64,000 bases of DNA, from NCBI GenBank assembly GCA_941918925.1, contig OW799236.1:106966562-107030561 (forward strand), in the 5' to 3' direction. Origin of the DNA: Phyto melanocephala. Its lineage: Eukaryota; Arthropoda; Insecta; Diptera; Rhinophoridae. Both the position numbers and the translations under genes were made by a program. The notes beneath the pieces were generated by a model. The model had not been told where the DNA came from and ran no database searches. It saw only the letters and a list, made by a program, of their open reading frames with translations. The stretch's first letter is position 1; each line of letters starts with the position of its first letter. This document shows positions 1-64,000 of this stretch, one piece after another.

Positions 1-230
1 AAATTACGACAAGTTCCTAGTATGAACTAACAAGTCAACTACATTGGACGAGTTAAAGGCCCACATTCGAGACGCTAGTGCAGGAATAACCTCGCACAGT
101 GCTTGAAGCGCTGCATGCGGGGCAAAGGTGGTTTTTAAAAACTATTAAGAATGCCATATTCGACCATGTTATATCACGGAGTTGGCTCGATTTAAACCAA
201 ATCGAGAGGCATATTGTTGTAGCCTGAATA
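1..230 (+). pseudogene. Mariner-type transposase C-terminal relic
   Basis: A decayed reading frame contains TLDELKAHIRDA, which resembles the C-terminal LxxLKxxIxxxI stretch of mariner-family transposases and the better-preserved PTDLDKLKTNI segment at 31.8 kb in this window. Stops interrupt it after about 30 codons and the piece is cut by the window edge, so neither terminal repeat nor catalytic residues can be seen. It directly precedes the SINE-like repeat at 262. The assignment rests on one short motif and is weak. Confidence 0.4.
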
Positions 231-261
231 AATTGTTCGTTGATAATTTTTTAAGATGTAC

Positions 262-500
262 CGGGTCGACCGGTGGACTAGTCAGTAGTGTGCTGGTCTG
301 CTAGTTTGGGGGTTACGGTTTCGATTCCCGCCAGAGACTGGACTGGTCTGCTTCTCTTTCTCTTCTAGTCTCTTGCTATTCTAACTTTTCTATTCATATA
401 GAGCGCACAACATGCCAATTGCGCAAAAGTGTATACCTGTCGTGGGTTTGGGCTTTTAGTGCCCTCCTTTTCAACCTAACCTAACCTAACCTAACCTACT
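262..500 (+). repeat. tRNA-derived SINE-like element with (CCTAA)n tail
   Basis: A tRNA-like head has a possible A box near 273-285 (GGTGGACTAGTCAG) and a clear B-box core TTCGATTCC at 320-328, the internal RNA polymerase III promoter arrangement of SINEs. A T/C-rich body follows, and the 3' end is a run of CCTAA pentamers (about 472-497). Two relatives in the window (49,290-49,399 plus; 63,868-64,000 minus) share body segments, so this is a dispersed repeat and not a tRNA gene. The acceptor stem does not fold convincingly. Mobilisation by a partner LINE is inferred from the class. Confidence 0.6.
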
Positions 501-1750
501 CTACTTGTACTCATATTGAGGGGTGTCGTAAAATATTTTATAAAATTCGCAATTTTGTATGGTGTATGGCCATCTTGGATTTTAAATTTTTTTTATGGTG
601 TAGTGTATTTTAATAGTAAATCCCTTTTATTTTCTACCCATATTGAGGGATTTTTAAACAAATATTTAATTCGCAGTTTTTTAGGCGCCATCTTGTATTT
701 GAAAATTTGTTTAAACCGCAATTATTTTAGGACACGCCATCTTTGATTGAAAATTTTGATGGGTGTAATGTATTCTACTAGATAAGAACTTTCATTTGAT
801 ACCCACATTGAGGACATACAAAATATATAACAATCGCCATTTTGGACACACTGTTTCCTACTAGTCAAGCCCTTTCATTTTATAACAATATTGAGGGATT
901 TGAAAACAAATATTTGGTTCACAGTTTTATTGCAGGCACACCACGTTTGGAACTATACTTTAATTAGTCTTTTTTTAAGGACGCCATCTTGGATTTGAAT
1001 TTTTTTAAGTGTAATGTATTCTACTAGTCAAGACCTTTAATTTGATACCTGTATTCAAGGCATGCAAATATATGACATCCGCCATTTTTTTTGCCGCCAT
1101 CTTGGATTTGGAATTTGTTCATATGAACTGTATTTTTAACTAAGCAAGCCTTTTAGTAGATAGCAAAATATCCTTGAAACTAAAAAAATAATTATTTTTG
1201 TTTGTAAATTAAGAAAAAAAAGAAAGAACCAAAATTGCTGTTGTTTTGTGCTTATATCTCAGCCAGTTTCGAATTGTTTTCCCAGTCTTTTCCTGGAATA
1301 ATTTGTAAGACTATGACTTGCTATTTGGTGTCACTTTCGTGTGCGAAAATTGATTAGAAACTTGATCTATTAAAAAAAAATTATAATTTTCAAATTTTTT
1401 TTTGTTCACATCTTTACCGATTAGTGACTGATTTGTCTACATTCTCTTAACGAATATTTTTAGACACACATAATTTATACATGTCTGAAAACTTCCAAGA
1501 ACTGAAAAAATAAGCATTTGTATTTAAAAAAATTGGAGAAAAACATAGGCCGTCGTGTGCATCTCAGATGATTTTGGAATGATTTTACTAGTTTGCAATA
1601 CTGTTTTTCTTTTGAGTATTTACAAAAATTAAAGACCACTTTGGGTAGGCTTCAAAAAGATATTTTAACAGTCTTTCCTATTCATAAGGCTTTAGAAAAT
1701 ATGTAATTTAAGGGATCGGCAATCAATGACAATGAAAGGGAATACATTTT
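500..1750 (-). mobile_element. DINE-1-like Helentron remnant, long subtype
   Basis: Reading the minus strand, the piece near 1680-1735 matches the family's 5' region (start of the CCCATAAAGTATATATTTTC-type stretch), followed by sequence with the phrase 'gagatataagcac' (about 1250) and then tandem units that each contain AAGATGGC or AAAATGGCGG near 566, 684, 733, 834, 979, 1082 and 1093. These units recur in the copies at 3.7, 15.2, 17.4 and 44.2 kb. The copy is diverged, has no coding capacity, and its 3' end near 500 is blurred against the SINE tail. Confidence 0.6.
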
Positions 1751-3181
1751 AGAATAGAATAGATGTTTTATCTCTCTCATAAATATGTTACTAAGCGGCC
1801 GGTATGCTTTAATGGAAACCGTGGTTCCTAACCCTTGTCCCTTCCCTTCTTTTGGATCTATTTGGTAAATAAAATATCTGGTTCTAACTTGTTCGATAAC
1901 TAAACTAAGTTCGTTTTTAATTTTTATATGCATATCTATCATCATTTTATCAATCTTGAACCTATCAAGTCTATATAAACTGAATTACTAAAACAATCTC
2001 AAACAAACGAACTAAGCCCGTGCATCGGTTCGTTAAACGTCCAATTGGCCCTGAGCGTAAGAACACACGCGCATTAAAATTACGCAAATATTTTGGTTTT
2101 ATTTAAAATATTTTTGTTTCGATTATTTCAAGGTCCTGCCAAATTCCCTATTCCTTATTCTTATTTATGCATACAGTTGTTGCTGTTTTTTTTTATTTTT
2201 CTTCTATTCTCAATAAAATAAACAAGACGGATGCTTGTTTAAATGTTAAATACTTTTGATATTTTTACTTTTTTTTTATATATTTTTCTTTTAAATTCAC
2301 TCACATCTTGTATACATTTTGAAGTTCGTTAAATAGTCTGCATTGTGAGTGACTTCGATTCGACTTGGGGTTATTGTCACGGACGTTGATGCTGTTTTTT
2401 TTTCTCTCTTATTTTTTGAATGATAATCGAATGTTGCTGTTGGTCTTAAGAAGAACCAGTCAAGTCATTTATTTAAATGCAGTCAATAGTTTTAAGTCGT
2501 TATTATCTTTTATTTATTTTTTTCTTACAATTTTCTGCATAAATTGTAATGTTTATAAATGAATTTAAAATATTTGTTTATATTACTTTTTTTTCTTTCT
2601 TATTTTCTTTGCAGGTAAGTCAGCCAGTATTGTGTTTACAAATTTGAATTACAAAAAAAAAAGGTAAGACTTAAAACATATTTTAAAATCTCACATTAAA
2701 AGTGTGAATTGAATGATGAGGAGGGGTCTAACTTCAACAGGAAGTTTAAACTTGTATTTTAGTTTAGGAATATGTATAAGTAAGTCACGTGATTTTTTTT
2801 AAGGCAACTTATTTGTTGTTGCTAATGATATGCTAAAACTATTCACAAATTTCTTTTCTATTTTACTCTTTTTTAATTTTTTCTTTGCAAATTCATTTAG
2901 TTAAAGCACCCATCAATCATAAATTTGTTAAAATTACGCTTATTTTCTAAATCTCGATGACAGGCATGTTCGAAACTTTTTTTTTTTTTTTAACAATTTA
3001 TTAATATTTTTTGCTGATGGTTTTTGAACGATTGCACCTTCTTCGAGACCAATCAGAGAGACCATTAATTATCTCAAGTGTCTTAAGATTTGTTTAAAAA
3101 AGGAGAAAATCCAATATTAGAAAAGGAAATGAAAAAGCAAATAACCTAAATTGATAGATCATAAAAGATACCAAAAGAAAA
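1751..3181. other. Non-coding AT-rich sequence
   Basis: No gene, RNA gene or transposon terminus could be recognised here apart from the possible recursive splice site at 2581-2620. The sequence has frequent T homopolymers. Short open frames show no domain or composition that sets them apart from chance. Confidence 0.6.
2581..2620 (+). other. Candidate recursive (ratchet) splice site
   Basis: A 30-base pyrimidine-rich tract ends in TTTGCAG at 2608-2614 and is followed at once by GTAAGT at 2615-2620. A consensus 3' splice site directly abutting a consensus 5' splice site, with no exon between, is the signature of recursive splice sites in very long Drosophila introns. It implies transcription along the plus strand. 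I see no strong CTAAT branch point just upstream, and one match of this kind can arise by chance in a T-rich region. Confidence 0.45.
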
Positions 3182-3189
3182 GTGTAAAC

Positions 3190-3635
3190 CAGCGGTCACC
3201 AACTACTTTCATTTAGAGTCGGTTTTTTAAAAAATTACGACCTTCGCGGTCCGGAGGGCAATAAACTTAACTTTTTAAATAATATGCTTAGATACTGTAT
3301 CAATCGACAAAAAAAAACGAATGGGCTTCGGGGCATTATTTTATTAAATAATAAACAAATGCTTTGAATGAAGTACCAACAGTTTTCACAATATTAACGA
3401 GAAAAATTACTTTATTACTCCCGAAAACATTTGCGTTTTTAATACACCATTCATCCCCAGAATTCAGAGAGTAAATGTTACTGAGGACATCGACAACATT
3501 TCCAATGTTCTAAAAATCTGCGAATCTGTTTTTAAATTTCGATTTTTGGTCCACAATGTATTGTTAACACAACGTCTGCATAAAAAAGGTCTGCGGTTCG
3601 AATCCGGACTGCGGTCCGCCAGTTGGTGACCTCTG
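3190..3635. mobile_element. Non-autonomous hAT-type MITE with 8-bp target duplication
   Basis: The ends are inverted repeats: CAGCGGTCACCAACT on the left and AGTTGGTGACCTCTG on the right, with one mismatch. The 8-bp sequence GTGTAAAC occurs immediately outside both ends (3182-3189 and 3636-3643), as expected for hAT superfamily insertion, and CAG-type termini fit too. Inside the right end is a GC-rich stretch with GCGGTTCGAATCCGGACTGC, partly mirrored near 3240. The 446-bp element has no reading frame and depends on a transposase elsewhere. The intact duplication suggests a fairly recent insertion. Confidence 0.87.
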
Positions 3636-3724
3636 GTGTAAACTATTAGGTATTACACTGACCAATATAAGTAATCGTCTCTTATAAAGGCTTTGTCCCC
3701 TCAAGTTATTTGAATTAATTTAAT

Positions 3725-4990
3725 GTTTATAGCCTTCACCTGTGGTGCCAATGGTATATATAGAGCTTTGTCACTTCATTTAAAATTTCTGCAATATTCA
3801 TTGTCGACCTCATAATGTATATTTTTTGAAATTTTATAAATAGGGAAGTCGATTGAGCAATGTCCGTCTGTTTGTGTGTTCGTTGAAATCAACTTTTACA
3901 AGCCCCCATATGTTGCTCAAATCTGTATGTGGTATCAATTTTTTGGAAATATACGGTAATGATTCGCTTTTGAAATCCAGTACAATTGCCGCATAACTTT
4001 CTGAGGTATGAGAAAAAAAATACGGCTGCCTCAGTTATTTCCCTATAAAGTTTAAAGTTGTCAGCTTTAAAAAAATTCTTAGACACGTTTGTAACTAGTT
4101 TGTAATATAATATGCCTCCGAGCTATTCGTAAACAATTTTGCACAAATTCGTTTCTAATCAGCAAAGTTATAGGAAAAAAATTAAGATTTTGTTTAACCA
4201 TGTCAAGTATATCATGCTGCTTAATAATATTTGCACTGTTAGTGACATTAAATTTTAAGAAGTAGTCTCGAAAATCATTTCTCAGAAAAACTAATCGGTT
4301 GTAATCAACTGAGATATAAGCACCTACAATCAACAAATTTACCAGCAGAAATCAATTTTTTCAGCCTTTAGACTAGCGAGGGGGCTATTATTAGTATTAA
4401 ATGAAAGGGCTTGACAAGTAAAATGTAATACGCTTTAAAAAAAAAACGAAAAAACCAAAATGGCCGCCACTCAAAAAGGCCTACAATAAATTTATAAATG
4501 GGTCAAACCTAGTATTTATTTAACATATAACCCAGCAATCAAGCAATAGGGCTTGACGTAGAATAAAGCAAACTTTGAAAAACTTTAAATCCAAGATGGC
4601 GTCGGAAATAAAATGGCGGATACATGAGTTGAATACAGTAATTATTGGTTTATCCCCTTCATTTCCCACAATATTTGTATGAAATATAAGGGTTTGTCCA
4701 GTAGAATACAGTGAAAAATGAAAAAGTTACTATTTATCTAAGATGGCTTCCGAAATAAAATGGGTATTCCTCACCGCCATCAAACCGGTATCACCGGTAT
4801 CAAACTAAATGAAAGAATACAGCTTGCTATGTAAAATTCAAAATCAAAGATGGCATCAAAAAATAACCATAATAGCGTACAACATTAAATATGAAATATA
4901 GGCAACGCTACCGTGTGTTCATTATACCTGGTGAAGGGTATTATCAGTTTATATCAGGCACAGAAGAATAAAGCACTCTTACTTGCTTTA
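3725..4990 (+). mobile_element. DINE-1-like Helentron, long subtype
   Basis: The 5' end carries a degraded CCTTCACCTGTGG...GGTATATATAG hairpin (about 3733-3762), then the family landmarks AAATAGGGAAGTCGATTGAG and GTCCGTCTGTTTGTGTG near 3840-3885. Tandem units of roughly 100-150 bp with AAGATGGCGTC and AAATGGCGG follow (4457, 4592, 4609, 4740, 4850), each with the phrase AAAGGGCTTGAC. The 3' end has AAGCACTCTTACTTGCTTT, equivalent to the CTCTTACTTGTTTT end of other copies. There is no coding region. Assignment to the DINE-1/Helentron group rests on the terminal hairpin style and the minisatellite layout. Confidence 0.7.
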
Positions 4991-6890
4991 CTCCAGTTTT
5001 GATAGAGAAGGTAAATATGTTTGCTATTAGACAAAAAAAATATCAAACATATTTTAAAGAATTTGTTTATTTTAATAATTTTTGGCAAATTAGATTTTTA
5101 TTATCATTTGCTTGATAATTATAATTAATTTTTAAATATAATAAATGACGCTTGATGGGCAATAACCCAGTGACCTTGTAGAAAAATATTTTTATTATTG
5201 TTTTTAGATTAAAAGCTAACACTAAAAACACTAAATGTTATCTATAATATTGCAACTCAACAGACTGTTGTAGGATAAACAAGTTTAAAAAATTTTATTT
5301 TGTATGTGACGAACATAATGAGATTTTGTAAAAAACTAAAAAAATTTTTTTTGCTGTTTTGTGGAAATTCTTAAATCTTTTTATTCTCACAAGCATTTAC
5401 CTTTTTTTTAACACAGTTTGTTTTTCGCTTTTGTCTCCATCTCGTGCTAAAACGTCACATGTCAAACTGACACCTTGAACGTTATAAAAACTAGAGAAAT
5501 TTTGAATAAAACAACAGCAACAGCAAATTGATGATAATAACGTTAATGAGTTGTAACCCATCGTTGCAGGCATGCAGACAGCTACTTAGCTAAAAAGAAA
5601 TGCAATAGCATTACCCCAACTTTTTCAAGTTTTCATTCATACTCTCATACAATAGAATTAAAAAAAAAACAAAAACAATATTTCACATCCAGCCATTATC
5701 ATCATTTATGATGCAACACTGATGTGTGAACGAACGAACGAACGATTTTAATAGCATGTAGTGCACGTATGAAAGTGTATCATATCAAGTGTTAAATACC
5801 TACGTACGAGTATCTACATATAATATGATTATTAGGGTGGTACATGAATACAAATATATGTAAATACATATTAAAAACTTATTTCTTTAAAAACGATTCT
5901 TTAAAAATTCCACTTTTTTTTAATTTTAACACTAAAAAAAATTTACTTAATTTGTATTTTGTTAGAAAATGTTTCACCCTAATATTTTTTCGCACATTTA
6001 TGTTTCAAAATCATTTCATCTAAATGTTAAGAAAAAAATATTTTATAGACTTTTTTCGTTATGAAAATCATCAACTCGGAAAATATGATTGCTTGACATG
6101 GTTCTCGATTTTGTTGTTATTGTTGTAATGAAACAAAACCTTAATTGATAGAAAAAAAAAAAACGATAGACGTAAAAAAATTCATATTTATGAGTTTTAA
6201 TGTCAGCCATCATCATCATCATCATCATCACCATCATCGTCATCATTAGCACCAACACTTTTAGTTGGTGTTAAGGAACCCTTGTTCATATTCTGATGCA
6301 CAAGTCATTAGCATTAAAAATGCAGCAAAACTGCAAAAATATCATCACCGCCACCATTAGTCCGATTACTCATACAGTGAATGAAACTAAACGAAAAAAA
6401 TAATAATAATGAAAACACCTTGATGGCAAATTTACTCAAGTCAGGCAACCCTAAATGGTGTATTTTCTAAACAAAAGTTAAGCTGAAAATGTTTATGAGC
6501 AAAAAAGCTCATTTTACAATGCAAATACTGTTAAAACAAGAACAAAACATTTAAGTAAAATATTTTAAACTTTGTCTGTCTAAACATATTGAGAAAACTT
6601 CCTTCTCTGTGCTTAATAAACGTTTACTGCGGCTAAGCAAATGAGCTCGAATATATAAAGTTTCTTTGAGTGAAAATGCCTATATTAGCTTCGAAACGGT
6701 GGCGAAGAGAGGTAAGATATTTCCTGCATCTGCACCCGCATAATCATATGATTGTATATTCCTTTAAAACAAAAAAGAGAGCTTGAGCTAGGAAACGAAA
6801 AGAGCAATTTCAAAGAAACATAAAAAAGTTAAGAAATATAAGCACTTTCAAAGTTCTAACATAACCCCTTTCTTATTGCCTACCTCCTAG
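4991..6890. other. Non-coding AT-rich sequence
   Basis: Nothing recognisable as a gene was found. There is an imperfect ATC trinucleotide run at about 6206-6247 and a GAAC run near 5730-5745. Short frames such as the one rich in methionine and histidine over the ATC run are repeat translations. Confidence 0.6.
6206..6247. repeat. Imperfect (ATC)n microsatellite
   Basis: About fourteen CAT/CAC/CGT trinucleotide units in a row, interrupted by a few substitutions. Its translations on either strand give histidine, isoleucine or methionine runs without meaning. Confidence 0.9.
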
Positions 6891-7210
6891 CCACTGGATT
6901 CCCATGGTGAATCCGAAGTTATTTTCTAGTGTACGCTACAAGGTATCACTTGATCAATTTAAATTAACTTTAGCCCACCTTCAAATCTCTGGTTTTGTTA
7001 TCTGGAGTAGTGACTAACAACTTGCTCCACTAATTGAATCTCATCCTCATACATCCTACAGTAATTCGGCGTAAATTGAACCCATCTGCTTCTAAACCGT
7101 GGCCTGTAATGATCCGAATAGTAGTTCTAGTACTATCACATCTATTCAAATCCAAGAAATTCTTTGTGTCTGCCGAATTAATCTTTAGCTAAAAAGATCT
7201 AGAACTTCGC
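6890..7210 (-). pseudogene. Possible non-LTR retrotransposon C-terminal relic
   Basis: On the minus strand a frame near 7140-6990 reads RTTIRIITGHGLEADGFNLR, which resembles the TGHC-containing segment after the RNase H domain in jockey/R1-like LINE proteins (typically ...xxITGHxxxxxHLxRI...). The frame has stops on both sides and the expected cysteine cluster is not clear. No endonuclease or reverse transcriptase motif is visible nearby. The call is tentative. Confidence 0.38.
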
Positions 7211-7459
7211 AGTCACTCTTGTGTTACTACATGCAAAAGCTTTTCTATATGTTGCCCACGCAATAAATTCTTTAAAAAAGTAACCTATGACAACTGGGTT
7301 ACCAGTTGCTAGATTCGGAAGACAAAATAGCTGCTCACTAAAGTGATCTCTAAAAAAAGTCCATTGTTTTGGGCGTGCAGTGTCTTGCTGAAACTAAATG
7401 TCGCCGGTGATGCTTAGATTTCAGGCAATATAGAATCCGCTTTTCAGTTCTGAAGCGCA

Positions 7460-9065
7460 GACCATTGATGGTTATTTTCTGTTAGTCTTAATATATAAAA
7501 TAAATAAATAATTAAGTAAATAAAACAAGCGTTTCCGTGGATGTAGCGATAGTTTAGCAACCTCTTTAAATTAGTCATTATCTAAAATGCAGCGATTTTG
7601 TTAGTTACACTACATAGTTGCCAGAAATGTGCCTTGTCACTGAAAACAATCTGTGTGAAAATAGTAGATCTTCAATGAGCCGCATCCACTAACTAAAATT
7701 AAAGCGAAAATTACTGACTGACGGTTTTAATTCTTAAAAGAGTTAGATTTTACAAGCCTTGAAACTATGTTGCGCACTGCATCGAATTGAGTAGTCACGG
7801 TCTCTACCACACTATCTGCGGCTGCAGCTGCAATATTATTCTCACTACATCCTAGATTTGGTCTATTTCATCTCGCATCATTTAAATAAAAAATTACCTT
7901 TCAATTGACTACTCTTTATATTCGGTATATACACACATATTAGATCAATATATTTTTCGACAGGAGTCAGAGCGAAGCAAAAAAACAATTAAAGATCTGG
8001 TGCCGTATTTAAAAAAAACAATTTTAGGTTTATCAAGAGCTTATTTAAATTAAATTAAACCTTTAATACTTTTTATGAATACGTGTGGTGGGTATATAAA
8101 GTTCGTTTCTGTCCAATACGCCAACGCCAATGAGCAACTGTTAGTTATTTATCTTGACGTAAGAAGGTTGCAGGTCCTGTAAAAGAGTTCTCTTAGTAAA
8201 TGTAGATTATAGACAAATTTTTTTGTTTAATATTTTAAACAAATTTATTATTTGTAAACAATTGTGTTTATTTCATTTTATATATTTATTTATTTAAGTT
8301 GTTTAAATTTCACTTAAATTTCCTATTCCTCTAACAAAAAGGCCATCACTTGCATACTCCCACCTTCGTGCTGTTAAATATGAGAATAAGAGTTTATTGT
8401 TTCCAACTCTGACTTGTCACGATTGCCACCTTTTTTTGTTGTTGTGGTTGTTGCTGTGTGGTAATTTCTCTGAAGCTTGATTCTCTATTTGTTTAAAATA
8501 AAGTATTTTTTTTGCTATTGTTGTTGCTGCTGTTGTTTTCTTTGTGTGTTACTTATGGTTGCATAGTTGCACTTTAACCTTAACTAACCTCAAAATAAAT
8601 ATAAAAAAACAACACAAAAAAAAAATCGAAAAATAGTAAACAATTGAAAAAACTAACCTGTGTCAATGCCACAAATGTTGTTGTCATGTTCTGGTATGTT
8701 TGTGTACATTTTGTAGATGTAAGTTGCCCCTTTTAACACTCACACACTACGAGTATTACTTTAGACTTGTTACTGAGCTTTTGGTTTGTAATTTTTGAAT
8801 TTAAATTTGTATTTAGAAAAGAAAATTTCTTTTGTAAATTTCTATGTATGTAGTTTCCTATTTATACAGTCATATATAATTGACACATTTTATTTTTGGC
8901 AATTTGTGTTAATGCTGTTGGTGCAAATGGTTTTGTGTTCAATATTTAGGTTGTCAGCTGTAGGTTTTTATGCAAATATTTTGTAAGCAAAAATTGTTTT
9001 TTTTAATTTAAAATATTAACGAAGTACCTGAGACATTTAACAGAAGGCGTTCTGTTCAGCTGGGA
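7460..9065. other. Non-coding AT-rich sequence
   Basis: No gene or clear repeat is visible. TTG/CTG-rich microsatellite-like stretches occur at about 8436-8455 and 8516-8540. Short frames here are compatible with chance. Confidence 0.55.
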
Positions 9066-9069
9066 ATGG

Positions 9070-9822
9070 TTCATACGGCTCATTTTATAAAAGGATTTAC
9101 TGTAATTTCCATTTAAAGTGCAATTGGTGCCTGAATTAAACCCTCACATCATCAGCAATGTCTAGGTTTTGAAACTAAATTTCAACAGTTCGTCAGAAAT
9201 AAATTCAAATTTGTTAAAAATTTTATTATGAGTGATAAAGCTCACTTTAATTTTTATGGCTTTTTTAGAAAGAAGAATTGTAGGTTCTAAAAATCCAAGA
9301 CCCATTCATTAACGCCAATTGCACTCCATTTGGTGTATAGTTGGGTGTGGCATTATATCTGAAAATATCAGTGGACCTTACTGGTTCGAAAAAGAAAGAG
9401 GAAGTTTGCGTAAACGGAGAGCGATATCGGTTTACAATATTATTACAATAATTTCTTAAAAATAGGACTAAGTGTGGTTACAGCAGGTTAGACCCGCTGC
9501 CCACACTGCCCGAGATACAATGGTACTTTAAGGTAAAACTTTGGGAGAGCGAATAGTTTTAAGAAATTAGGAAAACAATTGACGAGCGCTTTCATAATAT
9601 TTCTTAGCACCCGAAAATTTTTTTTGGGGTTATTTGGAAACTGCGATTGTATGTGAGCAAGCTTGCGAATCCTTGAACTCAAGACCAACATTTTTATAGA
9701 TATTTGAGCGCTACCGCCACAAATTTTGATAGTTGGGTTGGAAAATACTTTAAAACGAGCCCATTATTGCGATAAAAGATAAAGCTATTTAATTTTTAAA
9801 CTTTTAGGCCACCCTGTATAAT
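9070..9822 (+). pseudogene. Decayed mariner-type transposase
   Basis: The plus strand reads, with frameshifts, in the order expected of a mariner-family transposase. VQLVPELNPH is the linker before the catalytic core; FIMSDKAHFNFYGF corresponds to the first-aspartate block (family SDEAHFHL); GPYWFE and a VNGERYR-like piece follow; LQQVRPAAHTARDTM matches the QQDGATCHTA second-aspartate block with the aspartate replaced by valine; and a GYLETAIVCEQ piece matches GYLKxxVYANKP. The right end near 9808-9822 has GGCCACCCTGTATA, a common mariner-type terminus. The left terminus was not found. Loss of the second catalytic aspartate and several stops make it inactive. Confidence 0.7.
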
Positions 9823-10420
9823 ATTTTTCAGAAATATAACGTAAAACGGGATACAAAAGTTCACAGTTCACAAAAGGTCGGTTCTTTAACATTAAGCCGC
9901 CTCTTGCTATGAGTTACAAGATAATTAGTAATAATCAACTAAAAATATTTTTTCTTTGATTCATTGAACTTTTTGCTCTTCCAAAATTTCGTTAAAAGCT
10001 TTTGTTTTTGGAAAACACATAAATAAAACCTCAAACACTTTTTGTTATTGTCTTTGAATATTACATTCATATGTTTGTACGTACAATGTTATTTGGAATG
10101 TCTGTAAATATTTATACCGGCAATTTACCCACCGGTCTTACATAACGCCTAGAATTAATAAAATATACTGAAAAATTTGAAATAAAAAAACCAGCTTCAT
10201 AAAGAAACTTGAGATGATTAAATTAAATTTTGTGTTCTGTTGTCATCTGAATTGCTGTTTTGTTGTTGTTATTTGTTATTTGTCGGCACGTTATTTGTTT
10301 AATTTATAAAGACTGAATTGAGTTATTTTTTTTTTACAAATTTATTAAACATTAATAATTTCAAATCAACACAAAAATTACGTGCAAAATAAAGCAACAA
10401 AAAGACGGCACTAAAATTGA
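9823..10420. other. Non-coding AT-rich sequence
   Basis: Nothing recognised between the mariner relic and the MITE at 10421. Confidence 0.5.
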
Positions 10421-10551
10421 CTAACGGCGTTATTTATAACAAAAAACTGTAAGTTAGCTACCGTCTTGCTGTCCTTCCCTAATGGGAATTTACACATTAA
10501 AAATTAAGTGTTAGTTAGCACACAGTTTTTTGTTATGAATAGCGCCGTAAG
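10421..10551. mobile_element. Short MITE with about 38-bp terminal inverted repeats
   Basis: Left arm TAACGGCGTTATTTATAAC and onward is mirrored at the right end (about 10515-10549) with the rule ACGGCGYTATTYATAACAAA and further AAACTGT; the arms agree at most positions over roughly 38 bases. The unit is about 130 bp and non-coding. Target-site duplication is unclear, so the superfamily cannot be named. Confidence 0.8.
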
Positions 10552-10805
10552 TGTTTTAAAATAATATCAATCAAAGGCAGGGGAACCCTTGAACCTTAAG
10601 GGCTAAAATTGTACGATGAATAAATTTGAAAAAATATGTTGACAAAATTAAATGTTTTTTGTTGTTTATTAGTTTGCTTTAAGTTTTTGTTTCATAGAAA
10701 GTTTAGATATATAATACTGGACAACCACTTTTCTGCGGTACAAAATTTCTTGTTCAACTTTCAATGATAAACATTTGAATAAGCTTTAAGATCATTTGTC
10801 CCCGC

Positions 10806-11130
10806 TTACACAGGGAAACATTTGGAAGGGAAACATCTGGAATTATCTTTTGTATTTTCCTTCGAGGTCATACAGAGAAACATTGTTGTCGGAAACATTC
10901 CAGTTTATATTTGTTTTTTTTTGACATTTTTTATTTTTATTCAAACAAAGTCAATTATAAAACATAGAGAACAAAGCACGCCGAAAAGAAATAAAGCAAA
11001 TATCAAAAAGCATAGCAAATGTAAACAATAAGAATTAAAGCACAAAGCGTGCCTCCGAGAACGGGAAACAGATTTCATATTCTCTTCCCCACCCGTCCCT
11101 CTCTACCAAATAAAATGTTTCCCTGTGTAA
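10806..11130. mobile_element. Inverted-repeat element, ends TTACACAGGGAAACATTT
   Basis: The 18-bp sequence TTACACAGGGAAACATTT at 10806-10823 has its exact reverse complement at 11113-11130. Degenerate direct copies of GGGAAACAT occur inside near 10828 and 10875. The element is about 325 bp, without coding capacity. The ends suggest a non-autonomous DNA transposon; no clear target duplication was seen. Confidence 0.72.
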
Positions 11131-11459
11131 ATGGTGACTATGATCCATTTGTTTCAATTGCCTCCCTCCAGTTTTGTCACAGAACAGAAATGTTTTGCAA
11201 TATATTCGACATTTAATGAACGTAAAATAATTTAGTTTCATATAAAAAGATATTCGCTCTAAATTCGTAGTTTATCTTTTTTAATTTTTAAGAAAATAAC
11301 TCGACACCATCTTTTAAAGTAACAACTAGACATATTAAATGAACGAATATGTAGTTGAAAACAAATATGTAAAAGTATGTGAGTAAGTAGTAGTAGAATT
11401 ATTTTTAGAGGAATTAAAGGCATGCATCATATATCGTTGCAAAGAATCAAATAAATTTG

Positions 11460-12000
11460 AAAATAACCCAGCAAAATTTTTTGGTATTTTTTTTTTAAGA
11501 AAATACTATTTTTTAGAGACAGTAATAATTATCACTCTTTTAATAAAAATAAAAAAAAATAATAATTTCTTTTAAAACAAAATCCAATAATAATAATTTT
11601 GATAAATAAAAAATGAGAATTATATTTGCAAAAACAAAACAAGCTATTTAAAAAAAAAATAATTTGTGGCAAAAAAAAATAATCATTTCTAAAAAAAAAA
11701 ATTATTACAATTATTCCTTGAAAAAATAAAGTAAAAAAATAAAATAAAAATATAATAAATTTTTCCGAGAAATATAAATCAAAATAATAAATTTATTTCT
11801 AATAATAATAAAAAATAATTATTATTAAAAAGCAAAAAAATAAAAACTATATAATTTGTTGCAAGAAAATAAATAAGTAAATAAGAGGCAAAAACTTATT
11901 GTCACATCTGCCAAATAAAATAATAAAAATCCAAAAATAATAATTATTTCTGAGAAAAAATAAATTTTTTTAAATATTTCTATGTAATAGTTTTTTTAAC
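11460..12000. repeat. A-rich low-complexity tract (AATAATAATT-type)
   Basis: About 540 bases consist almost wholly of A and T with recurring AATAATAATTATT and AAAAAATAA words. It is a degenerate simple repeat that borders the next transposon cluster; no gene can be read through it. Confidence 0.75.
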
Positions 12001-12204
12001 CTTTATGTCTTCACGCAAAGAAAAAATATGGTTGCGGTGACCATAATCGAAGAGCAACATACTATGATTGAATTGTATGATTATGGTTAAAACATATAAT
12101 GGTTACCAGTTACCAGTTATTATGTTTAATTAAAGTATCATTCAATAACCATATATCGGGTGTCCCAACTAGAACGCAATTTTTAAATTTTAAATAAAAC
12201 ACAG

Positions 12205-12635
12205 ATTATTTAAATTTTTAATCAGGCTTGAGTTCATATTAATATTCTTTATTTTTACAGGACAAAAATAGTGATAAATGAAAGATAATAACAAACAAAA
12301 GTAAAAAAGGGTTGCTGTTTGGTTAAAATTTCAATCTAACTCATTGTGGTAAAAATATATGAAATAGGAAAAACTAAAAAAAATTAGTTACCGAATTCAA
12401 TTAACATAAGTCCCGTGAGTTAAATAGATGATATTTACAACCAACATGTAACCACCGATCAGAGAGTGCTGATGATGAAATCGTAGCTGGTTTCGAAAAT
12501 GCATTCCACTCGGCTAGTGTCGGTAAAAATATAATTTTTCAAGATTTATTCTTTCATTTATCACAATTAAAAAAATTCTTTGTAAAAATAAAGAATATTA
12601 ATATGAACTCAAGCCTGATTAAAAATTTAAATAAT
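12205..12635 (+). mobile_element. Nested hammerhead-bearing element with inverted ends
   Basis: Inside the mariner, ATTATTTAAATTTTTAATC (12205 onward, continuing with AGGCTTGAGTTCATATTAAT) is mirrored at 12,548-12,635, an imperfect inverted repeat of about 85-95 bases. The middle carries a hammerhead-like motif (12,455-12,523). Order and wording match the 543-bp unit at 28-31 kb: ACATGTAACCACCGAT before the ribozyme and TGAACTCAAGCC after it correspond to TACATAGTAGTATACCGAT and TGAACTTAAGCC there. It is therefore a diverged, shorter relative, again with a partial inverted copy of its 3' part on the outside. No reading frame is present. Confidence 0.75.
12455..12523 (+). ncRNA. Hammerhead ribozyme-like motif, diverged copy
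   Basis: The motif reads CCGA, TCAGA, GAGTG, CTGATGA, T, GAAATC, GTAGCT, GGTTTC, GAAA, ATGCAT, TC, CACTC, GGCTAGTG, TCGG. Stem I pairs GAGTG with CACTC and CCGA with TCGG. Stem II pairs GAAATC with GGTTTC through one G-U pair. All core bases match the array copies, while the differences fall in loops or keep pairing (A to G in stem II). The U between CTGATGA and stem II is an extra base compared with the textbook core. Confidence 0.6.
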
Positions 12636-12799
12636 AGTTTAAACAGAAAAGTTCGACAAAATAAAAATTCAATTTAAAACACAGATATTAAAAAAAAAAA
12701 TCGTGAAACTTTATTATATCGTAAAGTAGACAGAATGAGGTTATGTATGGAACAATATATCGTGCAGATGGCCGCCGCGGCTTTGCTGGCACACACGCG

Positions 12800-13452
12800 A
12801 TCATTTAATGAAATTTTCAATGACCTTTTTGCATAAATGCTGCGGCATTTCATTAATGCAGCGTCCAATTTCCTCTTTTAAGGCTTGAGTCGTCGTCGGC
12901 TTATTCGCGTAAACCATCGACTTCAAAAAACCCCAAAGAAAAAAATCTAAAGGTGTTAAATCACACGATCTAGGCGGCCAATTCTGGGCTCCAAAACGCG
13001 AAATAACACGACCGGGAAATGACTGATGCAGCAATTGAATTGTTTCTCTGGCTGTATGACATGTGGCGCCACCTTGTTGAAACCACATGCCCTCCACATT
13101 CATTTCTTCAATTCTAGGCAAGAAAAAACTGGTTATCATTTCACGATACCGAACACCATTGACTGTTTGCGCTTGACCTGCCTCATTTTCATAAAAAAAA
13201 GGTCCAATGATTCCTCCAGCCCAAAAACCACACCACACAGTGACACGTTGAGGATGCATTTGCTTCTCGTGAATCACTCGAGGATTTTCCTCACCCCAAA
13301 TGCGACAATTCTGCCTATTGACGAAGCCATCAAGATGGAAATGTGACCCCAAATTGATCGCAATTTGCGAACTCTAGCCGCAAAACTTTCACCATTTTGG
13401 TAAAACAATTTCACAATGAGAATGTGTTGTTCATTCGTGTAGCGCTCCATTT
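12800..13452 (-). pseudogene. Mariner-type transposase, internally deleted and catalytically broken
   Basis: The start is MERYTNEQHILIVKLFYQNG, the N-terminal helix-turn-helix of this transposase family (13,452 downward). After about 36 codons the frame shifts and jumps to HFHLDGFVNRQNCRIWG, the block just after the first catalytic aspartate. Roughly 100-130 residues usually found between are missing, including the first aspartate (SDEAHF has become GSHF). The second catalytic block reads QQGGATCHTA, where the family has QQDGATCHTA, so this aspartate is glycine. The third, CDLTPLDFFLWG, is intact, followed by a YANKPTTTQALKEEI C-terminal part and ENF. A normal family member has about 330-350 residues; this keeps about 215. 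It cannot catalyse transposition. Confidence 0.92.
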
Positions 13453-13563
13453 TTACTAACCTCGTACCTTCTACTAGCAAACAATAACAATTGTTCAAAT
13501 TGCAAACAATGACACTTCGAATGGCGCCAAATTTAAAAATTGCGTTCTAGTTGGGACACCCGA

Positions 13564-15159
13564 TATATGATTATAGTTTAAATCGACGATCTTTGTTTCT
13601 TTACTGCAAATTATTGCAGTTTGTTTAAGTTAGATAAACTAATTGTACTTACCATTTTGATTACCATTTTTATGCCAATATTTTTTATATTTTCTCGTTT
13701 ATTTTTAAATTTTCATAATTTGTTAAAAATTTTTGTAATTTTTTTGACATCTTAAACTTTTAAAACAATGAAAATGTATTCAGCAAGAAGAGAACAGTTG
13801 AAATCAAAATATTATTATAAACAATCATTGTTTGATTGCTTTCTAATCATACTGTTGTCTCACATATTATTTTATGACTTGTAATTTTAAATGCTTTTGA
13901 ATATAATGTTGTTTTTGTCATAAAATTTTTTTTAAATCATACTATTTTTAAACGGCAATCATATCGAAATTTATACAAAAAGTAAACATTAAATGATAAA
14001 ACTCAAATAATTGCTTGATTATCGTGACAAAACCTATGATGAAATAAAAAAAATTTAACTATTGCTTGTTTTTGGCAACTTGGTTCTTTTTATATGCCCT
14101 TTTTTGGAAAACATCTCATTGCAATATTCTTCTGGTAAAAAAATACTTAAAAATTAAGTATTTAATAATTTAATACTAAAAATGTACTAATAATTTTTTC
14201 TTTCTTAAAAAGTACCAAAAATATGTCTGAACACCTTCTATTTAGAATAGAGAACCCCAATTTTCTTCGTTATATTTATTTGTGTAGAGAATACAAAAGT
14301 ACCAAAATATACTTTTTTAATACATTTTATCTCTGTAAACTTTTTTGATTTAAAAAAAGTACTTTTTATTTTGAAAGTACTTATTTATGGAATAGAAAAA
14401 GACGTGCTTAAATTTTTTCACTACGTGCATTAGCTTAGTCTTTATATATTTAATATTTTTAGCCGTTTTTATCCTGTTTGATACACGTAACATTAAAACT
14501 TTGTAAAATCTATATAAAGCATCGAACTCTTTTGTTTTCTTCTTCTAAATCGATAGAGTTATGTAATTCCTTAAAGATAAAATTTTTGCTAATCTTGTTT
14601 TATTTTTTTTGCCAATTTTTTGCTGATGTGTTTCTCTGCAATTATACTTTCAATAGACGAGACAATTTCCATGAAGCTCTAATAACGTGACTACGTGTTT
14701 GTTATGAGTATCTTGCGTGTATATTACACATCAGTAGCAAAAACGGCAAGAACAGCAAAAAAAAACATTATGTGAATCTAAATAGTATTTTTTTTTAAGC
14801 ATTTAGAGAATTCTTTGTAGAAAGAACTACAGAAGAACCTAAAGGAAACCTTTATTTTTATAAGTTGGTTGTTTTGGTTGTGGCCATCACAAAAAAGGGC
14901 GAGGAGAAGGGGTGGCAAGATATTAACAGACGTGCATATTACTCTATTTGAACGACCATGGTAAGGGCAAGGTAAAGTAAAAGAGTAAAATCTTTGAACA
15001 GAAAAATTTGTTTGGATTTGCTGTCTTTAGAGCGATTTTAATATTTTGGCCATTTTAACAGTCGGTTGAGGAATTAAGTTTTGTTTTTGGATTTTTGTTT
15101 TCATTCCAAACTTTGTTCCAAAATGTACACAAGATATAAGTTAGAAAGAAAAATATTTT
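13564..15159. other. Non-coding AT-rich sequence
   Basis: No gene or element boundary could be recognised. Poly-A/T and short palindromic words such as ACAATCATTGTTTGATTG occur near 13,820 without clear element ends. Confidence 0.5.
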
Positions 15160-16131
15160 TATACCCTTCACAGAAAGTGAAGGGGAATATCTGTGTGAAT
15201 TTTCTACAATATTCATTTCCTACCCCATAAAAAATATATTTTCTAAAAGCTTATGAATAGAGGAATCCAATGAACATTGTCTGTCTGTTCGTGTGTTGGT
15301 TAAAATTAATAATAATTTCCAAAATGTCAGAATTATTCGGGAGTAGACTGGTATTAAAATGAACACAATCACTCCATAACTTTCTAAGATATGAGCAAAC
15401 GACCACGACTGCGTCTTTTTTTTCTTTCACAAATTGAAATTGTTCAGCAATAGGATAATTTATAGACACCTTTGTGACTATTTGTAGATATGATATGCTT
15501 CTACAGATATTTTTGAAAAATTTTGGAAAAATTGGTCATTATTTGGCAAAGTTATAAGCAAAAAATTATTTGCAAAAATATTTTTTTTTTTTAATTAATC
15601 AAATGTTTCAAGCTTCTAAATAATTTTTGGATTTCTAAAAGACATCAAATTAAAAGCCTTGCTCTCAAGAACTATTTGTGAGAAAAACTTATAAATTGGT
15701 TTAAAACTAACTGAGATATAAGCACTAAATACAGCTTCTTCTGTGCTTTTCCTAAACTTAGCAAACGAAAATAGATTTTTTTTCAGTTTCAATACTACCG
15801 AGAAAGCCAATATGGTTATTAAACGAAGTTTTTGATTAGCGCATTATAATACAGTATAATAAAATTTAAATCCATGATGGGCGCTAATACAAAATGGCGG
15901 TCAATAAAATTATATATGGGTCATATCTGGTATTTTAAAATGTACCCCCGTTGATCCCCCCAATATTGGTACCAAATAAAAGGGCTTGACCAGTAAAACA
16001 CAGTAAACTATTGGAAAAATGCAAAAGCTAAGATGGCGTCTGAAACAAAATGGCGGACATTTTTTTTAATCCGATCAATATGGGTATTTAATGAAAGGGC
16101 TTGACTGAATATAGCACTATTAATTGTTTTA
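15160..16131 (+). mobile_element. DINE-1-like Helentron, long subtype
   Basis: The 5' end TATACCCTTCACAGAAAGTG with AAGGGGAATAT forms the family hairpin. CCCCATAAAAAATATATTTTC, then AAGCTTATGAATAGAGGAAT and GTCTGTCTGTTCGTGTG follow. Downstream are tandem units with AAAATGGCGGTC (15,890), TAAGATGGCGTCTG (16,029) and AAAATGGCGGAC (16,047), and the phrase AAAGGGCTTGAC. The 3' end reads GAATATAGCACTATTAATTGTTTT, a degraded terminal block. There is no coding region. Confidence 0.75.
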
Positions 16132-17429
16132 AATGTATTTTTTTTTATAGAAACAAAAGTTATATGCAATTTGTTTCTATATGAAACGTATCCGATATAT
16201 TACCTTTACGGCTTAGTCGATACATATCATGTCGTTTTTCGTTAATTTGCTAAGATTTGATAAATTATAAAATAATGTTTAAACAATTCTACTAACCCTT
16301 ATCTGTCAGCTCTCAAAATGTTGATTTTTTAATATTAAAATTTTATGTATATTTTGGGGCACCCTTTAAAAAAATTTTTTAATTTCTTCTTGAATAAATA
16401 TTTGACAGTTCTGTTTTGCTACAAACAACAATTAATTTTTTTTTGATTAAATATTTTGTCAGTTCTGTTTTGCTGCTGACTAACTGCTGACATTTGTGCA
16501 AATTTAAAGGCAACGAAGTGTTATGGTAGCTGTAATGCACGCTTTAGTTGTTTTGTCGTTGTTATTGTTTGCTGTCATAAACGTCATAAGGCTCTAGTAG
16601 ACGTGTAGTCTTATTTAATAGTTTATATTTATCTCATAGATACATGCACTTATTCATTAATACACACAAACAATCCCATACAATCCATACATACATCCAT
16701 CCATACATATGTGATGGAATATTATATGACATGATGTTGATGTGATGTGCTGCTGCGATATCATTTACATTTAACGAGTCAAGAATCGTCTAGGCTGGCT
16801 TGGCTGTGTTTGGTTGGTAACCAGACAGTTTGACGAACAGACTCACAAATAGTTATAAATTTTTATTATAATGGCTGTTGTTGTTGTTGTTGCTGCTGCA
16901 TGCAACGTGTATAAAACGTGTAAATGTTATGAAATTGTTTTCTCTATAATAAAATTGATTTGGCAGAGTTAGCAACGAGAAATCGACCAGCCACTAGAAT
17001 TAGCAGCCGTATTGGCCAGAGCGATGCATGATATCAAATCATTATTGTATTGTATTTAATTCTTTTTGTACTTGTAGTCGTTTTTTTCTGATATAATTTT
17101 TATTTAAAATTATATTACAAAAAAGCAAAAAATAAATAAAATGAAGTGAAAAAAATCTAAACAAAATAAAAACAAATCTGTTTATGACTATGTACTATGT
17201 AGTAAATTACTTTTAATCATTATTACAGTTTTTATATATTTTTTTGTAATTAGGGTTTTTGATTTCCCGACTTTTTCAACTACCGGTATTCGGGGAGAAA
17301 TATTGCATATTAAAAATATTATTTACAATTTGGAACTTTTATAATACTTTATTACATTAAAATTGAGCGAGACTATATATGCTGGTTTATAAAAACAATA
17401 CAAATTTTATATTTTTATTATTTTTAAAA
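16132..17429. other. Non-coding AT-rich sequence
   Basis: Nothing recognised as a gene. A diverged direct duplication with GACAGTTCTGTTTTGCT and GTCAGTTCTGTTTTGCT occurs near 16,403 and 16,459, and short GTT/GCT runs near 16,875-16,900. Confidence 0.5.
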
Positions 17430-18235
17430 GAAACTAAATTTGCGAGTCCTTAAAAATGTATATTTTCTGAAAGCTTACGAATAGGGGAGTCGATTAAGCA
17501 TTATCCGCCTATCGGTCTATTCGTGTATATGTTGAAATCAACTTTTTCAAGCACCCCAGTATCTTCAAGACGCGTGTAAGGTATCGAAATATCAGAAATA
17601 TTAGGGAGCAGTTCGGTATTAAAAATCAGCATATTCGCTCCATTAATTTCTGAGATATGAGCAAATAAACGCGACTTCCTCTGTTTTTTTTTGCTTATTA
17701 GAAATTATTTCTAAGAAAACCTAACAAATCGGGTTGAAACCAACTGTGATATAAGCACCAAAGTACAACTGCTGCGGTGTTTTTCCTAAAATTTACAAAC
17801 GGAAATTGATATTTTCAAATTTTTATACAACCGAGAGAGACAATATGAGGATAAAATGAAAGGACTTGAGTATTAAAATATAGTTAGATATAAAGAGAAA
17901 CAAATTTAGGATGGCGTCCGGAATGAAATGGCTTTATCCCCTTTTACCCCCGCAATATCAGTATCAAAAAAAAAAGGGCTTGACCATTACAATGTATTAA
18001 ACTCTTAAAAAAGTGTAAAATCCAAGATGTCGTCTGAAATAAAATGATGGAACATATTTTTCAAACCCCAACAATATGGGTATCAAATGAAAGGGCTTGT
18101 CTAGTAGAATACAGCAACTATGGTGAAATTCAAAATCAAAGATGTTGTCGGAAATAATAAAGAAAATGACGTATTAAATGAATTCTAGAATTCTGATGGG
18201 TATTATCAGATTCGGAACGGCAGTTCAGAATGAAT
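17430..18235 (+). mobile_element. DINE-1-like Helentron remnant, long subtype
   Basis: It starts within the family 5' region (AATGTATATTTTCTGAAAGC, then GAATAGGGGAGTCGATTAAG), continues through the GAAATCAACTTTTTCAAGC block and GAGATATGAGCAAA, and then tandem units with AGGATGGCGTCC (17,910) and AAGATGTCGTCTGAAATAAA. It ends near GATTCGGAACGGCAGTTCAG, a damaged version of the terminal GATTCGGCACGGCCGAAT hairpin. Its first bases (TATACCC hairpin) are missing. Confidence 0.68.
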
Positions 18236-19970
18236 GACATATTTTTAAAAGCTAATGTGATTAAACAAATAATAATTTGTTAGGCCAGTAATAAGTTTCG
18301 ACTTGAATAGTGTGTATAAAAATTTTCAGGCTCACTCTTTTGATTTATTTGCTGCAAATATTTTCCTTTCTGTATTAGAAACAAAGATTAAAAAAAAAGT
18401 ATCAAAATAAATATTTCATAAAAAATTAAATTTGGAGAAAAACCCTTTCTGGAAATACAAAACTTAGTTTCATGTTTATAATATTTTGTTCTTGTTTTAA
18501 TTTTTCCATATTTAATTAGCAATGTTTGTAATAATGTTAATGATCATTATTCTGTTAAATTTTTCTATAAGGTTTGTTGCCAATATCTCAAAAGCAGTCA
18601 GGCGTTTTTTAAAGAAATTCCACATAAAAATGAGCATATTAATTCCTCAAAGCTAGTTTATAATTTCGACTTAAATATTAGTATCAATTTTTGAACGTCC
18701 CTCGTATTGGTTTAAGCTCTGATGGATTATCATGATCCAAATGTGTTTTTTTGCTACCGTGTTGCTATTCGAAATATTTGAATAATTTCTATGTAAATAA
18801 ATACATCTGCAGTCAATTTCTTTATATATTTATTTAATTATGCGAGTTGTTGCTTTTGTTTGTGTGTTGGCATTGTTTCAATACTGCCAGATCGCATAAC
18901 ATTTTCGGCAAGACGTTTCGCACTCAACCGAGAATTTTTTAATACATATTTTTAATAAATAAATTTTCTTCGTCTACTAAAGACGATATACATTTTAGAG
19001 GAGGCGTTTAAAATAGTAAGTCTTAGAATTTCGTTTAAATAACCAGAGACTTAAAACCAACAAGTGATAAAACAAAAATTTTCCCTCTAAAAAAATGAAT
19101 TTCACTCGGCTTCAAGCATCCTTTCTTATATAAGAGCCTGATTTAGCCCACTGTTTCCAGTTGGTTTTATACTCTGGATCAAGTGTTTTTGTACTCAATT
19201 GTTGTTATCGCTTGAATGGGGTGTTCTATTGAAGTACTTTTTTCGTTTTTTTTCTTTTCTTTTCATTTTATCAACAATTTCAATTGCTGTATTATTTGTG
19301 TTAGTTTTATTGGTGATTATTTTACAAACTTATCAATCAAAAAGAATAATAAAAAATAACTATCAGACAACTTAAACAAATTTCCTTAGATAAACGAATT
19401 AACGACATGTTTCAAATGACAAAATATTTTCCATTACAACTGCACTCACAGAAATTTCATAGTAAAGTTGTTACTTTACTGGAAATTTATATTGAAGAAT
19501 TTTCAAAGTGAATCATTGTTACGAGAGTATTGGGTAAATCACCATTTCTTACTTGCCATCACAAACTTATTTTTAAAGTCTTTAAGGGACTAGACGTGAC
19601 CAAAATACTTGTCAAGCCTTTAAGTAGGCTCTGTTATACCGAAAATTAAATTTTTTTTTTTCATCAAGCATAGTCGTTGTTGCACATCTAAACAGTTCTT
19701 GCTTAATGTGTGTCTACCCCCCTTTATTTAACAACAAAAATGGATTATTCTAAATATTTTTTACACTAAATATTTTTTAAACTGATTTGTCATGTGCAAA
19801 TCTTTTACTTATTTTTTGGTTGACAACAGTGAATGGCATAACTGACGGCAATTATAATCTTGCTTAACATTTGGGACAATGTGCTGTTGTTAAAAAAGTT
19901 ATCAATTATGTTGTACGTTTAAACTAGACATGCCTTTGTCGTTATCTTAATCGAAATTAGCCATAAATGC
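18236..19970. other. Non-coding AT-rich sequence
   Basis: No gene, RNA gene or transposon could be recognised. A TTATATAAGAG promoter-like word at about 19,124 lacks supporting context. Confidence 0.5.
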
Positions 19971-20150
19971 ATTGGCGTAGCTAAATTTTTTTTATGGGTT
20001 AGGTAAGAGCTTAAAAAAATTTTCTGGGGGACGAAATCTTTTACTGAGTTAATTTTATATGTTTGTTAAATTTAAATAATTTTTTGAAATTCAAGGGGGA
20101 GGGACAGTGCCTCACCCCCAAAAAATTATCTAGTTGCGCCCATGCAAAAA
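19970..20150. repeat. Diverged dispersed repeat, relative of 51.2 kb
   Basis: The run GCGTAGCTAAATTTTTTTTA, ATTTTCTGGGGGACGA, CTGAGTTAATTTTATATGT and a late TCACCCCCAAAAAATTAT parallels the sequence at 51,190-51,425 (GCAGCTAAAAATTTTTTCTG, GGGGTGACA, CTGAATTATATGTATATTAA, TTTCACCCC). Both read in the same order, so they are copies of one old interspersed repeat of unknown class. Confidence 0.5.
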
Positions 20151-23100
20151 TGATTGAGATATAAGCAAGTAAATAATAGTATTTTTTACAATAGTTGTTT
20201 TTTTTTAGTTTCATATATTTTATTTATGAAGCGTATTGTCTAATGGTCCTATTTTAAGGCACTCAACAATGTTATCATATTTTCATAATAATTTAATGCA
20301 TTTGCAAACAAGTTAACATGTTTGTGGCGTAATGAAAAATAAGAAAAAAATAAAATCAAACAATAATATATGAGTAATTAGTGTGATGCCGTCGTTTAAA
20401 CTATGGGACGTATTTTTCCCGATGGCCTTTAATAGTTTAAACTTGAAATTAATATTAATGCTGTTTTGTGTTAATCTAGCGAATTAATTCTCAGTAACTG
20501 TCACAGTCAAAATTCACATGAAATTGTGACTTGAATTGATAATAACTGCCAGGGTCACTTTATTTGCGATAATTTTGTTTATTTATTTATTATTATTATT
20601 TTTTTTTAATAACTGGATTCCGATAACGAATTCTGAAAGAGAAGATTATGAAAAGGCCAAACAAGACCCATTATTTGATAAGTTAGAGCGTTAAAATGTT
20701 GTATAAAAATGTTCCTCGTGGTATTTTGTTTTAATCTACCGACGTTTTAAATTTCTTTCAACTCTCAGAAACTATAATACTTCAAGACCTTTCTTCTGCA
20801 GAAGATTATTCCTTGTAGAAGTGGTATTAAAAGAAGGATATTTCACCAACCAAGAGGATCTAGATATACCACAGATGGGTGAAAGATCTGGACATTAGGC
20901 AAGAATGAGTACGAACATCGTATAGACTACAGGATGAATGTAGTATTCTGTAGGCCACAATATCGAAAATCAAGAGTTCGTCACGTTGACTGTGGTATTA
21001 TAGAATATTCTACTAGAATATCAGGATCATTTTCAAGAGCCAAACCGTCAGTAGGTCTTTAGTTATGTTAGTCCGACATCACAACTAGCTTATGAATGCC
21101 AGGCATCCTTAAGCCGAATGGCAATGCATTCGAACATTGCGCTTATACGAGAGCAAGGTCACGGGACCAATTTTGATATGTGTATAGTTGATGATTTTGT
21201 TAAGAGGGGTGCAGTATTAAGTGATAGAGCGTGTGATAACTGCTGTAACATAATCTCATCTGCTTGAAAAGTTTGCATTAAGGCGTATATTTGCGAAATA
21301 TATATTCTGGGTCTAAGTGTTTTCTGGGTAATATCCCTTGATTTTTGATTTCAAATACCTCAGACTACACACAGCCTTAAATTAAATGATTTTGTACTTA
21401 CAATTGACCAGAGTCGCATATCTAAACATGAGAACTGGTAGCCCCAGAACTTGTAATGGACTGCTTACATATTTGATCACTAAATAGCTGTGGTTTAAAC
21501 ACAAATCGCGGTAAATTATTACTAATAAAGGGCTCGTTATAGTGACGAAGACTTTGGCTAATCATTAACGTCTCAGGGTTCTGTTGCTTTTTCATTTGGT
21601 CAACTATAGTTGGTAAGTAGACTTTAATCGAATAATGTACTGGCGGTGACAGAGCTCTCGGCATAAATGGGCGGTTGAACGTTTCCAGAAGAACGGTGTA
21701 GTAGATTTTATTTACAAAATAGTTTATTAATTTGGTCAATATATTTAATGGTAGTGGTAGAACTTAGGCTGGTTTCAGCTAGCACTGTGCGGCAAGGACT
21801 GTATATCGTTCTTCTTGGTAATTTCTTCTTTGGTTTTTACACTGATAGCGAAACTGCTTATTGGATTGGATAGCTAAAACTATTGAAAAAGAGTTTGTGT
21901 ATGTTCCTGGCTCAATAAAAATGTTGAGCCATTCACCCCTAAGTATTACAGATTAGTTTAACATGGTTTCAGAAATATTTTTTTTTTATTTTTGCTAAGT
22001 TTTCAACCATTATCTTAATCTAGGGGGTGACCGTCTTCACTTTTTTATATGCGAACTGAACAACCTTAATGCATGCTTGAACGCATTAAATTTAAATATG
22101 GTAAGACGATTATTGGGTTAAGCATACATGGCAGTGTCTGACTTTAATCGTTCATGTATCGGCTGATATAGTTCTAATTAATGTTCTCAGGGCAAAAAAC
22201 ATAACAGCAGCTAGAGCAATAATTCCATCTTATGTACGTAATAAAGGAAAACGTTTGAAAAGCCTTTGAGCTTTAATCTCATTATATTTAGTACATCTGT
22301 GTTGTTGTGAGTCTTTTTATTTTCACCACACTTTCTTGGCACACTTTGTGAAGTAAAATCAATTCTATCAGTGTATCTTTGGTTGCAGTGTATCCTAAAT
22401 AAGTCGTCATCATTTCCTTAACTTCTTCCAATTTAAATATTTGATCATCCGTCTAGAAAACACAAACTTCCTAATACGTACCAAAGCAATACTCTTTTAC
22501 TCCATGTTACTAGATAAAATGACTTCTGTTTGGTTGACTGGCTGGTCAGTTTACACGTGGTTTTTTTTTATTTATTTACTCCAGGTTTGTCTAAAATCGG
22601 CCGCTGTATCAGTAAGTCAAGTAGAAGTCCATTATAATCATCATAATAATAGTCATCATCATTATTGCTCAGCAATTACTATATGACCAGTTTAGGAGTT
22701 TACGCTAAATGAGTAGAAATTTAAGTTTGAAGCAACCTGTTCAATTATGTTGTCGAAGGCTGTTGTATGTTGTAAGTTGTTTGCTGGTTGTTGTCTTGGT
22801 TGTTTGCTATAAAATACAACTCCACTTTTTGGTTTGTTGTATGCGTTCCAAACATTTCTTCCGATTTGTAACCATGACCTTATAAATGTCTATAATTTTT
22901 TTTTGCCGCTCGTTGGAGGAGAGTAAATATTAAATAAGCGATTATTAGCTGGCTGTGCCAGTCACTCATTCAGTTTTTTAACGCTTAAGAGTCACCGTCT
23001 TTTGTTGTTCTACAACTTCTTCCTTCCTCTTTCTCGTGTTTTTTTCTAGTCCATATTGGGAAGTGAAGAAACATTTTTTGTTTCATATTTGAAATTGTTT

Positions 23101-23957
23101 TATCTTGTTTAGTGTTTTCTTATTGTTGTTTATGCTGTTGTAGTTCATGTTTTATATTTTATGGTTAAAAATAAATGAATTTTGTTGTAGTTCTGTTGTT
23201 GTTACTTGTTTAAGTAGTTTTTTTCCCTGTTTTATTGCTGTTGCAGTGGATTTTTATGTTTTAATGGCTCAGCTTGCACTTGTTTTGACCTTTTTGGGAC
23301 TTTTTTTTTTTATTACTGTTTTAGGTTTTTCCTTTATTAACAAGCAGTGGTTCGGTAGCTGGATGAAAGTGAAAATAGTTTTTATAGGAATTTTGGCATA
23401 GGAAAGTGTATAATAGCGAATATAAATTTCATTGTGCTTTGTTTGTTCTTTCCTTAATCTTTTTACTTCGCAGACCACTGTTTTTTGAATCACCACCAGA
23501 TTTTTCATTAAAAATCATTGCACTACTGTTTTAATAGTTTGTCTTTTATAATAGAGATTTTTTGCTCATAAAAGCAAGAAACGCAAGAAAAACCAAACTT
23601 GTGCAATATAAATGATAATAAAAATAGACTATTTCTGAAATTTTTATTTTATTTTGAAAAAGTTTTTAATATTACTTTTTTTGCGAGGCATTTGAAATGA
23701 ACTTGAAAAAGCGTTTTTATGACTGAATTGTTTGAAATAAAATTTAGGGGAATTTTTTTTTAGGAAAATTGTAGTTAATAAAAAATTGTAAACAAAATGA
23801 TGATGATGAAATGACCGCAAAGATGACAAGGATATTAAGCACTTAAGCTCATTTTTGTTATCAACATCCAGCTGTGATTTGATTACGATTTTCTTCTTCT
23901 TGATTTACACGAATCATAATTTTTAGTTATCAAATTCTTTTGCCTAGATTAGATACA
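20151..23957. other. Unrecognised non-coding stretch with somewhat less AT-rich core
   Basis: From about 20,800 to 21,800 the sequence is less AT-rich and has longer open stretches, including a 105-codon open frame on the minus strand (21,422-21,739). None matches a family I know, and stops break every longer reading. It may be a decayed element. The rest, to 23,957, is T-rich and shows nothing beyond simple repeats. Confidence 0.45.
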
Positions 23958-23958
23958 T

Positions 23959-24780
23959 ACAAAGTGGGCCAAAAGAAATCACCCTATTGGAAAATGCTAT
24001 TATTTCTGCAAATGGCGGCCAATGTAAAAATTTGTTTTGACATTTGTGAACTAGACAGATGTATAATACAACTACTAGCCTTGGAGCGTTACACTCCCTT
24101 TTTTGCATCGCAATTCGTCTGTGGTGTTGGCGCAGCGTCATAATGAGTGATGAGGCTCATTTCCACCTCAGCGGGTACATGAACAAGCAAAACTATCGAT
24201 TTTGGGGCACTGAAATTCCACGAGTAATGCACGAGGAGCCATAACACCCGCTCAAAGTGACTGCATTACGCTAGAGGAGTAATCGGGCACTTGTTTTACA
24301 GGATGCCGCTGGTTAAACGACAACAGAGGATGGTGCGTGCTATATGGCCATGTTAGCCGAGTGTTTTTTTACCGAAATTGAACAAATTAGGTGGTTTCAA
24401 CAGGACGTAGCAACGGCATGCAATGAGCGAGCCACAACCGATACTCTGAAAGCGGTGTTCTCAGGTCGCCTCATCTCTCGTTTTGGCGATTTACATTGGC
24501 CCGCAAGATCACCCTATTTAAGCGTTTCAGACTTTTTTGTGGCGTTTTTTTAAGTTCTGTGTTTACGTGAACAAGCCCGAGACCCTGGAAACCCCCAAGG
24601 ACAACATTCGACAATCAATTGTCACCAATTTGCCAATTTGGTCGATATCATCTTCTCGACTTGACCAATAAAATTCTAAAGGTTCAAATAAACATAATCA
24701 AAAAACAGAATCGAAGTTTTTCATTTAGAAAAAATGAGAGCCCAAAAAAAAATCGGAAGACTTCTTTTGGCCCACCTTGT
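23959..24780 (+). mobile_element. Mariner-type transposon, internally deleted
   Basis: The left end ACAAAGTGGGCCAAAAGAA is mirrored by TTCTTTTGGCCCACCTTGT at the right (24,762-24,780), one mismatch in 19. Between them lies a shortened, broken transposase on the plus strand. The element is about 820 bp against the usual 1.2-1.4 kb. A TA target duplication is blurred by one base on one side. It is a different subfamily from the one at 12.2 kb, judged by the ends. Confidence 0.85.
24130..24590 (+). pseudogene. Mariner-type transposase fragment
   Basis: Two frames form the catalytic core. The first reads IMSDEAHFHLSGYMNKQNYR with FWGTEIPRVMHEEP, containing the first catalytic aspartate. A frameshift follows. 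The second reads WFQQDVATACNERATTDTL with the second aspartate, then GRLISRFGDLHWPARSPYLS and VSDFFVAFF, where the third catalytic block (family DFFLWG) keeps its aspartate but loses LWG. The N-terminal DNA-binding part is missing: upstream of the first aspartate only about 20 related residues can be argued. Stops downstream end the reading before the family's C terminus. Confidence 0.85.
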
Positions 24781-24819
24781 TAATTAAAATAAATATTTGC
24801 TGTCCTATATATCTGCTAT

Positions 24820-24980
24820 CCACCGCTTTGTTTTTGAAGCCATCTTGGTTTTTATTTATTTTTAATTATTTACCGTCAAGCCGTATTATTTTATAGTCAT
24901 ATTCAGGGGGTTGATAAAACCACTGCAATCTGCCATTTTGCAGTGGCGGCCATCTTTAATTTATAATATTACAAAATAGA
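24820..24980 (-). mobile_element. DINE-1-like tandem-unit fragment
   Basis: GAAGCCATCTTGG (24,838), CTGCCATTTTGC and GGCGGCCATCTT (24,950) together with CATATTCAGGGGG are minus-strand versions of the AAGATGGC units in the long DINE-like copies. The ends are missing. Confidence 0.5.
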
Positions 24981-25074
24981 CAAATGTGTCTATTAATTAT
25001 AAAGTTATTCACACAAAGTTATAAGACCTTAATTGGTGTGGTTTTTTACATATTCAATAATTTACATTAACTTT

Positions 25075-25740
25075 ATAAGGGAATTGCCACGCCCACTACT
25101 ACGATACCGTTCAAATTATCATAATATTGCATTGTTAGGGAAAAGATAGGTGTGTGTAATGTTTCATAAGAATCGGCACAGTACAAATAATCGAAAAACA
25201 GTGTTTACTTTGTATAGGCGTGGCTCTGACCATTTTTCTGATCACACAAAATGATTTAATACCCAGTTTGAGTATGTAAAATTTAACGAATTCCGGTTCC
25301 GCAGCCGCTGACTTTGCCGAAGCTTGCATAAACGGTAGCTTAACGCCCGAATAGGCGCGCAATCTTTCGCATCGAAATTTTGGTCAAAAGTTTTTGGAAT
25401 GATTCGCCGAACACTATGAAAGAAAAGAAAAGTTAAAAAAAATCGTTTTAACAGAAATATTTTAATGAGAGTGGGCGCGAAAGTGCCCACTTTTCTTATA
25501 CATATTTAAATTGTGTTTCGGGAGAACCTAATTTGTGTGCAAAGTTTAACAAAAATTTTGAGAATAAAGGTATTTATTTAGTTGAAAAATATATATTTTA
25601 TTTGTATGGGCGTGGCACTGCCTACTTTTTTAATAATAAGGGTTACTTATTAAGGGCACCGTATAAGTTAAAAGTAGTTGATAGAAAAAATATTTTCTTT
25701 GTATGGGCGTGGTTTTATTGATGTCATTCTGAAAAAGAAA
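25075..25740. mobile_element. GCCACGCCC-type Helitron-like fragment
   Basis: TGCCACGCCCACTACTACG (25,087), ATAGGCGTGGCTCTGACC (25,216), ATGGGCGTGGCACTGCC (25,606) and ATGGGCGTGGTTTT (25,703) recur at the uneven spacing seen in fly DINE/Helitron remnants, where CCACGCCCA words are typical. Boundaries and orientation are uncertain, as the words occur on both strands. Confidence 0.45.
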
Positions 25741-26009
25741 AATGAAAGTTATTAATGGAATATGAATTGGAAAAAATTGTTGGACCTCATATTGAACAAC
25801 ATACTTTGGAAACGTCTCTCAGGTTAGTCACGTTGGTCTAAAAATCAATGCCCAGTTTTTACGGCAATAACGATCTTCTCAAAATGTTTCAAAAAACAAA
25901 CGGGCTGTTAATGACGCCCGATCATAAACCGCACCACACTCACAGTCACTTTATATATTTTTATGTGTGTTTCGAAGAATGTTTGAGGTTTGTTCATACA
26001 ACCGTCTTA

Positions 26010-26593
26010 TCTATATATATAAAAGTGAAACTCTGTCTGTCTGTGTGTGTGTGTTAGATATAGACTCCGAAACCGTAAAGCCGATCGAACTTAAACTTTG
26101 GAATGTTGTTGTACACATTCCAGGTAGTGTTAATGGGTGGTAAAAAGTGGGCGGGATTACGCCCATAAAAATAAGTTATAACTTTTAGCTACTTGCACTT
26201 GACCGATTTTTCTAAGACTTTGCACACATATTTAACTCTCATGATAATATAATTTCGTGATTAGAAAAGTAGGCAGTGCCACACCCATAAAAATAAGTTA
26301 TATTTTTCGCTACTTGCACTTGACCGATTTTTCTGAAACTTTGCACACATATTGAGCTGTCATGACTATTTAATTTCTTGATTAGAAAGGTGGGCAGGGC
26401 CACGCCTAAAAAAAATTCATAATTTTGAGGTACTTGCACTGGACCGATTTGTTTAAAACTGTGCATACATATTGAGCTGTCATGACTATAATTAGTTATA
26501 ATTTTTAACTTTTTTGCACTTGATAATCAATTAAAATTCAGAATGCATTTTTATTTGTTAAGGGGCGTAGCAACGCGTGCCGCTCTTGTCTAG
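26010..26593 (+). mobile_element. Non-autonomous Helitron with tandem internal units
   Basis: The 5' end TCTATATATATAAAAGTG follows an A, and the 3' end CTAG is followed by T, the A|TC...CTRR|T insertion rule of Helitrons. A short hairpin-like block AGCAACGCGTGCCGCT lies 10 bases before the end. Inside, units of about 120 bp repeat with TACTTGCACTTGACCGATTT (about 26,190, 26,310, 26,430), TTGCACACATAT and GCCACACCCATAAAAA. No Rep-helicase is encoded, so it relied on an autonomous partner. A shorter copy with the same ends lies at 57,329. Confidence 0.85.
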
Positions 26594-27979
26594 TTAAATA
26601 TATTCCTTGTCACTAAAAAATTAATATCTTCTTTCATAACGCTTGCCATAGTTGATCGAATTTAATACTTGAGCGAGTTGAACTTTGCAAGCGTGGAGAA
26701 AAAGATTTTTATGAAAAATTTTGGCCAGAAGCTTTTATGTTTCACACTTATTTTCTTTACTGTACAGCGGCGCGATTTACCTCATATGGCTGCTACGAGC
26801 CTATTGTTTGACGCAGGGGTATCCAAAAGCCTGATTACAATTTAAAGCTGTTCGAATTTTGCAAAATGATGCGTAAAATGTTTTAACCAATTTTCACAAT
26901 TTCAATAAATTGTCCATTTAACAAAACATTTTCGACAAAATCCCTTAAAAATATATACAGAACATTGAGTGCTTAATTAGCTTAAAAATTTTGTTTATCA
27001 TGATATTTTGTGTGTGTGTTTTTTTTTACCAAAAACTCCATGCTTTATTATTTCACTTAATGCTCATTTCTTTTATCATAATTTTTTTATAAAAGAAAAA
27101 GAAAATATAAATAATATTGTAGTAAAAGGAAATGTCGTTCTTTGTCGTCAAAGCATATAGAAAAGAACAAAAAAATAAAATGCAATAACAGACATACAGT
27201 TGAACATACACACACAAAAAAGGACATGTGATGCGTGTTTTTTAAGGAACTTCTTCTTGTTGTTGTTGTTTTTTTAACCCCTGCCATCTATTAAAAACTT
27301 AATTTCTGCTTTGAAACACACATTTAAACTCTTCTTCTACATTATAATGAAATGCCGCATTGATATAAGAAAAAAAGTAAATAAAAAAGGATTTCAACAG
27401 AATAAAGAAGAAGAAAAAAAAAAAACAAATATAAAGAACAAAAGGTTGATTCTAAAGTGTAAATGAACTTACCTAAGAAGAATTGTGTTGAAAGAAAAAA
27501 AAAACGTTGAATAATAACGCAAAAGCAAAAATAATTTAGAAGCAGAAATATATAAAACAAAAAATCTTAAAACCAGGATGAGAGGCAAAAAGCAATACTA
27601 GTAGTTGTGTGTTTTCACAGAAAAGAAGTACAATAAATATCCAATGAATACAACTTTGTACGCATACTAAATAGTATTAAAGTACCAAACAAACAAACAA
27701 ACAAACAAACAACCATGGAGTCACCTATTTAACTCCGTTTATTCCTAACGCGCTCTCATCAAAATCACAATGACAGTGTTGTGTAGTGAAGACAAAAGTC
27801 TTGTTTGTCTCTACAAGTATGTACGTACATATGTGCGTATGTGTTTGCGTACTTTTTGTTGTTTTTGTTAAATGTTGAAATAAATTAAAGCGTAAATAAA
27901 TAAGTTTTGTGACGTTTTGTTTTCTACACACCATTGTCCTTTTGTTTGAAGCAAAAAATGAGGAATAAACATACGCAGA
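26594..27979. other. Non-coding AT-rich sequence
   Basis: No gene seen. The stretch holds a (CAAA)n microsatellite at about 27,686-27,712 and T- or A-rich runs that create long but low-complexity frames on the minus strand. Confidence 0.55.
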
Positions 27980-28407
27980 CATTGCAAATACGAGGTCCGT
28001 AACAAAAGGCTTTGGTCAAAAGTAGGTAACTTAAGTTTTTGTGATCAAATGCCTTGTGATAAGTTCGGTTGATATGTTCTGTTGCCTGTCTGGTGACTTT
28101 TAAGTCCTTGTTATTACCGGAACATTCAATTGCCACATCTGGTCGTTCATCTAGGAGAAGTTGAATGCATTTTTACACTGTATTTGACTTAGGTGTTAAG
28201 GTGTTTGTTTTTCGCAGCTTTTAAATCTTCTTGCTATTTTGAAGGCGACCTTTCTAGAGAAAGTCGCTTGTAACTCAACAAAGATCGTTGCTTCTTTTTC
28301 CTATCGTGGATAGTTTTCCTGGGAGTATTAGGTTTGTAGTCCTTGTCTACACATTGTTTAGCTTCTACCATCCTAGTTTTATATGTTTGTGTCCTTGCTG
28401 TCTTTAG
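27980..28407 (-). pseudogene. Unrecognised decayed coding frame, 3' part
   Basis: On the minus strand a reading with few stops runs from TARTQTYKTRMVEAKQ past KDYKPNTPRKTIHDRKKKQR, and after a frame change through KCIQLLLDERPDVAIECSGN to about 27,985. It is lysine/arginine-rich at first. The 5' part continues on the far side of the repeat array at 31,552-31,640 as KAKTTNKRIIELFKTTPKRH, so the array inserted into this frame. I do not recognise the protein; a transposon or retroelement origin is a guess. Confidence 0.35.
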
Positions 28408-28420
28408 AATCTTATATTTC
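28408..28420. repeat. Left copy of 13-bp target-site duplication
   Basis: AATCTTATATTTC borders the hammerhead array on the left and recurs exactly at its right border. The first three bases may belong to the element at the right end, so the duplication is 10-13 bp. Confidence 0.75.
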
Positions 28421-28540
28421 AATTTTAATGTGAACCATTTTTTATTTTGGCTTAAGTTCATTTGTTTCTTTATTTAATTTTATAATTCAAATTAAATTAA
28501 ATTGTAACCATTTTAGGAATATTTTTTCTAAAAATTATTT

Positions 28541-28608
28541 CCGATATTAGCCGAGTGGAATGCATTTTCGAAATCAGCTACGATTTCATCATCAGCACTC
28601 TTTATCGG
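28541..28608 (-). ncRNA. Type I hammerhead ribozyme motif, unit 1
   Basis: In minus-strand reading: CCGATA, AA, GAGTG, CTGATGA, T, GAAATC, GTAGCT, GATTTC, GAAA, AT-GC-AT, TC, CACTC, GGCTAA, TATCGG. Stem I is CCGATA with TATCGG plus GAGTG with CACTC, separated by an internal loop AA/GGCTAA that could make the loop contacts of natural hammerheads. Stem II is GAAATC with GATTTC. Stem III has only three pairs with a two-base loop, so two copies may act together. Cleavage would fall after the C of TTC, before CACTC. The single U before stem II departs from the usual core. Confidence 0.75.
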
Positions 28609-29083
28609 TATACTACTATGTAACTTAAAATTCCTATTTATGTTACAATTGAATGAAATTTGAATTAGTGAATCTTAGTATTAATTTTCATATTTTGTTG
28701 AATATTTTATTTCACCTATCAAATGACAATTCATAATTCAACATGTTCATATTCTTCTATATTCGTAATACATTTTCGTTATGCTTTCAATATCCATCCT
28801 TTGGCTGGAATTATTGAAAACAAGGTTGTATTTACATTTTCATTTATATAAGTCCATCTAGGTGATAGACACTGAACAATGAATTCTTGAATGTCATTAA
28901 CACCGTGCCATGTGTGTTATAATTATATATTTATATTTTATTCGAACTTTTTTCTATATATTAAATTTTAATGTGAACCATTTTTTATTTTGGCTTAAGT
29001 TCATTTGTTTCTTTATTTAATTTTATAATTCAAATTAAATTAAATTGTAACCATTTTAGGAATATTTTTTCTAAAAATTATTT

Positions 29084-29151
29084 CCGATATTAGCCGAGTG
29101 GAATGCATTTTCGAAATCAGCTACGATTTCATCATCAGCACTCTTTATCGG
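29084..29151 (-). ncRNA. Type I hammerhead ribozyme motif, unit 2
   Basis: Same 68-base sequence as unit 1, 543 bp further on and in the same orientation. A transcript from this strand would be cut once per unit, giving 543-nt monomers. Confidence 0.75.
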
Positions 29152-29626
29152 TATACTACTATGTAACTTAAAATTCCTATTTATGTTACAATTGAATGAA
29201 ATTTGAATTAGTGAATCTTAGTATTAATTTTCATATTTTGTTGAATATTTTATTTCACCTATCAAATGACAATTCATAATTCAACATGTTCATATTCTTC
29301 TATATTCGTAATACATTTTCGTTATGCTTTCAATATCCATCCTTTGGCTGGAATTATTGAAAACAAGGTTGTATTTACATTTTCATTTATATAAGTCCAT
29401 CTAGGTGATAGACACTGAACAATGAATTCTTGAATGTCATTAACACCGTGCCATGTGTGTTATAATTATATATTTATATTTTATTCGAACTTTTTTCTAT
29501 ATATTAAATTTTAATGTGAACCATTTTTTATTTTGGCTTAAGTTCATTTGTTTCTTTATTTAATTTTATAATTCAAATTAAATTAAATTGTAACCATTTT
29601 AGGAATATTTTTTCTAAAAATTATTT

Positions 29627-29694
29627 CCGATATTAGCCGAGTGGAATGCATTTTCGAAATCAGCTACGATTTCATCATCAGCACTCTTTATCGG
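29627..29694 (-). ncRNA. Type I hammerhead ribozyme motif, unit 3
   Basis: Same 68-base sequence and orientation, again at 543-bp spacing. Confidence 0.75.
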
Positions 29695-30169
29695 TATACT
29701 ACTATGTAACTTAAAATTCCTATTTATGTTACAATTGAATGAAATTTGAATTAGTGAATCTTAGTATTAATTTTCATATTTTGTTGAATATTTTATTTCA
29801 CCTATCAAATGACAATTCATAATTCAACATGTTCATATTCTTCTATATTCGTAATACATTTTCGTTATGCTTTCAATATCCATCCTTTGGCTGGAATTAT
29901 TGAAAACAAGGTTGTATTTACATTTTCATTTATATAAGTCCATCTAGGTGATAGACACTGAACAATGAATTCTTGAATGTCATTAACACCGTGCCATGTG
30001 TGTTATAATTATATATTTATATTTTATTCGAACTTTTTTCTATATATTAAATTTTAATGTGAACCATTTTTTATTTTGGCTTAAGTTCATTTGTTTCTTT
30101 ATTTAATTTTATAATTCAAATTAAATTAAATTGTAACCATTTTAGGAATATTTTTTCTAAAAATTATTT

Positions 30170-30237
30170 CCGATATTAGCCGAGTGGAATGCATTTTCGA
30201 AATCAGCTACGATTTCATCATCAGCACTCTTTATCGG
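30170..30237 (-). ncRNA. Type I hammerhead ribozyme motif, unit 4
   Basis: Same 68-base sequence; last minus-strand copy before the orientation flips about 270 bases later. Confidence 0.75.
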
Positions 30238-30768
30238 TATACTACTATGTAACTTAAAATTCCTATTTATGTTACAATTGAATGAAATTTGAATTAGTGA
30301 ATCTTAGTATTAATTTTCATATTTTGTTGAATATTTTATTTCACCTATCAAATGACAATTCATAATTCAACATGTTCATATTCTTCTATATTCGTAATAC
30401 ATTTTCGTTATGCTTTCAATATCCATCCTTTGGCTGGAATTATTGAAAACAAGGTTGTATTTACATTTTCATTTATATAAGTCCATCTAGGTGATAGACA
30501 CTGAACCTAGATGGACTAGATGGACTTATATAAATGAAAATGTAAATACAACCTTGTTTTCAATAATTCCAGCCAAAGGATGGATATTGAAAGCATAACG
30601 AAAATGTATTACGAATATAGAAGAATATGAACATGTTGAATTATGAATTGTCATTTGATAGGTGAAATAAAATATTCAACAAAATATGAAAATTAATACT
30701 AAGATTCACTAATTCAAATTTCATTCAATTGTAACATAAATAGGAATTTTAAGTTACATAGTAGTATA

Positions 30769-30836
30769 CCGATAAAGAGTGCTGATGATGAAATCGTAGC
30801 TGATTTCGAAAATGCATTCCACTCGGCTAATATCGG
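30769..30836 (+). ncRNA. Type I hammerhead ribozyme motif, unit 5 (plus strand)
   Basis: Same motif, now on the plus strand. The predicted cleavage lies between 30,819 and 30,820 (ATTC|CACTC). It mirrors unit 4 across the palindrome centre. Confidence 0.75.
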
Positions 30837-31311
30837 AAATAATTTTTAGAAAAAATATTCCTAAAATGGTTACAATTTAATTTAATTTGAATTATAAAAT
30901 TAAATAAAGAAACAAATGAACTTAAGCCAAAATAAAAAATGGTTCACATTAAAATTTAATATATAGAAAAAAGTTCGAATAAAATATAAATATATAATTA
31001 TAACACACATGGCACGGTGTTAATGACATTCAAGAATTCATTGTTCAGTGTCTATCACCTAGATGGACTTATATAAATGAAAATGTAAATACAACCTTGT
31101 TTTCAATAATTCCAGCCAAAGGATGGATATTGAAAGCATAACGAAAATGTATTACGAATATAGAAGAATATGAACATGTTGAATTATGAATTGTCATTTG
31201 ATAGGTGAAATAAAATATTCAACAAAATATGAAAATTAATACTAAGATTCACTAATTCAAATTTCATTCAATTGTAACATAAATAGGAATTTTAAGTTAC
31301 ATAGTAGTATA

Positions 31312-31379
31312 CCGATAAAGAGTGCTGATGATGAAATCGTAGCTGATTTCGAAAATGCATTCCACTCGGCTAATATCGG
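31312..31379 (+). ncRNA. Type I hammerhead ribozyme motif, unit 6 (plus strand)
   Basis: Same motif, 543 bp after unit 5 on the plus strand. The unit is cut short about 160 bases downstream at the right end of the array. Confidence 0.75.
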
Positions 31380-31538
31380 AAATAATTTTTAGAAAAAATA
31401 TTCCTAAAATGGTTACAATTTAATTTAATTTGAATTATAAAATTAAATAAAGAAACAAATGAACTTAAGCCAAAATAAAAAATGGTTCACATTAAAATTT
31501 AATATATAGAAAAAAGTTCGAATAAAATATAAATATAT

Positions 31539-31551
31539 AATCTTATATTTC
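31539..31551. repeat. Right copy of 13-bp target-site duplication
   Basis: AATCTTATATTTC matches 28,408-28,420. Joining the flanks through one copy restores a continuous minus-strand reading frame region, which supports insertion. Confidence 0.75.
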
Positions 31552-31640
31552 CTTTGTGACGTTTAGGAGTCGTTTTAAATAATTCAATGATTCGCTTATT
31601 TGTAGTTTTTGCTTTTGAGGAGATTCCAAATCAACATGGT
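31552..31640 (-). pseudogene. Unrecognised decayed coding frame, 5' part
   Basis: Minus-strand reading SSKAKTTNKRIIELFKTTPK and onward runs up to the target duplication and, across the array, meets the frame at 27,980-28,407 with a frame change. Product not recognised. Confidence 0.3.
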
Positions 31641-31796
31641 GTTGCAACAACTAAATGATTGATAAACCATAAGTACGTTTAATGCACTTTTTTCAAATCG
31701 TATGCTACAAAAAAACAACGACTACATGTACAAGGTGACTAGATGAGAACGATAGAAAAAAAATTTAAAAAACATAGTGTGATCAGATTGGTGGTG

Positions 31797-32330
31797 ATGA
31801 CTTTATTTTGAAGCAATCGCCGCCTTTACTTCTCTGGCAATGTGGTCCAATGTGGTCGGCGTTATTCTGCCAATACCATCACAAATATTGGTCTTGAGCT
31901 TGTCTAAATCGGTGGGGTTTTTAAGGATGTCAATTTGTATGATCGCTTTGGCCAACTGATAAACGCTCGCAGTAAAATAATTCAAGTCACCTTTTTGGCA
32001 CGTAGTGCCGACTTGATGTATTTACAGGGCAAATATGTCGACCTCTTCGAGCTCTGGCCACAGAAAGTCAGCTAACATCGCTCTTTAACATGAAATATGA
32101 AGACACTTAAAGAAAGAAACCAACGAGTTCATACTTCTGGATGTAGTGATGCTTGGTCGAACCCTTGTAAGTAAGTAATATTCGTTCCAGTAACAGCAGT
32201 TTTGCTTAGTGAAATTTTCTTTTAGCCAAAAATTCGTCTTGAATATGAAATCCGACTTCGGTAGTGCGATCCTTGTGTCACTTCTTGAACTTTGGCCATG
32301 ATAACTGCAGCGGTGCGTTCCGTGTGTCAC
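31797..32330 (-). pseudogene. Mariner-type transposase relic
   Basis: The minus strand carries, with shifts: FIFKTNFWLKENFTKQNCCY (like the block around the first aspartate, family FSDEAHFWLNG-NKQNCRYW, but the aspartate is gone); MLADFLWPELEEVDI, the typical DFLWPELxxVD stretch between the first and second aspartates; then, after a deletion, PTDLDKLKTNICDGIGRITP and TLDHIAREVKAAI, the family C terminus, ending near 31,803. The second and third catalytic blocks are deleted or unreadable. It is dead, and lies just beyond the hammerhead array. Confidence 0.72.
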
Positions 32331-33869
32331 CTCCTAAACTTTGACTTGAAACATTTATGATAAATAATGCTTTCAAAAATGGGTGCTGGCTTAGATAAAG
32401 CGCCACCACATACGTGTAAAGTTTTGGCCTGTTATATATTTAAAAGCTAAAAGGAACAAACATAAAACTAAAACACACAAACCAATTGAGCAATAGTGGC
32501 GTTTAGTCAAAGAAATCATGAAAAGAAAAGAAATTCATGAGATCTAATATCTTTTCAAGAGAACGCTAGATTCTGTTTTCACAAGCTCTAACTTTCAGAA
32601 GAAGCATTTTAAATCGAACTAGTGGTTTTGACTTCAGTCGAAATAATTTTAAACATTTTAAGCTTAAGTGAAGTTTTTAATTTAATTTTAAAACGTTGTT
32701 CTATTGGTTCAAGACTTAACTAAAAAGTGCCAACAGTAATAAAAATTTATTGCAAAAAATCCACACTGAGTTAAAAACATTATTTTTTTAAATGGCTTTT
32801 GTTCATCCTGTAGTCGTCGTCCCTGTTTGTGTAGCTAATGAAGCAAACCCATCATCAAGGTTTTAAGTCATACTCTTGCACTGTTAATGCTTGTTAATGT
32901 GTGTATTTGAGTTTGAAAGTTCTTTGCTCTAAACCGCATTGTTGTTCGGATATACCATAACTTCTCGTACTTATACTGACGCTTCTAACACATACTGCTA
33001 CTAAGTCTTTAACCTTTCAAGGATTTTATACATTCATACCACTTCTTGTTGCTGGTGGTATTATGCTCCTTTTTTTCATATTTTATTCTATTGTTATTAA
33101 AACTCTCATATAAAACAGGGTTCAGCTTTCTTTACAAAAAACAAAATCGAGCAGAAACCAACAAAGTATGTGTGTGTATGTGTGTAGTATAAGGAACATC
33201 ATCAGGAGTAGATCTGGAGTATGAAATTAGTAACTCGTCAGTCTGCCAGTCAGTCATTTAGTCTGTCCATTTCTGTAGATAAAGTATTTTTTCTTAATTA
33301 AATTGTTTTTTTTTATGCTTTTGTTCTTTTTTCTCTTATTTTTTAAACCCAATTTATCTTTTCTTTTCTCTTCCATCTTTATGATTTTTTGTTTTTTAAG
33401 CAGTTTTTTTTTTCATTTGTAACATTAGCTGTGAGGTCAAGGAAACTACTAAAATGTTAAAGACTTTTTGCGTTGCATATATTATATAGTGTACAACAAA
33501 CCATAATGTATTTAATACTAAAAGTAGTGTTGGCAACACTGTGTCGTAATAATAACGATGGTATGGAGCTGGACAACAAGCTATCGAGTTTCTTTGTTTT
33601 ACAAAAAAAAATTAATAAAGAAAAAAAAATATACAGAGTAATATAATAAGAAGATTTTAAAATTATGATTAATTTTTAACTGTTTCATGATTACAAACTA
33701 AGAGGATATTTTTATAAATTTGATATAAGAATGAGAAGATATTTTTTACTCACTATTAGTATGTAGTTTTCTAAATATAAACTCATTAAATAAAAGCAAA
33801 CGGAAATTCTTTGAAAGACCATGCCCTCTAAGAGCATCATAGCTATTCCTTTTGCAATAAAAAATTCAC
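32331..33869. other. Non-coding AT-rich sequence
   Basis: No gene or element recognised; T-rich runs near 33,300-33,420. Confidence 0.5.
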
Positions 33870-36500
33870 AAGAAAATTTTTTTTTAATTTTCTAGTAAAA
33901 GATAATTTTTCAAAAATTTTCCAGAAAAAAGTATTTGTTCAAAATTTTCTAAAAAAATATATTGTTTCAAAATTTTCTAAAAAAGTAAATTTTTTCAAAA
34001 TTTTCTAAAAAAGATTATATTTTCAAAATTTTCTAAAAAAGATTATTTTTTCAAAATTTTCTAAAAAAGTTAATTTTTTCAAAATTTTTTAAAAAAGATA
34101 ATTTTTTCAAAATTTTCTAAAAAAGACAATTTTTTCAAAATTTTCTAAAAAAGATAACTTTTTCAAAATTGTTTAAAAAATATCACTTTTTAAAAATTTT
34201 GTAAAAAGATAATTTATTAAAAATTTTCTAAAAAAGATAATTTTTTCAAAATTTTTTATAAAAGATAATTGTTAAAAAATTTCTAAAAAAGATATAGTAT
34301 AAAAAATTTTCTAAAAAAAAAAAAGATAAAAAAGATAGATTAAAAATTTTTCAGAAAAGTAGAGTAACTTCGGGTAATGTGGACTACCGTTTTGTTTTTT
34401 TAAATTTTTTCCACAATATATATAGATATTAAATAAGTTGTGAACCAATAAATTAGCAAATGTATTCTCTAGTTGTTTTTTTGTTGAAAATTATTTACGT
34501 CAAAGGAAAAAAAAGTTATGAGAAAATATTGTAGGAAACCCAAATCCCAGCAATAAAAAAATTGGCGGGTAATGTGGACTACTGTGTGCGGGTAATGTGG
34601 AATACTACATAGTCCACATAGTCATTTGAATAGCATCTATGGCCCTTCTCATGTCATCTAGTTTCCATTTACGAATTTCTCCTTTTCTTTGGCATTGTTG
34701 TTAACAAAATCTACAATGGAATGTACATAGTTATTTGTCGGGTAATTTGGAGCAGTAGCCCACAATAATATACTTTGACAAGTCCACATTAGACGAACTT
34801 TGGTTTCAGTGGAAAAAAATTTTTTTTACCTATTATTTCTAAATATATTTAAATACTTACCAAATATATTCAAAACTAGTGTTCACTCTAACTGTATTAA
34901 ACAACCACACATTAAAATATACTATGTAACTGTATCAAAAATTTATTTTAACTTAAGCCGAAAAAAAAGTTGACCACGCGCATTAACTTTCAACACTAGA
35001 CTGAAAAGTCCACATATCAATTACTTACGAAAGCGCATGTGCAATTTTCGTTTCAAATGAACGGCAAAACGTACTTCAGTGCATTGTTATCTTTAATAGT
35101 TTCTGAAAAAACACACTGGTCCACATTAAACGCATAGTCCACAATACCCGAAGTTACTCTACAATATAATAAAAATTTTCCGAAAAAGATAATTTTTAAA
35201 AATTTTCTTAAAAGATGGTTTTTAAAAAATTTTCTAAAAAATTTTCCAGAAAAAGATCATTTTTTCAAAATTTGCTAGAAAAAGACAAGTTTTTAAAAAT
35301 TTTCTAAAAAAGATATCAAATTGAAAACGTTCTAGAAAAAGATAATTTCTAAAAAAATTTTTCAAGAAGAAAAAAATTGTTTCAAAAATTTTTCAGAAAA
35401 AGATATTTTTTAAAAATTTTCTAGAAAAAGATGATTTAAAACAAATATTTTTAAAAACATAATTTAAAAAAAAATTATTTATAAAGACATGATTTTTGAA
35501 AACAAGTTTTAAAAAACTATTTATTAAATTATAAATTTTTAAAAATTATTTATAAAAACATAATTTTTTAAAAATTATTTATGAAAATATAATTTTTTTT
35601 TAAATTATCTATAAAAATATAATTTTGCTAAAATTCTTTTAAAAATAACATTTTCCTTAGAAATAGAATTTCTAAAAAATGTTCTATAGCAAAGCAGTTA
35701 TTAAAAAATTTTAATAGGAAATATTACTGATAAAAAAATTATAATTTTTTTTATAATAAAAAATAAAAATAATAAAAAAAATGTAAATTAAAAAATTTTT
35801 ATTTAAAAAAAAGTGTAATTATCTTTAGAAATAAAACTTGCCGATAATAAACTTGAAAAAAAAATTTAAAGGCGAAACACAAATATAAAAAAAATATTAT
35901 TTAAAAACTATTTATAAATAGAAAATATTTTTAAAGGTTAAAGAAAATATTTTCGATACATTTTATATTAAAAAAAAATTCTGTCAAAAATTTTATATAA
36001 AATGAACATTTTTATAAAACTAAAGAAATCATTTTCTATAAGAATAAAACTTGTCAGAAATTTATTACAAAAAAAAAAAACTAATAAAAAATTTTGTTTA
36101 AATAAAAATTATTGAAAATTTTATAAAAAAAAATTATTTAAATATTCTATAAATAAAGGTTTATTGACATATTTCTGTAAAAAAAAAGTTTCTTTAAAAA
36201 TAAGACACTGCTAAAAATTGCAATTAAAAAACTTGGCTAAAGTTCTGTACAAATAAATCTTTCTAGAAAAGGAAAATTTGTGTAAAATTATTTAATAAAA
36301 AAAACTTTCAATATTTTCTGTAACATTTTTTTGCGAAAAATTTCTATCAGAAAAAAACATGTGTGTCAAGAGTCTTCTGTTAAAAGAAAAATTATCAAAG
36401 ATTTTCTGTTAAAAAATTTTATTGGAAAAGAGAAATTTCACCAATAATTTTCCTTAAAAAGAAATTATTCGAAAAAAATTTATAATTACGATTTTTTTTT
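33870..36500. repeat. AT-rich minisatellite, about 28-29 bp unit
   Basis: From 33,880 the unit AAAAAGATAATTTTTTCAAA plus ATTTTCTA repeats more than fifteen times with small changes, then resumes after the transposon at 34,362-35,159 and decays into A/T-rich sequence up to about 36,500. Similar words return at 37,600-38,060 after the DINE copy, so both elements inserted into one older array. Confidence 0.85.
34362..35159. mobile_element. TA-flanked DNA transposon with iterated end motif
   Basis: The ends GAGTAACTTCGGGTAATGTG and the complementary CACAATACCCGAAGTTACTC are inverted repeats with one mismatch over about 25 bases, each flanked by TA. Inside, GGGTAATGTGGA or its complement TCCACAT recurs at about 34,567; 34,590; 34,611; 34,738; 34,780; 35,000 and 35,110. 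The 798-bp element is non-coding. Its superfamily is unknown; the TA duplication fits Tc1/mariner-pogo types. Confidence 0.85.
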
Positions 36501-36726
36501 TAATTTAAAAAATAATTTACTCTTGTTGATATGTTTATTTTAACCAAACACAAGCTATTTTATTTTTCTAATAATAATAAAAACTTATAATAATAAAAAC
36601 AATGAATATTTGATTATTTTCTAAAACTCATTTCTAAAGTGGAAATATATAAAGTAGCACCACACTCTATTATTTGGGATTTGCTCCCAAGTAATTTTTC
36701 TATATTTTTATATGCTCCCAACTCAT

Positions 36727-37578
36727 TATACCCTTCACACAGTGAAAAAGGGTATATATAGGTTTGTCATTCCGTGTGAAATTTCTACAATTTTGATTTC
36801 CGACCCCATAAAGTATATATTTTCTGTAAGCTTATAAATAGGGGAGTCGATTAAGCCCTGTCAGTCTGTCAGTCGGTTCGTCTGACCGTCTGTCCGTGTG
36901 TATGTTGAAATCAACTTTTTGAAGCCCCCCGACATTGCTGGGACCCGGGTGAGGTATAAAAATATCAGAAATATTCGGGAGTAGATCGGTATTGAAAAAT
37001 CAGAAACAACGGTACATAAACAACTGAGATATGAGCAAAAACCCACGACCACCTCGATTTTTTTTTCACAAAAACATTACAACAACAACATACATACATA
37101 CAAACGTGTATACTGGTTAGAGAAAACGTGGCATCGAATCCCAGCTGAGCCAAAAAAAATTTTTTTTATATTTTTTTTATATATTTTTTTTTTGTTATTT
37201 TTTATTTAATATATTATTTATATTTTTATAATTTTTTTTTAAATTTTTTTTTAAAATATTTTTTTTTCATTTTTTTTTGTTTTATATTTATTATATATAT
37301 TTTAATTATTTTTAAAATTTTTTTTTTAAATTTTTTTTTTAAATTTTTTTTAAAATTTTTTTTTTAAATATTTTTTTTAATTTTTTTTTTAATTTTTTTT
37401 AACATACATACGTAAATTTATAATTTTACAATGGGATGTTTTTATATATGTATGTTTTTTATATGTATGTACGTATATCATATGAAATGGTGATACAAAC
37501 TACTGTTATTGCATGACTACACGTTGTGAAGGGTATATAAGATTCGGCACGGCCGAATATAGCGCTCTTACTTGTTTT
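36727..37578 (+). mobile_element. DINE-1-like Helentron, short subtype, full length
   Basis: The 5' end TATACCCTTCACACAGTGAA with AAAGGGTATATA forms a hairpin. CGACCCCATAAAGTATATAT, AGGGGAGTCGATTAAGCCC, a GTCTGTCAGTCGGTTCGTCT-type minisatellite, TTGAAATCAACTTTTTGAAG and GAGATATGAGCAAAAACCC follow, then a T-rich low-complexity core (37,146-37,400). The 3' end has the hairpin ATTCGGC-ACG-GCCGAAT (37,542-37,558) and CTCTTACTTGTTTTT. Fly DINE-1/INE-1 elements share this end architecture. No protein is encoded. Confidence 0.85.
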
Positions 37579-37599
37579 TCTATAATATTTATTTAATTG

Positions 37600-38060
37600 T
37601 TGGAAAGGAATTTTTTCAAGAATTTTCTTTAAAAAGAAATTATCCGAAAATTTTCTATTAAAAGCATAAAATGTATTCTTAGGATCTCTAAAAAATTAAA
37701 AAAATTATTTAGTAAATAATATGCCCTCAACTTATCTTTCATTGATATTTATATTTGGTTCTTAGGTTACAGTTGGTCTCTCTTTTAAAAAATACTTTAA
37801 AAAGAAAAAAAAAACGTTGGTTGAGTTTTAAAAAAGTTTTTTATAGGTTTTGGTTTTATTTTGAGTTCTTATTTGGTTTAAGAGGGTTTTAAAATAAAAG
37901 TTATAACATTTCAAAGTCTTTAAGCACCAATAAAATACATATAAACCAGCTTAAACCCCACAACCAAATAAATATTTAAAAAAAAAATATTTAGAAATTT
38001 TTCTACTAAAAAAATTATTTTATTATTTACAAAAGCCAAAGTTTACTAAGATTTTTCTAT
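37600..38060. repeat. Decayed AT-rich minisatellite, right part
   Basis: Words such as AATTTTCTTTAAAAAGAAAT and GAAAATTTTCTATTAAAAG continue the array that lies left of the DINE copy. Confidence 0.55.
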
Positions 38061-39179
38061 TAAAAGTATATTTTATTGATAAAAATATCGATTTGTGCAG
38101 AGCTTTTTTTTTTGAAAAGTTTATTTAATTTCCTAAATCTTTACCTAATAGAATCTTTCTTTGTTTAAAATATTTAAACGTTAAATTTGTTTAAGTTTTT
38201 AGCAATAAATCGCAAGTGATTCATAAAAATAACAGAACATTTTTCTTAAAAATTTCTTTTTGTTTTTTAAATAATAATTTATACTTATTCTTCAAATGTA
38301 TAAAATAAAACTAAAAAAACTTTTTATTTATATTTTGTGATTAAGATTAACATTTTTCTGAAAGAAAAAAAAAACAAACAAAGACAAACAAAATAAATAG
38401 TCTAGTCGGCCCAAATTATTTTTGCAAAAACAGATTTTCCACAGGCCCATAAAAAAATGTCTACTTAATATTTTTCGCAAATTAAATATTGCGATCGTCA
38501 TTATGATCATCATTATGATCATAATTTTTATGTTAAAAATATCCACGAATGCACAGGCTGGCAGATTGGCTGTTTGGTTTGACTTGGCCTAGCCCAATCG
38601 TCGTTTATACGATATTAAAAAAAATATTGTTCACGACATAAGTTTCTTTTTTATTTTGGTTTAACTTTGTTAAAACATGTTAAAAACAAACATTTCAGAT
38701 TACAAAAAAAAAAAAAAAAATTTTGAATTTGAAACACGAAATATTCACACTTAAAATGAATGCTGTTTTATATTTAATATTTTTAATAGACATATTTATG
38801 AAATATATATGAAAAAAAAAAAATGTTTGGCTTTATGCATATTTTTTTTGTTTTTTGTTTAATATTGTTAAATTATTTGCTTTTTAGCAATGCTGACACT
38901 TTTAACACACACCCACTCATTAGCAATAATTTAACAACATGTGACATTTTTGATGTGCTAATATATTTTTGTTTAGTTTATTTTTCTGTTATAAACCCAA
39001 CAACATATTTGTATGTATAATCTTGAAAATGTTTATTCATTATTTTAACAATTATACGAAAGTGGATTGTCAAGTTGTCGTTTGATATCAGTTTTGGTCT
39101 GTTCAAAATAAACATACTTTTGTACACACGTTTTGAAAAACCTACTTTTGAAAGTCAGGCAAAGGCAATTTTGTTTATT
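38061..39179. other. Non-coding AT-rich sequence
   Basis: No gene or element recognised. Confidence 0.5.
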
Positions 39180-39400
39180 AACGTATCAGAAAGGTGCTTC
39201 ATCACTGAATGAAATTTTACTTCGAAACACTGGATTTTCATTGCGGTTTTCCAGAGCCAATTTACACTGTTTTTTGGTAACACAGCTGAACAGTTTGGGG
39301 ACGCTGTTGTAGTGCGAACAAAAATGATCAAGCAGTTTGATAATAGCCATGTGCAATCTGTCAAAAAAAGGCCTATTGAATATCAAATCTCACGATAAGT
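39180..39400 (-). pseudogene. Mariner-type transposase fragment
   Basis: The minus strand reads LLDHFCSHYNSVPKLFSCVT, KKQCKLALENRNENPVFRSK and ISFSDEAPF, the segment leading to the first catalytic block (FSDEAHF) of mariner-type transposases. A stop follows at once and neither the N-terminal nor the later catalytic parts are adjacent. No terminal repeats were found. Confidence 0.6.
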
Positions 39401-39559
39401 GTAAATGCCCAATTTTAGTCTATTTATCATGAAGCAAATTATGATGACCCGTTTCAAACAAGGAACAAGCCAAAATCGATAACTTATGCTCTACAGCCGC
39501 GGTAGCGTTTCAAAATCCAAAGTATGCACTATTAAACCATTTTACACATCATTTTACAT

Positions 39560-40485
39560 CATTAAGGTAAACAACGACGCTATAGAGAATATTAACGACT
39601 TTAGTTACTGAGGTAGCATAGGTCTCCCTACGGGCGGCACCACACAAGTCGTTCAAAACAGAATAAATAAGCACGCGCTGCTTTCGCCTCTTTATGCAAC
39701 TTCTGGCGCTCAAATGATCTATCTACTTCAGCAAAAATCAAATTGTATAACGCATGCTGAAACAACAAAGCTATGGAGAACGTAAACGACTTTGGCTACT
39801 TAGGTTAGGTGGCATAATTACCCCTACGGGCGGCGCCACAAAAGACGTTCAAAACAGAATAAATAAAACACGTGCTGCGTTCGCCTGTTTACCCAACATC
39901 TGGCGCTCAAATAATCTATCTACTTCAACAAAAATCAAAGTGTTTAACGCATGCATCAAGTCTGTGCTACTGCATAATTTCGAAACGTCTTTAGTCAGTT
40001 CTGAAATAAAGCAGATGCTACACGTTTTTACTAACCGATAACTGCGCAATATACTTAAGATCTGTTGGCTCCGAGTAATTTCAAATGAAAAGCTCCTTCA
40101 ACTTACAAGACAAGAAGACATTAACACCCAAATTAGAAGGCGCAAATATTTGTGGCTGGGTGACAGGCTGAGGAAGCGCTATGACGAAATTTGTCACGCA
40201 GCATTAGAGTGGAATCCACTAGGCTTCCAAAGACGAGGATGAACGCGAAACACTTGGCGTTGGACTATCCTGAATGAAACCGGCAAATCTTTTAACAAAC
40301 TTAGATACTTAGCTTCAGATCGAAATAATTGAGATTTTTTTGTGAATAGCCTATGGCCCTGATGGAATACGGCAAAAATTAAAAAAATTAATTATCATGA
40401 AGGACAAATAAATCTAATAAAGCACAACAAGATAGAAGATCGAAGTGATAGCAAGCCAGCTTTGAGGCTTTTAACGTTTTAACTG
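39560..40485 (+). pseudogene. LINE (RTE/endonuclease-RT type) C-terminal relic with internal duplication
   Basis: The reading GGATKDVQNRINKTRAAFAC, IWRSNNLSTSTKIKVFNACI, KSVLLHNFETSLV, then LRNILKICWLRVISNEKLLQ, LTRQEDINTQIRRRKYLWLG, RYDEICHAALEWNPLGFQRR, TWRWTILNETG and LASDR matches the C-terminal third of endonuclease/reverse-transcriptase non-LTR elements, where WxRxISNxxL and GRPRxTWRR are typical. A shifted partial copy of the RINKxRAAFA part precedes it (39,580-39,757 against 39,771-39,955). Several stops interrupt it. A 3' untranslated tail runs to about 40,485. Confidence 0.85.
39580..39955 (+). repeat. About 190-bp tandem duplication inside the LINE relic
   Basis: CTATAGAGAA...CGCATGC (39,580-39,757) and CTATGGAGAA...CGCATGC (39,771-39,955) are two diverged copies of one LINE segment, both with CCTACGGGCGGC and GTTCAAAACAGAATAAATAA. 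Confidence 0.85.
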
Positions 40486-40508
40486 GGGCTTAAGGTAAAT
40501 TTGGGTTA

Positions 40509-41230
40509 AATTTTAAGGACCGATGTTGATTTTGAATAAAACACAAATTATTTAGGAAACTATGGTTATTTCTATTTATTATGATTATATTGGTATTGGT
40601 TCAATTATGTATGGAACAAAATATCGGCCAAATGGCCGCCGTAACCTCAACGGCACATCTCCATCCGATGGTCCAAATTTTCAATGACAATGTTGATGTT
40701 TAATTGTTGGGCACGATGATGAGCCGAGGTTGACTGCTCTTTTGCTACATTATCGCAAAAAGCAGCAATGTTTCCCATTCAACGAACTAAGGAGGCATTC
40801 CCAGATGCTTTCACTTTTTATACAGACCTGTGGTGGTCAAATTACGGCATTCAAACGTGATCGAAATTTGAAAATTCTTAATAGAATCTCTATACCTAAA
40901 GCGAACTTAATCGTTCGAGTAAAATTTCGATCGTGATCGAATGCCATAATTCGGCCCCTGTTTTGCTGAAATTTAAATATTTTTCACAATTCTCCCGATT
41001 GTGGACGAATTTTAACGATTATGTCGACCAAAAGAATCAAGTGCACGAAATGCTTTTTGATTTGAACGCCCATTTTCATAATAAGCCTGAATAACTTTAA
41101 CGCGTTGCTCGATTGCGTATCTTTCCATGGTTCAAATTGAGTTAGTCTGAAATTGAGAAATGATAAATAAAATGCAGGAAAAAACTTGACATTAAGGTGT
41201 GGTTCACATTCAACATCGGCCCTTAAAATA
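40509..41230 (-). mobile_element. Mariner-type transposon remnant between LINE tails
   Basis: The left end AATTTTAAGGACCGATGTTGA is mirrored at the right (TCAACATCGGCCCTTAAAATA), with TA outside both. On the minus strand the N terminus MERYAIEQRVKVIQAYYENG and SFGRHNR of a mariner-type transposase starts at about 41,130, and a C-terminal piece equivalent to GGHLADI lies near 40,640. The central catalytic part is gone, replaced in part by an inverted-repeat insertion (about 40,838-40,972). The element is not functional. Confidence 0.85.
40838..40972. repeat. Inverted-repeat insertion inside the mariner remnant
   Basis: AATTACGGCATTCAAACGTG with ATCGAAATTT is mirrored by AAATTTCGATCGTGATCGAA with TGCCATAATT about 70 bases later, so the piece is a small MITE or foldback of about 135 bp. 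No target duplication was identified. Confidence 0.6.
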
Positions 41231-41239
41231 TAACCATCC

Positions 41240-41405
41240 TTTAATTGGAGATTCTTTGTGAATAGCCTTTGTTCCTGATGGAATACGGCAAAAGTTAAAA
41301 AACTAATTATAATGAAGGACCATCTAGTAAATCTAGTAACGAACTACAAGATAGAAAATCGAAGTGATAGCAAGCCAGCTCTACGGCTTTTAGCGAAGGA
41401 TTAAT
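41240..41405 (+). repeat. Second copy of the LINE 3' end
   Basis: GAGATTCTTTGTGAATAGCC, CTGATGGAATACGGCAAAA, and AATCGAAGTGATAGCAAGCC repeat the sequence at 40,331-40,485 with differences. The mariner lies between the two tails, so there are two 5'-truncated LINE insertions or one duplication. Confidence 0.8.
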
Positions 41406-41517
41406 TATATTCGGGATTGCAAAATTTTTTTATTTTTTTTTCTTCTCTAAATAAAAATTAATAAAAAATAGTTTTAATTTTTAAAATAAATTATTTCATC
41501 GCTTTTTTTAATTAAAA

Positions 41518-41740
41518 AACAAGTAACAGTGCTATATTCGGCCGTGCCGAATCTTATATACCCTTCACAACGTGTAGTCATACAATAACAATTGTTTGTA
41601 TCACCATTCATCTCATATAAAATGAATGAATAAATTTTTTAAAAAAATTTTTTAAAGTTTTTTTTAATTTTTTTTTGTAATTTTTTTATTTTTATTTTTA
41701 ATATATTTTTTTTTTGTATTTATACCCTTCACACAGTGAA
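41518..41740 (-). mobile_element. DINE-1-like element, ends only, joined head-to-tail to the next
   Basis: The minus-strand 3' end (ACAAGTAACAGTGCTATATT, hairpin TTCGGC-CGT-GCCGAA, TATACCCTTCACAACGTG) is followed by only a T-rich core and then the 5' end TATACCCTTCACACAGTGAA at 41,721-41,740. The next copy begins without a gap. Confidence 0.8.
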
Positions 41741-42565
41741 CAAGTAACAGTGCTATATTCGGCCGTGCCGAATCTTATATACCCTTCACAACGTGTAGTC
41801 ATGCAATAACAATTGTTTGTATCACCATTCATCCCATATAAAATACGTGCATACGTACACGTTAGAATAAATGTGGCATCGAATCCCAGCTGGGCCAAAA
41901 AAATTTTATTTTATTTAATATATTATTCAATTTTAATCCCAGCTGAGCCAAAAAAATTTTATTTTATTTAATATATTATTTATATTTTATTATTTTTTTT
42001 TATATTTTTTTTAAATTTTTTTAAAAAATTTTTTTTAGAAAAATTTTTAAGAAATTTTTTTAATTTTTTTTTTTAATTTTTTTTAAATTTTTTTTTGTAG
42101 TTTTTTTTTATTATTTTTTTCTTATTTTTAATATTTTTTTTTTTTTATATTTTTTTGTTTGGTATGTTTTTCACATGTATTTATTTATGTATGTTGTTGT
42201 TGTAATTGTGAAAAAAAACGAGGTGGTCGTGGTTTTTTGCTCATATCTCAGAAAGTTATGGGGCGATTGTGCTGAATTTCAATAGCGATTCATTCCTGGA
42301 TATTTCCAAGAGATTGATACCATATACAGATCTGAGGAACATGTAGTTGCTTCTAAAAGTTGATTTCAACCAACACACGGACAGACGGGCAGACGGACAG
42401 ACGGATAGACGGACAGACGGACAGACGGTCAGGGCTTAATTGACTCCTCTATTCATAAGCTTTCAGAAAATATATACTTTATGGGGTCGGAAATGAAAAT
42501 TGTAGAAATTACAAACGGAATGACAAAGCTATATATACCCTTGTGCACCACAGGTGAAGGGTATA
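41741..42565 (-). mobile_element. DINE-1-like Helentron, short subtype
   Basis: It has the hairpin end TTCGGCCGTGCCGAATC at the left, a partial internal duplication of CCCAGCTGRGCCAAAAAAATT (about 41,885 and 41,938), a T-rich core, GAGGTGGTCGTGGTTTTTTG, GTTGATTTCAACCAACACAC, an ACGGACAGACGG minisatellite (42,376-42,430), AATTGACTCCTCTATTCAT and TATACTTTATGGGGTCGGAA, and ends with GGTGAAGGGTATA. No coding region. Confidence 0.85.
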
Positions 42566-44159
42566 ATTAAAACTTTTACGCAAACGGATTTTGTAGGAAC
42601 AACTCTGAAGTATAGTTTTCCTGGTCTTTAAGTGTAACTATAAAAAAAAATGCTCTTAATCTCAGTTTCATTCAAGAGTTGTTGTTTATTTACTTTTGTT
42701 TTTACAGAATAATATTTTGCTATATTTTTTGTAAAGAATATTTAATAAAATCATTAAAATTCTTATCAAACTGATATAAAGAAACTGATATCAGCTCACA
42801 GTATTATTTTTCTGTAATAATTTCTATACACAAAGTGCGTATTTGACTAAAGATACTAGTTACACTTGCTGTAATAGTTAAACGGACACTTGGTTAGTAA
42901 GCAGTTTCTAAAAATTGCTTGACGTCAGTGTTGTTATTATTTCAACAGATTTCTATATACTTATATATATATTTTTTAATTATGTAGCTAAAGAAATGCG
43001 TATTATATTGACTTAACGCAACTTTTGCTGTGATAAGGATAGAAAATAAACCCCTTTTTGTCTAAACGTTGTTGCTTTTGTTGCTGCAAAAAGAAATACA
43101 AATCATTAAGACAAGTATCTTTGGATAAAGCCAAAAGGATCTTAAGTACTTAAGCAAAATGCATATGTAGAATAATATTTGATGCAAAGAAGCTAGAAAT
43201 ATTAAATGTAATTTCCCCCCATTTAACTGCATATTTACCCTAAGACGCATGATGTGAACACACACAAGTATGCACCTAAACATGTATTTGCGAAAACAAA
43301 AAGATGTTTGTTAGCAGCAGTTCTACAAAATAAAATAATTTTTTTTTCCTAAAACATGACGAGCAATTAAAATTCTATTATTTTGATTAGATGGGGAGAA
43401 ACAAAAAAACTTTATAGGGGACTTTTTTTTTGAAAACAACAGTTAGTTATTACTGCACAAGGAATTGTTTTTAGCAAAAACTAAAAAAAAGTTTCACTTC
43501 TAATGTTGACTTTGATGTTGAAGCTATGGAAAGAAAAATTCTAACCAAGAGAGCAGCTAACATTCGTTTCGCTTTAACTTTTGCTTTGCGTAATAGAAAA
43601 CAAAATAAAGGGGAGATTTACGTAAATTTTTTTTTAAATTCTTTTTAATAAAGAAAAATCTTTTAGTTTTTTTTTAAATGTAATCTTTTGACAAAAAGTG
43701 TAACAAAAAATAATAATTTCTACAAGTTGCTCCTTTGTTATGTATAAAAGAAATAAATGAATAAAATACTTTGTTATTTTCAATTTCACTCTGCAAGACT
43801 TGTCACATTTTCATATAAATTATAGCTGCTGCTGCTGCCGCCTTCGCTGCTGCCACCCGCAGCAAACACAAATTTTTACTTAAAACAAAATTATTTTTGT
43901 TGTGTTTTGTTGTTTCGGTAAATTCTTAGAAATATTATGAAACTAATCGGAAAATCACAATGTCAAATAGAAAATGCCTTAAACATGACCACAACTCAAT
44001 AACGACTGACTGGCATAACAAAAAAACATCAATGAAAAATTTGTGTTTTTTTAACCCAGAAACATAAAAAAAAATTATGAAAAATTGTTTTAGGTGACTT
44101 ATTTAGTGTTGATACAAAATTAAAAAAATTATTGAAAGAAACAAATTTTTGGAATATTT
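42566..44159. other. Non-coding AT-rich sequence
   Basis: No gene or element recognised. A CTG/CCG-rich stretch (43,828-43,863) is the only GC-rich spot. Confidence 0.5.
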
Positions 44160-45095
44160 TTTACTCGCAGGTCTTAAAGGGTATAAGTATATAAATTTGT
44201 CATCACGTTTGTTACTTCTAAAGTATTTATTTGCGATCCCATAATCCTTATAGTTCGAGAAGTCGATTTAGTTATGTTTGACTATCCGTCTGCCCGTCTG
44301 TGTAAGCGTTGAAATCACTTATTTGAAGCCCCTATAACTCACACGAACTCGCCTGTAGTATAAATTTATCAAAAGTGCTGTCAAAATTTTTGGTATTTAA
44401 ATCTAGCTCAATCGTGTCATACCTTTTCGAGATATAAGCAATTAAACATGACTGCCTCTGGTTTCCTCATATTACCATAACAGGCCTAAGTTAATTTATT
44501 GACACGTTTGTTACTATTTATGGATATAATATACCTCTCGAGATATTTCTTATAAAATATGGACAAACTGGCTACTAATCGGCAAAGTTATAGGAAAAAT
44601 TTCTTTTGGACAAATATAAATGTTTTTAAGTAGATTAGATTAGATTTCTCAAGCTTCTTAATAAATTTTGGACATGACAAGGACACCAAATTATTATTGA
44701 AGAAAACTAACCAGTCGGTTTAAAACTAAGTGAGATATAAACATCAAATTATACAACGTTGTTATTTTTCCTAAAATTTTCAAACGAAAGTCAATTTTTT
44801 CAGCCGACAGCGTTAATACAGATATCAAATGAAAGGGGTTGACTTACAGAATATAATTCATTATAAAAAAAATAAAATCGATAATGGCCGCCACTACAAA
44901 ATAGTTAAATGTAGTCAAAAATTCAATCAATATATGAGTCAAATCTGGTATATAAAAATTTACCCCCTCAATACTGGTATCAAATGATGGGCTTGACCAG
45001 CCCAAAATCCAAGATGACGTCCTAAATATAATAGCGGATATATGGGTTAAATAGGTAATAACGGCTTTGTAGGCCGGGTATCAAATAAAAGGGTT
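44160..45095 (+). mobile_element. DINE-1-like Helentron remnant, long subtype
   Basis: AAGGGTATAAGTATATAAAT, GATCCCATAATCCTTATAGT, GAGAAGTCGATTTAG, TCCGTCTGCCCGTCTGTG, TTGAAATCACTTATTTGAAG, GAGATATAAGCAATTAAAC and tandem units with AATGGCCGCCAC (44,884) and AAGATGACGTCC (45,012) occur in family order. The terminal hairpin is lost. Confidence 0.68.
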
Positions 45096-45199
45096 CGGAA
45101 ATCCATTCATACATAACAACTTTCCACTGTGTTTATTTCTTAATTTTATAACGACAACTCTTAAATTCAATGGAATGACAAAAATGTTGGCTTTATTAG

Positions 45200-45850
45200 C
45201 CACTAATTTTAGGGCATTTATAATTTAAAAATAATTTCTCGCATATGGCGTCTGCGACTGCGCTTTACTAACGCCATCCTGGCGGTATATTTTTGCACCA
45301 ATTTTTCCACCATGTCCAGTCTTATTTCGCTAGTGCTGCGTCGAATGTGGGCTTTGCAACGCTCAATCATTGCTAATTTTTCAGCACAGAGCATAGATTT
45401 GACGTAACTCTACCCAAAGTAGTCTAAAGCTGTCAAATCACTCGAACGAGGTGGCCAATTTACAGATCCATTTCTTGAGATAATTCGTTTACCAAATGTT
45501 TGGCTACACAAAGTAATGGTTTCACCTGCTGTACGGCAAGTTGCGCCGTCTTATTGAAACCATTTCTCCTTCAAATAATTTGCAATTGCGTGAGAAATAA
45601 AAAAAATCACAAAACATTTAGCTGTTGCGTTTCCCATTCATAGTAATGTTGGCACCAGTTTTGTATTTAAAGTTGTATGACGTTATCGCCATGTAATCCG
45701 CACCACCGCAACAGTGTTTTTTTTTTAAATGTAGTGTAGTCTCCAGCGTCTAATGTGGATTGTGGATGCACTCTTTAAAAATTACAATTCTGCTTGTTTA
45801 GATACCCGTTAAGTCATGAGCTTCATCTCAAAAAGATGATTTGACGATAA
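45200..45850 (-). pseudogene. Decayed mariner-type transposase
   Basis: On the minus strand, with many shifts: DEAHDLTGI (first catalytic block, H-F changed to H-D), CIHNPH, HCCGGADYMAITSYNFKYKT with GANITMNGK (family ...TVNGxRY), a WFQQDGATC-like piece read as NLPYS, WICKLATSFE matching NWPPRSCD, WVELRQIYAL and IYRQDGVSKAQSQTPYARNY at the C terminus. Nearly every block is damaged. No intact terminal repeats were found, so the ends are approximate. Confidence 0.6.
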
Positions 45851-47216
45851 AAATCTATTTTAACTTTCAGTTGATTTAGAGCGGAAATTTTGAAAATAAA
45901 TTTCTATGATAAGTGAACGTTATTTTGGTGTAAGTCTCTGCAGGGTGATTTGCCAAAGTACTCTTAAAAAAAGTCAAACACACTACAGCTAATTTTACAG
46001 TCATCCTTATCAGAAGTTCTATAAATCTAAAAAAAAAACACCTCTTACACTAGCATATCTGTGTACTGCAATGTTGATAATTTATTTCAATAAAATTTAA
46101 AAAAAATTAAGGTCACGGTTATTACATTTCGTATATTACTTCAGCACCTCGTTTCTAGGCCAAACTAAATCCAATATCATTGCCAGTGCCTTATCGGGCG
46201 ATAAAGTTTTTTTTCTTCTGTTTCTGCTTTAACCCTTGGGTTTTTGTTTTGTTTTAGTCACTCATAGTGCAGAAGATAATAATTCTTTCTGTGCGTAGCT
46301 GGGGATTGGATAAACAATTAGAGACTAGTTTTAATAGGTTGGATACAAATTACGTCTGTTAGGTTTTTTTTTTGGTGAATGAACCAGTTTGAATGTCTTC
46401 AGTATCTGATATAAATATTTAAAAAAAAAGAATGTTCCTTAGAAAGCAATAATTTTAAATTCCATCACGAATATGTTCTGACATTACTTACCCTCTGACG
46501 GTTTTATCATCAATCCGTTAAAATTAGGAACATTTTTTTTATGACCTTAAAAGAGTCATTATATTTGTTCACACTAAATTGACAATCAAACATTTTTCAT
46601 TTCGAGAAAAATATGTTCAATATTTTATCACACACAAAAAGAGACAAAATTTAAAAAGGGGGTGTAAAATGTGCTTGGAATGTCGTGTTCACACCAAACA
46701 AATTAGCAAGTTGTAGCTTTTAGTCATATAAAAAAAATATTTCGAGAATTCCGAAGACGAACATAAGGGGAGGGGTAGACAATTTTAAAGAGTTCTTTCT
46801 TAGTCCATATAAAATTTAATTTATGCACATATTTCTTTTTATTTAAATTTATGATTTCTTATTGGTGGGAAAATACAGCCAGTCGAATGTTTTAGGGGGG
46901 GTGGGAGAAACATATTTGGGTTAATTTCAATATTATTAATAGAAAATAAATTTGGAATTTAAATGTAAAACATTTTTTATTTTTTGTTTTATATTTAATG
47001 TATTTTTATTGTTATAATTTTGTAAGTTATTGATATGTTTGCCCCTATTGGATCTGTTATGTGCAAATATTTATACTTTTATATCTTGTCTTTTAAGTTT
47101 CTAAAAAATTTTATTTGTTTTTAACTAAAAATTCCCATAATTCATATGACGGTCATAAAAAAATACAAAAAAAAAAAAAAAAAATTAAAAAAAAAATTTA
47201 AAAAAAAATACAAAAA
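45851..47216. other. Non-coding AT-rich sequence
   Basis: No gene or element recognised. Confidence 0.5.
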
Positions 47217-47935
47217 AAAAGTAACAGTGCTATATTCGGCCGTGCCGAATCTTATATACCCTTCACAACGTGCAGTCATGCAATAACAATTGTTTGTACC
47301 ACCATTCATCTCATATAAAATACGTACATACATGTAAAAAACATACCATTGTAAAATTATAATTGAGTTTACGTATGTATGTTTCTAAAAAAAAATTACA
47401 AAAATAAAAAAAAATATATTAAAAACAAAAACAAAAAAAATTTAAAAAATTTAAAAAATTTTTTAAAAAAAATTATAAAAAAATTTATAAAAAAAATAAT
47501 AAAAATATAAATAATATATAAAATTAAAAAAAAAAATTTTTTTTGGCACAGCTGAGATTCGATGCCACGTTTATTCTAACCAGTATATGTGTATGTTTTT
47601 GTTGTAATTGTGAAAAAAAGAGGTGGTTGTGGTTTTTTGCTCATATCTCAGAAAGTTATCGGGTGATTGTGCTAAATTTCAATAGCGATTTATTCCTGGA
47701 TATTTCCAAAAGATTGATACCATACACGGATCTGAGAAACATATAGTTGCTTTTAAAAGTTGATTTCAACAAACACACGGACAGACCGAAAGACGGCCAG
47801 GGCTTAATCGACTCCTCTATTCATAAGCTTCCAGAAAATATATACTTTATTGGGTCGGAAATGAAAATTGTAGTAATTACAAACGGAATGACAAAGCTAT
47901 ATATACCCTTGTGCGCCACAGGTGAAGGGTATAAT
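47217..47935 (-). mobile_element. DINE-1-like Helentron, short subtype
   Basis: It has AGTAACAGTGCTATATTCGG, the GCCGTGCCGAATC hairpin and TATACCCTTCACAACGTG at the left, an A-rich core, GGCACAGCTGAGATTCGATG, GAGGTGGTTGTGGTTTTTTG, GTTGATTTCAACAAACACAC with a shortened GACAGACC repeat, and the 5' end AGGTGAAGGGTATA at the right. It closely matches the copies at 36.7 and 41.7 kb. Confidence 0.85.
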
Positions 47936-48470
47936 TAAAGAAATTTTTGTTTAACTATTTGGAAATTGAGTTCTCAAAAATAAAAATGCATAATTTGTAA
48001 TGAAAACGAAAAAATCTTTTATTATGAAAAAAGTAAAAACAAATAATTAAAATAATTTCAATTGGCTTTAGGCCAAGAAATAAAAAGATTGTGTTTTTCT
48101 TCTTTGATTTGAGGAAGCAAATAAAATTGCCACAAATTTTATACAAAAAAAAAGAAAAAAAAAAAAAAATTAAACCTACAATATACATACATACTACAAA
48201 ATAAATTTAATGACTTTTAAATAAATTTTAAGAAAATTAAGAAAAAAAAAATCAAATTTTATTAAGAAAATTATGACATTTTAACGAGAAAGATTTGTTT
48301 TTGTTTTAATAAAAAGATCTGTAAGAAGCTTTTATTTAATATTAAAACATTTTGTAAGGTGGCCAAAAACTGCTTTAAAACTTTTATTTTTTATTCTTAG
48401 TGCAGTCTTTTCTTTAATTTTTCATATAACTTAACAGATCTTTTAAATATTATTTTTCCTCTTTGAAATT

Positions 48471-48605
48471 AGCGTCCTTTTGCATATTCTGGGTTTTTAT
48501 AACGGCATGGGACACCTTGTTATTCTTACATTGTGAAATAAGCGTCCTTTTGTATATTATTGGTTTTTATATCGGCATGGGACACCTTATTATTCTTCAT
48601 TGTTC
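48471..48605. repeat. Two-copy 70-bp tandem duplication
   Basis: AGCGTCCTTTTGCATATTCT at 48,471 and AGCGTCCTTTTGTATATTAT at 48,541 begin two copies that share GGTTTTTATANCGGCATGGG and ACACCTTNTTATTCTT. Confidence 0.85.
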
Positions 48606-48839
48606 AGATATTGGAAGTGTTTAACTCTATTTTATACCATTCCTAAGAAAGCACCCAAACTTCCCCCTAAAAATGCAAATGGCGGGTTAAAATGTGGTAA
48701 AAAAATATTTGTTGTGCAAGTTAACTTTAAAACCAGTACTTTACTGGAGGCTATCCTGGAAAGCCGACATTCAGAGTAGAGTAATGAAAACGTAAAGAAT
48801 ATGGACCCTTTGTAGAAGCACGATAAACTCAAAATGGGA

Positions 48840-49200
48840 CATTAGCCCGAGGATGACACACTGGCTATAGAGCGTATTACGCTCGATCCTAACGTATACC
48901 TCAATAGCTTGGTAGACATCCTTAGAGAATAAAGTGAATATAAAACCTCTTCAAAAGATTCAAAGACAGTGCGTACTAGTATTAGTATATGCAGTGCAGT
49001 GAGTACCACATCGACAATGGCTGTTGAGAATATACTATCATTTCTGCCAATAAAGAACAGGTGAAATGTGAAGAGGCCTTGACTGCTACTAGATTAATGG
49101 CAAAGTTACCAAAGAATAACCGATTGGGCGTATTAGAATACTCGAATACTTTAAAGTGGATACTATGCCGAACGTGGAATGCCTAAGGGATTAAAATTGG
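48840..49200 (+). pseudogene. Jockey/R1-like LINE reverse transcriptase fragment
   Basis: A frame with few stops reads SPRMTHWL, SVLRSILTYTSIAW, TSLENKVNIKPLQKIQRQCV with LVYAV and VPHRQWLLRI, then after a shift KCEEALTATRLMAKLPKNNR. This follows the region after the RT domain in jockey/R1-like elements, where LxKIQRxxxxxITGAxxTTPTxA and a following KxEAAxxAxRL are usual. The RT catalytic motif is not included. Confidence 0.7.
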
Positions 49201-49289
49201 ATATCCATAAGGGATTACATTGAGAAGACTTGGATTTTTATCTTGTTGATATTTTTTATGTTTGACGAAACTAGGATTATGGTTTTTTC

Positions 49290-49399
49290 ATTAGGGGAAT
49301 TTTCGTTCTTATAGAGCGTACAGTATGCCGTTTGGTCATATGTGTATACCTGTTACAGGTTTGGGCTTTTACTGCCTCTCTTTTTCAACCTAACCTAAT
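49290..49399 (+). repeat. SINE-like element, 3' part
   Basis: TATAGAGCGTACAGTATGCC, GTGTATACCTGT, AGGTTTGGGCTTTTA and TTTTTCAACCTAACCTAA repeat the 3' half of the element at 262-500, including the CCTAA tail (two units). The tRNA-like head is absent. Confidence 0.75.
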
Positions 49400-50228
49400 G
49401 TTACTTCAAAACTAAGAATAAACCAAAACATGAACAAAATAAGTCAAAACCTAAAATGTATATTTTTAAAGTTGACACTCAAATGCCCCACAACACCGGA
49501 TTCAAAGGGGGTAGTTTATATGAGAAAATTGTGTTTTGTAAAATTCTTTCAAATAATATACAATACTTATATCTAAAACTATGATTTATTAATAATATTT
49601 ATTGAAAGGATTTTGCATTGTATTCGCTATGAGATAGATTTTTTGTATGATGATGATACTTACCATTTCCATTTATAAATAAGTTGTTATGGCAAGTTTT
49701 TCAGAGAGGACACCAGATGCGTTTCTTTTGGCAGGAGGGTACCGCATCCCATGTTTTAGTCTGATAGATTTCTCGCCTCCAAAAACTAAACTGACCAGAA
49801 TTTAAAGTCTATAACATTTATAGTTCAGCAGATATGTCATTAGATATAATATTTTCTTTATATGGGAGGTATTAACCATCCCCCCCCCCTCATATGATCC
49901 TATCCAATTTTTTCAATAAGTTGTAGAATTCTTATTCTTATGTAATACCAGGAATAAAAACTTTAACATTATTAGTTCCTGAAATATGTCATAAAATGAG
50001 TGTTTTTTCCCTACGGGGGTTATACTTCCCCTGCTCCGAATGTATCGATTTTTGTCTCCAATAATACAAATGCGATAAAAGTAAAGCCCACAAACTTAAA
50101 AGATTATAGATGAAAACGTTTTCTTAATAATGCATAAAATCTATTTTTTTATATAGAAGGTGCCACGCCCAATATTCTTTTTCAGTTAATTTTTAGATTA
50201 ACTATACAAGGTCTTATTAGAAATGTGT
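49400..50228. other. Non-coding sequence with Helitron-like words
   Basis: No gene. A diverged duplication around TCAGCAGATATGTCATTAG (49,832) and TCCTGAAATATGTCATAAAA (49,977), with GGTGCCACGCCCAATATTC at 50,159, recalls old Helitron/DINE fragments, but no ends can be set. Confidence 0.4.
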
Positions 50229-50350
50229 GTGAAGTTAAATATGCCGAGTTAAATATGTTTTGACGTAAGAACATATTTAACTTAGAAGTTAAATATGTTA
50301 TGACGTAACGACATATTTAACTCAAAAGTTAAATATGTTTCAACGTAACG
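50229..50350. repeat. Row of perfect AT-rich hairpins, 40-bp period
   Basis: AGTTAAATATGTT...AACATATTTAACT (50,247-50,282) and AGTTAAATATGT...ACATATTTAACT (50,287-50,322) are perfect 12-13 bp stems whose loops contain TGACGTAA. A third left arm (50,327-50,340, then CAACGTAACG) lacks its right arm, and a partial left arm lies at 50,232. Confidence 0.85.
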
Positions 50351-50454
50351 ATGTTATAAACAAAAATAAGATATTCTAAATTCAAAAACATCAAATAATA
50401 AAAAAATTAATAACAAAAATAATTTTTTTTATAAATTTTTTTGTATATACATAC

Positions 50455-51050
50455 ATATAGAATTGTATTTGTGAATTTTTTATTGAATTTTTATTGAATC
50501 TCTGAGTGATTTTGGACATACCCTTCGAGGTCACTCATATAGACCATATGGAAAAGGAAGACAATTGCTTGCTCTAACTACCTGTATAACTCACAATTTT
50601 GAATTGTATTTGTGATTTTTTTTTAAAAATTTTTGAAATTTGCACTATGAGAAAATCATTGAATCTCTGAGGGATTTTGGACATATTTGGGCAAACCCTT
50701 CTAGGTCACTCATATAGACCATATGGAAAAGGAGGACAATTGTTTGCTCTAATTAACTGTATAACTCAGAATTCTGAATTGTATTTGTGAATTTTTTAAA
50801 AAATTTTTAAGATTTGCACTATGAGAAAATCATTGAATCTCTGAGGGATTTTGGACATATTTGGGCAAACCTTTCGAGGTCACTCATATAGACCATATGG
50901 AAGCGGAAGACAATTGTTTGCTCTAATTAACTGTATAACTCAGAGTTCTGAATTGTATTTGTGAATTTTTTTAAAAATTTTTAAAATTTGCACTATGAGA
51001 AAATTATTGAATCTCTGAGGGATTTTGGACATATTTGGGCAAACCCAAAT
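50455..51050. repeat. Tandem repeat of about 175 bp, 3-4 copies
   Basis: TCACTCATATAGACCATATGG recurs with starts at 50,531, 50,706 and 50,880, and each unit shares GAATTGTATTTGTGA, TTTGCACTATGAGAAAATCA and GAATCTCTGAGGGATTTTGG with few changes. No coding frame. It may be a minor satellite or the inner repeat of a lost element. Confidence 0.88.
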
Positions 51051-51189
51051 AAATAGATTAAACCCAACATAAATGATAAATATTAAAAAAAAATTAATCA
51101 GTCCATTCGTTCTCCGATTTTAAATATATTTTAAAAATGGACGTACAAATGGACGTGATTCATTTTTATTTCCGTAAAAACTTAAGTTG

Positions 51190-51425
51190 GGCTATGACAA
51201 ACATTAAACAATAGGTTTACGAATTCGGTGCAGACGTTCTTAAGCAGCTAAAAATTTTTTCTGGGGGTGACAGAAGATTAAAAAAAATGTTTCTCTTTGT
51301 GTGGTGTCAAAATCTTAAACTGAATTATATGTATATTAAATTCAAATATTTAACTTTTTAAAAATCGGTGGCAGGGAGCAAAAACAATTCTGGGAAGTTA
51401 TTTCACCCCATAGCATGGTCTAGTC
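51190..51425. repeat. Diverged dispersed repeat, relative of 20.0 kb
   Basis: See the shared words listed at 19,970-20,150: TTTTTTCTGGGGGTGAC, CTGAATTATATGTATATTAA and TTTCACCCCAT occur in the same order. Confidence 0.45.
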
Positions 51426-54400
51426 AAGCCAATGGTCATGGTGATCGTAAGGATGACATCTGATTTTTATTTTTATAGATGAATTTATTTCTTCTTATTG
51501 TTTTCTGTGAGAAATGAGATTTTATCTCCCGCTAGAAAGTATTCGGTATGTTAACCCAGAGATCAGGGAACATCTCTACCAAATTTTATAAAAAAAAAAA
51601 AAAAACAGACGGAAAGACAGACAGATAACATTTTGAAATGACAATGTGTTGAAAGTTAGATCGTTAACACAAGAATCAATAGACATCCCTACCAAATTTT
51701 ATCAAAATCCATGTAGTAAATAGTTTTTGAGCCTATTGAGTACAGGACAGGTAGAAAGACAGATAGACAAAAAATTTAAACTGGACTTGTTTTGCAGTCT
51801 AGATCATTGACTATATACACCGCCATTAAAATTTTCCAAAAAAAAATATTCACTGTTTTTACAATCGTATTATAGATTATGAGCCAGTGTTGTTAAGTAA
51901 TACGTGTAAACAGCGTGTTGGAAATATGTTTGAATTTCAACTTAATGGTAAATTTTTTTTTCTGAAAAAGTTTTGTAACTTTCAGGATCATAACAAACCC
52001 CTTTGATTCTTATGTGTCACACTCAAGAACTATTGCTTTACTATGCTTTTAAGAAATCGGAAGAAAAAGAGTTTTTATTACAATTTACCACAGTTTTTCT
52101 ACGACTTCAGTGAAATGAATTAAACGTTTTTGCAATTGAAATGTATGTCTGTATGTATTTTTTGTTTAATTTCTCGTTTTCTTATAAATAAGTTTTAAGC
52201 TGTAAACAACTAAAGCGTAAAACGCAAAATATTTTTTAAACAATTATCTTCTAAAGATAAGACAAGACTAGCATATCTTATCTGCGTCATGCTAAGGCGA
52301 AAACAGAATTGTAAACAAATATGTTTATTCGGCTTATATTTTTCAACCACGTGTTGTAGTTTACCTTGAACTATTCTGAAATTTTGTTTACGGTTAAACT
52401 GAACATTTCCTCTGGAAACCCAGAACCGGTTTTATGATTGTTCTAAATTACAAACAAATCTGATAAGTAAATGGAAAATAAATTTAAAAAAAACAAAGTT
52501 TTAAAATTATTTAATATATATTTTAAAATTTAGATCAAAATAGTGTGTTAATGCTAGCAAGGCCATTGAGTTCATTTACCAGATGTCCTATTCCATTACC
52601 CTTAATCCTATTCTGTGTACTTTATGCTTTAATAGAACATTAACTGTCCATTAGAAAGGAAATAGTTTTTTAAAAATTCAAATTAACCATTCCGTTTGGC
52701 ACACCTTCTATGTATACATTTTTATACAAATATTTTTAGTCTTTCTATAATTTTTATTCATAATTCTTGTTATTTGTCTGAATTCTTTACTTTGTTTATT
52801 TTAATATTTTTTCTAACAAAATACGTCTAATAACAAACAATTAGTAAATAATTATTAATAATTTTTTGTAGCTATTTATAAGCATAAAAACTAATTATTG
52901 TGTTTTTTTTTGGTCTTTTCCCATTTCTTTGCAGGTAATTAACAATAAAAGTTTTTCACAAATGACGTATAGAAATAAATTCTTGATATTGTTTAATCAT
53001 TAATGAAACTGTCAACAATTTCCGCTTAAAGCGTAAGTAGATTTATAAAGATTATTTAAAAAAAAAAAAAATAAAATAAATAAAACTAAATAAACAAAAA
53101 ACTTATATTTTGTTTATAGAACAAACAAAAGAAATAATAAAAATAATCATTAACAAGGAAGTTGTTGAAGAAAAACCATATAAAAATTTATTATACAGAC
53201 TGACAGACAGACAGACAGACATATGTGTGTTTATGTCAAGCGACAAGTTCTTGGAAATCGTATGTGGAAACTCAATAGAATAACTCTGAGACGACTTTAA
53301 AGTTTTGTTTGTCGGTTGGTTTTGTTTTTCTGATAAAAAAACATTAAATTTCCTAAACCAAGCCCTTAGTTTTGTTATTTTTTTCATACAGGCAACCAAA
53401 AAAAAGAAACAAAGAGAATAAAATGGCGTACCAGGCCTTCCATATGCACACAATTTCATTTATTTATTTTGTTTTCCAAGAATTTCCACAAAGGCCTTAG
53501 CCAGTCATAGACAACTTAGTTTCAATTATTTCTTAAAGAAAATAAAAAAACTACACTCGTATGACTTTTGAAACCAACCGTTCATCCAAGTTTTTGCATA
53601 TTATTTAGTCTGTCCACCCATGCAACTTGTTGTACACATAATCATAATAAGAACGTCTGTGGTCTCGTCTAAAGTTTCTCTTTAAAAATAACAACAACAA
53701 TAATAGAAAAAAAAACAGTGAATTATAAATTCAAAACCATACACATTTAGCCATAAAGTCACTCAATCATCGCCATCATTATTATCAACATTATAACGTC
53801 GCAGTTAATACAATCATCAGCAGCAGCACTTCAAAAGGAATTTGATGACTTTTCAACAACAAAAAGCAACAATAATAAACACAATTGCGTTTAGTTACAT
53901 GTTTATATTTCATTTTATTAAAAAAAATAAACTGCATTTGATAGCAGTTGCTTTGATTTAACACGTTTTGGTACTTTCGTTAGGTACTTTTTTAACAACT
54001 GCATGTAAAAAAAATTATGACTTTTCTCCGAGTGCTTCAATGCTTTTCAGATAAAATTTAAAAAAAAAAAGTTAAGGCTAATTTTTCGGATCCTTTTGTT
54101 TACCTGCGTAAATGAGATAATTCTTATTATGAACCATAATCAAGCACTTATACAGGTGTGGGGAATATTTACACAAAAAAACATTTGAGTAATTTGTGGC
54201 AGCCATAAAGCAAACAATTCATATATTTAAATGAAAACTTCACCCCCCAACCTCCCTCCTTCTCTCCAAACTTGTAAAGCGACTTATAAACGTCATGTTT
54301 TTTACAAACGGCCAAAAATGTTTGCAGTCAACCGCTGCGGACTTTTCCAGCTTCAGAGATTACTGCTAACAGCTGATGCCAAGTGGCTTGTCAGAACATT

Positions 54401-54513
54401 ATAGAGCAGGTTTTAATTGAAAACTTGTCAGATCACCTTACACACGAGTTTTGCAGAAGCAACACACCACATGTTCGTACTAAGCAGTGGGAAATTTGAC
54501 AAATCAGATGTTA
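51426..54513. other. Non-coding AT-rich sequence
   Basis: No gene. There is a pair of diverged CTACCAAATTTTAT units with GACAGACAGATA (51,574 and 51,690), a (GACA)n run at about 53,200-53,220, and the possible splice site at 52,891-52,940. Confidence 0.5.
52891..52940 (+). other. Second candidate recursive splice site
   Basis: A CTAAT branch-point word at 52,891-52,895 is followed by a T-rich tract and TTTCTTTGCAG ending at 52,934, then GTAATT. The 3' splice site is strong; the adjoining 5' site deviates from GTAAGT at one position. Plus-strand orientation agrees with the site at 2,614. Confidence 0.38.
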
Positions 54514-55076
54514 ACAAGTAAGAGCACTTTATTGAGCTGAGCCGAATCTTATATACCCGGCATAAACTTTGTCCATCATGTAAATGTATAGATAAATATT
54601 TATTAGTGACCGCTAGATTTTGTTGTTGTTTTAGCTAAACGATAATCTGAACCTTTAGCAGAAAATTTTTTCCAATTTTTTTTTTGGAGGGAGTTGCTAA
54701 ATGTGCATGATTTTCTATATACGTTTTAAGAAGTTCCACAGGAAAATTTGACTTTATTTGGTAAAAGACAGAATCAATCGTGTTCTTTCGCTCATATCTC
54801 AGCTCGTAATATACCCACATAACTGAGTTTCAATAGCAAAATTCTCGAAAGTATGTCTGATAAATTAATACAATATTAGAGTTTAAAGAATAGGTGGGGG
54901 CTTCGAAAAGTTGATTTCAACATGCACACGGCTAGACGGACTTAGCCTAGTTAATATATTTATCTATAAGGATTCGGAATACATATACTTTATAGGTTCA
55001 CAAATGAATGTTTTAGAAATTACAAACGGAATGACAAACTTATATAGACCCTCTTAAGCTCTAGTGTGAAGGATAT
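54514..55076 (-). mobile_element. DINE-1-like Helentron remnant
   Basis: AACAAGTAAGAGCACTTTAT, GAGCCGAATCTTATATACCC, CTCATATCTCAGCTCG, GTTGATTTCAACATGCACAC, TATACTTTATAGGTTCACAA and TACAAACGGAATGACAAACT read in the minus-strand family order, ending at AGTGTGAAGGATATAA. The terminal hairpin has lost one arm and the minisatellite is nearly gone. Confidence 0.75.
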
Positions 55077-56185
55077 AAAATCATGTCCTGTATGACCTGC
55101 TTAAGCTGAAGCCTGGCTATATATCCTTAAAGTTAAGAAAACTTACACTTTCGAAAAAACAAATGGATTGCATTGAAGTTGTTTTCTGTTTTGATTTAAG
55201 TACTTTTTTTTAGTGTATTTTTGGGTAGTTTTTGGAAAAGGCACTTTTAAGAGTCATATACTTTTTGTATTGTAAAATAATTTTTGAAACGGTGAAATAG
55301 AAAATAAATATTTCCACTGTAGTTTCTATGTACACAAAAAAATGTACGTTGAATAAAACTGTGAGTAGCACATGGAGCAAATGGTCACTACGTACCAATT
55401 TTATTACCATATTCCACTAACACTTAACATAAGTCAGACTAAAGATTTAGAAAAAATACTTGTACTCCTCAACAATCAAAATACATTGTTCTTTCCTGTA
55501 AAGCCAACAATAAACTGTCAGCTGTCAAATTTGTTTATTTATTTCTGTTGGCGACACTTTACCACACAATTAAATTTTACTACAGAATAATTCGAAAATG
55601 TTCAATTCAATTAAAAAAATTTATGAAAACATAGAAATAAAATTATTTTCATTTATGGTTGATTTGAATTGTTGACGTGATGTAAACAATGTATTTTAGT
55701 ATAAACTTAATGTGAAATGTTTTATTGGTGATCATAGTAATATTACCAAGATTCGCAATAACCACTTTTTACTCAACATAATTACTAGCCAGTTGTTGTC
55801 TCTTCAACATCTAGACCAGTAAGTGCATATTGTATTACAAGGGAGCCACGTTTTTAAAGGCCCCTTCTATATCAAAGAAGGGTGCCATATTCACCCTTCT
55901 GTTTATAGATTTGAAAAAATTTTTGTTTTTTTAATGTTTTCTTTTTCCATAATTTGTAATAAATTTTCTCTTAGATCTCTCTTAGTAAAAACGGTTTTAA
56001 AAAATTCTCTATATAAAATAAATTTTTTTGTTTTTAAATTTTTGTTCATTGAACACTCACCTTCTGTTCTCTGAAATCAGTTTTACATTTGCTGAGGTCA
56101 TTGTCTGGTCAATAATGATAAGTTTTCATGTTTAACAAACAAAGTTTATTTAAAAGTCAACAAAGCGGTGATCTTACGCATCATC

Positions 56186-56218
<33 letters not shown>

Positions 56219-57328
56219 AAAATGCAAATGCGTAAACGCATTGTTTAACTGAAATAAACAAAACAGCTCGTTGACATTTGTCACAAATAAGAGTCTATGC
56301 AAAAAAAGAAAACAACAAAACAAACAGGGAACTACTACCATGGGCAGAGGCAGTAACTAAAAGTAGCAACAATAGCTATAATAAACAATTTATACAATTT
56401 AAATAATTGTCATGAATTATCGGTATTCGCGTACACACACACACACACACGCACGCACACGCATAAACTCTGCCTCATGAGCTTGCTTTAACCGGCTGGC
56501 TGTCCATGGTAAAGTTACTTGCCGTTGTTGCTGTTGTTGTTAGCGGAGGTGGTGGGAAACAAGTGACAGCCCGTAGTGAATGAGTGCTGCTGGTGAGCAA
56601 GTTTATATTATTAACGAATAAATACGCACATGCCTGGTTGACTGTGCTACCAGAAAGACACATACATATACTAACTATATTTGCTAGATACATTAGCTAG
56701 GTAAGTAGTTAGTCAGTTATTGGTACTTAGTTTGTTTGAAAAACTCACAACATTTTGTTGACATATGTAACCACCACATAATGCGCATGAGTGAATGCAT
56801 TTTTTGTTTGTTTAAGTTACTACAGTCAGCCTAAAACGATGATGACAAACAGCAACAGGTTTCTTTTAAGTTTCTTTAAGTGGTGTTTGGTTTACAGCAG
56901 TTGTGGCAAATAACAAACATATAATTTAAATGTCAATGCACGTTAGGCGGGATAGATTTGCTAATTTTTTTTTCTCGTACAGCAGGGTTGCAGTAAAGAG
57001 CATCATATTTATTTTTGTTTTAATGCATTTTCCTTACATGTTAATTTTCTAGATCATTAACAAGATTGCAGTTTGCAAAATTTAAGAAAAATTTATAAAT
57101 TTTTTTTATTTTGGTTTGCAATTTTAAAAATTTAATTTTACAAAAATTGAAACAAAATGGCAACAACTTACAACAAAAAAAAAAGAGAATTTTACAGCTT
57201 GTGCGGGTTTCGCGAAATGAAAAATTACGCGAGAAACTAGGCTTTTCTTTTTTTGAACAACATTTTAAAATTTATTAAAGTTTGACTGATACATTTAGAG
57301 CTTGGTTTTTTAAACAAATTTACCTTAA
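55077..57328. other. Non-coding AT-rich sequence with microsatellites
   Basis: No gene. A run of 30 T at 56,187-56,216 and a (CA)n run at about 56,434-56,462 are present; short frames nearby are chance. Confidence 0.55.
56187..56216. repeat. Thirty-base poly-T
   Basis: An uninterrupted T run, then GCAAAATGCAAATGCG. It could be the tail of a minus-strand retrotransposed copy, but no recognisable body lies beside it. Confidence 0.9.
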
Positions 57329-57628
57329 TCTATATATATATAAATAAAACTCTGTCGGTCTGCGTGTGTGTGTGTCAGCTATAGACTCCGAAACAAGGAG
57401 TGTTTACGGGTGCTAAAAAGTGGGCGGGGCTACGCCCATAAAAAAGAAGTTATCATTTTTAGCTACTTGCACTTCACCGATTCTTCTAAAACTTTGCACA
57501 CACATTGAACTCTCATGATTTTACAATTTCGTGATTATAAAAGTGGGCAGTGCCACGCCCATAAAAAAAATTATAATTTTTCGCTTCTTGCATTAAGGGG
57601 CATAGCAACGTGCGCCGGGCTTGGCTAG
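57329..57628 (+). mobile_element. Non-autonomous Helitron, short copy
   Basis: TCTATATATATATAAATAAA after an A at the 5' end, and AGCAACGTGCGCCGGGCTTG then GCTAG followed by T at the 3' end, repeat the termini of the 26-kb copy. Inside are CTGTCGGTCTGCGTGTG, GACTCCGAAAC, GGGCGGGGCTACGCCCATAA and one CTACTTGCACTTCACCGATT unit. At 300 bp it has fewer internal units than the 584-bp copy. Confidence 0.85.
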
Positions 57629-57949
57629 TAAATTATAAAAGTGAAAAGGAACTTAAAGAATATCTTAAAACTTAAAGTTTTTATTTTTAAAAAAAGGATG
57701 CCAAAAATCTAAAATAGTATTTCAAATTTATCCGCTAAGTGTAAAAGGTACATTTACATTTATCTTTCTAGCTCTTCAGGCTTTTGTAATAGAGGTGACG
57801 AAACTAGTCACTAAATCGGACTAAATCGGTTTATTAGAAGGGTGAAAATTTGTTACATGATCATGTATGCTTATAACAAAGTTACTTGAACAAAATGTGG
57901 AGATTTCCGGCATCACCGCTATTCAAATAAATAAATGTAAACATTTGCG

Positions 57950-58110
57950 TTGTATAGTTGGAGCCACGCCTACTTTTTTTATTTTATATTTTGGGCAGCA
58001 TAGCTAACACTTACCAACAAATTCTTAAGAATCTCACTTTTATTCTTTTCCAGATATGGCGATAGTAAATATTTACGTTTTGTAGAAGGTGGGCGTGGCC
58101 ACAACAATTT
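57950..58110. mobile_element. GCCACGCCT/GGGCGTGGCC Helitron-like fragment
   Basis: GGAGCCACGCCTACTTTTTT (57,960) and GTGGGCGTGGCCACAAC (58,090) are typical words of old DINE/Helitron fragments; no ends are preserved. Confidence 0.4.
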
Positions 58111-58199
58111 GCAAAAATATATCTTCTATTATTTCTTCTAGATTAAGAGTAAAATGCTAAGGGAATTTTAAAAATATCAGTCCATTTATAACGTTTAAC

Positions 58200-58330
58200 G
58201 GGTGTCTTAAAATTAACGAAAGATTTCTTATAAATAGTTTTTAGTGTGTTAATTGTTTTTTAGGGTTAGCAACACTTTACTGCACAAATAGCGAAAAAAT
58301 TAAAAACTTGCGTTAATTTTGGGACACCCT
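58200..58330. mobile_element. Mariner-type MITE
   Basis: GGGTGTCTTAAAATTAACG at the left is mirrored by GTTAATTTTGGGACACCC at the right, in about 130 bp, with TATA beyond the right end. The GGGTGTCCCA-type end resembles that of the mariner at 12.2 kb, so a related transposase may have moved it. Confidence 0.75.
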
Positions 58331-58880
58331 ATATAACAACAAACATTTTGGATTTTTTTGTTAATATAAATTTTAATTATATATGTATGTTGTTTTTAAA
58401 CAAAATTTTTTTTCCTTTTGTTATTTCACAGTTTTTCAATGTTTTCATTTTGTTTGCTAATTATTTCACCACGACTGTTGGGTTTTTAATGTCTACTTAT
58501 AATATTCATTGCATTTGCTTAGAAACAAAAAGAGATAATTTTAATTTAACCATTTGTATGTACAACAACAAACATACTAAATTGTCAAATGATAGTTACA
58601 GCACAGCCGTATTGTTGCAATTGCTATTTTGTCATTTGGAATTTTTACCGGCTTTTTCAAAGTCTGCACAGAAATTAAATTTCTCAAACATGATTAAAAT
58701 TAATATTATTCAAGCAAAATAAAAATGTACTTTAATTTCTAAGGGCTTTTTATAAAATCACTTGAGGCATTAGGAAGAGTTAATTGTAATTTTTTAGCTT
58801 ATAGTTGTTTTTAAGCATTTTAGAACAATTTGAAAATTAAATTTTAAGTCAAAAGTCGACAGTGGACAAAATTCTATGTA
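58331..58880. other. Non-coding sequence with a long chance frame
   Basis: The longest uninterrupted frame nearby (124 codons, 58,348-58,722) is phenylalanine-, asparagine- and leucine-rich, as expected of T-rich DNA, and has no recognisable domain. Confidence 0.5.
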
Positions 58881-58889
58881 GTTTTCATC

Positions 58890-59335
58890 AATCCGCGTCT
58901 TTCTATGAGCTGTGGAATAAGATATATCACATTTTTGTTGACAGTCAGGCGGCATTTCTGCTGTCACTCAAGTCATACACTACCACGTCTTTATTAGTTT
59001 AAGGAAAAGTTGTCTAGTCTAGGGCAACTATCTGAGATTACTCTAGTTTGGGTTCCTGCGCATTGGGGCTACTATGGATCTGCTTTGAATATCTCAATTG
59101 TGAATTCAGTCGCGATTCCGTTGAAGAATATTAAAATTATAGTCTTTGGATTCTTTCTTGACATTGCTAATAAAAGTTGGCGGAATCTAGGCACATGCCC
59201 TGGGCACGCAAGGCAGATGTGGCCCTCCTTTGATATTAAACGTACTGATCAACTGGAATCGCGCGGGTATTTCGAAGTTGCTGGTGGTGTTAACAAGTCA
59301 CTGATTGCTAGGAAGCACGCACTGTACCTGTCTTA
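58890..59335 (+). pseudogene. LINE RNase H domain relic (jockey/R1-like)
   Basis: With one shift the plus strand reads IFVDSQAAFLLSLKSYTTTS (RNase H: DSQAA with its catalytic aspartate) and then ITLVWVPAHWGYYGSA (family LVWVPGHSGxxGNExAD; H kept), followed by KSWRNLGTCPGHARQMWPSF and IKRTDQLESRGY, the W...TC..AK..WP stretch after RNase H in jockey/R1-like elements. It ends at a stop near 59,335. It may belong to the same LINE group as the fragment at 48.8 kb. Confidence 0.75.
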
Positions 59336-59479
59336 ATCGTATCAATCGTGCAACGAAGAACGGTGCAATCGGTGCAACGTAGAACGGTGTCTTCTGAAGG
59401 GTACACAATCATTTGTTTGCCAAAAGTCATTGGAGAAATATGAAAAACCAACGGCCAAAGACGAGGTCGCACACATCGG

Positions 59480-59720
59480 CTCAGACAAGGAACTTTTTAA
59501 GCACTTAAAACGTCTATTTAATTAGTCACCTGCTGTATAGTCCTGACTTGGCACCCAATAACTTGTTTTTATTCCCGAACAAAAAAAATTAACTGGGAGC
59601 TCAATGTTTTTCCATACCTGATGAAGCGGTTGATGTGTTCAAAATTCATGTCCATAAGAATTCAAATAGTGCTTCGGAAATTAGTTCACAGGTGTGCAAA
59701 GTTTGACGATGTTCATCAAA
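59480..59720 (+). pseudogene. Mariner (SPDLAPND subtype) transposase fragment
   Basis: HTSAQTRNFLS, HLLYSPDLAPNNLFLFPNKK, LGAQCFSIPDEAVDVFKIHV and KNSNSASEI follow the third catalytic block of the mariner subfamily with YSPDLAPNDFFLFP; the catalytic aspartate is changed to asparagine (APNN). Two stops interrupt the reading. This subtype differs from the DFFLWG-type relics elsewhere in the window. It lies directly after the LINE relic. Confidence 0.8.
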
Positions 59721-61815
59721 AACCTTTGGGAAAGTAATAAAGTCATTACTGATGACAAATATTTATTTGTTGTCTGTAATCTCGAATCCTCGTGTACGAG
59801 CAAAGTCAGTAACTTCTCAGAATAGTTTGAGTTTATAGCGCTTATAGACTTAAATGCTGTAATTTTATTTAAGGGAATACAAATTTCCTGGGTTTTTCCT
59901 TTATATGTATGGAGTTTTAAGTCACAAGCAAAACTTCTCTTCAAACTTTAATGCCTTTAACCCATTCAGGACCAAGGTAATAAGGTTGTTAATAGCCATA
60001 ATACTTTAGTGCTGAAAATAAGTTTAGTTTAGCTTAAGCTTAACAAGATATTATATTTAAATATTTTCTGGAAATGTGTGACCTTCAAAATGGCATCACG
60101 AACATCACGAAATGTACACACAACATAAAACATCGATACTTCCCCTAAATTAAATATGTGAACTCTTAAAGAATTTATAAAACTATTGCGAGACCAATAT
60201 GCGTCTTTACTTTCGGGGTAGTTTGGTCGTGAATGGGTTTAATATATTTTGTATTTACCTAATTAATTAATTTATCATTATCGTAAAATATCAAACAACA
60301 AAAACAACAAAAATAAGTAAAAATATCGAGCTGTTCTCAAATATTTTTTTTTTTAATTTTTTTATATTTTTTGCATTACTATTGCTTTTTCTTAAAAAAA
60401 AAAATCAAGTACAATCAATAATATTCAATAATATTTGGAAATAAATTATGTGTTTATTAAATTTTAACAAATATTTTTGTATAATTTGTTTTTTTCTCTT
60501 GTTTTTTGTTGATAACTCATCAAAACATCAACGGCAGAAACAACATCGCATGTACAGACGCACAGTGGCTCTTTCAATTGTTAATTTCTTATGTCTAGAG
60601 TAAATATTGCCTCACACATATCGGTAGTAGATGTTAAATATTTGTTTAACAATATTTTATTTTTTTCCCTTGTTATTATTTATTTAAAAATTTTATTTAA
60701 TTTCCTAGTGTTTTTTGGTATTATGTACTAATTTTCTTCTTCTTCTTCTTATTTTCTTTCGAAATACATACTTAAATAAATAATCGCAAAAGTTTCAACA
60801 AAGCGCATACATTTTATTTTACGCAATTTTTTGCTGATGTTTTTGTTATTATTCAATTGTGTGATGATTATTTTCGAATTACACTCATACACACATACAG
60901 AAGCTCAGATATTAGTGTTGATTAGAAATATATAGACAAGTGTTATCGTTGGACAGACATTAAGATGGATGGATGGATGGATGGAGGCATCATTCTGTTT
61001 ACAGACAGATATGGGCCACAGAATACACTTAAATCTTTCAAGTGCTAACATATTGATGCTGATTTTGTTGAAATGTCAAAAGTTCTATCATTGTTTAATT
61101 TATTTATTGTTTAATCTTTGTTTTTTTTATAAAAAAAAATTCATTTATTCTTAGGAAAAAATTTTCACTAAAAATAGAAGACGATCTCATGCGAAAGCAG
61201 AAATTTATTAAAACTGTGCATTTTGTACTCTTGCATTGAACTAATAAACAATTTTAGGAACATTTTCTTCATACAACTCTTGTATTCTATTTAGATTCGT
61301 AATTTACAGCGATCTTTGTCAATCCTTATGCAAATTGTTTTGCAGTTATGATTGATATCGAATAGTGTAATATGAGTCTTGCTTTATTTTACATTTGGTA
61401 AACTAACTGTGTCTTTAAACAACTTCATACATTTAATTATTTCTACTTTTTAATTATCAGAATGTTCTCCTAATTGCTTATATACAAGCCGAGAAGTACG
61501 TTGTGCGAGTTTGTTAATTTGCACACATGGGAAACTTTAGCTTTTTAATAAGGTGTGCGCATAAATAAAATATAACACAATTTGTTTTTAGAATTTCTTC
61601 TCTTGTTCACTTTGAGTATTCATAAGAAGGGAAGTTGTGTTATGACAATAGTCACGGAAATAGTACGAAACTGTGGTACACCGAAAAAAATAAAAATTTT
61701 ATTTATTTTGGGTTTTCCCCCTTTTGCACATTCTTATGGTTAATCGGCATAACAACGAAAGGTTTAAGTCTTACATATTAGGTATATAATGAGTTCAGCC
61801 GATTTATATAAAATA
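59721..61815. other. Non-coding AT-rich sequence
   Basis: No gene or element recognised. A (GGAT)n run lies at about 60,965-60,985 and a CTT run near 60,735-60,750. Confidence 0.5.
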
Positions 61816-62560
61816 TTACGATAAACACTGTCTTTTTGATTCTACCCGTGGGCATGTCTTCTTGGCTTGCGTTAGACACAGGTGTATTGCCAGTACGTTG
61901 TGGAGAGGTGGGACCAACACCCCTGGTTTCTGAGAGTCATAGTTTGCGAGAGCCAAAAATTTGCTCAGATCATATAGTCGAGGCTGACCAGAGATTTATC
62001 TAATACCACGGGATTCTGTAAGCCAATAGAACTTGCTCTAGACTAGTTATAGTGATCTCTCTTCAAAAGACACGTGGTGGCCGTGTTCACAAACAAGCGG
62101 GAATACAGATTCTGCGGTGGCTTAATGGCTGATGCTCGATCTTAATCCAACCTTGGGCAGCCACTTTTGTTTCTGTGGTGTTGTTGCCGCCTCAACAGTA
62201 ACAGAGAATGATGGTTTAATGACTGATGCAGGCAGACGTGGCGGACCTGCGAACTACGACGATCATATTTGTCTCTGGGTACTGTTGCCTCTCAACAGAA
62301 GTAGTTACTTAATGGTTCGGACTGCTCATCTGATTATGTTAATGACTTACATAGCCACGTATAAAAAAACAGGGATGTGGTAATAAATAGCCCGAGCTTC
62401 ATACCAAGAAATAATGTTGATAAGATTGCCATCTTTCACTTGATCACAGGGGCAACGGTTGGGCATCAGAAACTTAACCCTGTTGTATGACCACCGTCAG
62501 ATTATGGCACATGATGTTGGTGCTGTCTATCTACTGCTTCTGAATATTTCATGCTAGTTA
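61816..62560. other. Unrecognised less AT-rich island
   Basis: This stretch is clearly richer in G and C than its surroundings. It holds an 83-codon open frame (62,132-62,383, plus) and partly repeated words: GGCTTAATGGCTGATGC (62,119) with GGTTTAATGACTGATGC (62,213), and a TTGTTGCCGCCTCAACAG / CTGTTGCCTCTCAACAG pair (62,182 and 62,282). These suggest a decayed element with internal repeats. No family is recognised. Confidence 0.4.
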
Positions 62561-63867
62561 GGGAGCAAAAAGACCCATGCATTTGATAGCTTATTATATT
62601 AAAATATTAAACGAAGATATTTTTCATGGTATTTAATTAGTTATGGGAACTTTTACAGCTAATTCTGCTAAATCGCTAGGAAAAAGCTAGATTTTTTTAC
62701 TTAATTAAAATTTTAACGTAAATGGCTAACTTTTCTCATATGAATTTTAAATTAAGAGTTTAACCCGTTAATTATTGATGATTAAAAATTTATATAGTCT
62801 CTATTTACACTCGAGAAATTGAAAGACAAACAGACGAGTTTTGGTAGTAAGAAAACAAAGAGGTATAGTGCGTAGTACAAGACAACCTGTACTCTACACT
62901 ATTTAGCTTCTATTCCTACTTAACGAGTTTTTTTGCAGGCTTTAAAATTTTTCAATTTTCAAAAAGATTATTCACAGAATATGCCTTTAAATTATTTAGG
63001 TGGGGTTGACATTATAGCTAAAAGTAATAAAAAATGGTTTATTATAGTTTTTCCTCAGGTTTTAGTCCTCAGTCTTACTGCATTAAAATGTTTTCTGTAG
63101 CTTATTCGCACTTATTCCCCTCATATAATAGAGGATCTTAATAAAAACTTTTAATTTATACCTGCTAAACGTAATATTTTTTATATGCCAACTACTTAGT
63201 TTAAATGTTTGTCGCTTCTGTCTTGGACATGTATGAGCTTGTCGTTCTCTGTTGTGGCTGTCGCTGGCTCGGATGCATTGATCTATTTAGTTCCATTTTC
63301 CCCCTTTTGCATTTAAATGCTCATTGAAATTTGACTCGTTGTTTGTTCTAATAATACTGTTTATACTGTGGTCAAATGAATCGAAGGATTATTCTAAGTC
63401 GTTTTTTTTTGCGTGATATTTTTATATCTTTTACAGCCAAAGAGTAAGTAAGTTTTATAACTTTCGAATTGAAAAATATTATTTTGACACAGCAATAGCG
63501 AGAGATGAAGTTAAAAAGTTTCATAATTTGTTCAGTTTACCATAGGCCTGAATAATTTTTTTTTAGATTTTTTAGATTTTAATATCTTTACCTGAGTCAC
63601 CAGCTGTCGTGTAGAATGTAACAAATGTTCTTAAAAATTTTATTACATCGATGTCAGGAGAGACTTTAAAGAAAATCGCAAAATTTTTACTCCGGCTTTA
63701 GTAGTACAAGAGTGTGGGTCAGCAAAAATCACTAGCTAAAGCGTAATTTTGTCCGCTAAACTTGTTTGAAAAAAAATCTAAATTGTTGCTAAACACTTAA
63801 TATACCTCAAATATATGGATCACACGGTTTCCTATGTCTACTATACACCATAAGAAGTTGATAACAC
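62561..63867. other. Non-coding AT-rich sequence
   Basis: Nothing recognised apart from splice-like words near 63,430-63,450. Confidence 0.5.
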
Positions 63868-64000
63868 CGTGTAGGTGAGGTAAGGTAGAACAGTCAGCTG
63901 TTGTGCAGCTCACTTGGGTCCATCTGATTGATCATTTTGTGATTCCTGACTAGAATTGACAGAATAGAAAAGAATAGAAAGAGAAGCAGACCAATCCAGA
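63868..64000 (-). repeat. SINE-like element, partial, cut by window end
   Basis: The minus strand reads TCTGGATTGGTCTGCTTCTC with TTTCTATTCTTTTC, matching GACTGGACTGGTCTGCTTCT and TTCTCTTCTAGTC in the element at 262-500. Beyond about 45 bases the 3' body differs (GATGGACCCAAGTGAGCTGC, tail ACCTTACCTCACCT), so this may be another subfamily. Confidence 0.55.

Follow-up and report, generated by a model that had tools for sequence, protein, structure and literature searches.

The 64-kb window, which is the whole stretch of DNA analyzed here, is AT-rich (GC 20–37% in 2-kb steps) and contains one reading frame of at least 150 aa. At 28421–31538 it harbors insertion A, which is composed of six identical 543-bp units (GC 24%) in a head-to-head arrangement of four minus-strand and two plus-strand units. 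The left arm (28421–30506, minus strand) is a lag-543 identity run of 3.84 units of 543 bp, in which 1542 of 1542 positions are identical. Via a 9-nt repeated filler (CTAGATGGA, 30507–30515) at the head-to-head junction, it is joined to the right arm (30516–31538, plus strand) of about 1.9 units, whose identity extends to 31541. Both arms form an inverted repeat of 1026 nt with 100% complementarity. Thus, insertion A is either young or homogenized. It is flanked by a target-site duplication at 28408–28420 (AATCTTATATTTC; at least 10 and at most 13 bp) and 31539–31551, the two sites sharing a 13-nt common suffix; site pairs sharing at least 10 nt by chance made up 19 of 200,000 sampled pairs (draws inside the array were skipped). 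Six reading frames of at least 40 aa lie wholly inside insertion A, each of 42 aa, in agreement with an earlier sequence-only reading of this locus, which had noted no protein-coding frame.

Each unit carries one exact copy of a 68-base motif, and an exact-copy search bears out the six copies listed in that reading. Copies 1 to 4 lie on the minus strand (28541–28608, 29084–29151, 29627–29694, and 30170–30237), each being recovered as the exact motif, by a hammerhead descriptor, and by a model (R1) built from insertion A and the second insertion B alone with default filters. Copies 5 and 6 lie on the plus strand (30769–30836 and 31312–31379), with predicted cleavage after 30819 and 31362, the former coinciding with the position proposed earlier. 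The exact 543-bp spacing claimed for all copies holds inside each arm but not across the array, where the change from minus (copies 1–4) to plus (copies 5–6) had been missed.

The motif, CCGATA-AA-GAGTG-CTGATGA-T-GAAATC-GTAGCT-GATTTC-GAAA-ATGCAT-TC/CACTC-GGCTAA-TATCGG, displays the features of a type I hammerhead: the CUGANGA and GAAA boxes, three stems, a NUH cleavage site, and an open stem I. The CTGATGA and GAAA boxes, the 6-bp stem II, and the two-part stem I (GAGTG/CACTC and CCGATA/TATCGG) stand as previously drawn, every named stem pair being a standard pair. In contrast, stem III is not the 3-bp hairpin proposed before; it consists of A15.1-U16.1 and one further A-U pair with a palindromic UGCA cap or, in a dimer, of an 8-bp AAUGCAUU duplex. 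A permissive descriptor that allows one inserted base identifies seven loci in the window, whereas 60 dinucleotide shuffles yield none; it was composed once the motif was known and gauges rarity, not independent discovery. The same descriptor without the inserted base finds no locus in the window, while a plain pattern with up to three mismatches returns the identical seven loci and none in 100 shuffles.

The Rfam hammerhead search, one half of the refutation test set beforehand, returned no match at the gathering threshold in the whole window and none at E up to 10 in the element or in 131-base slices of insertions A and B. The extra base and the small size of stem III may jointly account for the missing match. 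Rfam matches to V_AS5 and mir-302 at 30440–30566 correspond to the inverted-repeat junction and were rejected, as were matches to SBWMV2 and snoRNA, which fall under their gathering scores. A ribozyme on the opposite strand was also rejected, the descriptor having found none.

A diverged seventh hammerhead, overlooked in the sequence-only reading, is located at 12455–12523 (plus strand) and has the same core including the extra U. It is part of insertion B, which is bordered by a target-site duplication of up to 12 bp at 12195–12206 (TAAAACACAGAT) and 12675–12686, the two sites sharing a 12-nt common suffix. The left inverted arm (12207–12285, minus strand) pairs with the right arm over 55 nt at 100% and over 19 nt at 95%, with a diverged stretch at about 12260–12266. 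The right arm (12286–12674, plus strand; the boundary between the arms is approximate) comprises an upstream part without match to insertion A, the ribozyme, and about 150 nt that can be aligned. Overall, the 543-bp unit matches 12455–12686 at 72%. Further diverged copies in the window were rejected, as model R1 finds only the same seven loci at E up to 10.

Compared with insertion A, the ribozyme of insertion B shows four substitutions and one inserted C. A U-A pair becomes U-G through one substitution in stem II and, by eye, through a second in outer stem I, with pairing retained in both cases. Also by eye, the inserted C either disrupts the sixth pair of outer stem I or leaves it with a bulge. 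The remaining two substitutions fall in the internal loop of stem I. No change affects the core, the extra U, loop II, or the palindrome, and the UAGC-GCUA complementarity between loop II and the stem I internal loop is the same in both insertions (chance expectation 5% of random loop pairs). Identity amounts to 64 of 72 columns in the ribozyme (three being gap columns just past it) versus 103 of 163 columns in the flank downstream of it (Fisher p 4e-5), a comparison that, like that of the ends below, covers two insertions in one window. No two-sided compensatory change occurs between A and B, two sequences in which one pair of 17 varies and for which a shuffle control is powerless. In insertion A, the ribozyme copy 5 sits at the tip of a rod formed by two arms of 41 nt each (30710–30750 and 30854–30894) that are 78% complementary; the duplex of the 70-nt ribozyme flanks reaches −27.3 kcal/mol, with 0 of 300 shuffles as low. 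This rod is not seen in insertion B, where 144 of 300 shuffles are as low.

An 81-codon open frame (12432–12674) runs through the ribozyme of insertion B to the end of the element. Insertions A and B differ in four codons within the ribozyme, and three of these differences alter the amino acid (by eye). On this ground, and because the frame matches no Pfam family and the same frame in insertion A soon closes, a coding role was rejected; the frame could be a relic of the reading frame of a Penelope-like element (PLE). Insertion B apparently sits inside a Tc1/mariner-like element, adjoining a 40-bp repeat that resembles the end of that element. Repeats of about 40–49 bp resembling Tc1/mariner-like terminal repeats occur at 12152–12191, 13520–13567, and 58287–58335 and are 80–83% alike. 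Two transposase frames on the minus strand (12804–13373 and 13277–13546) differ in reading frame. The transposase adjoining insertion B yields 5272 matches, and among the matches listed, those with a name come from several orders of arthropods; a scan of viral contigs gave nothing useful, and in a viral collection absence says little. Elsewhere in the window, a second short frame at 24317–24550 appears transposase-like by eye and has no Pfam family, and a frame at 39751–40038 contains Pfam DUF6451 (E 1.2e-12) and looks by eye like a fragment of a LINE-type reverse transcriptase. Tandem arrays are found at 26162–26490 (period 121 bp), 33870–34318 (period 28 bp), and 50511–51046 (period 174 bp).

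The ends of both insertions were compared in unit coordinates, counted from the first C of the ribozyme. The outer ends lie at unit position 188 (left) and 227–230 (right) in insertion A, and at 179–181 (left) and 220 (right) in insertion B. The right arm of insertion A hence outruns the left arm by 39–42 nt, leaving a tail of this length; the tail of insertion B is about 41 nt long. The left end of B maps to A 182–184, 4–6 nt from the left end of A, and its right end maps to A 232, 2–5 nt from the right end of A. If the duplication of B is taken as part of the element, the right end of B moves to 232 and maps to A 250, with a tail of up to 53 nt; likewise, with a duplication shorter than 12 bp, the right end would lie at up to 232, mapping 20 nt beyond the end of A. 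The ends thus resemble the layout of PLEs, an inverted pseudo-LTR arrangement with a tail of 30–40 bp on one arm. In the PLE copies described in an excerpt of PMC3846280, the inverted pseudo-LTR falls 37 bp short of the other one in length, the tail measures 31 bp, and the duplications span 8–10 bp; such a tail has been described as unique to PLEs (PMC11167929). Just past the right end of insertion A, TATAACACACATGGCACGGTGTTA is capable of forming a short AC-rich stem-loop (−4.0 kcal/mol). In the anole PLE, which cuts and extends both strands and prefers AT-rich targets, two adjacent internal starts bound the tail within an AC-rich stem-loop (PMC11167929).

The inner ends of insertion A map to unit positions 275 and 291. 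Both are distant from the predicted cleavage site at 51, and no trace of cleavage was seen at either of them. Thus, the template would have been a circle or an uncut multimer rather than a simply cut linear monomer. The pentanucleotide TCAGT at unit position 277 (e.g., 31045–31049) adjoins the inner end of the left arm.

Conservation in insertion B, the target-site duplications, and the PLE-like ends support the hammerhead architecture and the retrozyme/PLE assignment made in the sequence-only reading. Judged from the sequence, insertion A likely arose recently as a copy of a retrozyme/Penelope-type retroelement that is non-autonomous, encodes no protein, and is target-primed from both nicked strands. 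A Penelope-like reverse transcriptase, supplied in trans, would nick both strands of an AT-rich site and begin copying inside the RNA, with one start for the left arm and a neighboring start for the right arm. It would then run through several units per arm, and the two cDNAs would be joined at their inner ends. In this mechanism, the ribozyme, mainly in dimeric form, would release 543-nt units from multimeric transcripts. We file the element as non-autonomous PLE/retrozyme-type rather than as an autonomous PLE, since it deviates from retrozymes in size (543 nt) and perhaps in pairing (55%) and is devoid of a PLE reading frame. In addition, no PLE domain was detected in ten frames of the window, chosen by eye and searched against Pfam.

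The main rival is a linear template. Here, the array would be the pseudo-LTR part of an autonomous PLE family, copied from an uncut multimer with no circle involved, and the ribozyme would contribute little to insertion; this account overlaps the preferred one and is a real possibility, if somewhat short of probable. The inner ends slightly favor it, as 275 and 291 are close together and near TCAGT at 277, as if at the 5′ end of a transcript. We take TCAGT to resemble an arthropod transcription initiator, which would suggest a transcript start, yet this resemblance consists of a 5-base match. Moreover, the anole PLE uses mainly uncut RNA as its template, and its ribozyme mutants insert as well as the wild type does (PMC11167929). 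On the other hand, the autonomous PLEs described in part of PMC3846280 have a frame of about 840 codons between the pseudo-LTRs (842 and 838 aa), whereas the units of insertion A contain none above 42 aa.

For the non-autonomous retroelement that we favor, the question of ribozyme activity was addressed by folding. The 68-mer alone is modestly more stable than its shuffles (z −2.24, 5 of 200 as low), and its optimum (−16.9 kcal/mol) differs from the hammerhead drawn in the sequence-only reading. The active fold reaches −9.9 kcal/mol with stem III and −13.0 kcal/mol without it, because GAGUGC prefers GCAUUC, forming a rival helix (GAGUGC/GCAUUC) of −5.8 versus −4.7 kcal/mol. Within a 269-nt context, forcing the hammerhead yields −37.1 versus −44.6 kcal/mol. 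In the dimer, the active fold with the 8-bp stem III has an energy of −36.5 kcal/mol, compared with −33.8 for two monomer optima and −39.4 for the cofold optimum. Since stem III is palindromic, cutting would be mainly dimeric, and on these predicted energies the ribozyme probably works as a dimer. Consistent with this, an excerpt of PMC7229834 describes dimeric cutting in amphibian retrozymes that have a palindromic loop and a weak stem III. The extra U had been flagged as a departure from the textbook core; the base is present, but it is a weak objection to activity, as a review (PMC3705267), in its passage on the CChMVd hammerhead, puts trans-cleavage 3–4-fold higher once U replaces the extra A found at this place.

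These data also bear on whether the hammerhead is a fossil or decoy, kept by recent common descent and unable to cut because its stem III is weak and its core carries an extra U; we consider this rather unlikely. The active monomer fold lies 7 kcal/mol over the optimum (7.5 kcal/mol in context), Rfam gives no hammerhead match, and the ribozyme of the anole PLE is silent without its protein (PMC11167929). Against this stand the higher conservation of the ribozyme relative to its flank between A and B, the reported activity of the viroid hammerhead with U at position 10 (PMC3705267, as excerpted), and the dimeric cutting of the amphibian ribozymes with comparable stem III and loop (same excerpt of PMC7229834). 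It is very improbable that the units multiplied as satellite DNA via unequal exchange with the hammerhead as a passenger: perfectly identical tandem units would fit, but the exact target-site duplication, the head-to-head inversion, and the similar ends in insertion B demand an insertion mechanism.

Returning to the retroelement reading, circularization of the unit as a 543-nt RNA, as suggested earlier, is possible. In the predicted fold of the 543-nt circle, 55% of the nucleotides are paired; none of 40 shuffles is as stable (z −3.7), but the antisense circle (−92.2) comes close to it (−94.4). Retrozymes are reported to be more than 70% paired in an excerpt of PMC4918200. A farther-reaching scenario, which we regard as unlikely, is that a PLE enzyme circled the 543-nt ribozyme-made RNA repeatedly from both nicks and from its two native starts, producing inverted arrays in one step. 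The extra U would then be left over from a PLE start codon (AUG at A9-U-G10.1) and would mark the retrozyme as having arisen when a PLE lost its frame.

The ribozyme of insertion A resembles PLE-associated small hammerhead variants with a diminished stem III, which, in work by Lunse from 2017, are said to cleave as dimers. With the metazoan non-LTR retrozymes covered in an excerpt of Cervera and de la Pena 2020 (PMC7229834), the array shares a tandem layout with a single type I hammerhead per unit, a low GC content, the lack of a reading frame, and duplications of more than 4 bp. In contrast to these, its unit measures 543 nt rather than about 170–400 nt, a difference in size range and not in mechanism, and it displays the head-to-head inversion, the PLE-like tail, the extra core U, and a stem III of two A-U pairs. 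With PLEs (PMC3846280, in part, and PMC11167929) it has in common the tandem and inverted pseudo-LTR layout, the 30–40 bp tail, duplications of 8–13 bp, a minimal type I hammerhead, and an AC-rich start region. Unlike in PLEs, no RT/GIY-YIG frame lies between the ribozymes, and the frame opened by the AUG that the extra U creates runs for three codons before its stop (ATG AAA TCG TAG, by eye). The plus-strand hammerhead of CChMVd, a plant viroid, likewise has one extra base between A9 and G10.1, the natural base being A there and U here (PMC3705267, in the excerpted section). Exact-pattern scans of viral, bacterial/archaeal, and plasmid collections gave nothing useful, and with such record types absence is uninformative.

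Retrozyme-like repeats in insects are mentioned in the excerpted part of PMC7229834; thus, this kind of element is known. PLEs are called strong or likely candidates for moving animal retrozymes in the literature considered here, chiefly on the grounds of shared type I hammerheads, tandem layout, and co-occurrence. With a non-coding hammerhead array and a diverged second insertion that carry PLE-like ends, this link between retrozymes and PLEs becomes directly testable. The conserved U at core position 10 represents a natural counterpart of the viroid mutagenesis result. One apparently young copy unites the hallmarks of retrozymes, the hallmarks of PLEs, and a natural U insertion.
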